NCBI RefSeq assembly: GCF_014048465.1
Contig: NZ_PDLY01000004.1
Coordinates: forward strand, 1 to 64,000
Length of the DNA stretch: 64,000 nt
From: Bombella mellum
GTDB taxonomy: Bacteria > Pseudomonadota > Alphaproteobacteria > Acetobacterales > Acetobacteraceae
Direction of reading: 5' to 3'
The translations under genes were made by a program, and so were the position numbers. Shown piece after piece: positions 1 to 64,000 of this stretch. Numbering within the stretch: position 1 is the first letter of the stretch; each line of letters opens with the position of its first letter. The notes under the pieces were generated by a model. The model saw nothing but the letters and a program-made list of their open reading frames with translations. It was not told the DNA's origin and searched no databases.

Positions 1-174
1 TTCAACGCATCAAACTTAAAGTCAGATACATCAGCTTCCGTCTTCCATCAGCCTTCGCCAACGAAAACGCCGCCAACATATCCCTTCCAGTCTCTACTTT
101 ATAACCCATATTCTCTTGTCAATGATCACCCCAACCGCCCCAGAACTTCCGCTCCAGCGCCGCCGGTGAATGGG
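1..174 (-). other. Leader-like region, possibly of an rRNA operon off the left edge
   Basis: No protein-coding gene is convincing here. Read on the minus strand, the stretch lies directly downstream of a near-consensus promoter (175-203). It holds a second TTGACA hexamer (117-122) with a TATAAA-like hexamer (98-103) only 13 nt away. It then carries a GGGATATGTTGGCGGCG-like segment (about 71-87), which resembles 16S rRNA leader sequences I recall from alphaproteobacteria. No 16S sequence falls inside the window, so the rRNA assignment is inference. It could also lead into another stable RNA or a highly expressed protein gene. Confidence 0.35.
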
Positions 175-203
175 CTTATACGCAGATACCCACACACGGT
201 CAA
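175..203 (-). promoter_or_regulatory. Strong sigma-70-type promoter reading leftwards
   Basis: On the minus strand TTGACC (198-203) is followed after exactly 17 nt by TATAAG (175-180), then by a C-rich discriminator. A near-consensus promoter with a GC-rich discriminator is typical of growth-rate-controlled rRNA promoters. The upstream side (204-320) is A/T-rich, as an UP-element region would be. An inverted repeat of 8-bp arms (214-221 and 225-232) lies just upstream of the -35 box. The promoter fires away from clpB and out of the window. Confidence 0.6.
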
Positions 204-213
204 CACGATTCCC

Positions 214-232
214 GAAACTTTCTCAAAGTTTC
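214..232. repeat. Perfect 8-3-8 inverted repeat upstream of the left-edge promoter
   Basis: GAAACTTT (214-221) and AAAGTTTC (225-232) are exact reverse complements around CTC. The repeat sits about 10 bp upstream of the TTGACC -35 hexamer, a typical place for an activator site. Its low G+C makes it an unlikely terminator. Function unknown. Confidence 0.5.
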
Positions 233-325
233 TTCACTCAATCCTAAAAAACCCCAGAAAACAGCCACATAAACCCAAAAACACAGCCCCCAGCGAATCA
301 CCCCCACCAAAAAGAATCGACAGCA

Positions 326-356
326 GAAAAAAGGCCGCCCCCTAGGGGGCGGCCTT
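326..356 (-). terminator. Rho-independent terminator of clpB
   Basis: A GC-rich palindrome AAGGCCGCCCC/GGGGCGGCCTT (331-356) lies 13 bp past the clpB stop codon. On the minus strand the stem is followed by a run of T residues (the A run at 327-332). A stem plus U-tract in clpB's direction is the classic intrinsic terminator. Confidence 0.85.
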
Positions 357-368
357 CCATCACACCAT

Positions 369-2969
369 TCAGCTCTGGGCTGCCGAATGTCCATTTATGA
401 GCAGTCCCTGATCATTGGCCGAGATGGTCACCTCATCTCCGTCATGGATGGTCCCTTCCAGCAGGAGACCGGCCAGAGGGTTCTGCAACTCACGCTGGAT
501 CACCCTCTTCAGCGGACGGGCACCATAGACCGGATCATACCCGGCCTCGGCCATCCACTCCCGTGCCTTCTCATCCAGAGACAGGGTGATCTTGCGGTCA
601 GCCAGGAGATGCCGCAGGCGGCCCAGCTGAATCTCCACGATCTGCCCCATATCCGCCCGCTGGAGACGGGAGAAAAGAATGATCTCGTCCAGACGGTTCA
701 GGAATTCCGGCCGGAAATGCGCCCGGACAACCTCCATCACCTCATTCCGTACGGATTCGGTTGATTCACCGTCCTTCTGATGCGCCAGAATCTCGGAGCC
801 GAGATTGCTGGTCAGCACGATGATCGTATTGCGGAAATCCACCACACGACCCTGCCCGTCCGTCAGGCGGCCATCATCCAGCACCTGAAGCAGGATGTTG
901 AAGACATCCTCATGCGCCTTCTCCACCTCATCAAAGAGGATGACCTGATAGGGACGCCGCCGCACGGCCTCGGTCAGCACGCCACCCTCATCGTAACCGA
1001 CATACCCCGGAGGGGCACCGATCAGACGGGAGACGGAGTGCTTCTCCATGAACTCGCTCATGTCGATCCGCAGCAGGGCACGCTCATCATCAAAGAGGAA
1101 CTGCGCCAGCGTCTTGGCAAGCTCGGTCTTGCCCACACCGGTCGGACCAAGGAACAGGAAGGAACCGATCGGGCGGTTGGGGTCCTGCAACCCGGCACGG
1201 GCACGGCGCACGGCATTGGATACGGCCACCAAGGCCGATTCCTGCCCCACGACACGCTCACGCAGCACGGACTCCATCCGCATGAGCTTGGCACGCTCGC
1301 CCTCCAGCATCCGGTCCACCGGCACGCCGGTCCAGCGGGACACGACGGCGGCGATTCCCTGATCCGTCACGGTATCAGCAAACAGAGACATACCGTCAGA
1401 CTGGGCCTCCACCTGCTGGGCCTGCTCGATCTGACGTTCCAGCTCCGGGATACGGCTGTACATCAGCTCGGATGCCCGCTGGAGATTCCCCTGACGCTGC
1501 GCCACCTCGACCTCGGACCGGGCATGGTCGAGTTCTTCCTTGTATTTCTGCACGGCGTTCATGCGGTCTTTCTCCGCATGCCAGGCCGCACTCATCGCAT
1601 CAGACTTCTCCTGAAGGTCAGCCAGTTCAGCTTCCAGAGCTTCCAGACGCTCACGGGAGGCCGTGTCATCCTCCTTGCGAATGGCCTCACGCTCGATCTT
1701 CAGCTGGATGATACGGCGGTCCAGCTCATCCAGAGCCTCAGGCTTGCTGTCAATCTGCATCCGCAGGCGGCTGGCCGCCTCGTCAATCAGGTCGATGGCC
1801 TTGTCCGGCAGGAAACGGTCCGTGATGTAGCGGTTGGACAGGGTCGCTGCGGAAACCAGCGCATTGTCGGTAATCCGCACCCCATGATGCAGCTCGTACT
1901 TCTCCTTGATCCCACGCAGGATGGAGATCGTGTCCGCCACGGACGGCTCACCCACAAAGACCGGCTGGAAGCGACGGGCCAGAGCGGCATCCTTCTCGAT
2001 ATATTTGCGGTACTCGTCCAAGGTCGTGGCACCAAGACAGTGCAGCACACCCCGGGCCAGCTCCGGCTTGATGAGATTGGACGCATCCATTGCCCCGCTG
2101 GAACGCCCTGCGCCAACGAGCGTATGCATCTCATCAATGAAGAGGATGATCTGCCCCTCGGCACTCTCAATCTCCTTGAGGACGGCCTTCAGACGTTCCT
2201 CAAACTCACCCTGATATTTCGCACCGGCAATCAGTGCCCCCATGTCGAGGGAAAGCAGCTTCTTGTTGCGCAGAGCCTCCGGCACATCGCCATTGACGAT
2301 ACGCAGGGCCAGCCCCTCCACGATGGCGGTCTTGCCAACGCCGGGTTCACCAATCAGCACGGGATTGTTCTTGCTGCGACGTGCCAGCACCTGAATGGCC
2401 CGGCGGATTTCCTCGTCACGCCCGATGACCGGGTCCAGCTTGCCTTCCTGCGCCTGGGCCGTCACGTCACGGGCATATTTCTTCAGCGCATCAAAATTGT
2501 TCTCTGCCGAGGCCGAATCCACGGTCCGCCCCTTGCGGACGGTCGCAATCGCCTTTTCCAGAGCCTGGGCAGACGCCCCGCCCTGCCGCAGGGCCTCACC
2601 GGCCGGAGTCCTGCTTACGGCAATCCCTGCCAGCAGACGGTCCTGCGCCACGAAACTGTCACCAGCCGCCTTGGCAGCCGCTTCCGCACCATCCAGCACC
2701 CGCACGAAATCAGGCGTCGGCTGGGGCTGGGACGCCCCGCTGCCCTGCACGGCCGGCAGTTTGGCCAGAGCCGCATCATTGGCCTGCCGGACGACCTTCG
2801 GGTCCCCGCCTGCGGCACGGATCAGCCCTGCCGCCGCACCCTGCTCGTCATCCAGCAGGGCCTTGAGCAGATGCTCCGGCGTCAGCTGCTGATGATAGTC
2901 CCGCAGGGCGATGGTCTGGGCTGCCTGAAGGAACCCCTGGCTACGCTCCGTAAATTTCTGAATATCCAT
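369..2969 (-). CDS. clpB: ATP-dependent disaggregase ClpB
   Basis: The 866-residue protein is full length for ClpB, the cytoplasmic AAA+ disaggregase that works with DnaK to solubilise heat-aggregated proteins. The order is an N-domain (about 1-150), a first AAA+ module with Walker A GEPGVGKT (about 207-214), a long charged coiled-coil middle domain (about 400-530) and a second AAA+ module with GPTGVGKT followed by FDEVEKAH. The middle domain separates ClpB from ClpA and ClpC. The gene is monocistronic, with a heat-shock-like promoter upstream (3052-3080) and an intrinsic terminator downstream. Large open frames on the opposite strand are shadows. Confidence 0.97.
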
Positions 2970-3042
2970 GATATCTGCCTCTCTTTCTCGCCCCAGTCCT
3001 GGCAGCGACGAATGTTCAGCCCGCCCCGGTATGGCGACAGAC

Positions 3043-3063
3043 CGTGCCTAAAATTTAGGCACG
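3043..3063. repeat. Perfect 21-bp palindrome over the clpB promoter
   Basis: The arms CGTGCCTAAA and TTTAGGCACG are exact reverse complements around one central A (10-1-10). The site overlaps the predicted -10 region and start site of clpB. No T-run follows in either direction, so it reads as a dimer-binding operator or a 5'-UTR hairpin rather than a terminator. No regulator gene adjoins it. Confidence 0.7.
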
Positions 3064-3080
3064 ATCATGCCCGTTTCAAG
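3052..3080 (-). promoter_or_regulatory. RpoH-like heat-shock promoter of clpB
   Basis: On the minus strand CTTGAAA (3074-3080) is followed after about 14 nt by CCTAAATT (3052-3059). This fits the CTTGAA-type -35 box and the CYTAT-like -10 box of RpoH promoters moderately well. It lies about 85 bp before the clpB ATG, as expected for a heat-shock gene. The -10 box lies inside a perfect palindrome (3043-3063), so a second layer of control is possible. The assignment rests on motif and context only. Confidence 0.5.
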
Positions 3081-3203
3081 AGGGCATTTCCGAATTCATG
3101 TGCCGGAACAACTGTCCGCACGGAGAGTCCGGAACCTTTCAGGCATGTGAAGTCTGAGACGAAAGCAGGAAACGGGCAATAGAAAGGCAGCCCCGCAGAA
3201 AGC

Positions 3204-3809
3204 TTATGCCTCCCCGACCGCAGCGGAGAGGGAGGACGGCTCCAGCCCGACACTGGCCAGGGCACGCTGCCACTTCGTGGACGGGTCCACACCGAAGACG
3301 ATCTCCTCATCCGCCGGGACGACATACCAGGCATTGCCATGCAGTATCTCTTCCTCCAGCTGCCCGGCCGCCCATGACGAATGACCGAGCAGAAGCATGG
3401 CCTGCCGTGGCCCCCGGCCTGCCGCCAGCTCCCGGATCATCTCGAGGCTGGCACTGACCTCCGCCACGGGCTGCTCCTCCGGCAGGACGGTCAGGCGGTT
3501 CCCCATCCTGCCACGGCCGATCCCGCCTCCCTCTGGAGAATGAAGGACGAAACCACGGCCCGGCTCCACCGGCCCGCCAACACCCACACCAAAGAGACGC
3601 TGCGGCGGGTTGGGAGACACGTCCAGATGACGCAGCAGCTCACTGATGTCCGGATGTGTCAGCCGACGGTTAACGATCATCCCCATGGCCCCCTCCTCGG
3701 AATGGGCGCAGAGATAGATGACCGTCTGGGCAAACTCCGTTCCCGCAAGAACGGGGCTGGCAACCAGCAGACGGCCCGTCAATGTCTCGGTCGGCTCAAG
3801 AATCGGCAT
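3204..3809 (-). CDS. YqgE/AlgH family protein (DUF179)
   Basis: This 201-residue protein belongs to the YqgE/AlgH family: small alpha/beta proteins near-universal in proteobacteria, with no settled biochemical role. Visible family signatures are the N-terminal LTGRLLVASP segment, the GAMGMIVNR strand and the LLGHSSWAAGQLEEEI segment. An upstream GTG at 3815 is in frame, but the ATG at 3809 has AAGAGG at good spacing and is preferred. It is divergent from the SDR gene across about 80 bp. It overlaps no neighbour and shows no signal peptide. Confidence 0.9.
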   Translation of the reverse strand: MPILEPTETLTGRLLVASPVLAGTEFAQTVIYLCAHSEEGAMGMIVNRRLTHPDISELLRHLDVSPNPPQRLFGVGVGGPVEPGRGFVLHSPEGGGIGRGRMGNRLTVLPEEQPVAEVSASLEMIRELAAGRGPRQAMLLLGHSSWAAGQLEEEILHGNAWYVVPADEEIVFGVDPSTKWQRALASVGLEPSSLSAAVGEA

Positions 3810-3892
3810 GAACACCTCTTACAAACAGAACATCCGGCGATCATAACAGAAGATGGTCCTGTTTTTTATTCATCATGCACGGAGTCCTGACC

Positions 3893-4654
3893 ATGACACA
3901 GCCACAGACCATCCTCGTCACGGGGGCCACATCCGGTTTTGGCCGCAGCATCGCCTCACGGCTGGTCCGGGAAGGACACCGTGTCATCGCCACGGGCCGC
4001 CGGAGTGAACGGCTGGCCAGCCTGCATGAGGAACTCGGCAGCACGCTCCTCCCCCTCACGCTGGACATGAGCGACCGGGCCGCCCTGCGTGCCCTGCCCG
4101 GAAGCCTGCCGGAAGGCTGGCAGGACGTGGATGTCCTCATCAACAATGCCGGGCTGGCACTGGGAGTCACACCAGCGCAGGATTCCAGCGTTGATGACTG
4201 GGAAACCATGATCGACACGAACATCTCCGGCCTCGTGGAGATCACCCATGCCCTGCTCCCCGGCATGATCAAACGGGGGCAGGGCTATGTCCTCTCCATC
4301 GGCAGCACGGCGGGTCATTACGCCTATCGAGGCGGGAATGTCTACGGAGCCACGAAAGCCTTTGTCTCCCAGTTCATGAAGAACCTGCGGACGGACCTGC
4401 TCGGCACGCCCCTACGTGTCACGACCATTGAACCCGGTCTCGTGGGCGGCAGCGAGTTCAGCAACGTGCGGCTGCGTGATGATGCAAAGGCACGTGCCGT
4501 CTATGAGAACACCACGCCCCTGATGCCTGCCGACATCGCAGAAACCGTCTCATGGCTGATCGGGCTGCCTGCCCACATGAACGTGAACCATCTGGAACTC
4601 ATGCCCGTCTGTCAGGCATCCGGCGGGCTGGCCGTCATGAAAAAGGAGGGGTAA
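3893..4654 (+). CDS. SDR-family NADP-dependent 3-hydroxy acid dehydrogenase (YdfG-like)
   Basis: The 253-residue protein is a classical short-chain dehydrogenase. It has the N-terminal TGATSGFG dinucleotide-binding glycine motif, the NNAG motif, a catalytic Ser in SIGSTAG and Tyr-Lys in YGATK. The overall pattern, including the MPVCQ segment near the C-terminus, matches YdfG, which oxidises serine, allo-threonine and 3-hydroxy acids with NADP. The ATG at 3893 has GGAG about 8 nt upstream; the ATG at 3875 has no clear ribosome site. Substrate is inferred from the family. It converges on the helicase gene through a shared hairpin. Confidence 0.82.
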   Translation: MTQPQTILVTGATSGFGRSIASRLVREGHRVIATGRRSERLASLHEELGSTLLPLTLDMSDRAALRALPGSLPEGWQDVDVLINNAGLALGVTPAQDSSVDDWETMIDTNISGLVEITHALLPGMIKRGQGYVLSIGSTAGHYAYRGGNVYGATKAFVSQFMKNLRTDLLGTPLRVTTIEPGLVGGSEFSNVRLRDDAKARAVYENTTPLMPADIAETVSWLIGLPAHMNVNHLELMPVCQASGGLAVMKKEG

Positions 4655-4664
4655 CCCCCTCCTT
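4643..4664. terminator. Bidirectional terminator with the SDR stop codon in its loop
   Basis: A 9-bp stem AAGGAGGGG/CCCCTCCTT encloses a four-base loop; the TAA stop of the SDR gene (4652-4654) falls in it. The minus strand continues into a T-run (A run at 4640-4644), so it works best for minus-strand transcripts; the plus-strand T-tract is weak. It separates two convergent genes. Confidence 0.65.
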
Positions 4665-4686
4665 CTCCAATCCAGCAACGATGGGA

Positions 4687-6489
4687 TCAGCTCCGGCGGC
4701 GGGTGGATTTCTCGCCGCTGCGGGCCGGGCCAGAACGACGCTTGAAGGATGACGGGCCACGGCCCCCTTCCCGGCCTTCACGCCCCTCACGACGTCCGCC
4801 ACCGGGGCCACCAAAACGCCCTTTCGGCGCACCGAAGCGACGTCCGCCCGGCGGGCCACCACGGCCACGGCGGGGACCTGCCCCACCGGCAGGAGCCTCG
4901 GCCGGCTCGATGGTCACCTCGTCCTGTTCCGCTCCTGCCCGGCAGGCATTGAAGCGGGCCAGCTTCTCATCGGAAATCTGGAAGAGCGTGTCATCCTGCT
5001 GGATGCAGATGTTGCCGATATCCCTCTTCTGCACACCGCCAAGACGGCAGATGAGCGGAATCAGCCATTTCGGGTCGGCCTTCTCGCTGCGTCCCACCCC
5101 AAGGCGGAACCACGACCCGGCCATCTCATACCCACGTCCCCCCTCACGGGCGGCACCACGGGCTGGCGGCTCGACGGACACGGGACGGATGTCCTCCACA
5201 CGGGGCAGATGCGCCTTGTGGAATCCGACCAGAGCCTGAGCCAGCTGCGTGGCATCGAAACGTTCCGTCAGCCTGGCCACGATCTCTTCCGGCACTACAA
5301 CAGAGGCTTCCCCAGTCAGGATCGGATCTTCCAGCAGACGCTGCGCATCCTGCTCGGCAATGGCCTCTGCCGTCGGTACCGGCTCCCAGTCAGCCTTCAC
5401 ACGGGCCTGCGCCAGAACACGCTCCGCCTTGCGCCGCTGGTTGAACGGCACCATCAGCACGCTCACGCCCTTGCGCCCCGCACGGCCCGTACGGCCGGAA
5501 CGGTGCAGGAACGTGTCGGAAGAAGACGGCACACTGGCATGAACGACCAGCCCGAGAGCCGGAACGTCAATGCCACGGGCCGCCACATCAGTGGCCACGC
5601 AGACACGGGCGGCACCGGAGCGCAGGCTCTCGATGGCCCGGGAGCGTTCATTCTGTCCCATCTCGCCGGAAATGGCGACGGAGGCGAAGCCCCGCTCCAG
5701 CAGGGCCGCCTGGACCTGATTCACCAGCAGGCGGGTGTTGCAGAACACCATGGCCGTCTGGCTCTCATAATAGCGCAGCACATTAACGAGCGACCGTTCC
5801 ACCTCCTGCGGGGCCGTGACCACGCAACGATGGGTGATGTCGGCATGCTGCTTCTGGCCGGAGACCGTATCGATCCGCCTGGCATCCTGCTGATAACGCC
5901 GTGCCAGGGAGGCAATCTCCCGGGCGATCGTGGCGGAAAACAGCAGGGTGCGTCGTTCCTTCGGAGACGCATCCAGCAGCTGCTCCAGCTCCTCGCGGAA
6001 GCCCATGTCCAGCATCTCGTCAGCCTCGTCCAGCACGACGACACGCAGCCCCGTCAGGTCCAGCTTGCCACGGGAAAGATGGTCACACAGACGGCCCGGC
6101 GTACCGACGACAATATGGGCACCACGCTCCAGGGAACGGGCCTCACGGCGGGCATCCGTCCCACCGATGCAGCTGGCAATGCGGGCACCCGTCTCGGCAT
6201 AGAGCCATGAAAGTTCCATCTGTACCTGCATGGCCAGCTCACGGGTCGGGGCGATCACCAGGGCCAGCGGGGAGCGGGTCGGGGCCATCCGGTCCCCTTC
6301 CGTCAGCAGGTCGGAGGCAAAGGCCAGACCGAACGCCACCGTCTTGCCAGAACCCGTCTGCGCGGAGACGAGCAGGTCACGCCCTTCCAGTCCCGGCTCC
6401 AGCACCGCCTCCTGCACGGGGGTCGGCTGTTCATAACCACGCTCGGCCAGGGCACGGGTCAGGGCGGGATGGGTATCAGGAAAAGGCAT
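4687..6489 (-). CDS. DEAD-box ATP-dependent RNA helicase with DbpA-type RNA-binding domain
   Basis: The 600-residue protein has the full DEAD-box core: the PTPVQ Q-motif, AQTGSGKT (motif I), PTRELA (Ia), VLDEADEMLDMG (II), SAT (III) and HRSGRTGRAGRKG (VI). A DbpA-like RRM fold follows (around SWFRLGVGR to QISDEK), then a low-complexity tail rich in Gly, Arg and Pro that probably binds RNA. This architecture matches DeaD/CsdA and DbpA relatives acting in ribosome assembly, cold adaptation and mRNA decay. The ATG at 6489 opens the conserved PFPDTHPAL segment; upstream in-frame starts lack support. Confidence 0.92.
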   Translation of the reverse strand: MPFPDTHPALTRALAERGYEQPTPVQEAVLEPGLEGRDLLVSAQTGSGKTVAFGLAFASDLLTEGDRMAPTRSPLALVIAPTRELAMQVQMELSWLYAETGARIASCIGGTDARREARSLERGAHIVVGTPGRLCDHLSRGKLDLTGLRVVVLDEADEMLDMGFREELEQLLDASPKERRTLLFSATIAREIASLARRYQQDARRIDTVSGQKQHADITHRCVVTAPQEVERSLVNVLRYYESQTAMVFCNTRLLVNQVQAALLERGFASVAISGEMGQNERSRAIESLRSGAARVCVATDVAARGIDVPALGLVVHASVPSSSDTFLHRSGRTGRAGRKGVSVLMVPFNQRRKAERVLAQARVKADWEPVPTAEAIAEQDAQRLLEDPILTGEASVVVPEEIVARLTERFDATQLAQALVGFHKAHLPRVEDIRPVSVEPPARGAAREGGRGYEMAGSWFRLGVGRSEKADPKWLIPLICRLGGVQKRDIGNICIQQDDTLFQISDEKLARFNACRAGAEQDEVTIEPAEAPAGGAGPRRGRGGPPGGRRFGAPKGRFGGPGGGRREGREGREGGRGPSSFKRRSGPARSGEKSTRRRS

Positions 6490-6620
6490 CGTCAACGAAC
6501 ACTCGGTCATACACATGCTGCCACGAACCAGACTGTGACAGCCAGAAAAGCGGTGAATACCCCTTTATGCCCTGCAAGGCCAGAGACGATCACCACCAAA
6601 ATTGCACGGCGGCTTCCACC

Positions 6621-7256
6621 TCAGCCAGCCACGGGACGGCGGCCTATGACGGCCCGCACCGTATCCTGCCACGCCGTCAGGTCCTCCGGCGGCACGACCT
6701 CACCCGTATCCAGCTCCGCAAAGCCGGCCCGCTGCATGAGCGCACTGGTAAGACGCACCCGGTCTTCCGGCTCCAGGGCCTGCCAGATGGCCACGGCCTT
6801 GGTCGGCACGAACCTGTCGGAAAAACTGACGATCAGCGGCGCACCGGGACGCAGGACACGGAACAGCTCCTCCACGACCTGCTGCGGCCTGGTCAGATAG
6901 GCCAGCCCGTCACACAGGAGGGCACCGTCAAAGCTCGCATCCTCGAAAGGCAGGACCGGCGTACTGTTGAGATCCTGCTCCACGGACCGGCCCAGAGCCT
7001 GATTCGCCCCGAGGGCCGCACCGCTGACATCCAGTCCGACGAATTCCTGAAAGGTGGCATCCTCGGGCAGATGGCTCATGGCTCCGCACATCAGGTCCAG
7101 CGTGCGTCCTCCCACGGGCAGGGCGGTACGGTACAGGGCGGTGATGGCCGTGCGGGCCCCCATGTCCATCAGGGAGTCTAGGTCCTGCCGTGCCCAGAAG
7201 GCTCCATCCGGCTCAGATGATGCCTGTGTGAACGCTTTTTCGTGTAGGCCCTGCAC
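6621..7256 (-). CDS. Class I SAM-dependent methyltransferase
   Basis: About 211 residues with a methyltransferase fold: the SAM motif appears as TLDLMCGAMSHLP (a degenerate DxGxGxG), followed by VGLDVSG and SFDGALLCDGLAYL at the motif II/III positions. It resembles the UbiE/COQ5 and methyltransferase-11 families, but the substrate cannot be told. The preferred start is a GTG at 7256 with AGAGGGGAC upstream; an ATG at 7343 extends the frame into a non-conserved region. It is upstream of and co-directional with the helicase. Confidence 0.75.
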   Translation of the reverse strand: MQGLHEKAFTQASSEPDGAFWARQDLDSLMDMGARTAITALYRTALPVGGRTLDLMCGAMSHLPEDATFQEFVGLDVSGAALGANQALGRSVEQDLNSTPVLPFEDASFDGALLCDGLAYLTRPQQVVEELFRVLRPGAPLIVSFSDRFVPTKAVAIWQALEPEDRVRLTSALMQRAGFAELDTGEVVPPEDLTAWQDTVRAVIGRRPVAG

Positions 7257-7449
7257 GCTGTCCCCTCTCTGCTGTCCCTCTGTCCGGCCCCTAATATAGG
7301 GCGGCCATACCTGCGAACAATGGCTTTCTTCCCCATGAGTCACGCTACCTCTTCATCAAGAAAAGATGAAGCAATGTTCAAGTCCTATTTTACCCGAACG
7401 ATACAACATTATAGAAGGAACAACTTTCATCACGTCTCAGAGGGGCATC

Positions 7450-8259
7450 ATGAGCATTTCATTCACAAAAATGCACGGGCTGGGGAATGATTTCGTCATT
7501 CTGGATGGCAGGGAGAAACCCTTGTCCCTGTCCACCGCTCTCATCAGCCGCCTCTGCAACCGCCGCACCGGCGTGGGATGCGACCAGCTCGTCACACTCT
7601 CGGCACCGACACAGGATGGGGCCGACGTGCTGGTCCGCTTCTTCAATCCGGACGGGTCGGAATCCGGGGCCTGCGGCAATGCCTCCCGCTGCGTTGCCGC
7701 CCTGCTGGGCGGAAACCCGACCCTCCAGACACAGGGTGGCCTCCTGCCTACCTCACAGGAAGACGGGCTGATCTCCGTCCTGATGGGCAAGCCCCATCTG
7801 GACTGGCAGAACATCCCTCTCGCCCGGGAATGCGACACGGCCCATCTGCCTCTTCATGACGGAGCGGCCTGCTCCATGGGCAATCCCCATCTGACGCTCT
7901 TCCGCTCCATTGAGGATGCCGCCACGATGGGGCCTGAGCTGGAGCTTGATCCCCTCTTCCCGGAGCGGGTGAATGTCGGCTTTGCGGAAATCCTGTCTCC
8001 CACCCACATCCTTCTCCGTGTCTGGGAGCGGGGTGCCGGACTGACGCTGGCCTGCGGGTCCGGAGCCTGTGCTGCGGTCGTCAATGCCGTGCGGCGGGGA
8101 CTCGTGGAGCGGACATGCCGCGTGACCATGGAGTGCGGCTCCCTGGCCATCACGTGGCAGGACGACGATTCCGTCATGATGACCGGCACGGCCCAGACCG
8201 TCTTCACGGGCACGCTGGATGAGGACTGGCTGGATGACGGACAGACGCCCACGCCATGA
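7450..8259 (+). CDS. dapF: Diaminopimelate epimerase
   Basis: DapF interconverts LL- and meso-diaminopimelate, the last step before lysine and the source of the peptidoglycan cross-linking residue. The 269-residue protein has the N-terminal KMHGLGNDFVILDG signature and both catalytic cysteines (in ESGACGNASRC and LTLACGSGACA). The ATG at 7450 has AGAGGGG at good spacing; an upstream in-frame ATG (7366) would add a non-conserved leader. The stop overlaps the mtaB start by 4 bp (ATGA), so the two are translationally coupled. Confidence 0.96.
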   Translation: MSISFTKMHGLGNDFVILDGREKPLSLSTALISRLCNRRTGVGCDQLVTLSAPTQDGADVLVRFFNPDGSESGACGNASRCVAALLGGNPTLQTQGGLLPTSQEDGLISVLMGKPHLDWQNIPLARECDTAHLPLHDGAACSMGNPHLTLFRSIEDAATMGPELELDPLFPERVNVGFAEILSPTHILLRVWERGAGLTLACGSGACAAVVNAVRRGLVERTCRVTMECGSLAITWQDDDSVMMTGTAQTVFTGTLDEDWLDDGQTPTP

Positions 8260-9470
8260 GCGTCACCCTTCTCACCTTCGGCTGCCGCCTGAACGCCCAT
8301 GAGAGCGACACCATGGAGCATCTGGCCCGTCAGGGGCAGGCGCAGGACGGGAAGACCATCATCGTCAACACATGCACGGTGACGGCGGAGGCCGAACGGC
8401 AGGCCCGCCAGACCATCCGCCGTGCCCACCGGGAAAACCCGACAGCCCGCATCATCGTGACGGGCTGTGCCTCCGAGCGGGCGGCGGAGGCATGGGCCAC
8501 CCTGCCGGGTGTCAGCCGGGTGATCCCCAATACGGAAAAGACGCTCCCGGCCACATGGGGCCTGCCTGATGAGGCGGGACGGGCTCCCCCACCATCCCGC
8601 CACATCCGTGCTCTCCTCCAGGTCCAGCAAGGCTGCGACAATGACTGTACCTTCTGCGTCATCCCAGCGGGACGGGGTCAGTCCACCTCCATGGCCCCGG
8701 AGGCGATCATTCCGAAGGCCCGTGCCCTCACGGAGGCCGGACATTGCGAGATCGTCCTGACAGGCGTGGACATCGCCTCATGGCAGCGGAACGGCATGGG
8801 GCTGGGCCAGCTCTGCCGTCACCTGCTGGATGAGGTGCCGGAGATCGCCCGCCTGCGTCTCTCCTCCATCGACCCCATGATTCTCCGGCCTGACACGGGC
8901 GACAGGGCCTTCTGGGACCTGATTGCGGATGAACCCCGCTTCATGCCGCATCTGCATCTTTCCCTTCAGGCCGGGTCCGACCTCATCCTGAAGCGCATGA
9001 AACGCCGCCACGGCACGGCAGACGTGGCCGGGCTGATAAGTCAGGTCCGCCGCCTGCGGCCTGATACCGGCTTCGGGGCCGACGTGATTGCCGGTTTCCC
9101 GACCGAGACGGAGGCCCTCTTTCAGGAAACACATGATTTTCTGGCAGAACAGGCCATTCCCTTCCTCCATGTCTTTCCCTACAGCGAACGCCCCGGCACA
9201 CCGGCAGCCCGGATGCCCGCCATGCCCAGATCCACACGGCAGGAGCGTGCCGCCAGACTGCGGACACTGGGCCAGACCATACGGGACCGCTTCCTTCACC
9301 GCTTTGTCGGGCAGGAGAAGACCGTCCTCATGGAAAGCCCGACAGCAGGCCACACGCCGGAGTTCGCCGCCTTCACCCTTCAGGGCGCATCCTCATCCCG
9401 GCGGGGCAGGCTGGAACGCATCCGCCTGACAGGCGTGCAGGACGGAATGCTCATCGCAGAAATCCCCTGA
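8256..9470 (+). CDS. mtaB: tRNA t6A37 methylthiotransferase MtaB (MiaB-like)
   Basis: The 404-residue radical-SAM enzyme converts t6A37 to ms2t6A37 in tRNAs reading ANN codons. The N-terminal domain has the three cluster cysteines (FGCRLN, NTCTVT, TGCAS). The radical SAM domain has CDNDCTFC, and a TRAM-like tail follows. The CRLNAHESD signature marks MtaB/YqeV rather than MiaB or RimO. Its substrate t6A is made with TsaB, encoded elsewhere in this window. It lies in a dapF-mtaB-ftsY cluster conserved in alphaproteobacteria. Confidence 0.93.
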   Translation: MSVTLLTFGCRLNAHESDTMEHLARQGQAQDGKTIIVNTCTVTAEAERQARQTIRRAHRENPTARIIVTGCASERAAEAWATLPGVSRVIPNTEKTLPATWGLPDEAGRAPPPSRHIRALLQVQQGCDNDCTFCVIPAGRGQSTSMAPEAIIPKARALTEAGHCEIVLTGVDIASWQRNGMGLGQLCRHLLDEVPEIARLRLSSIDPMILRPDTGDRAFWDLIADEPRFMPHLHLSLQAGSDLILKRMKRRHGTADVAGLISQVRRLRPDTGFGADVIAGFPTETEALFQETHDFLAEQAIPFLHVFPYSERPGTPAARMPAMPRSTRQERAARLRTLGQTIRDRFLHRFVGQEKTVLMESPTAGHTPEFAAFTLQGASSSRRGRLERIRLTGVQDGMLIAEIP

Positions 9471-9514
9471 GCAGGGCTTGACGGCTCCCCCCTTCTCGCA
9501 CCAATTCGACAGTC

Positions 9515-10429
9515 ATGGCTGGATTTTTTTCTCGACTCAAACAGGGTCTGTCCCGTTCAAGCGCACGCCTCAATGCGGTGTTTGTCAAACGGCAACTTGA
9601 TGATGAAACACTTGAAGAACTCGAAGACGAGCTGATCGCCGCCGACCTTGGCCCTGCCGTGGCCGGGCGGATCATCGAGCAGTTCCGTGAAAAGAGCTTC
9701 GGGGAGCACATCACCCCGGAGGAAATCCGCCAGACGCTGGCCGCAGAGATTTCCCGGGTTCTGGAACCCGTGGCCCAGCCTTTCGAACTGGACGACAGCA
9801 GGAAACCGCATGTCGTGCTGGTGGTGGGCGTCAATGGTGTGGGCAAGACCACGACCATCGGCAAGATCGCCCACCAGTATCACCATCAGGGCAGGTCCGT
9901 CATGATGGTGGCGGGAGATACCTTCCGGGCGGCCGCCGTCGAACAGCTCCAGATATGGGGGGAACGCACCGGCTCACCGGTCATCGCTGGCAAGCCGAGA
10001 GGCGATGCCGCCGGACTGGCCTATGACGGGCTGAAACGGGCCACGGAGGAAAAGGCCGATCTTCTCCTCGTGGATACGGCGGGCCGCCTGCATAATCGTC
10101 AGGCCCTGATGGATGAACTGGCCAAGATCATCCGGGTAATGCAGAAATTCGACCCTTCCGCACCACACAGCGTCCTGCTGGTGCTGGATGCCACCACCGG
10201 GCAGAATGCCATCGAGCAGGTGCGGGCCTTCCGGGAGCTTGTGAATGTCAGCGGGCTGGTGGTGACCAAGCTGGATGGTTCCGCTCGTGGTGGAATCGTG
10301 GTGGCCCTGGCCGAACAGTTCAGGCTGCCTGTCCATCTTGTCGGCGTTGGCGAGCAGGCCGAAGATCTGCGACCTTTCTCCGCTGAAGATTATGCCCGTG
10401 GGCTGGTCGGCGACGCCAAAGCGGAGTAG
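9515..10429 (+). CDS. ftsY: Signal recognition particle receptor FtsY
   Basis: FtsY is the SRP receptor GTPase that docks translating ribosomes at the inner membrane. The 304-residue protein is a compact NG-domain form with only a short amphipathic N-terminus (MAGFFSRLKQGL) instead of the long acidic A domain of E. coli. GTPase motifs are clear: GVNGVGKTTTIGK (about residues 108-120), the DTFRAAA I-box, DTAGR, TKLDG and the closing GVGEQAEDLRPF. It follows mtaB by 44 bp and precedes a small ORF. Confidence 0.97.
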   Translation: MAGFFSRLKQGLSRSSARLNAVFVKRQLDDETLEELEDELIAADLGPAVAGRIIEQFREKSFGEHITPEEIRQTLAAEISRVLEPVAQPFELDDSRKPHVVLVVGVNGVGKTTTIGKIAHQYHHQGRSVMMVAGDTFRAAAVEQLQIWGERTGSPVIAGKPRGDAAGLAYDGLKRATEEKADLLLVDTAGRLHNRQALMDELAKIIRVMQKFDPSAPHSVLLVLDATTGQNAIEQVRAFRELVNVSGLVVTKLDGSARGGIVVALAEQFRLPVHLVGVGEQAEDLRPFSAEDYARGLVGDAKAE

Positions 10430-10484
10430 CCTGTCCCCGTCCACGGAAATCGAGTGGACACCCGCCTAGAAGGAGGCTTTCTTC

Positions 10485-10592
10485 ATGTTCAGAGTACTTT
10501 TTAGATTCGCTGTCGAGACCGCCATGACAGTTGTCGTCGGAAAGGTCTTGAAGAAACTGCTGGACAGGCTGTTCCCTGACAACAGGGCCTGA
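10485..10592 (+). CDS. Small 35-residue basic protein downstream of ftsY
   Basis: This short reading frame runs from an ATG with a perfect AAGGAGG ribosome site (10470-10476, spacing 8) to TGA, followed by a strong intrinsic terminator. The peptide starts MFRVLFRFAVETAMTVVVGK and ends DRLFPDNRA. It has a hydrophobic centre and a Lys/Arg-rich second half, suggesting a membrane-associated or amphipathic helix. I recognise no family. The ribosome site, clean ends and place in the ftsY operon argue that it is real; conservation is untested. Confidence 0.6.
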   Translation: MFRVLFRFAVETAMTVVVGKVLKKLLDRLFPDNRA

Positions 10593-10632
10593 ACGGCAGG
10601 TCAGGCTGTCCTCAACGGGACATCAGACGAAA

Positions 10633-10668
10633 AAGGGAGTGTCCAGAGACTGGACACTCCCTTTTTTT
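10633..10668 (+). terminator. Rho-independent terminator of the dapF-mtaB-ftsY-small ORF unit
   Basis: An 11-bp perfect stem GGGAGTGTCCA/TGGACACTCCC with a five-base loop is followed by seven T residues (10662-10668). An A run on the left lets it also serve the convergent lipoprotein gene on the minus strand. Confidence 0.93.
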
Positions 10669-10692
10669 GCATGCATGCCAGCCCAAGGACGC

Positions 10693-11082
10693 TCAGTCCG
10701 CCACACCATTATGCGTGGCAATCTTGGACATGGAGAACGTATGATGCCAGACGTGCCCTTTGTCATCATAAATGATCAGAACCGTCTTGGCCTTTCCGTG
10801 TCTTCCGTTTGAAAACGCCGAGTAATAAGGAATGTAGTTCTCCCCATTCTCATGCAGCGTCTTGAACTCATACTTCCATACTTCACGGCCGCCATCCGTA
10901 TAGTTGATCTCCAGCGGATCCCCGAACATGGTCTTGACCTGGTCCTTGGTCGTCACCCCATCCTGAATTTTCTGGTCGACCGTTGCTGCCGTCTCATCCT
11001 TGATGGAACGATTGCCATAAGACGAACATCCTGCCAAGGCAAACACCAAGGCCATGCCTCCTGCACACAGTATCTTCCTCAT
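10693..11082 (-). CDS. OmlA/SmpA-like (BamE-fold) lipoprotein
   Basis: This 129-residue protein has a lipoprotein signal peptide (MRKILCAGG... with lipobox LAGC, Cys at about residue 19). The mature part includes VTTKDQVKTMFGDP, the hallmark start of the SmpA/OmlA/BamE beta-alpha fold, and an aromatic strand region (EVWKYEF). Members often associate with outer-membrane assembly, but this one is not clearly BamE itself. The ATG at 11082 has GGAGGAGT upstream; an earlier in-frame start would spoil the signal peptide. It is monocistronic. Confidence 0.72.
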   Translation of the reverse strand: MRKILCAGGMALVFALAGCSSYGNRSIKDETAATVDQKIQDGVTTKDQVKTMFGDPLEINYTDGGREVWKYEFKTLHENGENYIPYYSAFSNGRHGKAKTVLIIYDDKGHVWHHTFSMSKIATHNGVAD

Positions 11083-11168
11083 GCGGAAAGAGACTCCTCC
11101 TTCATGGAACACCACAACCCAAGACCAGACATGATCCCGGCAAGACATTGTCTAGAATGTCAAACATG

Positions 11169-11199
11169 AAAAGGCCAGCCTACAAAAGGCTGGCCTTTT
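11169..11199 (-). terminator. Rho-independent terminator after purA
   Basis: A 12-bp perfect stem AAAAGGCCAGCC/GGCTGGCCTTTT with a seven-base loop lies 25 bp past the purA stop. The minus strand ends in a TTTT tract. It also insulates the downstream lipoprotein gene. Confidence 0.88.
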
Positions 11200-11223
11200 C
11201 AAATGCTACCTGTCGTGGATTAT

Positions 11224-12513
11224 TCAGCCCTCGAAAGGATCCGTCACGAGGATGGTGTCCTCACGCTCCGGGCTGGTGGACAGCAGGGTGACCGGCGTAC
11301 CGATCAGCTCCTCGATACGACGGACATACTTGATGGCCTGCGCCGGCAGTTCTGCCCAGGAACGGGCACCTCCGGTCGTCTCGTTCCAGCCCGGCATGGT
11401 CTCCAGAACGGGTTTCACACGGGCCTGGGCCCCCGGTGCGGAAGGGAAACTGTCAATCTTCTGGCCGTCCAGCTCATAACCGACGCAGATGGACACTTCC
11501 TTCATGCCATCCAGAATGTCCAGCTTCGTCAGGGCCACGCCACTCACGCCACCAACACGCACGGCCCGGCGGACCATGGCCGCATCGAACCAGCCACAGC
11601 GGCGGGGACGGCCCGTTACGGTCCCGAACTCACGCCCACGTTCGGCCATGCCCTTTCCGACCTCATCAAACAGCTCGGAAGGGAAAGGCCCTTCACCAAC
11701 ACGGGTTGTGTAAGCCTTGGCAATGCCCAGCACGAACCCGACGGATTTCGGGCTCATGCCGCTGCCGGAAGCCGCAATGGCCGCCACCGTGTTGGAGCTT
11801 GTCACGAAAGGATAGGTCCCGTGGTCCACATCCAGCATGACAGCCTGTGCCCCCTCGAAGAGGATACGCTTGCCAGCCCGGTCCGCCTCGGCCAGACGGT
11901 CCCACGCACAGCAGGCATAGGGCAGGAGACGGGGCGTGATCTCCTTCAGGAAGTCCAGAATCTGCTGCTTGGTGAAGGTTTCCGCTCCCAGACCAGCCAG
12001 AAGCGTGTTGTGATGGAGTAGAAGCTCATCGATCTTCCAGTCCAGCGTTTCGGGCTCGGAAAGATCGCAGATGCGGATGGCCCGGCGGGCCACCTTGTCC
12101 TCATAGGCCGGACCGATGCCACGGCCTGTCGTGCCGATCTTGTGGTTGCCACGGGCAACCTCACGGGCACGGTCCAGCGCACCATGCAGGGGCAGGATGA
12201 GAGGAGCCGTCTCGGCAATCCAGAGCGTTTCCGGCGTGACGGTCAGTCCCTGTTCCGTCACACGGTCGATCTCGCTCATCAGGGCCTTGGGGTCCACCAC
12301 CACGCCATTGCCGATAACGCCAATCTTCCCGCCAACCAGACCGGAAGGAAGCAGGGAAAGCTTGTAGACCTGATCGTTCACGACCAGCGTATGGCCGGCA
12401 TTGTGCCCGCCCTGAAAGCGGACAACGATATCGGCCCGGCTGGCCAGCCAGTCAACGATCTTGCCTTTACCCTCATCGCCCCACTGGGTTCCGATTACGG
12501 TAACATTGGCCAT
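11224..12513 (-). CDS. purA: Adenylosuccinate synthetase
   Basis: PurA condenses IMP and aspartate with GTP hydrolysis, the first committed step to AMP. The 429-residue protein has the family length and motifs: [11 protein letters not shown] at the N-terminus, [24 protein letters not shown] and the C-terminal [11 protein letters not shown]. The ATG at 12513 (MANVTVIG) has GAGGGAAG upstream. It is the third gene of a serC-hisZ-purA group, about 50 bp from hisZ. Confidence 0.98.
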
Positions 12514-12561
12514 AAGAATGTCTTCCCTCAACGTCTCACGATGGCAGCCCCTGCCAGCACC

Positions 12562-13707
12562 TCAGCGTGCCAATGCGACGGGTTTTCCATCTTTCCAGAT
12601 ATGGCTGCACCGCAGATGATGCGCCTCCTGCTCCATCTCGCCTGATTCCCCAAGCGATGCGATCGTGGCATAGCCTGCCTCATGCAGGCTGGACAAGACC
12701 TCTGCCGCCATGATGGATGGCACGAGGCACCGTTTCCGCCGTTTCGGCTTTTCTGCAACCCGCAGGAAGGCATGGGGGTTGAGGGTCAGCCCGCAGGCCG
12801 GCTCCTCCCCGGCCAGATAGCGGCCGCCACGCCCCAGCTCCTCACGGGAATACATGGCAAAAACCGTCACGCAGACCCCCGTATGATACCGCCAGCCCCG
12901 GAAATCCACCGGGTCCACTGTCAGGCGGGCATCCGGCATACGGGCCAGAATCGCCGCCACGTCAGCCTTCAGCCGTTCGACATGAGGTTTCAGCATGTCG
13001 GGGAAATCCAGCATCTCCAGCTTTTCCAGAGCTGTGGCGGCAGGGCCGACGGCCGCCATCATGCCCAGAAGAAGCTCCGCCCACGGGCCGCCACAGTCCC
13101 GCACGGCGGCGGCATCCCGCCTGTCCAGCGCATGGATGATGCTGTCCCGCTCGGTGCCAGAGAAGCTCTCCTCAATCAGGCTCCAGATCATGACGGGCAT
13201 GGAAAGATCAAAGGACACGTTGGCAATGCCCAGACGGGCCAGAGCCTCCGCCCCAAGGGCGATCACCTCGGCATCCGCCTCGGCCCTGTCCGGGCCGATC
13301 AGCTCGATTCCGGCCTGCGATATCTGCCGCTGCCCCTCACGGCCAAGCGTGCCGATCACCACACAGTCCCCTGCATAGGAGAGACGGAGCGGGCGGGGAC
13401 TGTCCTGCATCCGCACCGCAGCAATGCGGGCAATCTGGGTCGTCATGTCCGGCCGCAGGGCCATCATCCGGTGGGAGGACGGATCCAGCAGACGGAAACT
13501 CTGCTCCGCCAGGGCCTCACCGGCTCCGCTCAGCAGGGAGCCTTCAAACTCCAGCAGAGGCGGACGGACACGCTCATACCCATGGCACGAAAACACGTCC
13601 ATCACTTCAGCAAGGCCACGGGCCTCCGCCTCCGCCTCGGCGGGGAGAAGGTCCACGAACCCCATCGGCAGCAGAGCAGGACTGGATGTCTCGGGACCGT
13701 TGATCAT
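12562..13707 (-). CDS. hisZ: ATP phosphoribosyltransferase regulatory subunit HisZ
   Basis: HisZ is a catalytically inactive histidyl-tRNA synthetase paralogue that binds short-form HisG, which cannot work alone, and confers histidine feedback control. The 381-residue protein shows the class II core (RPPLLEFEGSLL, RLLDPSSHRMMALRPDMT) but lacks the anticodon-binding domain of HisS. Its presence implies a short HisG elsewhere in the genome. The start overlaps the serC stop by 4 bp (ATGA). Confidence 0.88.
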   Translation of the reverse strand: MINGPETSSPALLPMGFVDLLPAEAEAEARGLAEVMDVFSCHGYERVRPPLLEFEGSLLSGAGEALAEQSFRLLDPSSHRMMALRPDMTTQIARIAAVRMQDSPRPLRLSYAGDCVVIGTLGREGQRQISQAGIELIGPDRAEADAEVIALGAEALARLGIANVSFDLSMPVMIWSLIEESFSGTERDSIIHALDRRDAAAVRDCGGPWAELLLGMMAAVGPAATALEKLEMLDFPDMLKPHVERLKADVAAILARMPDARLTVDPVDFRGWRYHTGVCVTVFAMYSREELGRGGRYLAGEEPACGLTLNPHAFLRVAEKPKRRKRCLVPSIMAAEVLSSLHEAGYATIASLGESGEMEQEAHHLRCSHIWKDGKPVALAR

Positions 13708-14870
13708 GACGCAGCAAACTTCTCTTCGATACGGGCAAAGGCCCAGTCAAGCCAGGGCAGCAGGGCCTCGATGTCCTCGGCCTCCACCGTGGCCCCTCCC
13801 CAGATGCGCAGACCGGCGGGCGCATCACGATAACCAGCCAGATCGTACCCGGCCTTTTCCTCTTCCAGAAGGCCCGTCATGGCCTTGATGACCCTGGACC
13901 GGTCCGCATCATCCAGTGCCTCAAACCACGGGGCGGTGATCTTCAGGCAGATGGAGGTGCAGGAGCGTGTCTCTTTCTTCTCGCTGAGGAAGGCCACCCA
14001 GTCACGGTCCGCCACCCAGCGTTCCACGATGGACAGATTCCTGCGGGAGCGGGCCTTGAGGGCTTCCAGCCCTCCAATGGATTCAGCCCAGCGCAGGCCA
14101 TCCAGCGCATCCTCCACGCAGAGCATGGACGGCGTGTTGATGGTGTCCCCCCGGAATATGGCCTCATTCAGCCCTTTTTTATTGGTCAGGCGGAAAATCT
14201 TGGGCAACGGCCTCTGGTTGCCCTCTTCCAGCCGCCGGACCGCCTTCGGGCTGAGGGCCACCATGCCATGAGCTGCCTCACCGCCCAGGGCCTTCTGCCA
14301 GGACCATGTGACGACATCCAGCCGGTCCCACGGAAGGTCCATCGCAAAGGCGGCCGAGGTGGCATCACAGATCACGAGGCCGTCATGCTGCGCCGGGACG
14401 CTCTCCACGGAGGGGATGCAGACGCCTGATGTCGTGCCGTTCCATGTCAGCACCACATCATGGGACCAGTCGATCTGCGCCATGTCCGGCAGCTCGCCAT
14501 AGGGAGCCTCCAGAACACGCAGGTCTTCCAGCCTCAGGATGTCCTTCAGGTCCTGCGCCCACGTGCCGGAAAAGCTCTCGAAGGACAGGACATCCATGCC
14601 ACGCTGCCCTGCCAGTGCCCAGAGGATCATCTCCACGGCTCCCGTGTCGGAGGCCGGAACAATGCCAACCTGCCAGTCCTCCGGTATACCCAGCAGGGCC
14701 GCCGACCGGGTGATGACCTCATGGAGCCGCGCCCGTCCTTCTGCCGCACGATGGGACCGCCCGAGGAAAGCCCCCTTCAGGGCCTCTGGTGTCCAGCCCG
14801 GACGTTTGACACATGGGCCGGATGAAAAATAGGGCCGCCGGGGACGGTGCGAAGGCTTGGCTGCGGTCAT
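13704..14870 (-). CDS. serC: Phosphoserine aminotransferase
   Basis: SerC is a PLP enzyme that transaminates 3-phosphohydroxypyruvate to phosphoserine. The 388-residue protein opens with RPYFSSGPCVKRPGW, typical of the alphaproteobacterial/archaeal subgroup. It carries the PLP Lys in TWSWQKALGGEAAHG and the Asp in CDATSAAFA. The preferred ATG is 14870; another lies at 14888. The leader upstream is G/C-rich and potentially structured. It heads the serC-hisZ-purA unit. Confidence 0.93.
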   Translation of the reverse strand: MTAAKPSHRPRRPYFSSGPCVKRPGWTPEALKGAFLGRSHRAAEGRARLHEVITRSAALLGIPEDWQVGIVPASDTGAVEMILWALAGQRGMDVLSFESFSGTWAQDLKDILRLEDLRVLEAPYGELPDMAQIDWSHDVVLTWNGTTSGVCIPSVESVPAQHDGLVICDATSAAFAMDLPWDRLDVVTWSWQKALGGEAAHGMVALSPKAVRRLEEGNQRPLPKIFRLTNKKGLNEAIFRGDTINTPSMLCVEDALDGLRWAESIGGLEALKARSRRNLSIVERWVADRDWVAFLSEKKETRSCTSICLKITAPWFEALDDADRSRVIKAMTGLLEEEKAGYDLAGYRDAPAGLRIWGGATVEAEDIEALLPWLDWAFARIEEKFAAS

Positions 14871-15000
14871 GATTGGCAGGTCATCCATGATTCAGAAGGC
14901 GCAAGACACCGCACGTCCCCACCACAGGCAGGCGGCAGCGGCCCCTCACGGCAAACGGTTACTTTTTTCCTAGGTGTCACAGGCACCAGAAGGGGTCAAG
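14871..15000 (-). promoter_or_regulatory. Structured G/C-rich 5' leader of serC
   Basis: On the minus strand the serC start is preceded by a G/C-rich leader with several short complementary blocks. An A-rich entry (about 14960-14966) is followed by CCGTGAGGGGCCGC and by alternating GCGGTG/GCGCC segments. A conserved serC RNA motif, a riboswitch candidate, is known upstream of alphaproteobacterial serC. Whether this leader belongs to it cannot be judged by eye. No clear -35/-10 pair was found. Confidence 0.3.
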
Positions 15001-15054
15001 CCAGCTCATCCCGGCCGGGCCACCCATCACTTCACTGTCATGTCCTGCAAAATA

Positions 15055-15139
15055 TGGTGCGAAAGAGGGGACTCGAACCCCTATGCCTTGCGGCGGTCGA
15101 TTTTGAGCCGACTGCGTCTACCAGTTCCGCCACTCTCGC
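15055..15139 (-). tRNA. tRNA-Leu (CAA)
   Basis: The minus strand folds as a class II tRNA of 85 nt including an encoded CCA (15055-15057). The acceptor GCGAGAG pairs with CTTTCGC through one G-U. The D-arm region reads TGGCGGAACTGGTAGACGC, the anticodon loop CTCAAAA gives CAA, and a long variable arm and GGTTCGAGTCC T-arm follow. The long variable arm and the CAA anticodon identify Leu. It stands alone between serC and argC. Confidence 0.95.
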
Positions 15140-15254
15140 CCATCAGTCCACTTCTCCTTCAGGAAGAGAAGACGGCCCGCTTATAAAATATCTGGTCCCA
15201 AAGAACCAGTAGAAGGGGCAGAAAAAATCCACCCCTGCCCCTGTTACTGCCGGT

Positions 15255-16166
15255 TCAGGCAATATCCTGCCCGCTCATCAGCAGGATGTTACGCATGGCC
15301 GCACCGGAGGCCCCCTTGCCGAGATTGTCCAGAGACGCCGTCAGAAGGGCCTGCCCGCTATGGCCACTCACCCGCAGCTCCATGTCATCCCGGCCCGCCA
15401 TGACCTCGGCCACCAGCTTCGGCTCGGACTCCACGACACGGATGGTTTTCGCATTCCTGTAGAACTCCCTGAGGACAGCCGTGACATCCTCGATCATCGG
15501 CACGCCGGGGAGGGACACCAGATGCAGCGGAATGGACACGATCATCCCCTGAGGGAAGTGCCCGACAGACGGCACGAACAGCGGATTGCGTGTCAGGCCG
15601 CTATACTGCGTCATTTCCGGCAGATGCTTGTGCTGAAGATTCAGGCCATAAAGGAAAAAGGCCGGGCCACCCGCCTCTTCCTGCTGCTCGATCATCGTAC
15701 GGCCACCGCCGCTATAGCCGGACACCGCATTGATGGACACATGAGCGTCCACCGGCAGCAGTCCCGCCTGAACCAGCGGCCTCAGCAGGGCGATGGCACC
15801 CGTCGCATAACAGCCGGGATTGCTGACGAACCGGGCCTTCCTGATCCGTTCCGGTTGGGTAGCATCCAGCTCCGGCAGACCATAGACCCAGTCCGGATTG
15901 ACCCGATGGGCCGTGCTGGCATCCAGAAAACGGGTACCCGTGTCCTGCCCCAGGGCCACGGCCTCACGGGCCGCATCGTCCGGCAGGCACAGCACGGTGA
16001 TGTCGGCCTGTGCCATGAGGTCGTGACGGGCCTGAGGGTCCTTCCGCTGGGCAGGGTCAATGCTCAGCAGCTTCAGGTCATGGCGGTCCGCCACGGCCTC
16101 GACACGCCGACGGATGCCCAGCCCCGTCGTTCCGGCCTCACCATCAATGAATATGTGCGTCGTCAT
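15255..16166 (-). CDS. argC: N-acetyl-gamma-glutamyl-phosphate reductase (type 2)
   Basis: ArgC reduces N-acetylglutamyl phosphate to the semialdehyde in arginine biosynthesis. The 303-residue protein is the shorter type 2 form (IFIDGEAGTTGLGIRRR at the N-terminus). The catalytic Cys lies in SNPGCYATGAI, with VSGYSGGGR and VPSVGHFPQGM further on. ArgD and ArgF lie about 38 kb away, so the arginine genes are dispersed here. A weak hairpin at 15214-15242 follows the stop. Confidence 0.95.
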   Translation of the reverse strand: MTTHIFIDGEAGTTGLGIRRRVEAVADRHDLKLLSIDPAQRKDPQARHDLMAQADITVLCLPDDAAREAVALGQDTGTRFLDASTAHRVNPDWVYGLPELDATQPERIRKARFVSNPGCYATGAIALLRPLVQAGLLPVDAHVSINAVSGYSGGGRTMIEQQEEAGGPAFFLYGLNLQHKHLPEMTQYSGLTRNPLFVPSVGHFPQGMIVSIPLHLVSLPGVPMIEDVTAVLREFYRNAKTIRVVESEPKLVAEVMAGRDDMELRVSGHSGQALLTASLDNLGKGASGAAMRNILLMSGQDIA

Positions 16167-16214
16167 CGTCCCGGCTTCCCTGTTGCCTGTCCCCTGTGAC
16201 CGGGGCGGAGCCGT

Positions 16215-16724
16215 TCACCACTGGAACAGCATCCGTCTCTTTTCATACAGGAGCATGATGTGCCCGTCCCGCTCGAACTGGTCAAGCAGGCTCATGCCGA
16301 TGCTGCCCAGCACGATGCGGGAGGGCCGGTTGTCCTCACGGGCGACGGCGACGACACGCTCCACCCCCGCATCCAGCACGAAGGTGAGGGCCGTACCGGC
16401 AGCCTCACGGGCGATGCCACGCCCGGCAGCCCACGGGAACAGGGCAAAACGCAGGCCGATTCCCCGGCCATCGGGACGTTCATGCACGCCCGTCATGCCG
16501 ACGAAACGGCCCTGCTCGATAATGGAAAAGATGCCGATGCCCCGCTCGGCCCAGAAGGCCACGTCCTCGGCCATTTCGGCCTCGGCCCGGGCACGGTTGC
16601 GCACGCCACCCAGCATGGACCCGAACGCCCCGACATCCGCCTTCAGCCTCGCCATGTCCTCCATGTCCGGCCAGTTGACCGGACGGAGGATCAGGCGGGC
16701 CGTCCGCAGTTCATTGCCCAGCAC
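16215..16724 (-). CDS. GNAT-family N-acetyltransferase (RimJ/RimL-like)
   Basis: The 169-residue protein has the acetyltransferase-3 layout: LRTARLILRPV at the N-terminus, a central beta strand GMTGVHERPDGRGI, a degenerate acetyl-CoA loop around AAGRGIAREA and VVAVAREDNRPSRIVLGSIGM. RimJ/RimL relatives acetylate N-terminal amines of ribosomal proteins or small molecules; the substrate here is unknown. It starts 21 bp after the ettA stop and may be co-transcribed with it. Confidence 0.85.
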   Translation of the reverse strand: MLGNELRTARLILRPVNWPDMEDMARLKADVGAFGSMLGGVRNRARAEAEMAEDVAFWAERGIGIFSIIEQGRFVGMTGVHERPDGRGIGLRFALFPWAAGRGIAREAAGTALTFVLDAGVERVVAVAREDNRPSRIVLGSIGMSLLDQFERDGHIMLLYEKRRMLFQW

Positions 16725-16745
16725 GACACGCCGCCCGGAAGGCGA

Positions 16746-18425
16746 TCAGCGTGTGATGGGGCGGTAACGGATGCGGCTCGGCTCCGTGGAATCAGGCCCC
16801 AGACGGCGGCGTTTGTCTTCCTCATACTGCTGGAAGTTGCCCTCGAACCACTCCACATGGCTGTCCCCCTCGAAGGCGAGGATATGCGTGGCCAGACGGT
16901 CGAGGAACCAGCGGTCATGGCTGATGACCACGGCACAGCCTGCGAAGGATTCCAAGGCATCCTCCAGCGCACGGAGCGTATCGACGTCCAGATCGTTGGT
17001 CGGTTCGTCGAGCAGCAGGACGTTGTTGTCCTCCTTGAGCATCTTGGCCAGATGCACGCGGTTGCGCTCACCACCGGAGAGGACGCCCAGACGCTTCTGC
17101 TGGTCCGGCCCCTTGAAGTTGAAGGCCCCGACATAGGCACGGGACGGCACGGCCCGCTTGCCCAGATGGATGACGTCCGTTCCGCCGGAAATTTCTTCCC
17201 AGACGGTCTTGCTGTCGTCCAGATCATTACGGGACTGGTCGACATAGCCCAGCCTGACCGTATCACCGATCTTCAGGGAGCCGGAATCAGGCTGCTCCTG
17301 CCCGGTGATCATCTTGAAGAGCGTGGACTTGCCGGCACCATTCGGCCCGATGACCCCCACGATTCCACCCGGCGGCAGCTTGAAATTGAGATTGTCGATC
17401 AGCTGGCGGTCACCAAAACCCTTGCAGAGATTCTCGGCCTCGATGACCGTCTGACCCAGACGGGGACCGGGCGTGATGACGATGTCCGCCGTGCCTCCAG
17501 CAGCCTCCTGCCCGGCAGCCAGCATTTCCTCGTAACGGGTGATACGGGCCTTGCTCTTGGCCTGACGGGCCTTGGGCGAACTGGCGATCCACTGCTGTTC
17601 CGCTGCGAGGGCACGCTGGCGGGAGCTTTCCTCTTTCTCCTCCTGGGCCAGACGCTTGCGCTTCTGCTCCAGCCAGGACGAGTAATTGCCCTCGAACGGA
17701 TAGCCACGGCCACGCTCGATCTCGAGAATCCAGTTGGTGACGTTGTCGAGGAAGTAACGGTCATGGGTAATGACCATCACGGTGCCCTTGTATTCACGCA
17801 GGGTCTTTTCGAGCCATGCCACGCTCTCGGCGTCCAGATGGTTGGTCGGCTCATCGAGCAGCAGGATGTCGGGCTTCTCAAGCAGCAGGCGGCACAGGGC
17901 CACACGACGCTTCTCACCGCCGGAAAGCTTGTCCACCGGGCTGTCCGCCGGGGGGCAGCGCAGCGCATCCAGAGCGATCTCCAGATGACGGTCCAGCTCC
18001 CAGCCATCCTCGGCATCAATCTTTTCCTGAAGCTCGGCCTGCTCGGCGAGAAGGTCGTTCATCTCCTCGTCGGACATGGGTTCGGCAAACTTCATGGAGA
18101 TTTCATTGAAACGCTCCACGGCCTTCTTCAGCGCACCGAAGCCCTGTGCGGCGTTCTCGCCCACGGTCAGGTTCGGGTCCAGCTGCGGCTCCTGCTCCAG
18201 ATAGCCGATGCGGACACCCTCGGCTGCCCAGGCCTCACCGCCGAATTCTTTCTCGATTCCAGCCATGATCTTCAGCAGGGTGGACTTACCTGCGCCGTTC
18301 ACGCCGAGGATACCGATCTTCACCCCCGGCAGGAAGGAGAGCGTGATCCCCTTGAACACCTCACGGCCGCCCGGATAGGACTTTGTGACGTCCTTCATGA
18401 CATAGACATACTGATAGGCGGCCAT
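16746..18425 (-). CDS. ettA: Energy-dependent translational throttle protein EttA (ABC-F)
   Basis: The 559-residue soluble ABC-F ATPase has two nucleotide-binding domains without membrane segments. The first has [20 protein letters not shown] and [10 protein letters not shown]. The second has [22 protein letters not shown] and [10 protein letters not shown]. The charged linker between them and a short arm insertion in the first domain fit EttA, which binds the ribosomal E site and gates the first peptide bond by ATP/ADP ratio. It opens [13 protein letters not shown], as is typical for the family. Confidence 0.95.
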
Positions 18426-18542
18426 GGACGGTCTCCTCTAGAACACACGGACAAATAGGCAGGAAGCAGGACTGTGCCCCCTGTCGCCCGGGGCGTTTCC
18501 CAACAAAACAGGCATGCCCCACACAATCATGGGGGCGTCACC

Positions 18543-18616
18543 TGCGCCCGGCAGGACTCGAACCCGCAACCTAGCCGTTATGAGCGGCCAGCTCTAACCA
18601 ATTGAGCTACAGGCGC
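18543..18616 (-). tRNA. tRNA with CAU anticodon (elongator Met or Ile2)
   Basis: The minus strand folds as a 74-nt class I tRNA: acceptor GCGCCTG pairing CGGGCGC, D-arm AGCTCAATTGGTTAGAGC, anticodon stem GGCCG/CGGCT around loop CTCATAA (CAU), and T-arm GGGTTCGAGTCC. The first base pair is a normal G-C and three stacked G-C pairs are absent from the anticodon stem, so it is not the initiator. Met and lysidine-modified Ile2 cannot be separated by eye. The 3' CCA is not encoded (AGG follows the stem). Confidence 0.92.
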
Positions 18617-18821
18617 ACAGACATTCCGCCACATCGCTCATGCACGATATTTTTTCAACCCCCTGCGGGGCAAAAACACGCCAGACAGGACAAATAATGC
18701 GCTTTCTTTTTCCCTGCTTCCCCGCAGCAGACAGGCCACAGGCAATACACATATACAACACCGGGCATATTCATTAATAATGCGCCCATCACATCACCCA
18801 AAGACACGGATGGAGCAGACG

Positions 18822-19346
18822 ATGGACGTCACCAAGATTTCCCCCGGCAAGGACGTACCGCATGACATCAACGTCGTGATCGAGATTCCACAGGGGTCCC
18901 AGGTCAAGTACGAGGTGGACAAGGACAGCGGGGCCGTTTTCGTGGACCGTTTCCTCTTCACGCCGATGGCCTATCCGGCCGCCTACGGCTTCATCCCCAA
19001 CACGCTGGCCGCTGATGGCGACCCGGTGGATGCGCTGGTCCTGACCCCGGCTGATGTCCTCCCCGGCAGCGTCATCCGTTCCCGCCCGATCGGCGTGCTG
19101 AAGATGGAAGATGAGAGCGGACAGGACGAGAAGCTGATCTGCGTGCCACATGACAAGATCCATCCGCAGTTCAGCAAGGTCGACTCTCTCGACCAGCTGC
19201 CGGAAATCACGCTGAAGGCCATCGCCCACTTCTTCGAGCGTTACAAGGACCTCGAACCCAACAAATGGGTGAAAGTCTCCGGCTGGGGCGACAAGGCCGA
19301 GGCTGGCAAGGTCATCGAAGCCGCCATTGCCGCAGCGAAGAAATAA
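18822..19346 (+). CDS. ppa: Inorganic pyrophosphatase (family I)
   Basis: Ppa hydrolyses pyrophosphate and so pulls biosynthetic reactions forward. The 174-residue protein shows IEIPQGSQVKYE, the metal-binding signature DGDPVDALVL and the later KVSGW segment of soluble family I enzymes. The ATG at 18822 has GGAG with 6-nt spacing and matches the usual N-terminus; in-frame ATGs at 18780 and 18810 would add short leaders. It is monocistronic with its own terminator. Confidence 0.97.
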   Translation: MDVTKISPGKDVPHDINVVIEIPQGSQVKYEVDKDSGAVFVDRFLFTPMAYPAAYGFIPNTLAADGDPVDALVLTPADVLPGSVIRSRPIGVLKMEDESGQDEKLICVPHDKIHPQFSKVDSLDQLPEITLKAIAHFFERYKDLEPNKWVKVSGWGDKAEAGKVIEAAIAAAKK

Positions 19347-19366
19347 GTCTTCATTGCGTCCTGAAG

Positions 19367-19401
19367 ACGGGCAGTTCCTTCCGGGGGCTGTCCGTTTTTT
19401 T
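19367..19401 (+). terminator. Rho-independent terminator of ppa
   Basis: The stem ACGGGCAG (19367-19374) and CTGTCCGT (19388-19395) pairs over 8 bp with one G-U, followed by an uninterrupted T run to 19401. It lies 20 bp past the ppa stop. Confidence 0.82.
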
Positions 19402-19483
19402 GTGCCCATGCGGCAGAGTGGAAGACGACAGATACAAAAAAAACCACCTCACCCGATCCGGCAAAGTGGTTCTTCCATCTTTC

Positions 19484-19558
19484 TGGAGCGGGCGAAGGGA
19501 TTCGAACCCTCGACCCCAACCTTGGCAAGGTTGTGCTCTACCCCTGAGCTACGCCCGC
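19484..19558 (-). tRNA. tRNA-Gly (GCC), copy 2
   Basis: The 75-nt minus-strand tRNA has acceptor GCGGGCG, D-arm AGCTCAGGGGTAGAGC, anticodon stem-loop AACCTTGCCAAGGTT giving GCC, T-arm GGGTTCGAATCCC and an encoded 3' CCA. Over its whole length it matches the copy 38 bp upstream (19597-19671). Confidence 0.97.
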
Positions 19559-19596
19559 ATCACATTGTCACCAGCAGCTCTCCAGACCCTGAAATC

Positions 19597-19671
19597 TGGA
19601 GCGGGCGAAGGGATTCGAACCCTCGACCCCAACCTTGGCAAGGTTGTGCTCTACCCCTGAGCTACGCCCGC
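19597..19671 (-). tRNA. tRNA-Gly (GCC), copy 1
   Basis: This is the promoter-proximal copy of a tandem pair, with the same stem, GCC anticodon and encoded CCA as the copy at 19484-19558. The 38-bp spacer between copies is unique sequence, so the duplication is confined to the tRNA itself. Both are probably processed from one transcript. Confidence 0.97.
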
Positions 19672-19847
19672 ATGCTGTCGGTGGGAGGCTTATGCCCCAA
19701 AGAACGCCCTCATGCAATCCCCTCCCTGCATTTTATTTTCCTTTTTTGAAGGTTCCGGCCCCCTTGCCTCCGCAGGCCGAGGGAACAATCTTAATCAAAA
19801 AAGATCATGACATTACGTCCCCTTCCAGCTGACAGAGGTTACCGACC

Positions 19848-20768
19848 ATGACAGACGCTCTCTTCCCCGCCAGCAGGTCTTCCCATGCGCTGGACGTGGA
19901 CCAGTCGAGCTTCATGACGCAGGTTGTCGAGGCCAGCCGGGACGTTCCGGTTCTTGTGGAATTCCACACCCCCACCTCCGCTTCCTGCAGGAAACTGTCA
20001 CCCGTGCTGGAAAAGGTCGTGCAGGCCACGGAGGGACGGATACGGCTGACACGGCTGGACGTGACCGCCAACCGCACCTTGGTTGCCCAGCTGCTCCAGA
20101 TGGGCCTTCCCCTCCAGTCCGTGCCCATGGTAGTCGCCTTCTGGCAGGGGCAGGTCCGTGATCTTTTTCAGGGTGCCCAGCCGGAGGATGAGATCAGGAC
20201 CTTTGTCGAACAGCTCCTGAAGGACAGCGGGCAGGCCATGCCTGTGGCGGAGCAGCTGAAGGCCGCCGATTCTGCCCTCAGGGCCGGGGAACTGGACACA
20301 GCCATCAATGGCTATACGGGCGTTCTCGAGGCCGACCCGGAAAAACCGGAAGGCTGGGCCGGTCTCATCCGCTGCATGATCGCCATGGATGACCCGGAAG
20401 GAGCCGAAGAGGCCGCCTCCCAGATTCCGGACGGCATCGCCACCAGCGAGCCGGTCACCAGTGCTCTGGCCTCCCTGAAACTCTATCAGGAGGGGCGGGA
20501 AGCCGCCGGAAAGCTCGGTGAAATCCGCCAGAAACTCGAGCAGTCCCCACAGGATGCCGCCCTGCTGGAGGAACTCGCCAAGGCCCTGAATGGGGCCGGT
20601 GAGCGGGAGGCCGCCGCACAGACCCTTCTGGACATCATCGCCCGGGACAGGGACGGAGCCGGACAGTCCGCCAGAACCGAACTGCTGAAGCTGTTCGACG
20701 CCTGGGGCATGACCGACCCTGCCACGCTGGCCGCACGGCGCAAGCTGTCTTCACTGCTGTTCTCATGA
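19848..20768 (+). CDS. CnoX-like thioredoxin-fold/TPR co-chaperone (YbbN family)
   Basis: The 306-residue protein joins an N-terminal thioredoxin fold (about 15-120) to a helical TPR-like C-terminal half (about 130-300), the YbbN/CnoX layout. The active-site stretch reads TPTSASCRKL, so the usual CxxC is SxxC and classical reductase activity is unlikely. E. coli CnoX also has SxxC and acts as a holdase that hands clients to GroEL and DnaK. Function is inferred from that family. A 14-bp tandem duplication spans its stop codon. Confidence 0.8.
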   Translation: MTDALFPASRSSHALDVDQSSFMTQVVEASRDVPVLVEFHTPTSASCRKLSPVLEKVVQATEGRIRLTRLDVTANRTLVAQLLQMGLPLQSVPMVVAFWQGQVRDLFQGAQPEDEIRTFVEQLLKDSGQAMPVAEQLKAADSALRAGELDTAINGYTGVLEADPEKPEGWAGLIRCMIAMDDPEGAEEAASQIPDGIATSEPVTSALASLKLYQEGREAAGKLGEIRQKLEQSPQDAALLEELAKALNGAGEREAAAQTLLDIIARDRDGAGQSARTELLKLFDAWGMTDPATLAARRKLSSLLFS

Positions 20769-20788
20769 CGCCTTTCTCATGACGCCTT
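20761..20788. repeat. Perfect 14-bp tandem duplication across the cnoX-like stop codon
   Basis: The unit TTCTCATGACGCCT occurs twice back to back (20761-20774 and 20775-20788). The TGA stop (20766-20768) falls in the first copy and is repeated in the second. It looks like a recent slippage duplication with no effect on the protein. Confidence 0.85.
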
Positions 20789-20866
20789 CGCCCTGAGACC
20801 GGCCATAGCAGGGAAATGGTCCATCCACATGCGGTCCCTGCCCGCTTCCCACCGGAGGATGCCCCC

Positions 20867-21544
20867 GTGCCCGACCCACGCACTCCCGCCCTCAACACCA
20901 CGTCCGGACTCAGGCGACACATCCCTGCCCTGACGGACATGACACTGGCGGACATTCCACCCCGCATTGGCCTCCTGCCCCTTGGAGACACGATTCTCCT
21001 GCCTCAGGGACAGCTTCCCCTCACGATCTTCGAGCCACGCTACCTGACCCTTCTGGAAGACAGCCTCGCCCACCACCGGCTCATCGGCATCATCCAGCCC
21101 ATCGGGGCGGCCCGTTATGGCGACATGACGCCCCCGCTGGAATGTGTCGGCACCATCGGCCGGGTGACCTCCTTCATGGAGCAGGAAAGCGGCCAGTTTT
21201 TCATCACCCTGACAGGGGTGTGCCGCTTCCGGCTCCTCCAGGACCAGCTGACGGAACGGGGCTGGCGGGAAGGACGCATCAACGCCACGCCCTTCTCCCA
21301 TGACCTGCTGGAATGCCCGTCCCTCCATCTGGACCGTCAGGACCTCGCCATCGTGCTGAAAGATTACGGGCAGCGTCACACGATCTCCATAAACTGGGAC
21401 AATCTGAAGAAACTGGATGACAGCACGCTGCTGACGATGCTGCCCATGCTGCTCCCCTTCCCTGCCGACGTGAAACAGAGAATGCTGGAATGCAGCGGGC
21501 CGACCGAACGGGCCCACCAGCTGCTGGAGGAACTCGCCCGCTAG
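20867..21544 (+). CDS. LON-peptidase N-terminal (substrate-binding) domain protein
   Basis: About 225 residues corresponding only to the N-terminal domain of Lon protease. Signatures are PRIGLLPLGDTILLPQGQLPLTIFEPRYL and the GCIG-like ECVGTIGRV segment, with a helical tail. There is no AAA+ or protease domain. Such stand-alone proteins are common in alphaproteobacteria next to a CnoX-like gene, as here, and their role is unsettled. A GTG at 20867 with GGAGG 9 nt upstream is preferred over the ATG at 20816, whose AGGG is too close. Confidence 0.83.
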   Translation: MPDPRTPALNTTSGLRRHIPALTDMTLADIPPRIGLLPLGDTILLPQGQLPLTIFEPRYLTLLEDSLAHHRLIGIIQPIGAARYGDMTPPLECVGTIGRVTSFMEQESGQFFITLTGVCRFRLLQDQLTERGWREGRINATPFSHDLLECPSLHLDRQDLAIVLKDYGQRHTISINWDNLKKLDDSTLLTMLPMLLPFPADVKQRMLECSGPTERAHQLLEELAR

Positions 21545-21634
21545 GCCCGAAAGAGGACCATATGTGGGACTGGTGCTCTGCCTGTGGGGCTTTTATGCTG
21601 GCTGTACCGTAACAGCCTGAACAGGAAGGCCACC

Positions 21635-21817
21635 ATGACAAACCCTGCTCCCTCCCCAGAACTTCTGGCCCGCCTTGTCTGTCCCGTCACGAAAGGGCCA
21701 GTGCATTACGACCCTGCCAGCAACAGCATCATCAGCCTCAAGGCCGGGCTGGCCTTCCCCGTGCGTGACGGCATCCCCGTCATGCTGCCAGAGCAGGCCA
21801 CGCAGCTGGAACGCTGA
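21635..21817 (+). CDS. Trm112-like zinc-ribbon protein
   Basis: A 60-residue Trm112/UPF0434 family protein with [18 protein letters not shown] and [14 protein letters not shown]. Only one cysteine of the usual zinc-ribbon set remains (LVCPVTKG), so metal binding may be lost, as in several bacterial members. Eukaryotic Trm112 activates methyltransferases; the bacterial role is less clear. The ATG at 21635 has AGGAAGG upstream. It follows the LON-domain gene by 90 bp. Confidence 0.9.
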
Positions 21818-21865
21818 AAAGGCCTTCCGGCCCCTTTTCCGCCAGACAGTCCGGACCCTGTGTTT

Positions 21866-22258
21866 TCACCGTGTTTCCCGGGCTGGCGGCGGACCATAAG
21901 ACGCCTCGGTATGTGTCTGGGCCGGGAAGTGGGGCAGGCCACCGCCGCTTCCCCCAGCACCGCCACCGCTGCCACCATCCGCCGTATGGACGGTACGCCC
22001 GGAGATTTCATCCGGCGTAGGCTGGATGGCCTGCACCATCGGCACCATGCCACCCGAATAGGGAGGCATGGGGTGATGAAGCTCCCGGAACGGCTTTTTG
22101 GGGTAGGCTTCCGTCATGTCCGCCTTGGGCAGATGTCTGGGAGCTTCGTCATCATCTTCTCCCGCACAGCCTGCCAGCAGGACACAGCCCATCAGACAGG
22201 CCCACAGGACCCGGCGCACCGGACGGTCAGACAGGGGAAGACGGAAATACGATGACAT
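21866..22258 (-). CDS. Small glycine-rich lipoprotein of unknown function
   Basis: The preferred ATG (22258) gives 130 residues with an arginine-rich n-region (DRPVRR), a hydrophobic core and lipobox LLAGC (Cys about 31). The mature part is low complexity: an acidic patch after the Cys, proline- and histidine-rich segments, and a glycine/serine stretch around GGSGGGAGGSGGG. The open frame extends further upstream but would bury the signal peptide. I recognise no family. Codon use looks normal for the window. It is flanked by genes on the opposite strand. Confidence 0.65.
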   Translation of the reverse strand: MSSYFRLPLSDRPVRRVLWACLMGCVLLAGCAGEDDDEAPRHLPKADMTEAYPKKPFRELHHPMPPYSGGMVPMVQAIQPTPDEISGRTVHTADGGSGGGAGGSGGGLPHFPAQTHTEASYGPPPARETR

Positions 22259-22322
22259 GACCCCAGCTTTATAGCATTTCTGCCTGATTGACGAAGGCCC
22301 GCAGCCATGAAAAGAGACGGAC

Positions 22323-22985
22323 ATGTTCAAAGGAACCCTTTCCTCTCCCATGCAGCGGCTGCGTGCCTGGCATGACGGGCTGTTCGTGGACCATGCCATC
22401 TTCCGGCTGGTCTGGACCAATCTGGCCCCTGTCCTGCCGGGCCGTGTCTGGCGGAGCAACCATCCCACTCCGGGCCGCCTGCGCCGCTGGCAGAAAAAGC
22501 TGGGACTGGCCATGGTCATCAACCTGCGGGGCCACAGGCAGTGCGGTGCTGACGCCCTCGGCCGGGAAGCCTGTGGGACGCTGGCTCTTCCCTATCTCGA
22601 CATGGCCTTTGAGAGCCGCAACGCCCCCCATAAAGACCGCATCCTGCGCTTTCACCAGCTGTACAGCGAAGCCCGTTTCCCCCTGCTCCTGCACTGCAAG
22701 TCCGGTGCGGACAGGGCTGGTCTCGCCAGCGGGCTGGTGGTCCTGTTCGAGGGGGGGACGACTGAAGAGGCCCTGAAGCACCTCCACTGGCGGTTCCTGC
22801 ATTTCCGCCGGTCCCGCACGGGCATTCTGGATGCCTTCTTCCTGCTCTACCAGAAGACGGCGGAGCACCGCCTGCCTTTCCTTGACTGGGTACGGCATGA
22901 ATATGACGAGGATGCCTTGCGCACAGCTTACAGGGCGGGCCGCTTCAGCTCGTTCCTCAATGACATGATCCTGCGCCGGGAATAG
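22323..22985 (+). CDS. Dual-specificity/tyrosine phosphatase family protein
   Basis: The 220-residue cytoplasmic protein has the CX5R signature LLHCKSGADRAGL (about 120-132), with a preceding strand (VINLRG) and the general-acid region expected of cysteine-based phosphatases. N-terminal VLPGRVWRSNHPTPGRLRR resembles the bacterial protein-tyrosine phosphatases related to eukaryotic DSPs. Substrates may be phosphotyrosine proteins, phosphoinositides or polysaccharide-related sugars. There is no kinase gene nearby. It converges with the XRE regulator 12 bp away. Confidence 0.82.
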   Translation: MFKGTLSSPMQRLRAWHDGLFVDHAIFRLVWTNLAPVLPGRVWRSNHPTPGRLRRWQKKLGLAMVINLRGHRQCGADALGREACGTLALPYLDMAFESRNAPHKDRILRFHQLYSEARFPLLLHCKSGADRAGLASGLVVLFEGGTTEEALKHLHWRFLHFRRSRTGILDAFFLLYQKTAEHRLPFLDWVRHEYDEDALRTAYRAGRFSSFLNDMILRRE

Positions 22986-22997
22986 ATAAGGCCAGTT

Positions 22998-23459
22998 TCA
23001 GGATGACCGCTCCGCCACGTCCCTGATGAAGTTCAGGAGCTGCTGGCGGGTCTTCTCATCCCTGATGCTGTAATAGGCCCTGGCCAGCTCCAGCGTCTCC
23101 GGCAGCATGAGCAACTCGATGCCACTGTCCTTCTTCTTCGCAGCGGACGTCTCCGCCGTCTCCTCACGTCCATCCCCTTTCTGGAAAGGGGCCTGTTCCT
23201 CATGAAGGCCAATACCGGCCGGACTGGTGAACCCGTCCAGTTCATCGAAGAAAAAACCGACGGGCACATCAAATATCCGGGCAAGTTCATACAGCCTGCC
23301 CGCCCCGACACGGTTCGTTCCCCGTTCGTATTTCTGTATCTGCTGGAAGGTAATGCCAAGGGCCTTGGCCAGTTTCTCCTGTGAATATTTCCGTAATCCC
23401 CGAAGGAGGCGAATACGTCTGCCTACATGCGCATCAACAGACGAAGCCAGCTCTGTCAT
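22998..23459 (-). CDS. XRE-family helix-turn-helix regulator
   Basis: The 153-residue protein has an N-terminal Cro/C1 HTH (about 12-66: VGRRIRLLRGLRKYSQEKLA, then FQQIQKYERGTNRVGAGRL) followed by VPVGFFF, a layout common in alphaproteobacterial regulators near lnt and metK. The C-terminal half is helical and charged and may dimerise. A TTG at 23462 precedes the ATG at 23459, which has GAGG upstream. An AT-rich dyad in the upstream gap (23501-23527) suggests autoregulation. Its targets are unknown. Confidence 0.87.
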   Translation of the reverse strand: MTELASSVDAHVGRRIRLLRGLRKYSQEKLAKALGITFQQIQKYERGTNRVGAGRLYELARIFDVPVGFFFDELDGFTSPAGIGLHEEQAPFQKGDGREETAETSAAKKKDSGIELLMLPETLELARAYYSIRDEKTRQQLLNFIRDVAERSS

Positions 23460-23500
23460 CAATCCAAACCTCAGTAAGAACAGGTCATGAAATTTACTAT

Positions 23501-23527
23501 TTATTCATAAATATGAACAATAAATTA
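23501..23527. promoter_or_regulatory. AT-rich dyad upstream of the XRE regulator
   Basis: TTCAT (23504-23508) and ATGAA (23513-23517) form a perfect core around AAAT, with imperfect outer arms rich in A/T. It lies about 45 bp upstream of the regulator start, in an otherwise G+C-rich region, where an autoregulatory XRE operator is expected. Motif-level evidence only. Confidence 0.35.
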
Positions 23528-23542
23528 TGGCCTATCTACACG

Positions 23543-25096
23543 TTACCGTGATCTGCTTCTGAACAGCCTCCGCCTGCGACAACCCGTCCACCTCGGGAGA
23601 ACGGACAGCACCACCACAAAAAGGGACAGGAGACAGGGCACCCAGCGTCCCAGAGTGGCAAAGAGAGTGGCCTTTCCGGGCCCCGGCAAGGGACGGACCA
23701 GCACCTGTTCCTGCCCCCAGCCCGTCCGTCCCACTTCCCGGCCATAGGCATCATAGATGGCAGAAACCCCACGGTTGTTGGCAAAGACGACCGGCAGCCC
23801 CTCTTCCACCGCTCTCATGCGGCCTGTCGCCAGATGCTGGCGTGGCCCTGCACTGTTGCCATACCAGGCGTCATTGGAGATCGTCAGCAGCCAGTCAGGC
23901 CGGTGCCCGGGAGCCACGACGCTCCCCGAGAAAACGATCTCGTAACAGACCATGGGGCCGACCCGACCGATCTGTGGCAGGTCCCACGTTTTCAGCCCCG
24001 GCCCCGGCACCACCTCAGCCGGCAGAAGATGGAAGGGCAGTATCCAGGGATCATATTCCCCGAAGGGCACAAGACGGCTCTTGTCATAGATGGCCTCGAT
24101 GTGTCCGTCCGGGGCCAGAGCCATCAGGCTGTTGTACCAGCGGTCGGCTCCCTCCGCCCGCCTGTCCGACCCCAGCAGGACCGGAGCACCGGATGCCGAC
24201 GAGGCGATGGCCTGCCGTGCCCAGCCATCTTCCTCCAGCAGACCGGGAAAGGCCGATTCGGGCCAGACGACAACAGCGGGACGCTCCGGCATCTGCTGGC
24301 GTGCCTGCCGCACGCCCTGTTCCGTCAGCTTCAGATAGGCATTGAACTGGGCCACGGCACTGTCCCGCTCCAGCACCTCCGTTTCCCGCACGTTGCCCTG
24401 CACGATGACCACGGCCGGATTGACATGTCCGGCCAGAACATCCTCGTGGCTGACCCTCCATGCACCCCAGCCGCACCAGATGATGCCACAGAGACCGACC
24501 GACATGACGGCCCGCCATCCCTGCCACAGAGCCAGGGAGGCCAGCACCAGAACGAGCGTCAGCCCGTCAACCCCTATGAGGGACGCAGGCTGGATGAGCC
24601 AGTCCCCCAGCCCTCCGATCACCTCCAGAGAGCTTCCCAGCGGGTTCCATGGAAAACCGGAAAAGTAGAACACCCGTGCCATGTCGGCCAGCGTCCACGT
24701 TCCGGCAAACAGCAGCACCCGTGGCCACCCCACAGGAACCAGCCGACACAGGACAGCCGGCACGATCAGGAGTGGTGCGATCAGCAGGGCGACACCGGGA
24801 GCGGCAAACGGGACCACCCACCAGAAATCATGCACACGTGTCAGGATGGCATTGGTCAGCCAGTACAGCCCGGCCGTGTGATACCCCATGCCGAACAGGA
24901 AACCCCACAGGGCCGCACGCCTGTGACTGGGAGCCACACACACGGCCCGATAGAACAGGCCCAGAGCCAGCGGCATGACAGGGACGATATTGAAAGGGGG
25001 CAGTGACAGTGCTGTCAAAGCCCCCAGAACCAGCATGAACATGGCACTGCGCCATCCTCCATGCTGCGGAGAAATGCACAGTGCCTTCATCACCAT
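23543..25096 (-). CDS. lnt: Apolipoprotein N-acyltransferase
   Basis: Lnt adds the third acyl chain to the N-terminal Cys of lipoproteins in the inner membrane. The 517-residue protein has several membrane segments in the first 220 residues and then a periplasmic nitrilase-like domain. The triad is visible: Glu in VVWPESAFPG, Lys in YDKSRLVPFGE and Cys in GPMVCYEIVF. A last membrane segment lies near the C-terminus. It starts 9 bp after olsB and serves the several lipoproteins in this window. Confidence 0.95.
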   Translation of the reverse strand: MVMKALCISPQHGGWRSAMFMLVLGALTALSLPPFNIVPVMPLALGLFYRAVCVAPSHRRAALWGFLFGMGYHTAGLYWLTNAILTRVHDFWWVVPFAAPGVALLIAPLLIVPAVLCRLVPVGWPRVLLFAGTWTLADMARVFYFSGFPWNPLGSSLEVIGGLGDWLIQPASLIGVDGLTLVLVLASLALWQGWRAVMSVGLCGIIWCGWGAWRVSHEDVLAGHVNPAVVIVQGNVRETEVLERDSAVAQFNAYLKLTEQGVRQARQQMPERPAVVVWPESAFPGLLEEDGWARQAIASSASGAPVLLGSDRRAEGADRWYNSLMALAPDGHIEAIYDKSRLVPFGEYDPWILPFHLLPAEVVPGPGLKTWDLPQIGRVGPMVCYEIVFSGSVVAPGHRPDWLLTISNDAWYGNSAGPRQHLATGRMRAVEEGLPVVFANNRGVSAIYDAYGREVGRTGWGQEQVLVRPLPGPGKATLFATLGRWVPCLLSLFVVVLSVLPRWTGCRRRRLFRSRSR

Positions 25097-25105
25097 GAGG
25101 AAACC

Positions 25106-26047
25106 TTAATCCAGAGCATCCTTCAGTCGACGCTCGTAATGACGATAATATTTGTCAGCCAGCAGCTCGCTCTTCACCAGCACCGCCACGTCCGTGGTGT
25201 TGAACTGTTCATCCACGACCGCACCGTCACCGACATATCCACCAAGACGCAGATACCCCTTGATGAGCGGTGGCAGCTTGTTGAGACAGGCACGACGGTC
25301 CAGAGTGGACGGGTCAAGACGGCGCATGTCCACATAACGCTCCGGCAGGGCCTTCACCCGCAGGGCTGGCGGGGCCAGATGGTTATGATACAGCCATGTC
25401 AGCTCCTCGCCCATCGTGTCCGGCGAGGTTCCATGCAGGCTGGCACAGCCAAACAGTATGTCGATCCTGTGCAGGAAGATGTAGGAGGCAATCCCGCGCC
25501 ACAGGAGCTGCATGGCCGCACGGCCACGATATTCTCTCGCCACGCAGGAACGCCCCACCTCCAGCAGACGGCCAGAAAAATCCGTCAGGCAGGAAATGTC
25601 ATATTCGTCCGCCGTGTAGAAACGGCCATCCGGCCCCAGGGAATCGGACCGCAGAAGACGGTACGTTCCCACAACGGAGGCCGCACCGGTCCCGAGAGCA
25701 TGATCGACGACCAGCAGATGGTCCGCAATCTCGTCAAACCTGTCCGCATCAAGACGGGTCCTCAGGGCCTCCTCACTGGGATGCGCCCCCATTTCCTCAA
25801 AAAACACACGATACCGCAGGGCCTGTGCCGCCCGGATATCCTCTTCCGTCTCGGCAAGACGAACCCCGAGACTTCCACCACGCAGTTCCTGGAAACCGCC
25901 CTCACGGTTGAGGGCCAACGTTGCCAGGGTATCCATCTGCCGCTGTGCCTTCTCGCTACCGGCAGTTCCTCCTACATCCAACTTTTCCACATCCTGGGAG
26001 GTAATGCCCGCATCCCCAACGATCTCTGACACACTCTTTCCGGTCAT
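25106..26047 (-). CDS. OlsB-like ornithine N-acyltransferase (GNAT)
   Basis: The 313-residue protein matches the hemolysin-like GNAT enzymes that transfer a 3-hydroxyacyl chain to ornithine, the first step of ornithine lipid synthesis. Family signatures include LRYRVFFEEMGA, HLLVVD, GTYRLLR, LEVGRSCV and FGCASLHGT. Ornithine lipids are abundant in acetic acid bacteria. The O-acylating partner OlsA is not in the window. It lies in a fur-olsB-lnt minus-strand unit. Confidence 0.85.
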   Translation of the reverse strand: MTGKSVSEIVGDAGITSQDVEKLDVGGTAGSEKAQRQMDTLATLALNREGGFQELRGGSLGVRLAETEEDIRAAQALRYRVFFEEMGAHPSEEALRTRLDADRFDEIADHLLVVDHALGTGAASVVGTYRLLRSDSLGPDGRFYTADEYDISCLTDFSGRLLEVGRSCVAREYRGRAAMQLLWRGIASYIFLHRIDILFGCASLHGTSPDTMGEELTWLYHNHLAPPALRVKALPERYVDMRRLDPSTLDRRACLNKLPPLIKGYLRLGGYVGDGAVVDEQFNTTDVAVLVKSELLADKYYRHYERRLKDALD

Positions 26048-26065
26048 ACGAAACCAACTTACTCC

Positions 26066-26596
26066 TTATGCCCGGCCTGGACTGGAATCATTCTCACCCC
26101 CAGCACCAGGGGGGGCATCTTTCTTTTTTCCTGAAGTCGTGCGGCGACCAAACAGCTCCGCCCGGTGAGACATGAGATCAAAGCCCAGTTCTGCGGCAAT
26201 CCTTGCCAGCAGACCGACCAGCTCATCATTCTCGAACTCAATGACATTACCGCTATCAATATCGATCAGATGGTAATGATGCCCATTCTCACTTGCTTCA
26301 TAACGGGCGCGTCCACCCCCGAAGTCCCGCCGTTCCAGAATGCCCTTTTCTTCCAGCAGACGGACGGTACGGTACACGGTGGCGACAGATATACGGCTGT
26401 CCAACTCCGAAGCTCGGCGGTACAGCTCTTCCACGTCAGGATGGTCTTCCGCCTCGGACAGGACGCGGGCAATCACCCGCCGCTGCCCGGTCATCTTCAG
26501 ACCATGCTTGACGCAAAGACGTGCGATGGGGGAATCCCCCACCGCAGCCCCAGGCGCAGCACTCTCGCGCCCCGTTTTTTTTGTGCTCATCACCAT
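26066..26596 (-). CDS. Fur-family metal-responsive regulator
   Basis: The 176-residue protein shows the Fur winged helix (GLKMTGQRRVIARVL, VEELYRRA, ISVATVYRTVRLLEEKG) and the dimerisation domain with metal ligands in GHHYHLIDIDSG. It has no C-terminal CxxC zinc pair, as in many alphaproteobacterial Fur/Mur proteins that sense manganese or iron. Start choice is uncertain (ATG 26596 or 26590), with no strong ribosome site. It lies directly upstream of olsB by 18 bp. The regulon cannot be told from sequence. Confidence 0.88.
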   Translation of the reverse strand: MVMSTKKTGRESAAPGAAVGDSPIARLCVKHGLKMTGQRRVIARVLSEAEDHPDVEELYRRASELDSRISVATVYRTVRLLEEKGILERRDFGGGRARYEASENGHHYHLIDIDSGNVIEFENDELVGLLARIAAELGFDLMSHRAELFGRRTTSGKKKDAPPGAGGENDSSPGRA

Positions 26597-26678
26597 GATT
26601 GATGATTTATCCGATTATGGTGCAGTTTGTCCAACCCACATCGTGATCTGGGGGATGGCTTCTCTCACTTTTACAAAA

Positions 26679-26712
26679 AAGCCATGCTTTCCCCAAGGAA
26701 GGCATGGCTTTC
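26679..26712 (-). terminator. Rho-independent terminator of mucR
   Basis: AAGCCATGCTTTCC and GGAAGGCATGGCTT pair over about 14 positions with one mismatch and a short loop. On the minus strand the stem is followed by six T residues (A run 26675-26680). It lies about 20 bp past the mucR stop and separates it from fur. Confidence 0.85.
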
Positions 26713-26730
26713 TTCTGAAGTTATACTTGC

Positions 26731-27150
26731 TTACTGCTCTGCACTGTCCTCGCGACGACGGCCAAGGCCAATGCGCCGTGCAAGGGAAGAACGATGGTTG
26801 GCGTAATTGGGAGCAACCATCGGATACTCTGGCGGCAGGCCCCAACGCTCACGATATTCCTGCGGCGTCATGTTGTACGCCGTCTTGAGATGACGGCGGA
26901 GAAGCTTCAGCTTCTTCCCGTCTTCCAGGCAGATGATATAGTCAGGGAAGACGGACTTGCGAGGCGGTACGGCAGGAACGGGCTTCTCCGGCTCCGCCTC
27001 GACCGGGGCACCGGCACCGGCAAGTGCGCCATGAACGGAACGGACCAAGTCGGGCAGGGATTCAGCTGCAACATCATGGCTGCTCACGTAAGCAGTAATG
27101 ATCTGCGCTGTCAGCTGACGCAGATCCTGTGTTTCTGTCTCAGACGACAT
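26731..27150 (-). CDS. mucR: MucR/Ros-family zinc-finger-like regulator
   Basis: The 139-residue protein is a Ros/MucR regulator, an alphaproteobacterial family that represses exopolysaccharide, motility, cell-cycle and virulence genes by binding AT-rich DNA and oligomerising. The signature is PRKSVFPDYIICLEDGKKLK, then LRRHLKTAYNMTPQEYRERW. The N-terminal half is the oligomerisation region. The zinc-finger layout is partly degenerate, with a single Cys before the His pair. The ATG at 27150 is preferred over a TTG at 27168. A long AT-rich promoter region lies upstream. Confidence 0.92.
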   Translation of the reverse strand: MSSETETQDLRQLTAQIITAYVSSHDVAAESLPDLVRSVHGALAGAGAPVEAEPEKPVPAVPPRKSVFPDYIICLEDGKKLKLLRRHLKTAYNMTPQEYRERWGLPPEYPMVAPNYANHRSSLARRIGLGRRREDSAEQ

Positions 27151-27608
27151 AAAATAGTTATCTCCCAAGAAATTTAGCCCGATCTATAACGAATTGTAGA
27201 AAAAGACAACAAGAAAAAATCAACCCCAGTAATAGTAACTACTTGTTGATAGGATAAGGACCTCCGAAAGCCCTATAGAAAACCTCCCCCGAAAGTCATG
27301 TTACATTGGGGTACTGAACTTGAGCAGGGAGCTATAATAACACTATATTTTATCGGTAAATGTTAACCTTTTCACAAATTCTCATCTTTCTCCAAGAAAT
27401 TCTCCCGTCCTTCCACCGGGAAATTCTTGCCCATGCTCCGCTACACAAGCCATTATAGACAGAAGGTTACTGCGAAATAATAATGTGACAATCTGCTGCC
27501 GTTACCACCACCATTACGGAATGTTATTCCCTGAACCCATGCCCATGCACGGCCTCCATTCCGAGAACACAGATCATTTTCATGGCATGAAGGCTGGAGC
27601 GGAGGCCC
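27151..27608. promoter_or_regulatory. 458-bp AT-rich intergenic region upstream of mucR
   Basis: The stretch between mucR and rimI is far longer and more A/T-rich than other gaps here. No convincing ORF was found; a histidine-rich plus-strand frame from 27485 runs into rimI. MucR proteins bind AT-rich DNA and autorepress, so an extended operator fits. TATTAT/TATA-like blocks lie at about 27330-27365. A small RNA cannot be excluded. Confidence 0.4.
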
Positions 27609-28100
27609 TTATCCGGGTGACCATCTCAGAAGACGGGCATCCTCACCATCATCGTAATAGCGTGGCCTCATGGCCACCTGACGGAACCCCAGTGTCTCAT
27701 ACAGGCCCGCAGCGGCACGGTTGCTGACACGGACTTCCAGAAACAAGGTGTCACCCGCCTGCTCAGCCTGACGTACAAGATGTGCCAGAAGTCTTCTGGC
27801 AACACCGCAGCGTCTCCAGCGGGGATGAACCCCCAGGCTCAGTATCTCGCCTTCATCCACGACATGACGGCTGACAATGAAACCGACCGGCAGGGCCTTT
27901 CCAGCCCATGAAACGCTGGCAAGCCATGCCACAACGCCCGGCATGGCCAGAATTTGACCAAAGGCCGTCATATCCCAAGGCTCGTGCCCTGAAAAGGCTG
28001 CATGATGAAGGGAGGCCAGCAGTTCTGCCGCTTCCGGCCCAACCTCCCTCAGTTCAGGGACGACCTTCCCACGCCCTTCCGGGCCCGTTTCTCCAGACAT
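27609..28100 (-). CDS. rimI: Ribosomal-protein-alanine N-acetyltransferase RimI
   Basis: The 163-residue GNAT protein acetylates the N-terminus of ribosomal protein S18 in E. coli. Visible are the acetyl-CoA loop region GVHPRWRRCGVARRLL and the LFLEVRVSNRAAAGLYETLGF block typical of RimI. The start overlaps the tsaB stop by one base (TAATG), so the pair is coupled. RimI next to tsaB is a widespread arrangement. Confidence 0.9.
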   Translation of the reverse strand: MSGETGPEGRGKVVPELREVGPEAAELLASLHHAAFSGHEPWDMTAFGQILAMPGVVAWLASVSWAGKALPVGFIVSRHVVDEGEILSLGVHPRWRRCGVARRLLAHLVRQAEQAGDTLFLEVRVSNRAAAGLYETLGFRQVAMRPRYYDDGEDARLLRWSPG

Positions 28101-28795
28101 TATTGTGGTGCAGGCCTCAGCCCCCCTGCCGGAGGCTTCGCCTCGGGCGGGTCAACATAGAGAGGCTCCAGGGCATGGGCCATCACGGAACCATGACCGG
28201 AAGCCTGACAGGCCGCCACGAAAATGCCCGCAGCCGTCGGTGAGGCATGTGGCAGACGGACAGTCTCCGACCCCAGCAGGGCCTCTCCCCGCTGACCTGT
28301 CAGCTCCGGCAGGGCGTCATCGCCATGAACGGCATCTCCTGCCACGACAGACCAGCAGCCCGGCCGGATGTCCGACACAGGCAGGGCATGCGCCGTCCCG
28401 CCCGGAGGATCCACGAAAACACGTCCCCGACGGGCCAGACACAGGATGGTGGCATCATCACGCTGCATGGTGACCCGCAGGGCATCACCCAGTCTCACGC
28501 CGACACCCTGACATTTCCAACCACGCACCAGCCCTGCCGCCAAGGACAGGGAAGCCCGCAGCCCCGTGAAAGACCCCGGCCCTACCACGGCCACCACCAT
28601 CTCCGGTGGCCTTTCCCAGCCTGACCGGGCCAGCATGGCCTGAACGGCAGGCGCAAAACGCTCGGACGCCCCCCGCCCGGCGAGGACCTGCTCCTCCACC
28701 ACGACACCACGCTCCAGCAGGGCGACCAGATTACTCCTGCCACGCCCCGCTCCCGCTCCATTGAGGACAAGACACCGCTCCGGCCTCACAGCCAC
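28100..28795 (-). CDS. tsaB: tRNA threonylcarbamoyladenosine biosynthesis protein TsaB
   Basis: TsaB is the inactive ASKHA-fold partner of TsaD in making t6A37 of tRNA. The 231-residue protein shows the family block VVAVVGPGSFTGLRASLSLAAGL (about 62-84). The N-terminus (CLVLNGAGAG) is a degenerate form of the usual ALDTS start. t6A is the substrate of MtaB, also in this window. It overlaps the upstream nitroreductase gene by 10 bp. Confidence 0.9.
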   Translation of the reverse strand: MAVRPERCLVLNGAGAGRGRSNLVALLERGVVVEEQVLAGRGASERFAPAVQAMLARSGWERPPEMVVAVVGPGSFTGLRASLSLAAGLVRGWKCQGVGVRLGDALRVTMQRDDATILCLARRGRVFVDPPGGTAHALPVSDIRPGCWSVVAGDAVHGDDALPELTGQRGEALLGSETVRLPHASPTAAGIFVAACQASGHGSVMAHALEPLYVDPPEAKPPAGGLRPAPQ

Positions 28796-29424
28796 AGGCA
28801 GGCCTCCTCATGCGGCAGACGAGGTGCCCGGGGTGATGATACCTCTCCTTCCGGATAGCCGAGGGCCACGAGAAAATTCGCCCGCCAGCCCTGCTTACGG
28901 AAGAGTTCCTCCTCCACCATCACGGCATCGAAACCGGACATGGGCCGGACGGCCAGACCTAGCGCACGGGCCGCCATGATGAGATAGGCCCCCTGGAGGG
29001 TCCCGTTACGGAAGGCCGTCTCATCACCCAGCCCGACATCTGCCGCAAACCAGTCCCGCAGACCGGGCATCGGGTTGAGCGTGCCGAACTTTTCAAAAAA
29101 CAGGGGATCATACCCGACGACCACCAGCACGGGGGCAGCCATGGCCCGCTCCACGTTCCCCATGGAAAGGGCGGGGCGGATCTTCTGCCGGGCCTCCTCC
29201 GTCTTCAGGAAGGCGAAACGGGCCGGCGAGCAGTTGCCCGATGTCGGCCCCAGCCGGAGCAGATCGTAAAGGCGATGCAGCACGTCATCACCTACCGGAC
29301 GGTCAGAAAAGGCCTCCGCCGTACGGCAGCGGGTGAACAGCTCCTCGGCCAGAACAGGCCTGGCCGCCTCATCTCCCCGCCCCTCGGCTGGCTGCTGCCC
29401 CTCCGGGGCCGGTGATGCCGTCAT
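28786..29424 (-). CDS. Nitroreductase-family protein, RutE/HadB-like
   Basis: The 212-residue FMN-dependent protein resembles RutE, a putative malonic semialdehyde reductase. Landmarks are FTRCRTAEAFSDRPV at the N-terminus, LGPTSGNCSPARF, a central GYDPLFFEKFG block and RPMSGFDAV. No other rut pyrimidine-degradation gene is near, so the physiological substrate here is open. It lies 6 bp after nfu and overlaps tsaB, and so sits inside an nfu-tsaB-rimI operon. Confidence 0.8.
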   Translation of the reverse strand: MTASPAPEGQQPAEGRGDEAARPVLAEELFTRCRTAEAFSDRPVGDDVLHRLYDLLRLGPTSGNCSPARFAFLKTEEARQKIRPALSMGNVERAMAAPVLVVVGYDPLFFEKFGTLNPMPGLRDWFAADVGLGDETAFRNGTLQGAYLIMAARALGLAVRPMSGFDAVMVEEELFRKQGWRANFLVALGYPEGEVSSPRAPRLPHEEACLWL

Positions 29425-29430
29425 CGGCTC

Positions 29431-30012
29431 TTACTCCTCTACAGGTTCAACCGCCGTCACCTCCGGGATGTAGTGACGCAGCATGTTCTCCACACCGTGG
29501 CGCAGCGTGGCACGGGATGATGGACAGCCGGAACAGGCCCCCTGCATGCTCAGATACACCACACCCTCCCGATAGCCACGAAAGACGATGTCGCCGCCGT
29601 CACTGGCCACGGCAGGCCGCACCCGCGTGTCGAGCAGCTCCTTCACACGGTTCACGATCTCCTCGTCCTCGGGCGAGATGACGGCCTCCGGAGCCGCAAT
29701 GTCTTCCGCCAGAACGGGCTGCCCTCCCCGGAAGAAGTCCGTCAGGGCCACCAGAACCTGCGGCCGCAGCGTTTCCCAGTCGGCACCGTCATCCTTCGTG
29801 ACGGACACGAAATCGCTGCCCAGGAAGACACGCCGGACATCGGACATGCCAAAAAGCGCATCGGCCAGGGCGGACCGCCCGGCCACGACACCGGCCTCGG
29901 CAAAATCGACAGGAGACCGGTCACCTGTCACATCCCGCCCCGGAAGAAACTTCAATGTTGCCGGATTGGGGGTATCCTCGGTCTCGATCATCATCAGGTC
30001 ATTCCGTGTCAT
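29431..30012 (-). CDS. NifU-family Fe-S cluster carrier (Nfu)
   Basis: The 193-residue protein has an N-terminal Nfu_N domain (ETEDTPNPATLKFLPG, about 1-90) and a C-terminal NifU-like domain with the cluster cysteines in GACSGCPSS. Such two-domain Nfu proteins deliver 4Fe-4S clusters to targets such as radical-SAM enzymes and aconitase. The start has AGAGAGGCG upstream. It heads the minus-strand nfu-nitroreductase-tsaB-rimI unit. Confidence 0.93.
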   Translation of the reverse strand: MTRNDLMMIETEDTPNPATLKFLPGRDVTGDRSPVDFAEAGVVAGRSALADALFGMSDVRRVFLGSDFVSVTKDDGADWETLRPQVLVALTDFFRGGQPVLAEDIAAPEAVISPEDEEIVNRVKELLDTRVRPAVASDGGDIVFRGYREGVVYLSMQGACSGCPSSRATLRHGVENMLRHYIPEVTAVEPVEE

Positions 30013-30172
30013 AACGCCTCTCTTATCAGATACCCGTGAAATGAGTACCCTCTAACGCAATTCAATCACTCAGGACCTTTATAGTCCTATTTCCAGACAA
30101 AATATATCGGACTGGCAGACTCGTCTTTCTCTGCTACCATCGCTCCACCCGCTTTCCGCCCCGAGACACTCC

Positions 30173-31288
30173 ATGACACCATCCCCGACCGTCCCCTCCA
30201 GCAGCCCGCCAACCATCCCGCCGGGTGTCGTCAGCGACACCACCTATCAGGCTCTCCTCCATGCCTGCCGCATGGGAGGCTATGCCCTGCCCGCCATCAA
30301 CGTCAGCAGCTCCACGGCGGCCAATGCCGCACTGGCGGCCGCACGAGCCAACCGGTCGGACATCGTCATCCAGATTTCTGCCGGAGGAGCCCGTTTCTAT
30401 GCCGGACAGGCCCTGCCCGACAAACAGCAGGCACAGATTCTCGGGGCCACGGCCCTGGCCCGGCATGTCCACCTGCTGGCCCGCCATTATGGCGTGGCCG
30501 TCATCCTCCACACGGACCATGCCAACCGTTCCCTGCTCGGCTGGATTGATGGCCTCGTGGAGGAAAGCCGCCTCCACCACGAGCGGACTGGCCAGCCCCT
30601 GTTCTCCTCCCACATGCTGGACCTCTCCACCGAGCCGGTTACCGACAACATCGCCACGGCAGCAGACCTCATCAGAAAACTGACGCCACTGGGAATCGGT
30701 CTGGAAATCGAACTGGGCATGACGGGGGGAGAAGAAGACGGGATCGGCCGGGAACTGCACGAGCACGGAACAGCCGACAGCTCTTCCCTCTATACCAGTC
30801 CGGATGACGTGCTGAGAGCCTGGGAAACGCTTTCCCCTCTGGGGGCACTCTCCATCGCCGCCGCCTTCGGCAACGTGCATGGGGTCTATGCTCCCGGCAA
30901 TGTCCGGCTCCGCCCCGAAATCCTGCGTGAGTCCCAGAAACTCGTGGCCCTCCGGTGCCATACCGGCCCCAATCCTGTCCCTCTGGTCTTTCACGGCGGC
31001 TCCGGGTCGGAGCATGAGGCCATAAGGCGAGCTGTTCGTTATGGCGTGTTCAAATTCAATATCGATACGGACACCCAGTTCGCCTATGGCCAGGGCGTGG
31101 CCCGCTACATGACCGAGCATGAGGAAGCGTTCCGCCATCAGATAGCCCCCGATACGGGACGTCCCCTCAAGAAGCAGTACGACATCCGTAACTGGATGCA
31201 GGCCGGAGAAGACAGCCTCACCCAGCGGCTGACGGAAAGCTTCCACATTCTGGGAGCACAGGGCCGCAGCCTCGCCTGCCCGGCCTGA
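30173..31288 (+). CDS. Class II fructose-bisphosphate aldolase
   Basis: The 371-residue protein is a zinc-dependent class IIA aldolase, cleaving fructose-1,6-bisphosphate to dihydroxyacetone phosphate and glyceraldehyde-3-phosphate. It has AINVSSS at the N-terminus, the metal His and Asp in VILHTDHANRS, LEIELGMTGGEED, the metal His in FGNVHGVY and VFHGGSGS. The E. coli FbaA enzyme is of similar length. Many acetic acid bacteria lack phosphofructokinase, so it may serve mainly gluconeogenesis. That role is inference. No strong ribosome site is seen at 30173. Confidence 0.93.
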   Translation: MTPSPTVPSSSPPTIPPGVVSDTTYQALLHACRMGGYALPAINVSSSTAANAALAAARANRSDIVIQISAGGARFYAGQALPDKQQAQILGATALARHVHLLARHYGVAVILHTDHANRSLLGWIDGLVEESRLHHERTGQPLFSSHMLDLSTEPVTDNIATAADLIRKLTPLGIGLEIELGMTGGEEDGIGRELHEHGTADSSSLYTSPDDVLRAWETLSPLGALSIAAAFGNVHGVYAPGNVRLRPEILRESQKLVALRCHTGPNPVPLVFHGGSGSEHEAIRRAVRYGVFKFNIDTDTQFAYGQGVARYMTEHEEAFRHQIAPDTGRPLKKQYDIRNWMQAGEDSLTQRLTESFHILGAQGRSLACPA

Positions 31289-31291
31289 CCC

Positions 31292-31615
31292 TCAGCGGGA
31301 CGGGATGGAAGAACCCGGCGTCACCGCCGGGGCCTGTGGTCTCTGGCAGGACACCGTCCCCACGGGCTCCTGCCCGCAGGTCGGCAGGGGCCCATGCCGT
31401 CCCGGAAGAGGCCAGAAAATTTCTATGCCCAGCGAAATGAGCACCAGCAGCACGGCCAGCAGGGCCCAGGGCCAGAAGCGGGGCTTCCGCCCCCAGAAGG
31501 GCGGAATGCCAGTCTCCATCTGGAACCGCCGCCCTTCCCGCAGCAGGGCCTCGGAATCCTGAACGGGACCGGCGGGCCGGTCCTCATCTTCATGGGAGAA
31601 ATCAGAACCGGACAA
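31292..31615 (-). CDS. Small single-span membrane protein, unknown function
   Basis: The 107-residue protein has an acidic N-terminal half (SHEDEDRPAG), one clear membrane span (about 48-68, WPWALLAVLLVLISLGIEIF) and a proline-rich, cysteine-containing tail. The start is a TTG at 31615, 2 bp after the thyX stop, with GGAAGG inside the thyX end, so translation is probably coupled. Many small basic or acidic membrane proteins share this look; I recognise no family. Confidence 0.6.
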   Translation of the reverse strand: MSGSDFSHEDEDRPAGPVQDSEALLREGRRFQMETGIPPFWGRKPRFWPWALLAVLLVLISLGIEIFWPLPGRHGPLPTCGQEPVGTVSCQRPQAPAVTPGSSIPSR

Positions 31616-31617
31616 GA

Positions 31618-32523
31618 TCAGCCTTCCAGAACGGCCTGCATTTCAGTCCATTCCCGCTTCGTCAGGCCGGATGTTTCCAGGGTGACCATCTCACCCGCAA
31701 GACGACGGCGCAGGACCCGGAGCATGCTGGCGGAAAAACTGTAGGCCCCGAGACGGTACTCCTCAAAGGCCTGCGCCGTATGGGGCACCCAGGCCTTGAG
31801 AATCTCGATCATCTTCTGTGCATAGACACGGATTTCATACTGGGCATGAGGATCAGACCGCAGGGCCAGGAAATGCATCAGGTTATGCAGGTCAATCTTC
31901 CAGTACCACTGGGTATAGGTATTGAGCGTCAGGTTGATGCGGGCCAGTTCCCGGGCAACGCCCATTCCCTCCGGGTCAAGCATCTGCTCATAGTCACCAT
32001 AACATTGCAGCGCATCACGCTGAAGAATGGACAGGACCTCCTGCGCCGTCTCCGCACTGAGTGCCTCACCCCGCCCCTGATTGTTGACCCGGCTCTGGGC
32101 CGCAATCTGGGTGGCGTCAGGCAGATAGAACTCCCGGTCCAGCACGGAATAGCGGGCGGAATATTCGTTCACGCTCGCCATGCGGTGGCGTATCCACTGC
32201 CGGGCCACGAAGAGCGGCAGCTTCACGTGAAACTTGATCTCGCACATCTCGAAGGGCGTGGAATGACGGTGCCGCATCAGATAGCGGATCAGCCCGGCAT
32301 CCTCGGTCGTCTTTCTGGTGCCCCGGCCGTAGGACACGCGGGCGGCCTGCACGACGGCCGAATCATCCCCCATATAGTCCACGACACGGATGAAACCATG
32401 GTCCAGCAGAGGAAACGGCTCGAAAAGAAGCTCCTCCATCGCCGGCACGGTCGGACGGACCGTCTGGTGGGGAGCGGCACGCACGGCCTCTATCTCGGAA
32501 CGCTGTTCTTCTGTCAGGGCCAT
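31618..32523 (-). CDS. thyX: Flavin-dependent thymidylate synthase
   Basis: ThyX makes dTMP from dUMP using FAD and methylene-tetrahydrofolate. The 301-residue protein has the ThyX motif [14 protein letters not shown] (RHRxxSxNExSxRY) and [12 protein letters not shown]. The ATG at 32523 has GGAGAGAC just upstream; the ATG at 32598 would add a non-conserved leader. ThyX is common in Rickettsiales and Acetobacteraceae. It is followed by a coupled small membrane protein. Confidence 0.96.
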
Positions 32524-32646
32524 GACTGTCTCTCCCGCTCGTTCGAATGTACCGGCTTGTCCATGAAGGCGGATCAGCGTACCGGCCCGCTCTCCCACCA
32601 GACCATGATGTAACCGCCCGGAAGACAGAATGAAAGCCGTTTCACC

Positions 32647-32675
32647 TTGCCATGAAGGGGAAAGGGACCTATATC
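32647..32675 (+). promoter_or_regulatory. Promoter of ssrA
   Basis: TTGCCA (32647-32652) and TATATC (32670-32675) are separated by exactly 17 bp. The predicted start, about 32682, falls right where the acceptor piece of the permuted tmRNA must begin. Confidence 0.65.
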
Positions 32676-32681
32676 TTTTCC

Positions 32682-32967
32682 TGCCGGAGGCTTCGGCCTT
32701 GGCTATGGCGATAAACGGTAGATGGAATAAGTGTTGTGGACCCGGGGGCAGTGCCCGGCGTCTCCACCATCAGCCCGCAGGGGCGGACGCTATGGGGACG
32801 AAACAGGCTCGACACGCATGGTAAAGATCTACTTTTTGCCCGGTATTGTTCCGCCGTCATCGGGCTGACTTTACAAGTGCCAACGATAACTCTGAGGTGC
32901 TCGCTGTTGCTGCATAAGCGATAAGCGCGGTCCGGGGGGTGCACCGGGCAACAGAAGCCCCCCCACC
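32682..32967 (+). ncRNA. ssrA: tmRNA, circularly permuted two-piece type
   Basis: The gene has the alphaproteobacterial permuted order: acceptor piece first, ending GTCTCCACCA (to 32769), then a short intervening loop, then the coding piece from 32794. GGGGACG (32794-32800) pairs with CGTCTCC (32759-32765), rebuilding the alanine acceptor stem. The tag ORF runs from GCC at 32879 to TAA at 32915-32917 and reads ANDNSEVLAVAA, ending in the AA degron of ClpXP. The outer ends are approximate. tmRNA rescues stalled ribosomes, and its adaptor gene sspB lies about 120 bp downstream. Confidence 0.95.
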
Positions 32968-33089
32968 TGTCTCATTTCTGAGACACCATCCTTTAATAAA
33001 CAGAATATCAGGCCAGAACCCTTGCGATTTCCGACCGCCTGTCGCACACCTGAAAGACTTTCAGATGCAACAGGTGATGGTCTCCCTCG

Positions 33090-33698
33090 ATGAGTGATGA
33101 TACCAATGGCCCAGACGGGTTCGATCCTTCCATGCCCGCCAGTCTCCTCCCCTACGACAGATGGATGGAAGAAGCCCAGCGCAATGTCATGCTCAAGGCC
33201 CTGGAATATGTCAGCGAGCATGGCCTGCCTGGCGATCATCACTTCTACATGACATTCCGTACCGGCATGGCGGGAGTGGACATTCCCGCCCGTCTGAGGG
33301 AACGTTACCCGGACGAGATGACCATCGTCCTCCAGCACCAGTTCCAGAACCTGATGCTGAACCACAGGACCCGCTCCATGTCGGTCGGCCTGTCTTTCGG
33401 GGGCATTCCCAGCACGCTCCACATCCCCTTCAGGGCCATCACGGCCTTTGCTGACCCGCACATCCACCTCGTCCTGCATTTCTCCTCCCGCCCGGACGAT
33501 GGCACCGATGATGCGGACCCGACAGGGGGTGATTTCAGTAACGGCAGCCCGGCGGACGTCCACAAGCTCCACCCCCTGACCTGCGACCCGGGGCCTGAGG
33601 CCGATCCCGGTCATGACGGCTCCCTCCATGAGGGAGCCGAGGTTGTCAGCCTGGCCGCCTTCCGCAAGAAGCCATCCCCTGATGGCCGACACAGCTGA
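33090..33698 (+). CDS. sspB: SspB-family ClpXP adaptor
   Basis: The 202-residue protein matches alphaproteobacterial SspB, which tethers ssrA-tagged proteins to ClpXP. The folded domain (about 15-130) has SLLPYDRWMEEAQ, FYMTFRT, VLQHQFQNL and LSFGGIPSTLHIPFRAI. A flexible acidic linker follows, then EVVSLAAFRKK, which fits the C-terminal ClpX-binding motif. Its position next to ssrA is functionally coherent. The cognate tag core, AANDN, matches the alpha-type SspB recognition region. Confidence 0.92.
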   Translation: MSDDTNGPDGFDPSMPASLLPYDRWMEEAQRNVMLKALEYVSEHGLPGDHHFYMTFRTGMAGVDIPARLRERYPDEMTIVLQHQFQNLMLNHRTRSMSVGLSFGGIPSTLHIPFRAITAFADPHIHLVLHFSSRPDDGTDDADPTGGDFSNGSPADVHKLHPLTCDPGPEADPGHDGSLHEGAEVVSLAAFRKKPSPDGRHS

Positions 33699-33712
33699 CC
33701 GGGGCTGAGCGT

Positions 33713-34816
33713 GTGACCCTGTCATCCCTCCGCTGGCGGTCCTACACCATGCGATGGGCGGGGCTGCTCTTCTTCTCCGCACTGATCTCCGGTCTGTTCC
33801 TTCTGCTGCACCTGACGGCAGGCATGATGCTCGGCCCGATGGTGGCCGGCATCATCATGTCGCTCAAGAACCGGGGAGTGACCATCCGGCCGGTTTTTTT
33901 CACCTTGGCACAGGCCATTCTGGCCTGTGTGGTCGTCAACAGCCTGACCTTCTCGGTCCTCCATCACATCCTGTCCCACTGGGCCCTCGTCCTCTTCAGC
34001 GTACTGTCCGTCATTGTCGTCAGCTTCGCCACGGGGGCTGGCCTCGCCTGGTTCGGGGTCATGCCCGGAACGACCGCCCTGTGGGGGACATCACCGGGAG
34101 CGGCCTCCACGATGGTCATGCTGTGCAGTTCCTTCGGTGCGGACTCACGGCTGACCGCCTTCATGCTCTATTTCAGGGTCATCATGGTGGCCGTGGCCAC
34201 ATCCCTGGTCTCGTGGATCGTCATACGCACCAGCCACAAGGCCAGCATCCCTCCCCCACCCGTACGGGGTGACCTCCTGCCCACATTGCTGCTGATCGCC
34301 ACCAGCACCGTAGCAGGCCTCCGGCTGCGCTCTCCAGCCGCAACCCTGCTCCTGACGATCCTTGCCGGAGCCGTCGTCCAGCTGAGCGGCCTGTTCCAGA
34401 TCAGTGCGCCTTTCTGGATCCGCATTCCGGCCTATCTGATCATCGGCTGGTCCATCGGCCTGCGTTTCACGGCCCCTGTCCTGCGCTATGCCCTGCGGTC
34501 CATTCCGGCCGTGGCCCTGTCATCTGCCACGCTCATCATCATCTGTGCACTGCTGGCCATTCCTGTCGCCCATTTTGCCCGGATCGACCTTCTCAGCGCC
34601 TATCTGGCCACCAGCCCCGGTGGGCTGGACACCATCATCGTCATCAGTGCCAACATACCGATCGCCCTGCCCTTCATCATCGCCATGCAGACAGCCCGCA
34701 TGGTGGCCGTCATCACACTTGGCCCCGCCATAGCCCGGCCTCTCGGCCGCTGGCTGGAGCGTCACGCCCGCACCACACCAGCGACGGAACAGCTGGCACA
34801 GCCCTCCAGCGACTGA
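33713..34816 (+). CDS. AbrB-family multi-span membrane protein
   Basis: The 367-residue protein is almost wholly hydrophobic, with about ten predicted spans. It matches the AbrB (ammonia-monooxygenase-like/YgbE-related) membrane family, with MMLGPMVAGII, a central WGTSPGAASTMVML loop and a symmetric LAIPVAHFARIDLL... GGLDTIIV repeat. Its transport substrate is unknown; the name AbrB here is unrelated to the Bacillus regulator. It starts 15 bp after sspB and ends at a terminator. Confidence 0.8.
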   Translation: MTLSSLRWRSYTMRWAGLLFFSALISGLFLLLHLTAGMMLGPMVAGIIMSLKNRGVTIRPVFFTLAQAILACVVVNSLTFSVLHHILSHWALVLFSVLSVIVVSFATGAGLAWFGVMPGTTALWGTSPGAASTMVMLCSSFGADSRLTAFMLYFRVIMVAVATSLVSWIVIRTSHKASIPPPPVRGDLLPTLLLIATSTVAGLRLRSPAATLLLTILAGAVVQLSGLFQISAPFWIRIPAYLIIGWSIGLRFTAPVLRYALRSIPAVALSSATLIIICALLAIPVAHFARIDLLSAYLATSPGGLDTIIVISANIPIALPFIIAMQTARMVAVITLGPAIARPLGRWLERHARTTPATEQLAQPSSD

Positions 34817-34838
34817 ACCGGGAACAACCCGGATACGA

Positions 34839-34867
34839 AAAAGGCCCTCCACACCGGGAGGGCCTTT
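34839..34867. terminator. Bidirectional rho-independent terminator
   Basis: An 11-bp perfect stem AAAGGCCCTCC/GGAGGGCCTTT with a six-base loop lies between the AbrB-family gene and the convergent glycosyltransferase. A and T tracts on both flanks support use in both directions. Confidence 0.9.
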
Positions 34868-34904
34868 CCTTCATTCGAATCACCTGCAAAGAAGAAAACC
34901 AGTC

Positions 34905-35771
34905 TCAGCCATCAATGCGCAGGGCATCGAACTCATTGACCATGTCCGGCCGGTACTCGTTGCGGGCCTTCTCCAGATAGGCTTCCCACTGCGGCACATA
35001 ATAGCCGTAGCCTGCCGGATTCTGGAAATACCAGTGACGCCACGCATGGAAGACATGATCATGCTCACGATAGGCCGGATCATCCAGAAGATGACGGGCT
35101 GCCGGTGGCTTGGCCGCATGGAAATGAACGATCGTGGCATGATCGTCCACGCCCCAGTAAGGCTTCCAGTTGAAGCGTGCGGAGAGCGGGCTCCACTGCG
35201 CATTGTAGAAGATACGCAGCAGCTCCTGGTCATACCCAGCCACATGGTCCAGATTGTCGCACAGGAAGTCCACCATGGCCGGCAGGTCACGACGCATGCG
35301 TTCGAGGTTCATCACCATGACCCCCGAATTCATGTCCACATAATAATCCTGCTTGCCGAACTGGCCACAGGCCGCAAAGATTTCCGGCTTGCAGAAATCA
35401 ACCTGCGGGTCCTTCAGGAACATCACGTCACAGTCAGTATAAAGGACGTACTGGTCCTCCTGCTCCAGCAGGGGCAGCTCCAGGCGCATGAAGGCACCTG
35501 CGGCCGTGAGGATATAATTGGGCCATTCCGGCTTCAGGCGACGCTGCGCCTCAAGCAGACGGTCATAGAAATGCAGACGGTGGAAAATGACGTTCACGCC
35601 CGCTGCCCGCATCTCCCGGGTGAAGTCGCACTCGTTGCCATCAAACACCATGTGCGGGATCAGGGTCGTATTCTCACGGGCTGACTGCACCGCCACCCGG
35701 ATACAGTCAATGAAGCCATGATCGGGGTCGTTGGACAGTGTCTTCTCTGTAATCGCAAAAAACCACTTCAT
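34905..35771 (-). CDS. GT8-like glycosyltransferase
   Basis: The 288-residue protein has a GT-A fold pattern: an N-terminal strand (MKWFFAITEK), a metal-binding DxD as YTDCDVMF (about 115), YYVDMNSGVMVMNL and a late HFHAAKP block comparable to the GT8 HxxGxxKPW motif. No signal peptide or span is visible, so it is probably cytoplasmic. Retaining GT8 enzymes usually add glucose or galactose to LPS core, polysaccharide or glycogen primer; the acceptor is unknown here and no polysaccharide cluster adjoins. Confidence 0.78.
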   Translation of the reverse strand: MKWFFAITEKTLSNDPDHGFIDCIRVAVQSARENTTLIPHMVFDGNECDFTREMRAAGVNVIFHRLHFYDRLLEAQRRLKPEWPNYILTAAGAFMRLELPLLEQEDQYVLYTDCDVMFLKDPQVDFCKPEIFAACGQFGKQDYYVDMNSGVMVMNLERMRRDLPAMVDFLCDNLDHVAGYDQELLRIFYNAQWSPLSARFNWKPYWGVDDHATIVHFHAAKPPAARHLLDDPAYREHDHVFHAWRHWYFQNPAGYGYYVPQWEAYLEKARNEYRPDMVNEFDALRIDG

Positions 35772-35849
35772 CCCTCAACGCTCCCCAATACCCACTCTGT
35801 CAGAACAATACGGTCGGTCATCCATCTTCCCCGACTGGTTAAAAGTACC

Positions 35850-36068
35850 TTACCAGCTTTTGGAAATCAGCCAAAATTCTTCCGAGGTCAGCGTCACGGT
35901 ACCCTGACCCGCCGTCTCTGCGGCAGCTTTGGCTAGAGCATGGATGCGCTCTATCAGGATCGTCTTGCGCTGGTGCACATCGGATGTTTCCTTTTCCGCG
36001 GCCAGTGTCTGCAAGGCCAGTTCGGCGGCTTTGGCAACCCGGCCGGCATCCAGTGCGGCGTAAGACAT
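35850..36068 (-). CDS. Small 72-residue helical protein, unknown function
   Basis: The frame from ATG 36068 has AAAGG at good spacing and ends at TAA. The protein is alanine-rich and helical in its first two thirds (AALDAGRVAKAAELALQTLAAEK) and ends in a short aromatic tail. No cysteines, signal or span are visible. I do not recognise the family. The coherent ribosome site and lack of overlap support a real gene. A GACCA/TGGTC dyad (about 36097-36111) lies about 30 bp upstream. Confidence 0.6.
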   Translation of the reverse strand: MSYAALDAGRVAKAAELALQTLAAEKETSDVHQRKTILIERIHALAKAAAETAGQGTVTLTSEEFWLISKSW

Positions 36069-36339
36069 TCTCTGTACCTTTTCCCCTATGATGACCGACC
36101 ACTGACTGGTCACAGTTAGACATAAAGACCACGGCGTGACAACAATCATGCTGCTGCCACGGGATATTCCTTCCCCGCAATAAGCCGGTTTCCGGACGAT
36201 TTTCAATCCCTGCCGTTCCGTAAACCTCTTTTATAACATGATGTTTACTTATAAAACCCGACCTCCTCCCCTCTGTCCTGAATCATTTCCATGATAGGAG
36301 GGGAAAAGCCTCATGCACGCCCCTGCCCAGGAAGTCCCC

Positions 36340-37557
36340 ATGATACGCACCGTTTCCCCTGCTTCTCCTCTGCGTATGGTCCGCCTCTGTCTGGCACTGC
36401 TGTTTCCCGCCCTGCTGGCCGCCTGTGCCACCCAGCCGGACATCAATGGCCCGACCATGCCCGTCATGGAGGAGCAGGCCGACTACCAGGCCCATGCCCG
36501 GTCCCATTACACGCCACCCGGGCCGCCCACCGATCCGTGGGGACCGTACATCAATGAGGCATCCAGCCGGTTCGACGTTCCCACGGAGTGGATTCGGGCC
36601 GTCATGCATCAGGAATCTGGCGGGCACCTGTATGACCGCTACGGCAATTTCATCACGTCCACACCCGGCGCCATGGGGCTGATGCAGATCATGCCCCCGG
36701 CCTATGATGACCTGCGTGCCCAGTACAATCTGGGGCCGGACCCCTACGACCCACACGACAACATCCTCGCCGGAACGGCCTACATCCGCCAGATGTATGA
36801 CATATATGGCTCTCCCGGCTTTCTGGCCGCCTACAATTATGGCCCCGGAAGTCTGGACCATTACCTCCGCCAAAACCGTGCCCTGCCACGCGAGACCCGC
36901 AACTACGTCGCCGCCATCGCTCCCAAGATCATGGGCATATGGCCCCAGCAGCGGTCCCGCAATGACCTCATCGTGGCCCGCCATGACAGGACCGCCCAGG
37001 TGGCCCGCCGCATGGACACGGAGACGCCACTGGATGGCGGTGGAGCGGATGTCGGTGACGACGGCAGCACCACCACCAGTCCCGAACAGGCCGCCGTGCA
37101 GACGGCCGAGACCCAGGACATCCGGGCAGCCTGGGCGGCCCGTGGCTTCTCCACACCTCAACCCCGTCCTGCCGCCCCGCCCCGACCCCGCACGGTCCAG
37201 CCCCAGGACACCCCTCCTGCAACACAGGGGAACACGCTGCGCATCCGTTCCATTCCACTGGCCGATGCCCCGGCCAGCCGACGCAGCGCAACGGACATGG
37301 TCGCCGAATCAACCCATGACTGGGCCATCCAGCTGGGCAGCTATGGCGGAGAAAGGCAGGCCCTCATGGTCGCCACGCAGCTCCGTCCCCGCATCACGCC
37401 CATTGCGGGCAATGCCACAGTTCACGTCATGCCGGTCCATACGGTCCGGGGCACGCTGTACCGTGCACGCCTCATCAACCTGACACACAGTCAGGCGACA
37501 GGAGCCTGCAGACGCCTGCGGGGCACCATGGACTGCATCACCATCCCGCCCTCCTGA
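36340..37557 (+). CDS. Lytic transglycosylase lipoprotein with SPOR domain
   Basis: The ATG at 36340 has AGGAAG upstream and gives 405 residues. A lipoprotein signal (lipobox LAAC, Cys about 28) anchors it to a membrane. An SLT catalytic domain follows with the catalytic Glu in AVMHQESGG, then GAMGLMQIMP and AAYNYGPG. A long proline/alanine linker leads to a C-terminal SPOR domain (WAIQLGSYGGERQA). SPOR domains bind denuded glycan at the division septum, so it probably trims peptidoglycan during division. An upstream ATG at 36313 is less likely. Confidence 0.88.
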   Translation: MIRTVSPASPLRMVRLCLALLFPALLAACATQPDINGPTMPVMEEQADYQAHARSHYTPPGPPTDPWGPYINEASSRFDVPTEWIRAVMHQESGGHLYDRYGNFITSTPGAMGLMQIMPPAYDDLRAQYNLGPDPYDPHDNILAGTAYIRQMYDIYGSPGFLAAYNYGPGSLDHYLRQNRALPRETRNYVAAIAPKIMGIWPQQRSRNDLIVARHDRTAQVARRMDTETPLDGGGADVGDDGSTTTSPEQAAVQTAETQDIRAAWAARGFSTPQPRPAAPPRPRTVQPQDTPPATQGNTLRIRSIPLADAPASRRSATDMVAESTHDWAIQLGSYGGERQALMVATQLRPRITPIAGNATVHVMPVHTVRGTLYRARLINLTHSQATGACRRLRGTMDCITIPPS

Positions 37558-37578
37558 CCGGCAGAAAAGAGCTTCCAC

Positions 37579-38136
37579 ATGACGCAGGCACCACATCATG
37601 TCGGTACGGCAAGGCCACTCCGGCTGGCTGACGACGTCACCAGCACGGCCCTCTATGCCGGACCGGGCGACTGTTACCGCTACACCCTCAGACGGTCATG
37701 GGACGAGACGAAACCTTTCATCATGTGGATCATGATGAATCCGTCCGTCGCCACGGAGGATGGAGATGACCGTTCCGTGGCCAAATGCCAACGTTACAGC
37801 CGCCAGTGGGGATATGGTGGCATGTTCGTGGGCAACAGCTTCGCCTATCGCTGCACGGACCAGAAACGCCTGCTGGAAGTCACCGATCCCGTCGGCCCGG
37901 ACACGGACCACCACCTGCTGGAGATGGCCCGTCAGGCGGACCTCATCGTGCTGGCCTATGGCACGCCGCAGGCAAAGGAACTGCGCTACCGGGGGCCGGA
38001 GGTGGCACGGCTGCTGCTCCGGGCTGGTCACACTGTCACGGCCCTGCGGCTGAGCCGCAAGGGACACCGGCCGGAACACCCCCTCTATCTGCCCGCCAGC
38101 CTGACACCGGTTCCCCTGAGCGAAGAAGACTTCTGA
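37579..38136 (+). CDS. DUF1643 domain protein
   Basis: The 185-residue cytoplasmic protein matches the DUF1643 family: YRYTLRRSWD, then the signature MWIMMNPSVATEDGDDRSV, VGNSFAYR and LIVLAYG. DUF1643 proteins are widespread and of unknown function; some lie in mobile regions. It starts 21 bp after the SLT-SPOR gene, though the two have no evident functional link. Composition matches the neighbourhood. Confidence 0.83.
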   Translation: MTQAPHHVGTARPLRLADDVTSTALYAGPGDCYRYTLRRSWDETKPFIMWIMMNPSVATEDGDDRSVAKCQRYSRQWGYGGMFVGNSFAYRCTDQKRLLEVTDPVGPDTDHHLLEMARQADLIVLAYGTPQAKELRYRGPEVARLLLRAGHTVTALRLSRKGHRPEHPLYLPASLTPVPLSEEDF

Positions 38137-38194
38137 CCTTCCAGCCTCAGATAGGGACGGAACCCGTCAGGAGATGTCCCTGCCCGCCTGAACA

Positions 38195-39910
38195 TCAGAC
38201 GCTTTCAGCCACCCAGTCTTTCCTCTTCGTCTGACGGCCGATGCCCGGATTCAGGCAGTTGCAGGGGTCAAGCGACCGGTAATGGTCGGCCATGCTCTGC
38301 GGAGCGTGATAGAGATGCCCCACATTATGCTCGGCGGGATAACGGGCACCCCGTTTGTCCAGCAGGGGCCACATCATGGTCTTCTCGACCTCCATGGGGT
38401 CCACGCCCGGCCGGACGACATAATCCTGATGCATGACGTGGCAGAGGAAATGCCCGTAATAGAGTTTCAGCACGAGCTGGTCGTCCACCTCCTGAGGGAG
38501 ACGTTCCAGCCACTCCCAGTCGTTCCGCCGCAGGGCGACATCCAGGGCCATCATGCCACCCGTGCTTCTGGAATGGACGGCCACATAACGGTTTGCAGCC
38601 CCGGCAGCCGCAAAACGGTGCAGGAAAGCCAGCTTGCCCTCCTGGGTCGTGCATTCAAAGAAGCCTCCCTCCACGGGCTGCCCATCCGCAAAGAAAGTCT
38701 TCAGCCACGGGCGGACCTGCCGTGCCAGCGTGCCCGACACCCGCAGCATGAGATGATGGTCATATTTCCGGTGATAATCCATCATGCGGGCCGGAACCTG
38801 CGACGGCAGGAACCGGCTGCCGAACTGCATGAGCAGATCGCTCAGCCCGTCCGGCACCCATGAAAGACGTCGGGCGAAGGAATCCATCCATGCCTTCATG
38901 CGGAACATGACCGGCAGATATTTCGTCCCCAGAAACCGGATGAGGGCCACCGTGTCCCGGCCATATCCGTCCGCAATGGCGAAGGCATCCCGGTGCATGT
39001 ACTCGCCTGCGATCGGCAGCTCGTCAAAGGCGGTCAGCAGGTGCCGCCGTACCTTCTCCAGCGTGTCGGTCCTGTTGCTGCCGATGTAAAAGACGGCCGT
39101 ATCCCTGGCCGCCGGGAACGTGTCCAGCCGCACGGCAAAAACGATCAGCTTGCCCGCATTGCCTGATGCCTCGAACAGACGGCCGGGGTCGGCATTGTAC
39201 CGCCCGGGAGACGCCTCATCGACCTGCCGGATGCGGTTGACGTAATCATCATCATGAGCCTTCCGTCCATCGGACCAGTCCACGTCATCCGGGCTGTAAC
39301 GGCCATGCTCCAGCGCATCCAGCACCGATTCGGCCACATCCTCATTCTGGAAGCGGATGCCAAGATGATTGACCAGATGCAGCCTGCCCTGCGCATCCAC
39401 CTGCCCGTACAGGGCCAGCTCCGTATAGGCCGGACCTCTCTGCACGAGTGCGCCGCCGGAGTTGTTGCTCACTCCCCCGAGAACGGAAGCCCCGATGCAG
39501 GAAGACCCGATGACCGAATGAGGCTCCCGCCCCAGCGGGGCCAGTTTTTCTTCCAGCTCGTAAAGATCAGCCCCCGGCAGGCAGACAACCTGCCTGCCTG
39601 CCCCCAGAAGCTGGATGCCTTTCAGCCTGCGTGTGCTGATGAGAATGATCGGTCTGTCGTAACCGTCACCATCCGGCGTGGAGCCGCCCGTCAGCCCGGT
39701 ATTGGCCGCCTGCATGAGCACGATGCGGCCTGATTCGACCGCCAGTTTCGAGACACGCCACAGCTCGACGAGCGAACCGGGTATGACCACGGCTTCCACA
39801 CGGCCAGTCCCGAACCGGAAACCCTTGCGGTATCCATAGGTCGCACTCTCCGATGTCAGGACATGTCCGGCTCCGACAACAGACTTCAGCTCATCAACAA
39901 TATCGGCCAT
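38195..39910 (-). CDS. dld: Quinone-dependent D-lactate dehydrogenase
   Basis: The 571-residue flavoprotein is of E. coli Dld size and type, a peripheral inner-membrane enzyme oxidising D-lactate and passing electrons to quinone. The FAD domain (about 20-230) contains VVIPGSLVELWRV, QAANTGLTGGSTP and GGVSNNSGGALVQRG; the C-terminal half has the Dld membrane-binding pattern. The ATG at 39910 has AGGAAGAGG upstream. It is a plausible source of electrons for the respiratory chain of an acetic acid bacterium. Confidence 0.94.
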   Translation of the reverse strand: MADIVDELKSVVGAGHVLTSESATYGYRKGFRFGTGRVEAVVIPGSLVELWRVSKLAVESGRIVLMQAANTGLTGGSTPDGDGYDRPIILISTRRLKGIQLLGAGRQVVCLPGADLYELEEKLAPLGREPHSVIGSSCIGASVLGGVSNNSGGALVQRGPAYTELALYGQVDAQGRLHLVNHLGIRFQNEDVAESVLDALEHGRYSPDDVDWSDGRKAHDDDYVNRIRQVDEASPGRYNADPGRLFEASGNAGKLIVFAVRLDTFPAARDTAVFYIGSNRTDTLEKVRRHLLTAFDELPIAGEYMHRDAFAIADGYGRDTVALIRFLGTKYLPVMFRMKAWMDSFARRLSWVPDGLSDLLMQFGSRFLPSQVPARMMDYHRKYDHHLMLRVSGTLARQVRPWLKTFFADGQPVEGGFFECTTQEGKLAFLHRFAAAGAANRYVAVHSRSTGGMMALDVALRRNDWEWLERLPQEVDDQLVLKLYYGHFLCHVMHQDYVVRPGVDPMEVEKTMMWPLLDKRGARYPAEHNVGHLYHAPQSMADHYRSLDPCNCLNPGIGRQTKRKDWVAESV

Positions 39911-40086
39911 TCCATCCTCTTCCTGTGCCCTGCCTGTTCCGGGTTGCCCGGGACGGAAAGGCCACATTCATGAAACAAGAGGATGATACTACCCCCCATT
40001 TCCCCGGAAGAACCATAGACAGCCCTGCGGAACCGGTCCGTTTCCCTGTAAAAGAAATGTGAAACGCCCCTTCCCAGCCGGACGTC

Positions 40087-41997
40087 TCACCTGACACGCC
40101 CGAAAAGCTTCTCCAGCCCGTCCTTGTCCAGCTTCAGCCATGTGGGGCGGCCATGCGGGCAGGTATTGGCCCGGGGGTGCTGTTCCATGCCCCGCAGCAG
40201 GGCATCCATTTCTTCCTGCTTCAGCACCCGTCCGGCACGGATGCTGCCATGACAGGCCATCCGGGCCATGATGGCCTCGAACCGACCGTCCAGACTGTCC
40301 GTCTGCCGTGCCGGAAGGTCGGGCATCTGCACGAGTTCGTCCGCCACGTCACGCAGCAGACCTTCCACATCCCCGCCACTCAGCGGAGCGGGGATGCTGC
40401 GTACCAGAATGCTGCCACTGCCGAAGGCCTCGATCTCCAGCCCGAAACCTGCCAGCTCCTCCGCACGGGCCGCAAGGGCCTCAGCCGCTTCATGCGGCAG
40501 GTCCACCACCTCCGGCAGCAGCAGGGCCTGCGCCCGCACGGCTCCCTCGGCAAAACGGGCACGCAGACGCTCATGGGTCAGCCGTTCATGCGCCGCATGC
40601 TGGTCCGTCAGGATCAGGTCTCCATCCGGAGCAACGGAGAGGATGTAAGTTGCGTGAATCTGCCCGATGGGTACGCCAAGAGGCTGAAGAGGCGGCTCCG
40701 CCTGCCGTTCCTGCACCGCAGAAGGGGCGGGTGGCTTCTCCTCCCGGCACTCCCCCGTCTCCACGTCCCAGCCGGGCGATGGCGTGTAGTTCCGCTGCCT
40801 TTCATCAAGGCCGGACGCACCCTTCCGCTCCACCGCAGCAGGAGACGGAAAACGGCGCACGGACGCCCCGAAGCCGAGATCGACCGATGGCGGCGTCCTG
40901 CCGCCCCCCGTATGCTCGTAGGAATAGGCGGTACCCGGCACCCTCCGGCTGATGGACGAGGCCCGACGGCCGATGATGCCCAGATCAGCCTGTATGCCAC
41001 CACCTTCCCCAGCACCACGGGCCAGCGCACGCCCTACCACCCCGATGACGAAGCCTCTCACGTCCGCCTCATCCGCAAAACGCAGTTCCGTCTTGGCGGG
41101 GTGGACATTCACGTCCACACGGTCAAGCGGAAGCTGGAGATGCAGAAGGAGGACCGGGAACCGTCCTTTCTCGATGACCGGCCGGTAGGCCACCCGCACG
41201 GCCGTTCTCAGGATGGGGTCCACCACAGGCCGGTTGTTGACCAGCATGAACTGCCCGCTGCCGGTCCGTCTGGTCTCACCCGGGCCACAGACATAACCGC
41301 TCAACCGCATGGCCCCACGCTGCTCATCAAGGGCCAGAAGGCCGTCTTCCGGCACGCCAAGCACCGTGGCCACCCGTGTCCGTATGTCCTGCGGAGGAAG
41401 ATTGAACACCTCCCGCCCGTCCAGAACGAAACGGATGGCACAGTCCGGCGCACTCAGGGCCACACGGCGCATGACAGCCTCGGCATGACTGCCCTCCACC
41501 CGGGCGGTCTTCAGAAATTTCCGCCGGGCCGGTGTGGCAAAGAAAAGGTCCCGCACCACGACCCGGGTTCCCACGGCTCCGGCAGACGGAACCGGCCCCT
41601 CGACAGCTCCGCCCTGCACGGACAGTTCCCAGGCCGTGTCAGCCGTTTCGGTCCGTGATGTCAGGAAAAGGCGGGCACTGGCCCCAATGGAGGGCAGGGC
41701 CTCACCACGGAAGCCCAGTGTCCTGATGGCCGTCAGATCGTCATCCGGCAGCTTGGAGGTGCAGTGCCGCTCCACGGCCAGAGGCAGCTCCTCAGCCTCC
41801 ATGCCCCGGCCATTGTCGCTGACCTCGATCAGTTCACAGCCACCCTCCCGCAGGGTGACCTCAAGACGGGTGGCCCCGGCATCCAGGGCATTTTCCACCA
41901 GCTCCTTGAGAGCCGCTGCCGGACGCTCCACCACCTCACCGGCTGCGATGAGATCCACGACATGACTAGAAAGACGACGGATGACAGGCCGTGCCAC
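40087..41997 (-). CDS. mutL: DNA mismatch repair protein MutL (endonuclease type)
   Basis: The 636-residue protein has the GHKL ATPase motifs (VVERPAAALKELVENALDAGA, DNGRGM, GFRGEALPSI) and a variable linker rich in Pro and Arg. The C-terminal domain keeps the metal-binding endonuclease motif DQHAAHERLTHE (DQHA-x2-E-x4-E) and CPHGRPT. A nicking MutL is expected in bacteria without MutH. It is the downstream end of the tatA-ribF-ileS-lspA-lipoprotein group. Confidence 0.95.
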   Translation of the reverse strand: MARPVIRRLSSHVVDLIAAGEVVERPAAALKELVENALDAGATRLEVTLREGGCELIEVSDNGRGMEAEELPLAVERHCTSKLPDDDLTAIRTLGFRGEALPSIGASARLFLTSRTETADTAWELSVQGGAVEGPVPSAGAVGTRVVVRDLFFATPARRKFLKTARVEGSHAEAVMRRVALSAPDCAIRFVLDGREVFNLPPQDIRTRVATVLGVPEDGLLALDEQRGAMRLSGYVCGPGETRRTGSGQFMLVNNRPVVDPILRTAVRVAYRPVIEKGRFPVLLLHLQLPLDRVDVNVHPAKTELRFADEADVRGFVIGVVGRALARGAGEGGGIQADLGIIGRRASSISRRVPGTAYSYEHTGGGRTPPSVDLGFGASVRRFPSPAAVERKGASGLDERQRNYTPSPGWDVETGECREEKPPAPSAVQERQAEPPLQPLGVPIGQIHATYILSVAPDGDLILTDQHAAHERLTHERLRARFAEGAVRAQALLLPEVVDLPHEAAEALAARAEELAGFGLEIEAFGSGSILVRSIPAPLSGGDVEGLLRDVADELVQMPDLPARQTDSLDGRFEAIMARMACHGSIRAGRVLKQEEMDALLRGMEQHPRANTCPHGRPTWLKLDKDGLEKLFGRVR

Positions 41998-42062
41998 GGT
42001 TTCCTCCTCAGACAGAACACGAGGCAGAACGGAACCAGACGACCGGCAGTCCCCCGGAGGGT

Positions 42063-42596
42063 TTACCTGCCGCCCTTCCGCAGGGTCGGTGTTGCCCCTT
42101 CGGTGAAACTCTGCCCCAGTGCTTCATTCTTCTGGATGCGCCGGTTCTCGGCCTCGCCATCCACGACATTGCCGGCACGGCCCCCACGCCAGAAAAGCAG
42201 GCTGTCCACGAAGCCCGCATCAGCATCGCCCAGTTCCGCATTGTTCGGCGCACGGGCAGCGGATGTGGCCCGCTGTACGAGAGCTTCCTGCCCGGCACTG
42301 TCCGTCCCCGCATCAGGATGCAGGGCCACGTCCGGGTCCAACGTTTCCAGGGCCTGCATGCGGGGGCTTTCATCCGGGCGGTTGGCACTGGCCGCTCCCG
42401 GGAGGGCCAGCTTCTCCGACGGTGGCATGGAAAGTGGCGCACGGGTCGTCACGGTATATTCATCCGGCAGGCTGCGCTGAAGGCCAAAACCACGGGCCAC
42501 GTCACTGCCAGAGCACCCAGCCAGCGACAGCCCGAACGTGGCCAGAATACCCAACCGGACTCCATAACGCATAACTGAAGGAGCAAAAAGCCGCAT
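42063..42596 (-). CDS. DUF3035-type lipoprotein
   Basis: With the ATG at 42596 this is a 177-residue lipoprotein: hydrophobic core LGILATFGLSLAGC (Cys about 28), then SDVARGFGLQRSLPDEYTVTTRAPLSMPP, the hallmark of DUF3035 proteins, and a disordered acidic/proline-rich rest. This family is fixed next to lspA in alphaproteobacteria; its function is unknown, though a cell-envelope role is likely. Other in-frame starts exist. It is followed by mutL after 65 bp. Confidence 0.85.
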   Translation of the reverse strand: MRLFAPSVMRYGVRLGILATFGLSLAGCSGSDVARGFGLQRSLPDEYTVTTRAPLSMPPSEKLALPGAASANRPDESPRMQALETLDPDVALHPDAGTDSAGQEALVQRATSAARAPNNAELGDADAGFVDSLLFWRGGRAGNVVDGEAENRRIQKNEALGQSFTEGATPTLRKGGR

Positions 42597-42675
42597 GACA
42601 GGTTCCCGCACTGCACTCACAATAAGATGACCAATCCTATAGGGCCTGCCTGCAATGGGCAAGCCGCTTGTCTTT

Positions 42676-43179
42676 TTAACCATGACGGCCACGCCGCTCC
42701 ACCAGAAAGGAGTCCAGCAGCCACAGCCCGACACCACAGACGATGGCCGAGTCCGCAATGTTGAACACGTACCAGGACCAGTCCCCGACGTGAAAATGCA
42801 GGAAATCCACCACGGCACCATAGCGCAGACGGTCGATCACGTTGCCGATGGCCCCGCCGATGATGCCTCCGCAGGCCAAGCTGACCAGACGGCGGCGTGC
42901 CCGGACCAGAACGACCAGCAGCCCCAGCACCGCCAGCAGGGACGTCACGATGAACAGCCAGCGGCCATGCCCGCCAAACATCCCGAACGTCACGGCATGA
43001 TTCCAGACCATCGTGAAGTTGAGGCAGGGCATGACGGAGACGGTCCTCCGCAGCGGCAGGTCAAGCCAGTAGAGGATCCATTCCTTGCTCATCTGGTCCA
43101 CGAACAGGACGATCAGGGCCGTCGCCAGCCCGATCAGCCGCCATCGTGGCACGAAATGGTCCGCCCTGTCCGTCCTCAT
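42676..43179 (-). CDS. lspA: Lipoprotein signal peptidase (signal peptidase II)
   Basis: LspA cleaves prolipoprotein signal peptides after diacylglyceryl transfer. The 167-residue protein has four membrane spans and the catalytic aspartate pair in GNVIDRLRYGAVVDF and FNIADSAIVCG. It overlaps the ileS stop by 4 bp, so it is translationally coupled. Together with Lnt and the lipoproteins here it covers much of lipoprotein maturation; Lgt is not in the window. Confidence 0.95.
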   Translation of the reverse strand: MRTDRADHFVPRWRLIGLATALIVLFVDQMSKEWILYWLDLPLRRTVSVMPCLNFTMVWNHAVTFGMFGGHGRWLFIVTSLLAVLGLLVVLVRARRRLVSLACGGIIGGAIGNVIDRLRYGAVVDFLHFHVGDWSWYVFNIADSAIVCGVGLWLLDSFLVERRGRHG

Positions 43180-46145
43180 GCACTTACCGCATCAAAACAG
43201 CGCAGGCAGAGGTGGCTGTGGTCCTCATTCTGCCCGACATCAGGCAGGACACGCCAGCAGCGGGCGCATTTCTGCCCATCCGCACGGCTCACCCTCACCT
43301 CGTCCTCGGCCTGACCCGGCTGCACATGGACCTCGGACGCCAGGCATAGCTCCGCCCAGTCGATCCCTTCGGACACGACCTGCTCATCGGCCGTCAGGGG
43401 CAGATGGACCTGGGCCTCCAGCGAGGAGCCGATCAGCCCTTCCCGGCGGGCGACTTCCAGAGCCGTGGTGACACGGCGGCGGACCTGACGCAGGGTCTCC
43501 CACCGTCCGGCCAGTTCAGGATCATGCCAGCCTTCTTCCGGCACGAAAAAGCGTTCCAGATGCACGCTGCCTTCCTGCCCGAAACGGGCCTGCCACGACT
43601 CTTCCGCCGTGAAGACCAGAGCCGGGGCCAGCCACGTCGTCAGGGCACGATGCAGCACGTCCAGCACGGTGCGGGCCGCCCGGCGTGCATGGGAGTCCGT
43701 CGGATCGCAGTAGAGGACGTCCTTGCGGATGTCGAAATAGAAGGCCGACAGCTCATTGTTGCAGAAATTGTGCAGCAGCGGATAGACGCCGTTCCACTGA
43801 TGGGTCTTCACCGCCTCCTGCACACGCTGGTACAGCTCGTACAGACGGTGCAGAATGTACTGCTCCAGCAGCGGCAGGGCCTTGCGGGCCTTCACCGTTG
43901 CCTTGTGGCGGAGGGCACGGGCCGCCTCGTCCGGGACCAGCCTGTCCAGCATCACGTCCACCGGGGCGGACACGTCATCCCAGCCCAGCGGCAGGGCCTC
44001 GGCCTGCGTGAAGCCAGCCAGTGCCCCCAGCAGCCAGCGCAGCGTGTTCCGCACACGGCGATACAGCTCGCCCTGCTGCTTGAGAATCTCCTGACTGATG
44101 CGGAGATCCTCGTTGGTGTCGGAGTTCAGGACCCACAGGCGCAGCACGTCCGCACCCAGCGTCTTCGTCACGTCATCAGGCACGATGGTGTTGCCGAGGG
44201 ACTTGGACATCTTGCGCCCCTGCCCGTCCAGCACAAACCCGTTCGTCACGACCGTCCTGTAGGACGCCACACCTTCAGCCCCCACACTTTCCAGCAGGGA
44301 GGACTGGAACCAACCGCGATGCTGGTCGGAGCCTTCCAGATACAGGTCAGCCGGGTAGTTCACGCCCTCCTGATGCAGGACGAAACGGTGGCTACATCCG
44401 CTCTCAAACCAGACATCAACAATGTCGAAAACCTGATCGTAATCTTCAGGATTGCGGCCTTCACCAAGATAGACGGCAGGGTCCGTGTCATACCAGGCAT
44501 CCGCCCCACGCTCCCGAAAGCTCTGCACGATGCGGGCCATCACGTCGGCATCCCGCAGCACCTCACCGGTGCGTTTCTCGACGAACACGGCGATCGGCAC
44601 GCCCCAGGACCGCTGGCGGGAGATGCACCAGTCCGGCCGCTGCTCGATCATGCTCGTCAGGCGGCGACGAGAGCTGGCCGGTACGAAGCTGATGTCATCA
44701 AGAGCCTTCAGGGCACGCTCACGCAGGCCGGGGCCACCCTCATCCCCTTCACGGGGTTCCATGGCGATGAACCACTGCGGCGTAGCCCGGAAAATCACCG
44801 GCTTCTTGGACCGCCACGAATGGGGATAGGAATGGACGATCTCCGCCCGGGCCATCAGGCCACGGGCCGGGGCACCGTCCTGCCGGGCCTGATCCCGCAC
44901 CTGTGTCAGCAGGTCACACACGGGCTGCGTGGCCTTGAAGACATGAACACCCCCAAGCTCCGGCATCCAGTCCACATAGGTTCCGTTGTCGCAGACCTCT
45001 TCCGTCACTTCCACGCCGTGGGCACGGCAGAGCATGAAGTCGTCATGCCCATGCGCCGGGGCCATATGCACCAGACCGGTACCGGCATCCGTCGTGACGA
45101 AATCACCAAGCAGCAGCGGCACGTCATAATCAAACCCACGCCCCCGCAGCGGATGGGCGAACACGGCCCCTTCCAGCGCACTGCCGGGAAGGGTGTGAAG
45201 GACCTCATGCCCGGTGACGCCTGCACCGGAGAGGAAGTCTTCCAGACGGTCCACGGCCACGATCAGCTTCGCCCCGATCGGCACGAGACTGTCCTCGGCC
45301 ACGCCGGTGACGTGGATGACCGTGTAGGTGATCTCCGGTCCTGCGGCCAGTGCCCGGTTGACGGGGATCGTCCACGGGGTCGTGGTCCAGATCACGGCCG
45401 AGGCACCGGAAAGCAGCTGCCCTTCCGTCGGGTCCTTCACATTGGGGAAGGCCACGAACAGGGTCGTGGAAGTGATGTCGTGATATTCGACCTCCGCCTC
45501 GGCCAGGGCCGTCTTCTCGACCGGACTCCACATCACGGGGCGCAGCCCACGATAGAGACGGCCATTGAGAAGGAACTTGCCGATTTCCTCAGCAATCTGC
45601 GCCTCAGAGGCGAAGTCCATCGTCACATAACGGTTGTCCCACTCCGCCTGGATGCCCAGACGCTTGAAGTCCTCCCGCTGGGCCTCCACCCATTTTGCGG
45701 CGTATTCCCGACATTCCGCACGGAACTGAAGAACAGGCACGGCATCCTTGTCCTTGCCCTTCCGGCGATATTCCTCCTCGACCTTCCACTCGATCGGCAG
45801 GCCGTGGCAGTCCCATCCCGGCATGTAGCGCACCTGCGCCCCGTTCATGCGCTGGGCACGGTTGATGACGTCCTTCATCACCTTGTTGAGGGCATGACCG
45901 ATATGGATATGCCCGTTGGCATAGGGCGGCCCATCATGCAGCGTGAAGATGCTGTCCGCCCGACGCCCGGCCTCCGCTATCTGACCATCCAGCCCCGTCT
46001 CCGCCCAGTGGGCCAGCATGTCCGGCTCCCGCTTCGGCAGGTTGCCCCGCATGGGGAAAGATGTCTTGGGCAGGAAGACCGTTCCCCGGTAACGCTCCTG
46101 CTGCTCACGGAAAACGGTATCGGTCTTTTCTACAGGCTCAGACAT
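43176..46145 (-). CDS. ileS: Isoleucyl-tRNA synthetase
   Basis: The 989-residue class I synthetase has HIGH as PYANGHIHIGHAL near residue 80, a large editing insertion, and KMSKS as GRKMSKSLGN (about 620-630). The C-terminal zinc ribbon is present (KCARCW and HLCLRCF), typical of the long bacterial form. An ATG at 46178 lies in frame upstream; 46145 (MSEPVEK) is preferred. The ileS-lspA order is conserved widely. Confidence 0.96.
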   Translation of the reverse strand: MSEPVEKTDTVFREQQERYRGTVFLPKTSFPMRGNLPKREPDMLAHWAETGLDGQIAEAGRRADSIFTLHDGPPYANGHIHIGHALNKVMKDVINRAQRMNGAQVRYMPGWDCHGLPIEWKVEEEYRRKGKDKDAVPVLQFRAECREYAAKWVEAQREDFKRLGIQAEWDNRYVTMDFASEAQIAEEIGKFLLNGRLYRGLRPVMWSPVEKTALAEAEVEYHDITSTTLFVAFPNVKDPTEGQLLSGASAVIWTTTPWTIPVNRALAAGPEITYTVIHVTGVAEDSLVPIGAKLIVAVDRLEDFLSGAGVTGHEVLHTLPGSALEGAVFAHPLRGRGFDYDVPLLLGDFVTTDAGTGLVHMAPAHGHDDFMLCRAHGVEVTEEVCDNGTYVDWMPELGGVHVFKATQPVCDLLTQVRDQARQDGAPARGLMARAEIVHSYPHSWRSKKPVIFRATPQWFIAMEPREGDEGGPGLRERALKALDDISFVPASSRRRLTSMIEQRPDWCISRQRSWGVPIAVFVEKRTGEVLRDADVMARIVQSFRERGADAWYDTDPAVYLGEGRNPEDYDQVFDIVDVWFESGCSHRFVLHQEGVNYPADLYLEGSDQHRGWFQSSLLESVGAEGVASYRTVVTNGFVLDGQGRKMSKSLGNTIVPDDVTKTLGADVLRLWVLNSDTNEDLRISQEILKQQGELYRRVRNTLRWLLGALAGFTQAEALPLGWDDVSAPVDVMLDRLVPDEAARALRHKATVKARKALPLLEQYILHRLYELYQRVQEAVKTHQWNGVYPLLHNFCNNELSAFYFDIRKDVLYCDPTDSHARRAARTVLDVLHRALTTWLAPALVFTAEESWQARFGQEGSVHLERFFVPEEGWHDPELAGRWETLRQVRRRVTTALEVARREGLIGSSLEAQVHLPLTADEQVVSEGIDWAELCLASEVHVQPGQAEDEVRVSRADGQKCARCWRVLPDVGQNEDHSHLCLRCFDAVSA

Positions 46146-46215
46146 GGAATAGGTGCGCCAGCTCTCAGTACGGGACAAAAATAACTGTACTTATGGAGAG
46201 AGCCTGCCGTCCCGG

Positions 46216-47148
46216 TCAACCCCCTGTCTTGCCGAGCACCTGCTTCGCCTGTGCGGCATCTGCCGCAATGTGGGCCTTCAGCTCATCAAGGGAGGAAAAG
46301 CGTTTCTCGTCCCGGAGCAGGGCAACCAGCTCCACCCCCAGTATCTGGCCGTACAGGTCTTCATCCACGTCGAAAAGATGAGCCTCCAGCCGGCTCTCCC
46401 GTCCGTCATTGATAGTCGGGCGGCGGCCGAGATTGGCCACGCCGGGCACGAGCCGACCATCCGGCATCTGCACCCTCACGGCGTACACCCCTCTGGCCGG
46501 TTCCATGTGTTCACCCAGGGCAATGTTCGCCGTCGGGAACCCCAGAAGACGCCCCCGCTGGTCGCCCCTGACGACCTCTCCCGTGATGGCCCAGTTACGC
46601 CCCAGGAGTTCGGCCGCCTTCTCGGGATAGCCCTCCTGAAGGAGACGGCGTATCCGGCTGGAAGAGACCGGCCCCGCCACGTCCGCCAGCTGCGGCACGA
46701 TGCTGACACCCACGCCATGCTGCACCAGCAGCCGCTCCAGCAGGGCCACGTCCCCTTCCCGCCTGTGCCCGAAGGCAAAATCCGCCCCGCAGGCCACATG
46801 AGCCACGTGCAGCCCCTCGACCAGCACATCCCGGACGAAGGCCTCCGCCCCCAGGCAGGAGAAGGCCTCGTCAAATTCCGCCTGCACGATGCAGCTCACG
46901 CCCTGCTCCTCCAGAGCCTTCGCCCTCACCTCCGGCCGCATGAGCCGGAAAGGCGGGTCCTGCGGGCGGAAGAAAGACCGTGGATGCGGCTCGAAGGTCA
47001 GCACTCCCAGCCGACAGCCGGGACGTGCCATCTTCAGGCTCTGGAGCAGATGCACATGGCCACGATGCACGCCATCGAAATTGCCCAGGGCGACGGCCGC
47101 CCCCCAGCAGGAGCGGGGTACGTCCCGCCAGTCCATGCAGAAAGTCAT
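46216..47148 (-). CDS. ribF: Bifunctional riboflavin kinase/FAD synthetase
   Basis: RibF makes FMN and FAD from riboflavin in two ATP-dependent steps. The 310-residue protein has the nucleotidyltransferase half (VALGNFDGVHRGHVHLL, DFAFGHRREG) and the kinase half (GRLLGFPTANIAL, EAHLFD). It serves the many flavoproteins of the window (Dld, GMC subunit, ThyX). It starts 40 bp after tatA and precedes ileS by 70 bp. Confidence 0.95.
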   Translation of the reverse strand: MTFCMDWRDVPRSCWGAAVALGNFDGVHRGHVHLLQSLKMARPGCRLGVLTFEPHPRSFFRPQDPPFRLMRPEVRAKALEEQGVSCIVQAEFDEAFSCLGAEAFVRDVLVEGLHVAHVACGADFAFGHRREGDVALLERLLVQHGVGVSIVPQLADVAGPVSSSRIRRLLQEGYPEKAAELLGRNWAITGEVVRGDQRGRLLGFPTANIALGEHMEPARGVYAVRVQMPDGRLVPGVANLGRRPTINDGRESRLEAHLFDVDEDLYGQILGVELVALLRDEKRFSSLDELKAHIAADAAQAKQVLGKTGG

Positions 47149-47188
47149 GTCGGCATCATCATCGGGTCGTCAGGTACCGGAGACGTGG

Positions 47189-47473
47189 TCAACGGGGGCG
47201 GTGGCTCTCATCATCAGCCATGCGGACGTCCGGCTGCTGGTGGACTGTCGGACCCTGCGGCTGGCCGGCCTGCGGGGCCGCCGGCGGGGACAGACGCTCG
47301 TCGGACGGTCTAGGGGCGGTGCCGTCCCGGTCATCCTCGGCCATGCCCTTCTTGAAGGATTTGATCCCCTTGGCGAAGTCGCCCATCAGGCTGCTGATCT
47401 TGCCGCCACCACCGAACAGCACCAGAACAATAACGGCAAGGATTATCCAGTGAATCGGACTCATGGTACCCAT
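47189..47473 (-). CDS. tatA: Twin-arginine translocase subunit TatA
   Basis: The 94-residue protein has one N-terminal span ([17 protein letters not shown]), the amphipathic helix [19 protein letters not shown] and a polar, proline-rich tail, the TatA/E plan. The ATG at 47473 (MGTMSPIHW) has GGGGAG 9 nt upstream. TatA supports export of the Tat-dependent dehydrogenase small subunit encoded at 59.6 kb. TatB and TatC are not in the window. Confidence 0.88.
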
Positions 47474-47576
47474 AGGACCATTCTCCCCAATGAGGTTTAA
47501 GGCACCTTTCATGTGGCAGGGGCGGACGGATTGTGCAACCCCCCGGACCGTACCCCTGTCATGTCACGGAAACATC

Positions 47577-48077
47577 CTAGCGCATCGGCAGGATGAAGCC
47601 GTAGGTCGGATACACGCGCCGCCCCATGCTGCCCACCGGTGCCCACCAGACACGGACGGCCGACCAGTCCCCCCGTGGTGACACGTCCTCCACCGGCACG
47701 CCACGTTCAATACGGCCACCAACCCAGTTGGCATGGTCCACCTCGATCCGCCGCCTCGTGCGGATGCGCCTCACGACCGAGACATGCCCGTCCGGTATCC
47801 GGGAACTGGCCCGGAAGACCAGCACACTCCCCGGCTGCGGCCTGTGACTGAGCTGGTAATGGCCCCGGGCCGCCCACCACCAGCCCGCAGCCCGCCCCCG
47901 CAGATTGATGCCGCTTACCTGTCTGGCATAAGGCGCACACTGCACGGGTCCATGATAGGACCCCACCGAGGTGCCGCTACAGGCTCCGAGGGCAAGGCAA
48001 AATACAGAGCATACAACCTGCCACCTTCTGAGATGGCCTGCCACATCCCCTTTCGCTACCTGCCTTGGTTCAGCCAC
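47577..48077 (-). CDS. CHAP-domain peptidoglycan hydrolase lipoprotein
   Basis: The 166-residue protein (from a GTG at 48077; an internal GTG at 48044 gives a cleaner signal) has a lipoprotein-like signal with LALGAC. A CHAP fold follows, with catalytic Cys in VQCAPYAR and His in GHVSVVRR. CHAP amidases or endopeptidases cut peptidoglycan peptides. It lies at the left edge of the lower-G+C dynamin island but its own composition is normal, so it is probably the ancestral flank. Confidence 0.7.
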   Translation of the reverse strand: MAEPRQVAKGDVAGHLRRWQVVCSVFCLALGACSGTSVGSYHGPVQCAPYARQVSGINLRGRAAGWWWAARGHYQLSHRPQPGSVLVFRASSRIPDGHVSVVRRIRTRRRIEVDHANWVGGRIERGVPVEDVSPRGDWSAVRVWWAPVGSMGRRVYPTYGFILPMR

Positions 48078-48166
48078 AATAACCTTACTCTTTCTACTTC
48101 ACCAGCAGTGCCAAGAAGTACCATGTCTGAATACGTTAATGGTAAATCCCTGTCACTCCTCTCGGA

Positions 48167-49819
48167 TCAGATATCAACAATCTGACTTTCATCAGGCAAG
48201 GCAGGAATTTCAATACCATACTGCTGACAAAGACGACGCCCTTCTTCAGCCCATTGGTAAATAGCCCTGAAAGCACGCCTCGCTTCTTCCCCTGCCTCAC
48301 GAATAGCTTGAAAAGCGTTTTCCATTTGTGCCAACTGAGGGAAAAAGTTTTTCATAAAATCTGGAGAATCCAGAAGATCATTCAGATACTTTCTCTGCTC
48401 CTCCAACGCCGCCACGATCTCCTTCTTCTGGGTCTGAAAATTCTGCTCATCGTTATATTTTTTCCACATCATGATCCCCTCTATGATAGGACCAGCTGCG
48501 GCCAACCCGACATTAAGCTTGGAGGCAAGACCAATCGCTCCCCATGGCTTGAATTTTATACCCACCCCCAGAGCATCCCGTGCAGCAAGAACGGTGGAAC
48601 CTGAGATAAACCCGCCCTTCTGCACATAGTCAGCACCTTTTGCTACGTTCCTCAGAAACGCCCAGTCAGATTCGGAATCCCTGAAAGCCACTGTCATTGC
48701 TTCCAGCTGATGAAGGATTGTTCCCAGCTCTTCCTCAAAGTGCAGCTGGATATTGCGCTGCAATCTTCCTCCATTTTCACCAATATGGCGGTAAAAAAAC
48801 TCCTCAAAATCTTCTGAAGCGGTATGCTTGAGCTGAACAATCAAATCAGAGAAATAATTCTCCACCCAGCGGCATAATGCCAGCCGGGACTCGACTGCTT
48901 CCCGCCTGAAACGCTCCAATTTATTGCTTTCCTGCCCTGCCTTCCGCAAGGCACGCTGTGCACTTCTGAACACCTCACCAGCCTGCTCAACTGCCGGAAT
49001 CATCTGGCGTTTGGTCACATCCCGCACAATACTCAAGGCAGTCTGCTTTTTGACCTGCTCCGCTCCTCCAGAACGAACAAGCATCTGATCTGTAGTTTTC
49101 TGCAAATCCCCTATATGGGACAGACCACGGAACTCCTCCGCATTTTCAGGTTGCGACCAATATTCTACCCCCTCATCGAAGGGATTCGCAGAAACGGCAA
49201 CAATTAAAAGCTGCCCCCTCTCTTCTTTACCAAGCCCGATCAGATCATCAAGACGGCCGATGACAGCCTCTCTCTTGACAGCCAAATGCCTCTGAAAATC
49301 CTCCTCATCCTCAACATCTGCAATCTTATCAAACTGGCTCAACACAAATACCGTGCGCGACAGAAGATTTAACTCCCGAAATAACCAGTGTAACTCTTGA
49401 GCATGAGACTCTTTAATAGGATTGGAAGGATCAAGCACATAAAGAAGAATATCGGCCTCACTGACATACTTACGGGTCATATCCCTATAAGTCTGTGCAT
49501 CGCCATCACTAATATTCTTTTCCTTGAATCCAAAAAGGCCAGGTGTATCCACAAGCTGCACACCACCATCCACCTCATAAACGGTAACTGCACTGGGTGA
49601 TTCAGCCTGGCTGATCTTCATATCTTCTCTCGGTTTCCCCAACCATGCAGAAGCAATGGATGTTTTTCCCACAGAGAAACCACCAACGAGAACAACCCGC
49701 AACAAACTGTCATTTCTATCCAAGGCTGCCAGCTTTTCTTTTACCTCAATGGGTATCTGCACACCGCACTGTTCGCCTTTTTCCAGAAATGCCTTCACCT
49801 TCTGAATCTCACCCGACAT
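48167..49819 (-). CDS. Dynamin-like GTPase, LeoA-like
   Basis: The 550-residue protein has an N-terminal GTPase domain: VVLVGGFSVGKTS (P-loop, about 45-54) and LVDTPGLFGF (G3, about 90-98), with a degenerate G4 in SQFDKIAD. A long helical stalk follows, with a hydrophobic segment near 403-452 (including KFKPWGAIGLA) like the membrane-binding tip of bacterial dynamins. The pattern recalls LeoA of enterotoxigenic E. coli. ATG 49819 has AGGAG at 6-nt spacing. It is 41 bp downstream of the second GTPase. G+C is lower than the flanks. Function is inferred. Confidence 0.75.
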   Translation of the reverse strand: MSGEIQKVKAFLEKGEQCGVQIPIEVKEKLAALDRNDSLLRVVLVGGFSVGKTSIASAWLGKPREDMKISQAESPSAVTVYEVDGGVQLVDTPGLFGFKEKNISDGDAQTYRDMTRKYVSEADILLYVLDPSNPIKESHAQELHWLFRELNLLSRTVFVLSQFDKIADVEDEEDFQRHLAVKREAVIGRLDDLIGLGKEERGQLLIVAVSANPFDEGVEYWSQPENAEEFRGLSHIGDLQKTTDQMLVRSGGAEQVKKQTALSIVRDVTKRQMIPAVEQAGEVFRSAQRALRKAGQESNKLERFRREAVESRLALCRWVENYFSDLIVQLKHTASEDFEEFFYRHIGENGGRLQRNIQLHFEEELGTILHQLEAMTVAFRDSESDWAFLRNVAKGADYVQKGGFISGSTVLAARDALGVGIKFKPWGAIGLASKLNVGLAAAGPIIEGIMMWKKYNDEQNFQTQKKEIVAALEEQRKYLNDLLDSPDFMKNFFPQLAQMENAFQAIREAGEEARRAFRAIYQWAEEGRRLCQQYGIEIPALPDESQIVDI

Positions 49820-49860
49820 ATCCATCTCCTCTCTTCCACATTACGTCTTCACAAAAAACA

Positions 49861-51663
49861 TTACCCAACAGAAACACTATGTACACTCAGCTTTTTCAGG
49901 TCGCCCAATACTCTTTCCAGATCACTATTCATTTCTTTTATAATGTTATACATACTTAAGCACACATCTCTCTCCTCAGAAAATGATCTCAATATGGAAT
50001 GAATTACATTCGCCAATTCCTTTACAACCCCACCTAAAACAGCATCCAATTTTGAAGATAGTTTAGGTCTTACCTTATCCAATTCTTTATTCAGAACCTT
50101 TCCCTGATTTTTTTTCTTATCACCAAACAATCCCCTGAGACCATTTAAGGCACCGAGAAACGCGCCAAACAATCCTAAGATCAAAGCCCATCCGCTAGAA
50201 AAAATGGTAGCAACAACTGCTCCCACCAAAGCCCCTGACAACTTTCCCCACTCAATCCCGCTTTCCACCTCACTATCAATCCTATGATCAAGATGCTCCA
50301 GAAAGTCGGTGTGAGAAGCATAGAGTCCATCTTCCATATTCACAGCGCGATCTTTCAAGATGCTCTTTGTGGAGGCCTTCACGTTTTCCACCATACGACC
50401 AACCGCCTCGCCCGTTAGCCTCGCCAGATAAGGGCGCACCGCCTTTAGAGTTTCCTCCAATTTATTTTTAAATTCTTTATTTCCCAGTCCAGCCTCAATC
50501 GCCGCCCCCATCTCGCAACGCACTTTCATTACAATTTCGTCAACAATTCCATCCCGTACCCGACGGGTATTTCTGTTAATATCATCAACTACTTCTTCTA
50601 ATGGTGAAGAAACCTCCTGCAAAAATTCCTGCATATTCTTTCCCACACCCAAAAATTCATTCAATATACTCTTTCTGAAGTTCTTGACACTATCCTCAAA
50701 TAAAATAACTATCTTCCTTATATTACCTGCCAGCAACTGCTCATCCGCGGGAAGATCAGCCCGAAGCACATCAATGAACTGCTCAAGACCAGATTTATCC
50801 AGCAACTCTTCCCGAGATATCCGTGTCAGGAACTTGCGCTGCTCTGTCAGCAGATCAGCTTTTGCCTCTTCATCCAGAAGTGCCAGAAAAGCCGGTCTGG
50901 CACTAAGCACAAGACATTCCCTATATCTCTCCCCCAGTACCGCACGCATCTTCCCATCAAGAGAATTTTCACCCTCATGGAGGCTCCTCCATGTATCGGA
51001 TTTCTCTTCCAGCAAAGGATGCTTCAACGCCCTGACATTCTGAATTTTCTTGTTCCATACAGCCCATATATGCGCCTGGGCCGCCATATGCTTCTTCATC
51101 TTTTCCAGCGTACCCGCTCTGTCTTTCTCTCCTCCCTGCGGGGGCTGGGCCTTATCAGTCACGAAAAAAATAGCATGTGAGATGGAAAGAGCTTTCTCTA
51201 TTTCCTTACCAACTTCCTTTTCCTTGCCTTCGATCCCCGGCACATCAACCAATGTGAAAGAACGCCCCTCGAAATTGCATGGATATAACTTTATTCTCCT
51301 GCTGAAATCACTGCGACCGTCTCCAATCTCCTTCCCCGCTTCTGTACTGCTTCCTCCCGCATACAGGCGGATGGCCTCAATAAGAGTGGACTTTCCCGCA
51401 TTAGTTTCACCGTAAAAAGCCACATGTGGAGCATCCCACTTCAGCTTCTCCACGACCCCTTCCAACTTTTCCAATGAAGATTTTTTCTCAGACTCTACCT
51501 TCTCAATCGCTTTCCCTATCAAGAGGCGAAATTTATCAGAGGAAACTCCTTCTTTTGAAAAAAGACATAAATTTTCTATACCCCTATCATATATATATTC
51601 TATTTCCCCCAAAGTTCTCTGGCACACACTTTCAAGCTGTGAACAACCCTTCAAAGTACCCAT
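49861..51663 (-). CDS. Dynamin-like GTPase with membrane hairpin, LeoBC-like
   Basis: The 600-residue protein has a GTPase domain with P-loop GETNAGKSTLIEAI (about 85-98), G3 TLVDVPGIEG (about 137-146) and G4 AVWNKK (about 201-206). A helical region follows, then a Gly/Ala-rich hydrophobic hairpin (about 478-513) fit to insert in membranes, and a charged helical tail. This is the plan of bacterial dynamins and resembles LeoB/LeoC. It is upstream of the LeoA-like gene in one transcription unit. It has the lowest G+C of any gene in the window (for example 19 of 60 bases at 50041-50100). Confidence 0.7.
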   Translation of the reverse strand: MGTLKGCSQLESVCQRTLGEIEYIYDRGIENLCLFSKEGVSSDKFRLLIGKAIEKVESEKKSSLEKLEGVVEKLKWDAPHVAFYGETNAGKSTLIEAIRLYAGGSSTEAGKEIGDGRSDFSRRIKLYPCNFEGRSFTLVDVPGIEGKEKEVGKEIEKALSISHAIFFVTDKAQPPQGGEKDRAGTLEKMKKHMAAQAHIWAVWNKKIQNVRALKHPLLEEKSDTWRSLHEGENSLDGKMRAVLGERYRECLVLSARPAFLALLDEEAKADLLTEQRKFLTRISREELLDKSGLEQFIDVLRADLPADEQLLAGNIRKIVILFEDSVKNFRKSILNEFLGVGKNMQEFLQEVSSPLEEVVDDINRNTRRVRDGIVDEIVMKVRCEMGAAIEAGLGNKEFKNKLEETLKAVRPYLARLTGEAVGRMVENVKASTKSILKDRAVNMEDGLYASHTDFLEHLDHRIDSEVESGIEWGKLSGALVGAVVATIFSSGWALILGLFGAFLGALNGLRGLFGDKKKNQGKVLNKELDKVRPKLSSKLDAVLGGVVKELANVIHSILRSFSEERDVCLSMYNIIKEMNSDLERVLGDLKKLSVHSVSVG

Positions 51664-51743
51664 TAAGTCCCCCGGTAGAAAATTCTATTTTATTAGACAA
51701 TGTCAGTACGTTTGAATAATTTTCAATATGAAAATTAAACCCA
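51664..51743 (-). promoter_or_regulatory. Promoter region of the dynamin-like gene pair
   Basis: This AT-rich gap separates recX from the dynamin pair. On the minus strand a TTCAAA hexamer (about 51711-51716) precedes TAATAAAAT (about 51687-51695) by roughly 15-18 bp, and GGGGGAC precedes the ATG at 51663. A perfect inverted repeat AATTTTCA/TGAAAATT (51718-51725, 51729-51736) lies just upstream. A dedicated regulator or a host AT-binding silencer such as MucR could use it. Confidence 0.45.
51718..51736. repeat. Perfect 8-3-8 inverted repeat before the dynamin-like operon
   Basis: AATTTTCA and TGAAAATT are exact reverse complements around ATA. It lacks the G+C stem of a terminator and sits upstream of the predicted -35 box, so it is probably a protein-binding site. 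Confidence 0.6.
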
Positions 51744-52349
51744 TCACAGGGACCGGAACTCAATGATGAGGTCTTCCGCTTCTTCCTTGTCCATGTCGAG
51801 GGCCTTCACGGCGATGTCCTGCGAGAAACCGTTGCGGGCGAAAATGGCCAGCACCTTCATGCGCTCCTTCTCCGGCCTGCCGGGCCTGTGGAACGGCCCG
51901 ACCGTCCTCTTGCGGGCCAGAACGAGCGCGGCGGCCAGCTCGGCCTGGCGGGCACGGTCCTCCCCGACCTCCCCGAGGCTCTCATCCACCGCCTGCCGGA
52001 TAGTCTCACCATCCACACCCTTGGCCTGAAGATGGGCCTGCACGGCCCGGCGGGACCGCCCGGAACGGGCCAGATTGCGGGCCTTCGACCGGGAAAAACC
52101 GGCGTCATCCACGGCACCGAGACGCTCCATCTCCTCCACGATCCGGTCGATCAGGGGCTGGCAGGCTTCCTCATGCAGGGCCGCCTCCTCGGCGAACATG
52201 CCTGCACGGACAGCCCGCACGCCCCAGCGGCGGACACGCCGCTGCAGCACCTGCCGCAGATTCTGGCGGGTCGTGGCAAAGCGGGCCAGATGGGCCAGAG
52301 CCGCCTCTTTCAGGCTCTGATGGTCCGGTGAAGGTGGGATAACATCCAT
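51744..52349 (-). CDS. recX: Regulatory protein RecX
   Basis: RecX binds RecA filaments and limits strand exchange. The 201-residue protein has the RecX repeat pattern: SLKEAALAHLARFATTRQNL, VEEMERLGAVDDAGFSRSKARN, GRSRRAVQAHLQAKGVD and ILARKRTVGPF-like blocks. The ATG at 52349 is preferred; longer in-frame versions would run into the divergent hydrolase gene. No recA lies nearby. It forms the right flank of the lower-G+C island. Confidence 0.87.
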   Translation of the reverse strand: MDVIPPSPDHQSLKEAALAHLARFATTRQNLRQVLQRRVRRWGVRAVRAGMFAEEAALHEEACQPLIDRIVEEMERLGAVDDAGFSRSKARNLARSGRSRRAVQAHLQAKGVDGETIRQAVDESLGEVGEDRARQAELAAALVLARKRTVGPFHRPGRPEKERMKVLAIFARNGFSQDIAVKALDMDKEEAEDLIIEFRSL

Positions 52350-52440
52350 GCGATCAGTCCATAACCCGTCTTGCCCCGTCCGTCCAAAATCTTCATCACT
52401 GGAGGAGGCCTCCGTCCATCCTACCCGCCTGTGAGTTTCC

Positions 52441-54081
52441 ATGCACGCACAACGCTCCTCCCTGTCCAGAAACGAACGTCTGGATGCAGAAATGCACGCC
52501 ATAGCCGCCCGTCATCCCGGACCCGGCGGAGCGGCCGTCGTCCTGCATGAGGGAGAGGTGATCGCCAGACACTGCTGGGGCTATGCCTCCCTGGAACGCC
52601 GCCTGCCCTTCACGTCCTCCAGCCTGTTCCGCATCTGTTCCATCACGAAGCAGTTCACCTGCGCCACCCTGCTGGACCGCTACGAAGACCCGGAAATCCT
52701 CGCCCCGTACATCCGCAGGCGGCTGCCCAGGCTCCGGTCCGACCCGCCCACCGTCATGCAGCTGGCCCACAACCAGTCGGGCCTGCGGGACTACTGGGCC
52801 GTGGCCATGCTGCATGGTGCCGCCATTGAAGGAACGTTCAGCCCGGCCGATTCCGACCGTGTCATTGCCGGGACACGGTCCCTCCAGTTTCTCCCCGGCA
52901 CATCCTATTCCTACGTCAACCAGAATTTCCGCCTGATTTCCGAGGCGATGGAGGAAGAGAGCGGGCTGAGCTTTGCCGAGCTGCTCCAGCAGCATGTTTT
53001 CGACAGGGTCGGCATGAGGCGGGCCATCCTGGCGGCGGAAACCAGTGCCCTGCCCGATGGCACGACCGGCTATGAAGGCACGCAGGAGGGTGGCTACTGG
53101 CCAGCCCGCAACCACATCCACTGGACGGGCGATGCCGGAATGGGGGCCTCGCTGGACGACATGATCGCCTGGGAAACGTTCATCGACCGGCAACGTGACG
53201 ACCCGAAGGGCCTCTACAACCGCATGAGCCGCCCCGTGCAGTTCGACAACGGGCACAAGGCCCCTTACGGGTTCGGCCTTCAGCATGGCACGGTCGCAGG
53301 CCACGAGATCACGGCCCATGGCGGAGCCCTGCGGGGCTGGCGGTCCCACCGGCTGCACTGCGCCGCCCTGCGTCTCTCCGTCGTGGTCCTCTTCAACCAC
53401 ATGTCCCCGGCCCAGCAGGCTGCCGCCAGCCTCTTCCGGGCCTTTCTGGGAGAAGACGGAAAACCGGCGGCCAGAACGCCCCCTTCCGGCAGTCCGCAGG
53501 AACCACATGCCCTGGAAGGCCTCTGGCTGGATGAAGAAACAGGCCTCTCCGCCCGCATCACCGCAGCGGAACCGGGTCAGCTCCAGCTCCGCTATCTCAT
53601 GCTGCCGGAACCGCTGGACATCATCTCCCCCCAGCTCGCCGAGGCCGGGTCAGTCCGCCTCCGCCACATCCAGGACGGGCAGATGCAGACCGGCACGCAG
53701 GGAGCCTCCGGCCCCCACATCATCATGGGTCGGCCAGGAGAGAACCGGCATGTCCGCCTGCGCCCGTATCCCGACACACCCCAGCCCGACCCTTCGGAAC
53801 TTGCCGGAGAGTATGAATGTGAGGAGCTGGACGGGTCCCGCTTCACCATCACCTTCCGGGGCGGGCTGCTGCATGGCGGGTTCTCCGGCATTCTGGGGAC
53901 CGGACGGATGGAACGGCTGACCGCTCTGGGACCCGATCTGTGGACCTTCCCCTGTCCCCGTGCCCTCGACCACACCCCGCCCGGAGACTGGACGCTGCAC
54001 TTCCAGCGGCGCAACGGGCGCATCCACCAGCTGCGGGCCAGCTGCTGGCTCGCCCGGAACCTCGTCTATCAGCGTCTGTGA
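52441..54081 (+). CDS. D-aminopeptidase-like serine hydrolase
   Basis: The 546-residue protein is a penicillin-recognising hydrolase like D-aminopeptidase (DAP) of Ochrobactrum. It shows SxxK as CSITKQF (about 68), YxN as YSYVNQN (about 160), HxG as AHGGALRGWRSH (about 290), and two C-terminal beta-barrel-like domains (SELAGEYECEELDG begins one). DAP removes N-terminal D-alanine from peptides and may recycle peptidoglycan fragments. No signal peptide is seen, so it is probably cytoplasmic. It is divergent from recX. Confidence 0.82.
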   Translation: MHAQRSSLSRNERLDAEMHAIAARHPGPGGAAVVLHEGEVIARHCWGYASLERRLPFTSSSLFRICSITKQFTCATLLDRYEDPEILAPYIRRRLPRLRSDPPTVMQLAHNQSGLRDYWAVAMLHGAAIEGTFSPADSDRVIAGTRSLQFLPGTSYSYVNQNFRLISEAMEEESGLSFAELLQQHVFDRVGMRRAILAAETSALPDGTTGYEGTQEGGYWPARNHIHWTGDAGMGASLDDMIAWETFIDRQRDDPKGLYNRMSRPVQFDNGHKAPYGFGLQHGTVAGHEITAHGGALRGWRSHRLHCAALRLSVVVLFNHMSPAQQAAASLFRAFLGEDGKPAARTPPSGSPQEPHALEGLWLDEETGLSARITAAEPGQLQLRYLMLPEPLDIISPQLAEAGSVRLRHIQDGQMQTGTQGASGPHIIMGRPGENRHVRLRPYPDTPQPDPSELAGEYECEELDGSRFTITFRGGLLHGGFSGILGTGRMERLTALGPDLWTFPCPRALDHTPPGDWTLHFQRRNGRIHQLRASCWLARNLVYQRL

Positions 54082-54310
54082 GGCCAGCCTTTCCGCCCGG
54101 CCCATACGCCATGATGCCAAAGGCCTGATTCGTCCATCCTGACAAAACAGGATTTGACGATTCTTTTTTCTGCAAGCAGTATGGCTGGGCAGTCTCCCCT
54201 GATCTGGTGATACGGACAGGGGCGTTTTCTGTTGGAGGCACAAAAACGGGCCGCATGGCAGGAAACATGGCTGCGTGTCATTGTTTTTTCAGACCGGGAA
54301 CGCGTCCATC

Positions 54311-55486
54311 ATGATCGCCTCCATCATGCCGAATTACAAACGCTTTGACCTCGCCTTTGATCATGGCGAAGGCCTCTGGCTCACCGGCACGGATGGACGA
54401 CGCTATCTGGACTTCGGAGCCGGGATTGCCGTCTCCTCCCTCGGGCACAGTCATCCGGCCCTCGTGAAGGCCATCACCGAACAGGCCGGGAAGGTCATCC
54501 ACGTCTCGAACCTCTATCAGGTTCCGCAGGCCAGGGCACTGGCCGACCTGCTGGTGGCGAACAGCTTTGCGGACTCCGTCCTCTTCTGCAATTCTGGAGC
54601 GGAGGCCAACGAAGGTCTCATCAAGCTGATCCGGCGTGCCCAGTACAGGAACGGCCATCCTGAACGCACCCGCATCATCTGCTTCAGCAACGCCTTCCAC
54701 GGCCGGACGCTGGCCACCATCTCCGCCACCGGGAACCCGGCCTATCTTGAAGGGTTCGGCACGCCCGTGGATGGCTTCGACCATGTGCCCTTCAACGACA
54801 TCGACGCCGTGCGGGCCGCCGTGACGGACCAGACGGCCGGCATCCTGCTGGAACCCGTACAGGGGGAAAGCGGCATCCGGGCGGCGCATCATGAGTTCCT
54901 CCGTCAGCTCCGTGCCCTGTGTGATGAGAAAGGTCTGTATCTCGGCATTGACGAGGTGCAGAGCGGCATGGGCCGCACGGGCACCCTCTTCGCCTTCGAG
55001 CAGGCCGGAATCACGCCGGATGTCGTCTCCTCCGCCAAGGGCATCGGGGGCGGCTTCCCGCTGGGAGCGGTACTGGCCCGTGAAGAGCTGGCCAGACACC
55101 TCACGCCCGGCACGCATGGCACGACCTATGGCGGCAATCCCCTGGCCTGTGCCGCCGGTCTGGCCGTGGTGAAAGAAATACTGGCCCCCGGCTTTCTGGA
55201 CCATGTCCGCAGGACCGGCCAGGCCTTTGGAGAGATGCTCCAGAAATGCGTGACGGACCATCCCGCCATCTTTGAGGAAGCCCGTGGTGTCGGGCTGATG
55301 CGGGGCCTGCGCTGCCGCATCCCCGCCGGTGATGTTCTTGCCGCCGTCATGGCCGAGGGCCTGCTGGCCATCGGTGCAGGCGACAACGTGCTGCGCCTGG
55401 TGCCGCCCCTCATCGCAACCGAGGCTGACTGTCAGGAAGCCTGCACCCGCATCGGGCGTGCCGCTCACGCCCTTGCCAACAAGTAA
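54311..55486 (+). CDS. argD: Acetylornithine aminotransferase
   Basis: ArgD is a PLP class III aminotransferase of arginine synthesis, often also active on succinyldiaminopimelate. The 391-residue protein has YLDFGAGIAVSSLGHSHPALV, NSGAEANEGLIKL, AFHGRTLATIS, GIDEVQSGMGRTGTLFAFEQ and the PLP Lys in VVSSAKGIGGGFPLGA. Start is uncertain (54275, 54311 or 54326). It is followed by argF after 12 bp. Confidence 0.94.
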   Translation: MIASIMPNYKRFDLAFDHGEGLWLTGTDGRRYLDFGAGIAVSSLGHSHPALVKAITEQAGKVIHVSNLYQVPQARALADLLVANSFADSVLFCNSGAEANEGLIKLIRRAQYRNGHPERTRIICFSNAFHGRTLATISATGNPAYLEGFGTPVDGFDHVPFNDIDAVRAAVTDQTAGILLEPVQGESGIRAAHHEFLRQLRALCDEKGLYLGIDEVQSGMGRTGTLFAFEQAGITPDVVSSAKGIGGGFPLGAVLAREELARHLTPGTHGTTYGGNPLACAAGLAVVKEILAPGFLDHVRRTGQAFGEMLQKCVTDHPAIFEEARGVGLMRGLRCRIPAGDVLAAVMAEGLLAIGAGDNVLRLVPPLIATEADCQEACTRIGRAAHALANK

Positions 55487-55498
55487 GGAGACCCGTGC

Positions 55499-56467
55499 AT
55501 GGGCACCAGCAACGCCTCATCGCCCCGTCACTTCCTTGACATCAAGGACCACTCCACCGAGACGCTGCGGCACATCCTCTCGCTTGCCGCCCGGGTCAAG
55601 GCCCTCCAGCAGGGGCGCAGGCACCCGCTCTGCCCCGGCCTGCCGCTGGCCGGCCGTGCGCTCGGGCTGATGATGTCCCGCCCCTCCACACGCACCCGCG
55701 TGTCCTTCGAGGTCGGCATGAAGCAGCTTGGCGGGACCGTCAACGTGCTGACCCCGTCAGAGATGCAGCTGGGCCGTGGCGAGAGCATCGCCGACACGGC
55801 CCGGGTCCTGTCCCGCTTTCTGGACGTCATCACCCTGCGGACGGGTACGGACGCAAACCTGCGGGAACTCGCCCGCTGGAGCAGCGTCCCCGTCATCAAC
55901 GGGCTGACACCCATCTCCCACCCCGTCCAGATTCTGGCCGACATCCTCACCTTCGAGGAGCATCGTGGCCCGATCACCGGCAGGAAACTGGCCTGGATCG
56001 GTGACGGCAACAATGTCGCCACCTCCCTGATCGAGGCGGCGGCCCGTCTCGGCTTCACCCTCCATCTGGCCACGCCGAAAGGGGAATTCATCCCCTCCGA
56101 GGTCGCCGTAGACTGGGCACGCGGGAATGGCGGTGACATCCACCTGACCCACGACCCCAGGGAAGCTGCGGAAGGAGCCGATGCCATCATCACGGACACA
56201 TGGGTCAGCATGGGGGACAAGGATGCGGAAAAACGCCTCAAAATCTTCCGCCCCTACCATGTGGATGAGGCCATCATGGCCCTTGCCGCACCGGATGCCC
56301 TGTTCATGCACTGCCTGCCTGCCCATATAGGGGAGGAAGTCAGCGAGGCCGTTTTTGAAAGCCCGGCCTCCGTCGTGTTCGATGAAGCAGAAAACCGCCT
56401 GCATGCCCAGAAGGGACTTCTGCTCTGGTGTCTGGAGAAAGACGATCTTTCAGCCTATCAGAGCTGA
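55499..56467 (+). CDS. argF: Ornithine carbamoyltransferase
   Basis: ArgF makes citrulline from ornithine and carbamoyl phosphate. The 322-residue protein has the carbamoyl-phosphate loop SRPSTRTRVSFEVGM, HPVQILADILTFEEHRG and the ornithine motif LFMHCLPAHIGEEV. It starts after TAAGGAG, so it is coupled to argD. A 17-bp perfect inverted repeat lies just after its stop, before hslO. Confidence 0.96.
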   Translation: MGTSNASSPRHFLDIKDHSTETLRHILSLAARVKALQQGRRHPLCPGLPLAGRALGLMMSRPSTRTRVSFEVGMKQLGGTVNVLTPSEMQLGRGESIADTARVLSRFLDVITLRTGTDANLRELARWSSVPVINGLTPISHPVQILADILTFEEHRGPITGRKLAWIGDGNNVATSLIEAAARLGFTLHLATPKGEFIPSEVAVDWARGNGGDIHLTHDPREAAEGADAIITDTWVSMGDKDAEKRLKIFRPYHVDEAIMALAAPDALFMHCLPAHIGEEVSEAVFESPASVVFDEAENRLHAQKGLLLWCLEKDDLSAYQS

Positions 56468-56474
56468 ATTCTGA

Positions 56475-56534
56475 CCTGTCTTCCATCCTGATCCTCCTCC
56501 CGCACGGGGGGAAACGTTCAGGATGGAAGACAGG
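56475..56534 (+). repeat. 17-bp perfect inverted repeat between argF and hslO
   Basis: CCTGTCTTCCATCCTGA (56475-56491) and its exact reverse complement (56518-56534) flank a 26-nt loop holding a smaller G/C hairpin. It begins 8 bp after the argF stop and ends 22 bp before the preferred hslO ATG. No T-run follows, so it is not a standard intrinsic terminator. As RNA it would be very stable and could stabilise the argF end or control hslO translation. Confidence 0.8.
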
Positions 56535-56555
56535 ACAGGCCGGACAGAGAGGATT

Positions 56556-57542
56556 ATGACCCCGGTGACAGAAACCACGCCCTCCACGGAAGCCAGACGC
56601 CCGCATGACGTGCCTGACCTCACGGTCGCCCATGCCATCACGCCCTTCCATCTTGGCCATGTTCCCGTCCGGGGACGGCTGATCACGCTCGGCCCGCTGG
56701 CCGGTGCCATCCTCTCCCGTCACGACGGGCTGCCGGAGCCGGTCCGCCTCCTTGGCGGGCAGGCCCTCGCCCTCGTGGCCGCCATGGCGACCGCCCTCAA
56801 GTTCAAAGGGTCCTTCTCCCTTCAAGTAAAAGGGGATGGGCCGGTCTCCCTCTTTCTGGCGGACTGCACCGATACGGGCGAGCTGCGCTTCACGGCCCGC
56901 ATGGCCGAGGATCACCCCACCCCCCTGCCGGACGATGCCCCCGGCCTTCTGGGCAAGGGCTACATGGCCTTCACCGTGGACCAGGGACCGAACACGGAAC
57001 TGTATCAGGGAATTGTCGGGCTGGAGGGCAAGGACCTCTCCGAAATGGCCGTCCATTACTTCCAGACCAGTGAACAGCATGACTGCGCCATCCATCTCTT
57101 TTCCCGCCATACGGAAGCGGGATGGCAGGCCGGTGCCCTCGTGCTGGAACGCCTGCCGGACAGCACGCCCCTGGTCGACAATGACGACCAGAAACATGCC
57201 GAGGCCACCATCCAGGACCTGTGGGAGACGGCCCGCACCTTCGGTCAGACCCTGGCGGCTGACGAGCTGTTCGACCCGTCCATTTCCCCCGCCACGCTCA
57301 TCACCCGGCTTTTCGGGACGCTGGGCGTGGAGCTGGCCCCCGCCAGACCGCTCTCCTTCGGCTGCCGGTGCAGCCGGACACGCCTCCAGAGCGTGCTGGA
57401 ACGCTTCAGCCGGGATGACCTCGACCACATGGCCCAGGATGGCGTGATCTCCATGGAATGCCACTTCTGCAACACGGCCTTCACGTTCGACCGTGACAGC
57501 CTACCTGCGGGCCGGGCTGAAGGCACCGCCGGACCGTCATGA
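56556..57542 (+). CDS. hslO: Redox-regulated chaperone Hsp33
   Basis: Hsp33 is a holdase switched on by oxidation when its four zinc cysteines form disulfides. The 328-residue protein has the Hsp33 fold and the C-terminal CxC...CxxC pair (GCRCSRTRL and ECHFCNTAF). The ATG at 56556 has GAGAGGA upstream; the ATG at 56523 lies inside the right arm of a large hairpin and is less likely. It follows argF, a usual alphaproteobacterial order, and overlaps the next gene by 4 bp. Confidence 0.92.
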   Translation: MTPVTETTPSTEARRPHDVPDLTVAHAITPFHLGHVPVRGRLITLGPLAGAILSRHDGLPEPVRLLGGQALALVAAMATALKFKGSFSLQVKGDGPVSLFLADCTDTGELRFTARMAEDHPTPLPDDAPGLLGKGYMAFTVDQGPNTELYQGIVGLEGKDLSEMAVHYFQTSEQHDCAIHLFSRHTEAGWQAGALVLERLPDSTPLVDNDDQKHAEATIQDLWETARTFGQTLAADELFDPSISPATLITRLFGTLGVELAPARPLSFGCRCSRTRLQSVLERFSRDDLDHMAQDGVISMECHFCNTAFTFDRDSLPAGRAEGTAGPS

Positions 57543-58633
57543 CGGTCGGACTTCCCCCCTCCCTTCACAGGGGCGGGCAGCCGCTGACACGGCTCTATCC
57601 CGGCTGGCAGGCCAGCGCACGCTATCGTGCCCCTGCGGACGGGCTGGACGTCCTGAGCCTCCACCATACGGAAACCGGGCAGGAAGCCTGCTGGTGGCTG
57701 TCCTCCGATGATGAGATTCTGGCCTGCCACGCCCTTGCGCTGGACAGCCACTGGAACGGGCAGATCATGGAGGCCATCGGCCCTGCCCTCCAGCAGTTCT
57801 GCGCAGCCCTGCTGAGCGGTGAGACACCCCTGCCGGATGACGGCACAGGGCTGCATGACTCTCTGGTCCCCCTGACCAGCCTGCCGTCCGTCGCCCAGTT
57901 CCAGCTTCTGGGCCTCTGGTTCCAGGCGGCTGTCGGCACCAGGCTGCGCCTCCTGTCCCCCGCCTCCCTGCCGGATGACGACGGGATACGGCCGGACACC
58001 CCCACCGCCCCGTTCGCACCGGGACGCCTCAGGCACCTGCTCGACACCCAGCCCGTCGGCCCGCACACCATGACCACCTCTCCCTTCAGCGGGCGTATGC
58101 TGCGGGCCGAACTGACCATGCCGACAGAGAAAGGTGTGGCCTGCCGTTTCAGCGATGAAGAAGACGGGCAGACCTTCTATCTCTTCTGGTATACCCCCAC
58201 GGGCCGGAAGGCCCCTCCAAAGGACCGGAAACCCCTCTTCTATCACCCTGCGACACGGCTCCTGCTGGGAGACAGCCCTTTCCTCCCGCTCGTGCCGGTC
58301 TTCCTGCTGTCATGGTTCATCAGCAATCCGCACTGCGTGGAGGAACTGAGACACGCCCATCCCTTCCGTCTGGAAGATTACGGCGTGGGCCGGGCCTCCG
58401 CCCTGTGGGAAGAATTCATCCCGGCCACCCCCGCACCGGCTGCTGAAAAGCAGGAAGAGGCTGGACAAAACCGAACATCTTTTCCATTTTCATCTGAACT
58501 CTGGGTGCGGTCTTCCATCTTCAGGGCCGGTCAGGCGGCTGGCCTGCCGGGCAGGGAACGCTGGAAGAAATCCCCTCCGCAGAATCACGAAAAGACAACA
58601 GATGCCGGACATGAAAACCATGACGAATCATAG
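57539..58633 (+). CDS. Conserved-looking hypothetical protein coupled to hslO
   Basis: The 364-residue protein begins in an ATGA overlap with hslO. It shows no signal peptide and only one mildly hydrophobic stretch (PFLPLVPVFLLSWF, about 255-268). The first 300 residues look folded; the last 60 are Lys/Pro/Glu-rich and disordered, and overlap the next frame. I recognise no family. Coupling to hslO suggests a role in stress or with the lipoprotein downstream, but that is only context. Confidence 0.7.
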   Translation: MTVGLPPSLHRGGQPLTRLYPGWQASARYRAPADGLDVLSLHHTETGQEACWWLSSDDEILACHALALDSHWNGQIMEAIGPALQQFCAALLSGETPLPDDGTGLHDSLVPLTSLPSVAQFQLLGLWFQAAVGTRLRLLSPASLPDDDGIRPDTPTAPFAPGRLRHLLDTQPVGPHTMTTSPFSGRMLRAELTMPTEKGVACRFSDEEDGQTFYLFWYTPTGRKAPPKDRKPLFYHPATRLLLGDSPFLPLVPVFLLSWFISNPHCVEELRHAHPFRLEDYGVGRASALWEEFIPATPAPAAEKQEEAGQNRTSFPFSSELWVRSSIFRAGQAAGLPGRERWKKSPPQNHEKTTDAGHENHDES

Positions 58634-59474
58634 TGCCAGAAGGCCCCATCTGGTCAGCCGCATGAAGCTGCGTCCCTCTGTCTCCATCCTGGGGCTGTTC
58701 TGCGGGCTTTCCCTGCTGGCCGGCTGTGCCTCCGGAGGCTCCAGCGAGGAAAAATTTCCCGCACCGGACTACAGCTACCTTCCGCCGCTCAACCTGAATG
58801 TTGCCCAGGTTGACGTGAGCAACCAGGCCCGCCCGGATGGTGATGACCTGTCATCCAGCAGCCCGACCAACCCGGCCGACACGCTGGCCCTGATGGGGCA
58901 CCAGCGTCTCCATGCCACGGGGTCCTCCGGGACGGCCAACCTCGCCATCACGAAAATCGAGATGACCAAGGCTCCCCACCACGCCCTCAGCGGGAGCTAC
59001 ACGGTCCAGCTGCACGTGGATGACGTGACGCACAACCATCATGGCTTCATCACGGCCCATGTCCAGCGCACGATTGATGCCCCCGGCAAGCTGGGGCTGG
59101 AGCACAATCTCCATACCCTCAATGCGCAGCTGATGGACGACATGAATGTCGAGCTGGAATATCAGGTCCGCAGTCATCTTTCCTCCTGGCTGACGGATGC
59201 CACCGGCACCCCGCTCAACGCCACGACCATCCAGAGCCAGGACCTGGGCGGCACGGACCTTCCCGCTCCGGGTGCGGCCGGTACCCAGCCGATGGCCGGA
59301 ACTGTCCTGACCGGGGCGACCGCAACGGCAGCCCGGCCCGTGAGTAATGCCGCCGGGGCGGCAAGTACAGCCACAAGTAACTGGCCAAGGCAGACCGATA
59401 CAGGCATGGACCAAACAGCCCCTGCCACCCGTATCCACTCTCCGCCCCCGGGTATGCTGACCCTCCCCCAGTAA
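58602..59474 (+). CDS. Lipoprotein of unknown function downstream of hslO
   Basis: A 290-residue frame (starts at 58602, 58611, 58620 or 58662 are possible) with a lipoprotein signal and lipobox LLAGC; the version from 58662 gives the cleanest signal. The mature part has a folded centre (LAITKIEMTKAPHHALSGSYTVQLHVDD) and an Ala/Thr/Pro-rich disordered tail. I recognise no family. Its 5' end overlaps the previous gene by up to 32 bp. A terminator follows. Confidence 0.72.
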   Translation: MPDMKTMTNHSARRPHLVSRMKLRPSVSILGLFCGLSLLAGCASGGSSEEKFPAPDYSYLPPLNLNVAQVDVSNQARPDGDDLSSSSPTNPADTLALMGHQRLHATGSSGTANLAITKIEMTKAPHHALSGSYTVQLHVDDVTHNHHGFITAHVQRTIDAPGKLGLEHNLHTLNAQLMDDMNVELEYQVRSHLSSWLTDATGTPLNATTIQSQDLGGTDLPAPGAAGTQPMAGTVLTGATATAARPVSNAAGAASTATSNWPRQTDTGMDQTAPATRIHSPPPGMLTLPQ

Positions 59475-59520
59475 TGAATCGTAAACCATCTCACGGGGGA
59501 TAAAGAAACCGGACAGCAGG

Positions 59521-59558
59521 AATGACAGCAGATTAACTTGTATTCTGCTGTCATTTTT
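59521..59558 (+). terminator. Rho-independent terminator after the hslO operon
   Basis: A 12-bp perfect stem AATGACAGCAGA/TCTGCTGTCATT with an 11-nt loop runs into a TTTTT tract (59554-59558), about 45 bp past the lipoprotein stop. Confidence 0.9.
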
Positions 59559-59616
59559 CCCATTCTGGCATCCCTTCAGATAATTGTTCTTGTTCAGGAC
59601 CGGGCCGTACCGTGCG

Positions 59617-60393
59617 ATGACATCATCTTCTCCTCCCCGCTCTTACGGTGCTTCAGCCCCGCTGTCCCGGCGTGGCTTCATGGGGGGAGCGGCCTCGCTC
59701 TCCAGCGTGCCCCTGCTCAGCCGTACGGCAGAAGCCGAACCGGACAAGAAGGCTCCGAAAGTGCCGGAGAACGATCCGGCCCATTACAAACCCACCTTTT
59801 TCAGCCAGGAAGAATATCTCTTTCTCTGCCATGCCTGCGAGCGCATCTTCCCGCAGGATGAGAACGGCCCGGGGGCTCAGGCCCTTGGTGCTCCCCGCTT
59901 CATCGACAGGCAGATGTCCACGCCCTATGGCTTCGGTGATCTCTGGTACATGAAGGCCCCTTTCCACGAGGGGCCGCCCGAGCTGGGCTATCAGCTGCCA
60001 TACAACCCCCGGGACCTTTACCGGGGCACCATCACCCCCATCAACACGCACTGCCTCATGACCTACAACGCCCTGTTCGCCGCCCTTCCTCCGGACCGGC
60101 AGGACGAGGTCCTGCATGACATGGAAAACAACAGGCTCCGCTTCAACGACATTCCCGGTGCCGCCTTCTTCGAGCAGCTCCGCACCAACACGCTGGAAGG
60201 AGCCTTCGCCGACCCCGCCTACGGGGGCAACCACGACATGGGGGGCTGGAAGATGATGGGCTTCCCCGGTGCCCGGGCGGACTTCATGGACTGGATCAAT
60301 CAGGAGGGTGCCCCCTATCCTTTCGGGCCGGTCGGCATGCCCGCCAGACCTGATCCGTACAGCTCTGCTTTCCAGACCGACGAGGAGGGCTGA
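59617..60393 (+). CDS. Membrane sugar-acid dehydrogenase, small (Tat) subunit
   Basis: The 258-residue protein has a twin-arginine signal (LSRRGFMGGAASL) and matches the gluconate 2-dehydrogenase subunit 3 family, with LCHACERIFPQDENGPGA near the mature N-terminus. It is the exported partner of the flavoprotein subunit, which has no signal of its own and is co-exported. The ATG at 59617 is preferred over 59584. It is the first gene of the small-flavoprotein-cytochrome operon. Confidence 0.87.
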   Translation: MTSSSPPRSYGASAPLSRRGFMGGAASLSSVPLLSRTAEAEPDKKAPKVPENDPAHYKPTFFSQEEYLFLCHACERIFPQDENGPGAQALGAPRFIDRQMSTPYGFGDLWYMKAPFHEGPPELGYQLPYNPRDLYRGTITPINTHCLMTYNALFAALPPDRQDEVLHDMENNRLRFNDIPGAAFFEQLRTNTLEGAFADPAYGGNHDMGGWKMMGFPGARADFMDWINQEGAPYPFGPVGMPARPDPYSSAFQTDEEG

Positions 60394-60399
60394 CCCTTC

Positions 60400-62193
60400 A
60401 TGCCTGACGAAACATCCACCCCCACCAGACCGGACGTCCTTATCATCGGCGGCGGCTGGGCCGGCAGCATCATGGCCAAGGAACTGACCGAAGCCGGGCT
60501 GAACGTCACCATGCTGGAACGCGGGCACGACCACAGCACGGCCGTGGAAGGCACCTATCCCGGCTCGATTGACGAGCTGCGGGGGGCCATACGCAAACGC
60601 CTCTTCCAGAAACTGGCCCGCACGTCCCTGACCATCCGCAACCGCCCGGACCAGACGGCCCTGCCCTACCGCCAGCTGACGGCCTTCCTGCCAGGAGAGG
60701 GGGTCGGAGGAGCCGGGCTGCACTGGTCAGGCTGCCATTTCCGGGCCACGGAAGATGACCTTCGCCTGCGCAGTGCCACCATCGAACGCTACGGGGAAAA
60801 CTTCATCCCCAAGGACATGCACCTTCAGGATTACGGTGTCACCTATGGCGAGCTGGAACCGTTCTTCGACAAGGCGGAGAAGGTTTTCGGCACCTCCGGG
60901 GAGGCCTCGTCCGTAAGAGGGCAGAAGACGGGCCGGGGCAACATCTTTGCCCCGGACCGCTCTGACCATTTTCCCCTCCCCCCCATGGCGGACACCTTCT
61001 CGGCCAGCGTGTTCCGTGCCGCCGCCACCGACATGGGCTACCATCCCTTCAGCATCCCCGCCGCCAATGCGTCGCAGCCCTACACGAACCCCTATGGCTG
61101 CCAGATGGGGCCGTGCAACTTCTGCGGCTATTGCAGCGGCTATGCCTGCTACCTCTATTCCAAGGCCTCGCCCAACGTGAACATCCTGCCCGCCCTGCGG
61201 CAGGACAGGCGTTTCACGCTCATCACGCAGGCGCAGGTCCTGGAGATCATGCTCGATGACACCCACAAGAAGGCCACCGGCGTGCGGTATGTCGATCTCA
61301 GCAGCCGCACTGAAAAAACGCTGGAAGCCGACCTCGTCATCCTCAGTGCCTTCCAGCTCCACAATGTCCATCTCATGCTGGTCTCCGGCATCGGGCAGCC
61401 CTATGACCCCGTCACCCAGACCGGTACGATAGGCCGCAACTTCACCTATCAGACCATCACCTCCTCCCGTGTCTGGCTGCCGGAAGACCGTTTCACGAGC
61501 CAGTTCGTCGGAGCGGGGGGGGCCGGTGTGGCCATCGACGATTTCAACCACCCCGGCTTCGACCGGGGCCGGCTCGGTTTCATCGGCGGCTCGCCCATCT
61601 GGGTCAACCAGGCCGGCCTCAAACCCATCGCCGCCGCACAAGGCAGCGGGGGGAAAGGGGCTCCACGCTGGGGCAGTGCCTACAAGTCGGCCATGATCGA
61701 CCAGTACCGGCACTCGCTCGGCATTGATGCCCACGGCAGCAACATGGCCTACCGGGATGTCTATCTCGACCTCGACCCCACATGGACCAATGCCTACGGC
61801 CAGCCCCTCCTCCGGATGACCTTCACCTGGAAGGACAACGACATCCGCATGAACCAGCATGTCGTCAGCCATATCGGGGACATCGCCCATGCGATGGGTG
61901 CCACACGGACAAGCCTGAACAGCCTCCAGCCGGGCCAGCCTTTCGACAGCCGGGTCTATCAGACCACGCACCTCAACGGTGGCGTCATCATGGGGGAGAA
62001 CCCCAAAACCAGTGCCCTGAACCGCTACCTCCAGAGCTGGGATGTGCCGAACCTGTTCGTCATCGGCTCCAGTGCCTTCCCGCAGGGGATGGGCTACAAC
62101 CCGACGGGGCTGGTCGCCGCACTGGCCTACTGGTCCGCCCACCACATCCGCCGGACCTATCTCCGCAATCCCGGCCCGATGGTAAGCGCATGA
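60400..62193 (+). CDS. GMC flavoprotein subunit of gluconate-type dehydrogenase
   Basis: The 597-residue GMC oxidoreductase has the FAD motif LIIGGGWAGSIMAKEL (about 14-29), PGEGVGGAGLHWSG and the catalytic C-terminal HLNGGVIMG plus NPTGLVAALAYWSAHHI. A five-cysteine patch (about 234, 239, 242, 245, 250) matches the 3Fe-4S site of flavoprotein-cytochrome dehydrogenases. It oxidises a sugar or sugar acid in the periplasm. Gluconate 2-dehydrogenase is the best guess; 2-ketogluconate or sorbitol dehydrogenase cannot be excluded. Confidence 0.88.
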   Translation: MPDETSTPTRPDVLIIGGGWAGSIMAKELTEAGLNVTMLERGHDHSTAVEGTYPGSIDELRGAIRKRLFQKLARTSLTIRNRPDQTALPYRQLTAFLPGEGVGGAGLHWSGCHFRATEDDLRLRSATIERYGENFIPKDMHLQDYGVTYGELEPFFDKAEKVFGTSGEASSVRGQKTGRGNIFAPDRSDHFPLPPMADTFSASVFRAAATDMGYHPFSIPAANASQPYTNPYGCQMGPCNFCGYCSGYACYLYSKASPNVNILPALRQDRRFTLITQAQVLEIMLDDTHKKATGVRYVDLSSRTEKTLEADLVILSAFQLHNVHLMLVSGIGQPYDPVTQTGTIGRNFTYQTITSSRVWLPEDRFTSQFVGAGGAGVAIDDFNHPGFDRGRLGFIGGSPIWVNQAGLKPIAAAQGSGGKGAPRWGSAYKSAMIDQYRHSLGIDAHGSNMAYRDVYLDLDPTWTNAYGQPLLRMTFTWKDNDIRMNQHVVSHIGDIAHAMGATRTSLNSLQPGQPFDSRVYQTTHLNGGVIMGENPKTSALNRYLQSWDVPNLFVIGSSAFPQGMGYNPTGLVAALAYWSAHHIRRTYLRNPGPMVSA

Positions 62194-63566
62194 CCGTCCT
62201 TTCCCCCCGTCCCACCATCAGGAAACGCCTGTCCTCCGCCCGTGCCCTCCTTCTGGCAGGGCTGGGCCTGCTCGGCCTAGGAAGCTCCGGCCTGCCAGCC
62301 CGCCCCGCACTGGCTACGGATTCTCCCCTGCCTGCCGGCCTGATCGAGGAAGGCCACTATCAGGCGGTACTGGGAGACTGTGCCGCCTGCCACACCCAGC
62401 CCGGCCGTGCGCCCTACAGCGGAGGAATGCCCTTCAAGCTCCCCATAGGGACCATCTACTCCACCAACATCTCGCCAGACCCCGTCCACGGCATCGGCCG
62501 CTATACCGAGGCCGAGTTTGCCCGGGCCGTCCAGCTGGGCATCCGCAAGGATGGAAGTGCCCTCTATCCGGCCATGCCCTATCCGTCCTATGCCCGGCTG
62601 AGCAAGGCGGACATCCACGCCCTCTATGTCTATTTCCAGAGGGGCGTCGCTCCACAGCCCGTATCCCCTCCCCCGAACGGACTGATCTGGCCGCTCTCCA
62701 TGCGCTGGCCGCTGCACATCTGGCGGTGGCTGTTCTCTCCCTCCATCCAGTCGGCCCAGCTCCGCACCAACAACCAGTTCTCCGACCCCGTCCTCGCCCG
62801 TGGGGCCTATCTGGTGGAAGGCCCCGGCCATTGCGGGGCCTGCCACAGCCCCCGCAGCATCACCCTCAACGAGAAGGCCCAGACCGCCAAGGACGGGCCG
62901 CTCTTCCTCTCCGGCGGTGGCGTGGTGGAACAGTGGGTCGTTCCCTCCCTCCGGCAGGAGAACCGCACGGGCCTGGGCCGCTGGAGCGAGCAGGACATCG
63001 TGGACTTCCTCCGCACGGGCCGGGCACGGACGGGAGCCAGCTTTGGCGGCATGACGCCCGTCATCGTCCACAGTGCCCATGCCTTCAAGGATGACGACCT
63101 CCACGCCATCGCCCGCTATCTGAAGCAGCTGGCCCCGGCACGGAAGGAAACGCCCTGGGTCTACGACCCCACGACGACGGAAAGGCTGCGTCAGGCCGAT
63201 CTCTCCCAGCCGGGAGCGCAGACCTATGTGGACCGCTGCGCAGCCTGCCACCGCACGGACGGAGCCGGTTATGGCACGGTCTTTCCCCCTCTGGCGGGCA
63301 ATCCCGTCGTCATGACCGATGATGCCACGTCGCTCATCCACATCATCCTGGCCGGTGACAGCACCCATGCCCTGCCGACGACACCATCGGCCTTCGCCAT
63401 GCCCAGTTTTGCCGACACGCTCTCCGACAAAGAGATTGCCGACCTCGTCAGCTTCATCCGGCAGAGCTGGGGCAACAACGCCCGGGCGGTGAAAGAAGGG
63501 ACCGTCCGGCGCATACGTCAGAACCTGCCCCAGCTGGAAACGCCTGCCCAGCTGCCCAAGAACTGA
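62190..63566 (+). CDS. Three-haem cytochrome c subunit of the dehydrogenase
   Basis: The 458-residue protein begins in an ATGA overlap with the flavoprotein gene. It has a Sec signal (about 1-42) and three CxxCH haem sites: CAACH (64-68), CGACH (215-219) and CAACH (350-354). A hydrophobic C-terminal anchor is not obvious; WPLSMRWPLHIWRWLF (about 167-182) may touch the membrane. It passes electrons from the flavin and 3Fe-4S cluster to ubiquinone. Confidence 0.93.
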   Translation: MTVLSPRPTIRKRLSSARALLLAGLGLLGLGSSGLPARPALATDSPLPAGLIEEGHYQAVLGDCAACHTQPGRAPYSGGMPFKLPIGTIYSTNISPDPVHGIGRYTEAEFARAVQLGIRKDGSALYPAMPYPSYARLSKADIHALYVYFQRGVAPQPVSPPPNGLIWPLSMRWPLHIWRWLFSPSIQSAQLRTNNQFSDPVLARGAYLVEGPGHCGACHSPRSITLNEKAQTAKDGPLFLSGGGVVEQWVVPSLRQENRTGLGRWSEQDIVDFLRTGRARTGASFGGMTPVIVHSAHAFKDDDLHAIARYLKQLAPARKETPWVYDPTTTERLRQADLSQPGAQTYVDRCAACHRTDGAGYGTVFPPLAGNPVVMTDDATSLIHIILAGDSTHALPTTPSAFAMPSFADTLSDKEIADLVSFIRQSWGNNARAVKEGTVRRIRQNLPQLETPAQLPKN

Positions 63567-63578
63567 CCCCTCATGAAA

Positions 63579-63610
63579 AAAGGGCGGCCCGCATGGAGAT
63601 GCCGCCCTTT
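63579..63610 (+). terminator. Hairpin terminator after the dehydrogenase operon
   Basis: AAAGGGCGGC (63579-63588) and GCCGCCCTTT (63601-63610) form a 10-bp perfect stem 12 bp past the cytochrome stop. The plus-strand T-tract is only three bases, so termination may be partial. Confidence 0.65.
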
Positions 63611-63839
63611 CATGAACTCATGACATTCCCGTAACCCGAATCACCCTCTGAACGGTCCCCTCACGGAATGTTTCGTCAGAAAAAAGACCCTCTCCCCTAA
63701 CCTGCGGACAATAATGACTTTTCTTACAGGGCCGTCATAAAGCAGACTAAAACAGTATTTAATACGCCTCCCCGCCTTTTTTGCCTAAGTTGTTACAACT
63801 TCCTTCTGCCTCTGGAATAAAACTGGAACAGTTCTACCC
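63611..63839 (+). promoter_or_regulatory. Promoter region of the RND pump gene
   Basis: This 229-bp gap upstream of the RND gene is more A/T-rich than the flanks, with several TAAT/TATT blocks (about 63705-63770). No clear operator, regulator gene or small ORF was found. No strong ribosome site precedes the ATG at 63840. Confidence 0.3.
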
Positions 63840-64000
63840 ATGAATGCCATTGTCGTCACCGCACTGAAGCGGCCTCTGACCTTTGTGGTACTGTCCATCC
63901 TGATCGTGATGTTCGGGGTGATGTCAGTCTTCAAAACACCGACTGACGTCTTTCCGAATATCAAGATCCCGGTGGTCTCTGCCGTCTGGACCTATGGCGG
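63840..64000 (+). CDS. RND efflux transporter (AcrB/HAE1 family), N-terminal fragment
   Basis: The gene starts at the ATG at 63840 and runs off the window after 53 codons. The visible part has the cytoplasmic start, the first membrane span (about 13-30, TFVVLSILIVMFGVMSVF) and the TPTDVFPNIKIPVVSAVW block that follows it in RND pumps. The usual periplasmic adaptor gene is not upstream. Substrate unknown. Confidence 0.88.
   Translation, partial: MNAIVVTALKRPLTFVVLSILIVMFGVMSVFKTPTDVFPNIKIPVVSAVWTYG

Follow-up and report, generated by a model that had tools for sequence, protein, structure and literature searches.

Why should the short spacer between argF and hslO in Bombella mellum, a bee-associated acetic acid bacterium, be given over largely to a single hairpin? 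An inverted-repeat search of the window (the whole stretch of 64,000 nucleotides analysed here) finds a 17-bp perfect inverted repeat whose arms on the plus strand, 56475-56491 (CCTGTCTTCCATCCTGA) and 56518-56534, stand 26 nt apart; extended to 21 nt each (56471-56491 and 56518-56538), they are 95% complementary. RNA folding adds an inner hairpin on the same strand (56495-56512; stem 56495-56501 with 56506-56512, GCAC loop), and the centroid fold has 17 contiguous pairs, 3 outer pairs beyond one mismatch, and the inner pairs on top, the whole taking up most of the 88-nt spacer. The minimum free energy of the region 56440-56560 is -57.7 kcal/mol, whereas 200 dinucleotide shuffles average -35.6 (sd 3.8; z -5.9) and none folds as low; in six second-order Markov shuffles of the window the longest perfect stem, with loops of 3-40, does not exceed 12 bp. 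The original prediction had placed the repeat with its inner hairpin at 56475-56534, the exact coordinates, and had described a stem lacking a U-tract, correctly: no T-run lies directly 3' of the stem, where the tail reads ACAGGCCGGACA. The spacer has no sigma-70-type promoter-like match.

The hairpin sits in a co-directional run on the plus strand, made up of a class III aminotransferase gene that is argD-like and that we take to be argD (54311..55486; Pfam Aminotran_3, E 3.8e-110; start from a home-made gene caller), argF for ornithine carbamoyltransferase (55499..56467; an ORF matching Pfam OTCace and OTCace_N), hslO for Hsp33 (56556..57542; Pfam HSP33, E 1.1e-57), and two more ORFs, each overlapping its predecessor. 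The spacings are 12 nt between argD and argF, 88 nt between argF and hslO, and then a 4-nt overlap; from spacing and direction we infer that the argD-like gene, argF and hslO are co-transcribed. For the two ORFs 3' of hslO (57539-59474), Pfam gives no match at E 0.001. From the end of the argF stop (56467) it is 7 nt to the 5' arm, the stem runs from 56475 (56471 with one mismatch) to 56534 (56538), and a Shine-Dalgarno-like AGAGAGGA follows at 56546-56553 on the plus strand, outside the 17-bp stem, so that the stem fits between two ribosome sites.

Where hslO starts matters here, since an in-frame ATG at 56523 does lie within the 3' arm, the overlap with an alternative start that had been foreseen. 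The true start is likely ATG 56556, behind AGAGAGGA, as the Bombella spacers suggest: of the 11 genomes of the genus (G000 to G010), seven have GAGAGGA or GAGAGAA where the Shine-Dalgarno lies, and eight have the residues PVTET, read from the DNA, shortly after the 56556 start. By eye, an ATG occurs at or near this place in G000, G001, G002, G005 and G007-G010; G003 may use GTG instead, and no ATG stands directly at this point in G004 or G006. The upstream ATG fares differently in G007 and G008, the closest relatives with a comparable stem, because by eye its reading frame in G007 ends at a stop codon that overlaps the start of hslO, and in G008 the ATG is missing; we therefore reject 56523 as an alternative start.

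What might such a stem do? Our best explanation, held with about as much belief as doubt, is that it is a functional intercistronic mRNA element of the puf/malEF type, which would protect the argD-argF message and separate the translation of argF from that of hslO. The absence of a U-tract leads us to expect read-through into hslO. The stem would then stop exonucleases that travel 3'-to-5', and once the hslO part had been cleaved the argD-argF message would survive for longer. Since there is room for it from the argF stop to the hslO Shine-Dalgarno, the stem could also insulate initiation at hslO from the translation of argF. On balance, a single transcript would yield more ArgF than Hsp33. 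This explanation starts from the position of the stem, its strength, the missing U-tract and a pairing that is kept under changed sequence in the closest relatives; it also fits the transcript-stabilising element that was one of the roles first proposed.

Stem-loops such as those of puf and malEF are known for their part in the decay of the messages that carry them. The REP between malE and malF of E. coli is likewise an intercistronic inverted repeat, thought to protect the upstream mRNA. Like elements of this type, the argF-hslO hairpin is a stable stem between close co-directional genes with no U-tract, and its anatomy (a strong stem without a T-run, after the stop of the first genes and before a free ribosome site) fits a decay-linked hairpin. 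An intrinsic (Rho-independent) terminator would likewise present a strong hairpin after a stop codon, but with the U-tract that this stem lacks. PMC5927463 links intercistronic hairpins to differential mRNA decay and cites operons including pufBALMX and malEFG. A close parallel is the stem-loop between pufBA and pufLMX of Rhodobacter capsulatus, an mRNA decay terminator that is likewise alphaproteobacterial, intercistronic and within an operon; the genes differ, and a role at argF-hslO is suggested by analogy. PMC5927463 also describes the 5'-protective hairpin of E. coli papBA, likewise intercistronic and shaping differential decay; there RNase E cuts on the upstream side of the hairpin, and it is the downstream message that is then protected. 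We found no literature on argF-hslO in Acetobacter, and no title on Bombella transcript mapping among the matches listed. Taken by itself, the argF-hslO hairpin fits an ordinary operon element of a known kind rather than a new kind of switch.

How unusual is it within its own genome? Our sample comprised 384 kb, the window plus 320 kb, or 18.5% of 2,070,045 bases, in which a simple home-made caller based on codon usage predicted the genes. Among 132 co-directional spacers of 30-500 nt, the argF-hslO spacer has the lowest 75-nt folding energy (-49.4 kcal/mol, z -6.5); ranked by z-score, it comes third overall and second among the 76 with lengths of 40-150 nt. A z below -3 is reached by 11 of these 76, among them some ordinary terminators with a T-run, and the argF-hslO spacer is thus extreme, but not alone. 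Across the sample, z falls below -3 in 14 of 24 convergent, 25 of 132 co-directional and 4 of 41 divergent spacers; convergent spacers are the most structured class, as expected for terminators.

The original prediction named two findings that would count against it, the first being that the arm is a common intergenic repeat; it is not. The arm occurs exactly only at its own two sites in the whole genome, where no other copy has 0 or 1 mismatch and six sites have two, a clear difference from the malEF REP, REPs being dispersed repeats. Counting its own two, the arm has 43 sites in the genome at up to 3 mismatches, where a reversed control has 8; in 200 kb it has 6, again with its own two, where 12 letter-shuffled arms have 0-2. 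We discount this excess over shuffled arms because real 17-mers of the sample behave alike: the arm has 6 other near-sites there, and at least 6 other sites are also found for 27% of 150 coding and 14% of 150 intergenic 17-mers. With its near-match number within the range of real 17-mers, we reject a dispersed repeat of REP or MITE kind.

The genus tells us more. hslO is present in all 11 Bombella genomes with argF directly upstream in each, and the comparison that supplied these spacers covered 30 loci; z per genome was taken from 300 dinucleotide shuffles of the spacer. A hairpin stands at the argF-hslO place in 7 of the 11 genomes (z -6.2 in G000, -3.2 in G008, -3.3 in G007, -1.9 in G004, -3.1 in G002, -2.3 in G001 and -3.8 in G003), with z below -3 in five of these seven; the weak folds of G004 and G001 are matched by 12 and 7 of their 300 shuffles, and the seven are not independent, since G001, G002 and G004 are nearly identical at the spacer. 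The metagenome-assembled G006 has an unrelated hairpin in a longer spacer (z -2.5). The second finding named against the original prediction, no conservation of structure in close relatives, thus holds only in part: a fold is kept in most, but G005 (z 0.2), G009 (-0.3) and G010 (-0.2) fold no better than shuffles, and the element is therefore not needed in all. The seven hairpin genomes share the flank GGCC(G/C)GA(C/A)AGAGAG and differ in the sequence of the stem. In the three closest, G000, G007 and G008, to which pair counts were confined, 43 of 48 pair cells hold a standard pair, and in 5 of 16 pairs both sides have changed; 4 of 500 shuffles reach the covariation score. The covariation called for at the outset is present to this extent, but in three sequences, and a slide of -1 likewise gives 5 both-side changes, though with only 54% of cells paired; we read it as support, not proof, for a kept fold. 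A nine-row alignment (A1), leaving aside G006 and also G010, whose spacer is identical to that of G009, was not used for pair counts because it forces unrelated stems together; A3 is a separate alignment of four genomes.

Beyond Bombella, we assembled 25 loci from other Acetobacteraceae genera (21, plus 4 from an earlier comparison), and argF lies close upstream of hslO in 20. Three of these overlap or abut and have no spacer (L012, L087, L096). By eye, strong spacer hairpins of other sequence occur in 7 of the 20, from three genera (L081, L082, L083, L085, L088, L090, L091), and no evident strong hairpin is seen in the remaining 10.

A fold kept while its sequence changes is what a role in decay or decoupling predicts, and it can also be produced by template-switch mutation. 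Could the stem be mainly a mutational product, with template switching copying arm onto arm and thereby making and correcting long inverted repeats in a little-constrained spacer? The sequence of the stem is replaced from clade to clade but that of the outer flank is not, and the three Bombella genomes without a fold beyond chance agree with such an origin; PMC8794818 treats template-switch mutation as a source of RNA hairpins and proposes that it can make paired changes. Against this, 7 of 11 Bombella genomes again have a hairpin after the stop and before the Shine-Dalgarno, and in 7 of the 20 loci of other genera the same spacer, by eye, holds hairpins of unrelated sequence. We regard a mainly mutational stem as a possible, if rather unlikely, account, and template switching may lie behind some of the stem's perfection.

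A partial transcription terminator or attenuator, lowering hslO transcription relative to argF, strikes us as decidedly unlikely. The very stable stem directly after a stop codon is what it would call for, but by a script criterion 10 of the 23 perfect stems of at least 12 bp in the sample carry TTTT or AAAA at the outer end, and the argF-hslO stem has no such run. With no T-run 3' of the stem, an intrinsic terminator is disfavoured. A terminator scan over the spacer also reported nothing, although it could not have scored the whole stem, because it allows loops of 3-8 only. Elsewhere in the window, two long perfect stems, of 17 and 15 bp, at 10630-10666 and 11167-11201 are flanked on the outside by A/T-runs and resemble ordinary bidirectional terminators.

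Processing of the argF-hslO message by RNase III, one of the roles first suggested, would need about 20 bp or more of duplex. The B. mellum stem has 17 contiguous pairs, about 20 when the 3 outer pairs across one mismatch are counted, and inner pairs on top, but the stems of relatives are shorter or interrupted, so that double-strand length is not kept. Such a site is possible but for that reason weakly supported, and we consider it very unlikely. A stress switch tuning Hsp33 synthesis, for instance by exposing the in-frame ATG 56523 in the 3' arm, is barely credible, since that ATG is not kept in frame in G007 and G008, the 17-bp stem ends before the Shine-Dalgarno, and all 9 weak Rfam matches in 55500-57600 fall below the gathering score; the tuning of Hsp33 under stress that had been proposed is thus unsupported by anything we found. 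Those matches, 5 of them at the hairpin, belong to microRNA and snoRNA families, and we reject a known Rfam RNA family for it. Even pooled, the terminator, RNase III and stress-switch roles stay on the unlikely side.

Returning to the decay and decoupling element, is argF-hslO one of a kind? We followed four control spacers, picked from strong short ones, through the genus, and by eye one of the four shows a similar pattern. This spacer (C1_153390; L109:13390-13468, or G000:C1:253390-253468) has a U-less hairpin before an Asp-Al_Ex permease gene (Pfam), and long hairpins of differing sequence are seen by eye in 8 of 10 gene-bearing Bombella genomes, counting one of the two gene copies of G003; in G005 and G010 the place holds a short stem with a T-run. 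The spacer between what are presumably nrdA and nrdB gave a mixed result, and C5_6454 is a different, sequence-conserved element. More speculatively, hairpins lacking a U-tract might form a class of intercistronic elements in Bombella operons: each would stay in place while its sequence is replaced from species to species, paired changes arising by template switching and selection acting only to keep the fold, so that any stable stem would serve as a generic decay barrier or translation decoupler. This is tentative, and we think it unlikely to hold as a whole. If our reading of the argF-hslO hairpin is right, it would offer a small, clean case of constraint on fold without constraint on sequence, on which to test how hairpins arise and persist (template switching versus selection) and in what way a run of arginine genes on one transcript could give proteins at different levels.

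The remaining control, between genes that we take to be ybeX and lnt, is probably no spacer: its hairpin seems to lie inside the lnt coding region, whose start the home-made caller appears to have miscalled. On the minus strand of the window at 25043-25085, a stem of GGCACTGTGC with GCGCAGTGCC is possible and, by eye, kept in several Bombella species; it probably lies in the 5' end of the lnt coding region and may simply follow conserved protein sequence.

The control C5_6454 (L114:6454-6531, or G000:C5:106454-106531; also L129-L139) lies upstream of a CNNM/CorC-type transporter gene (Pfam CNNM, CorC_HlyC, CBS). No Rfam match reaches the gathering score in the 3 of 11 loci searched, and we found no literature on a Shine-Dalgarno hairpin riboswitch of CNNM. 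The motif TCAGGGCAGG(A/G)T is kept in 11 of 11 Bombella genomes and forms the 3' strand of a hairpin covering the likely Shine-Dalgarno of this gene, with a loop, CTTGT, that is invariant in 10 aligned rows and an inner stem that varies. It is a possible cis-regulatory RNA of a metal transporter, and a covariance model run on a 249-genome family sample recovered it in 6 of 6 Bombella genomes and, weakly, in one other (E 4.8e-4).
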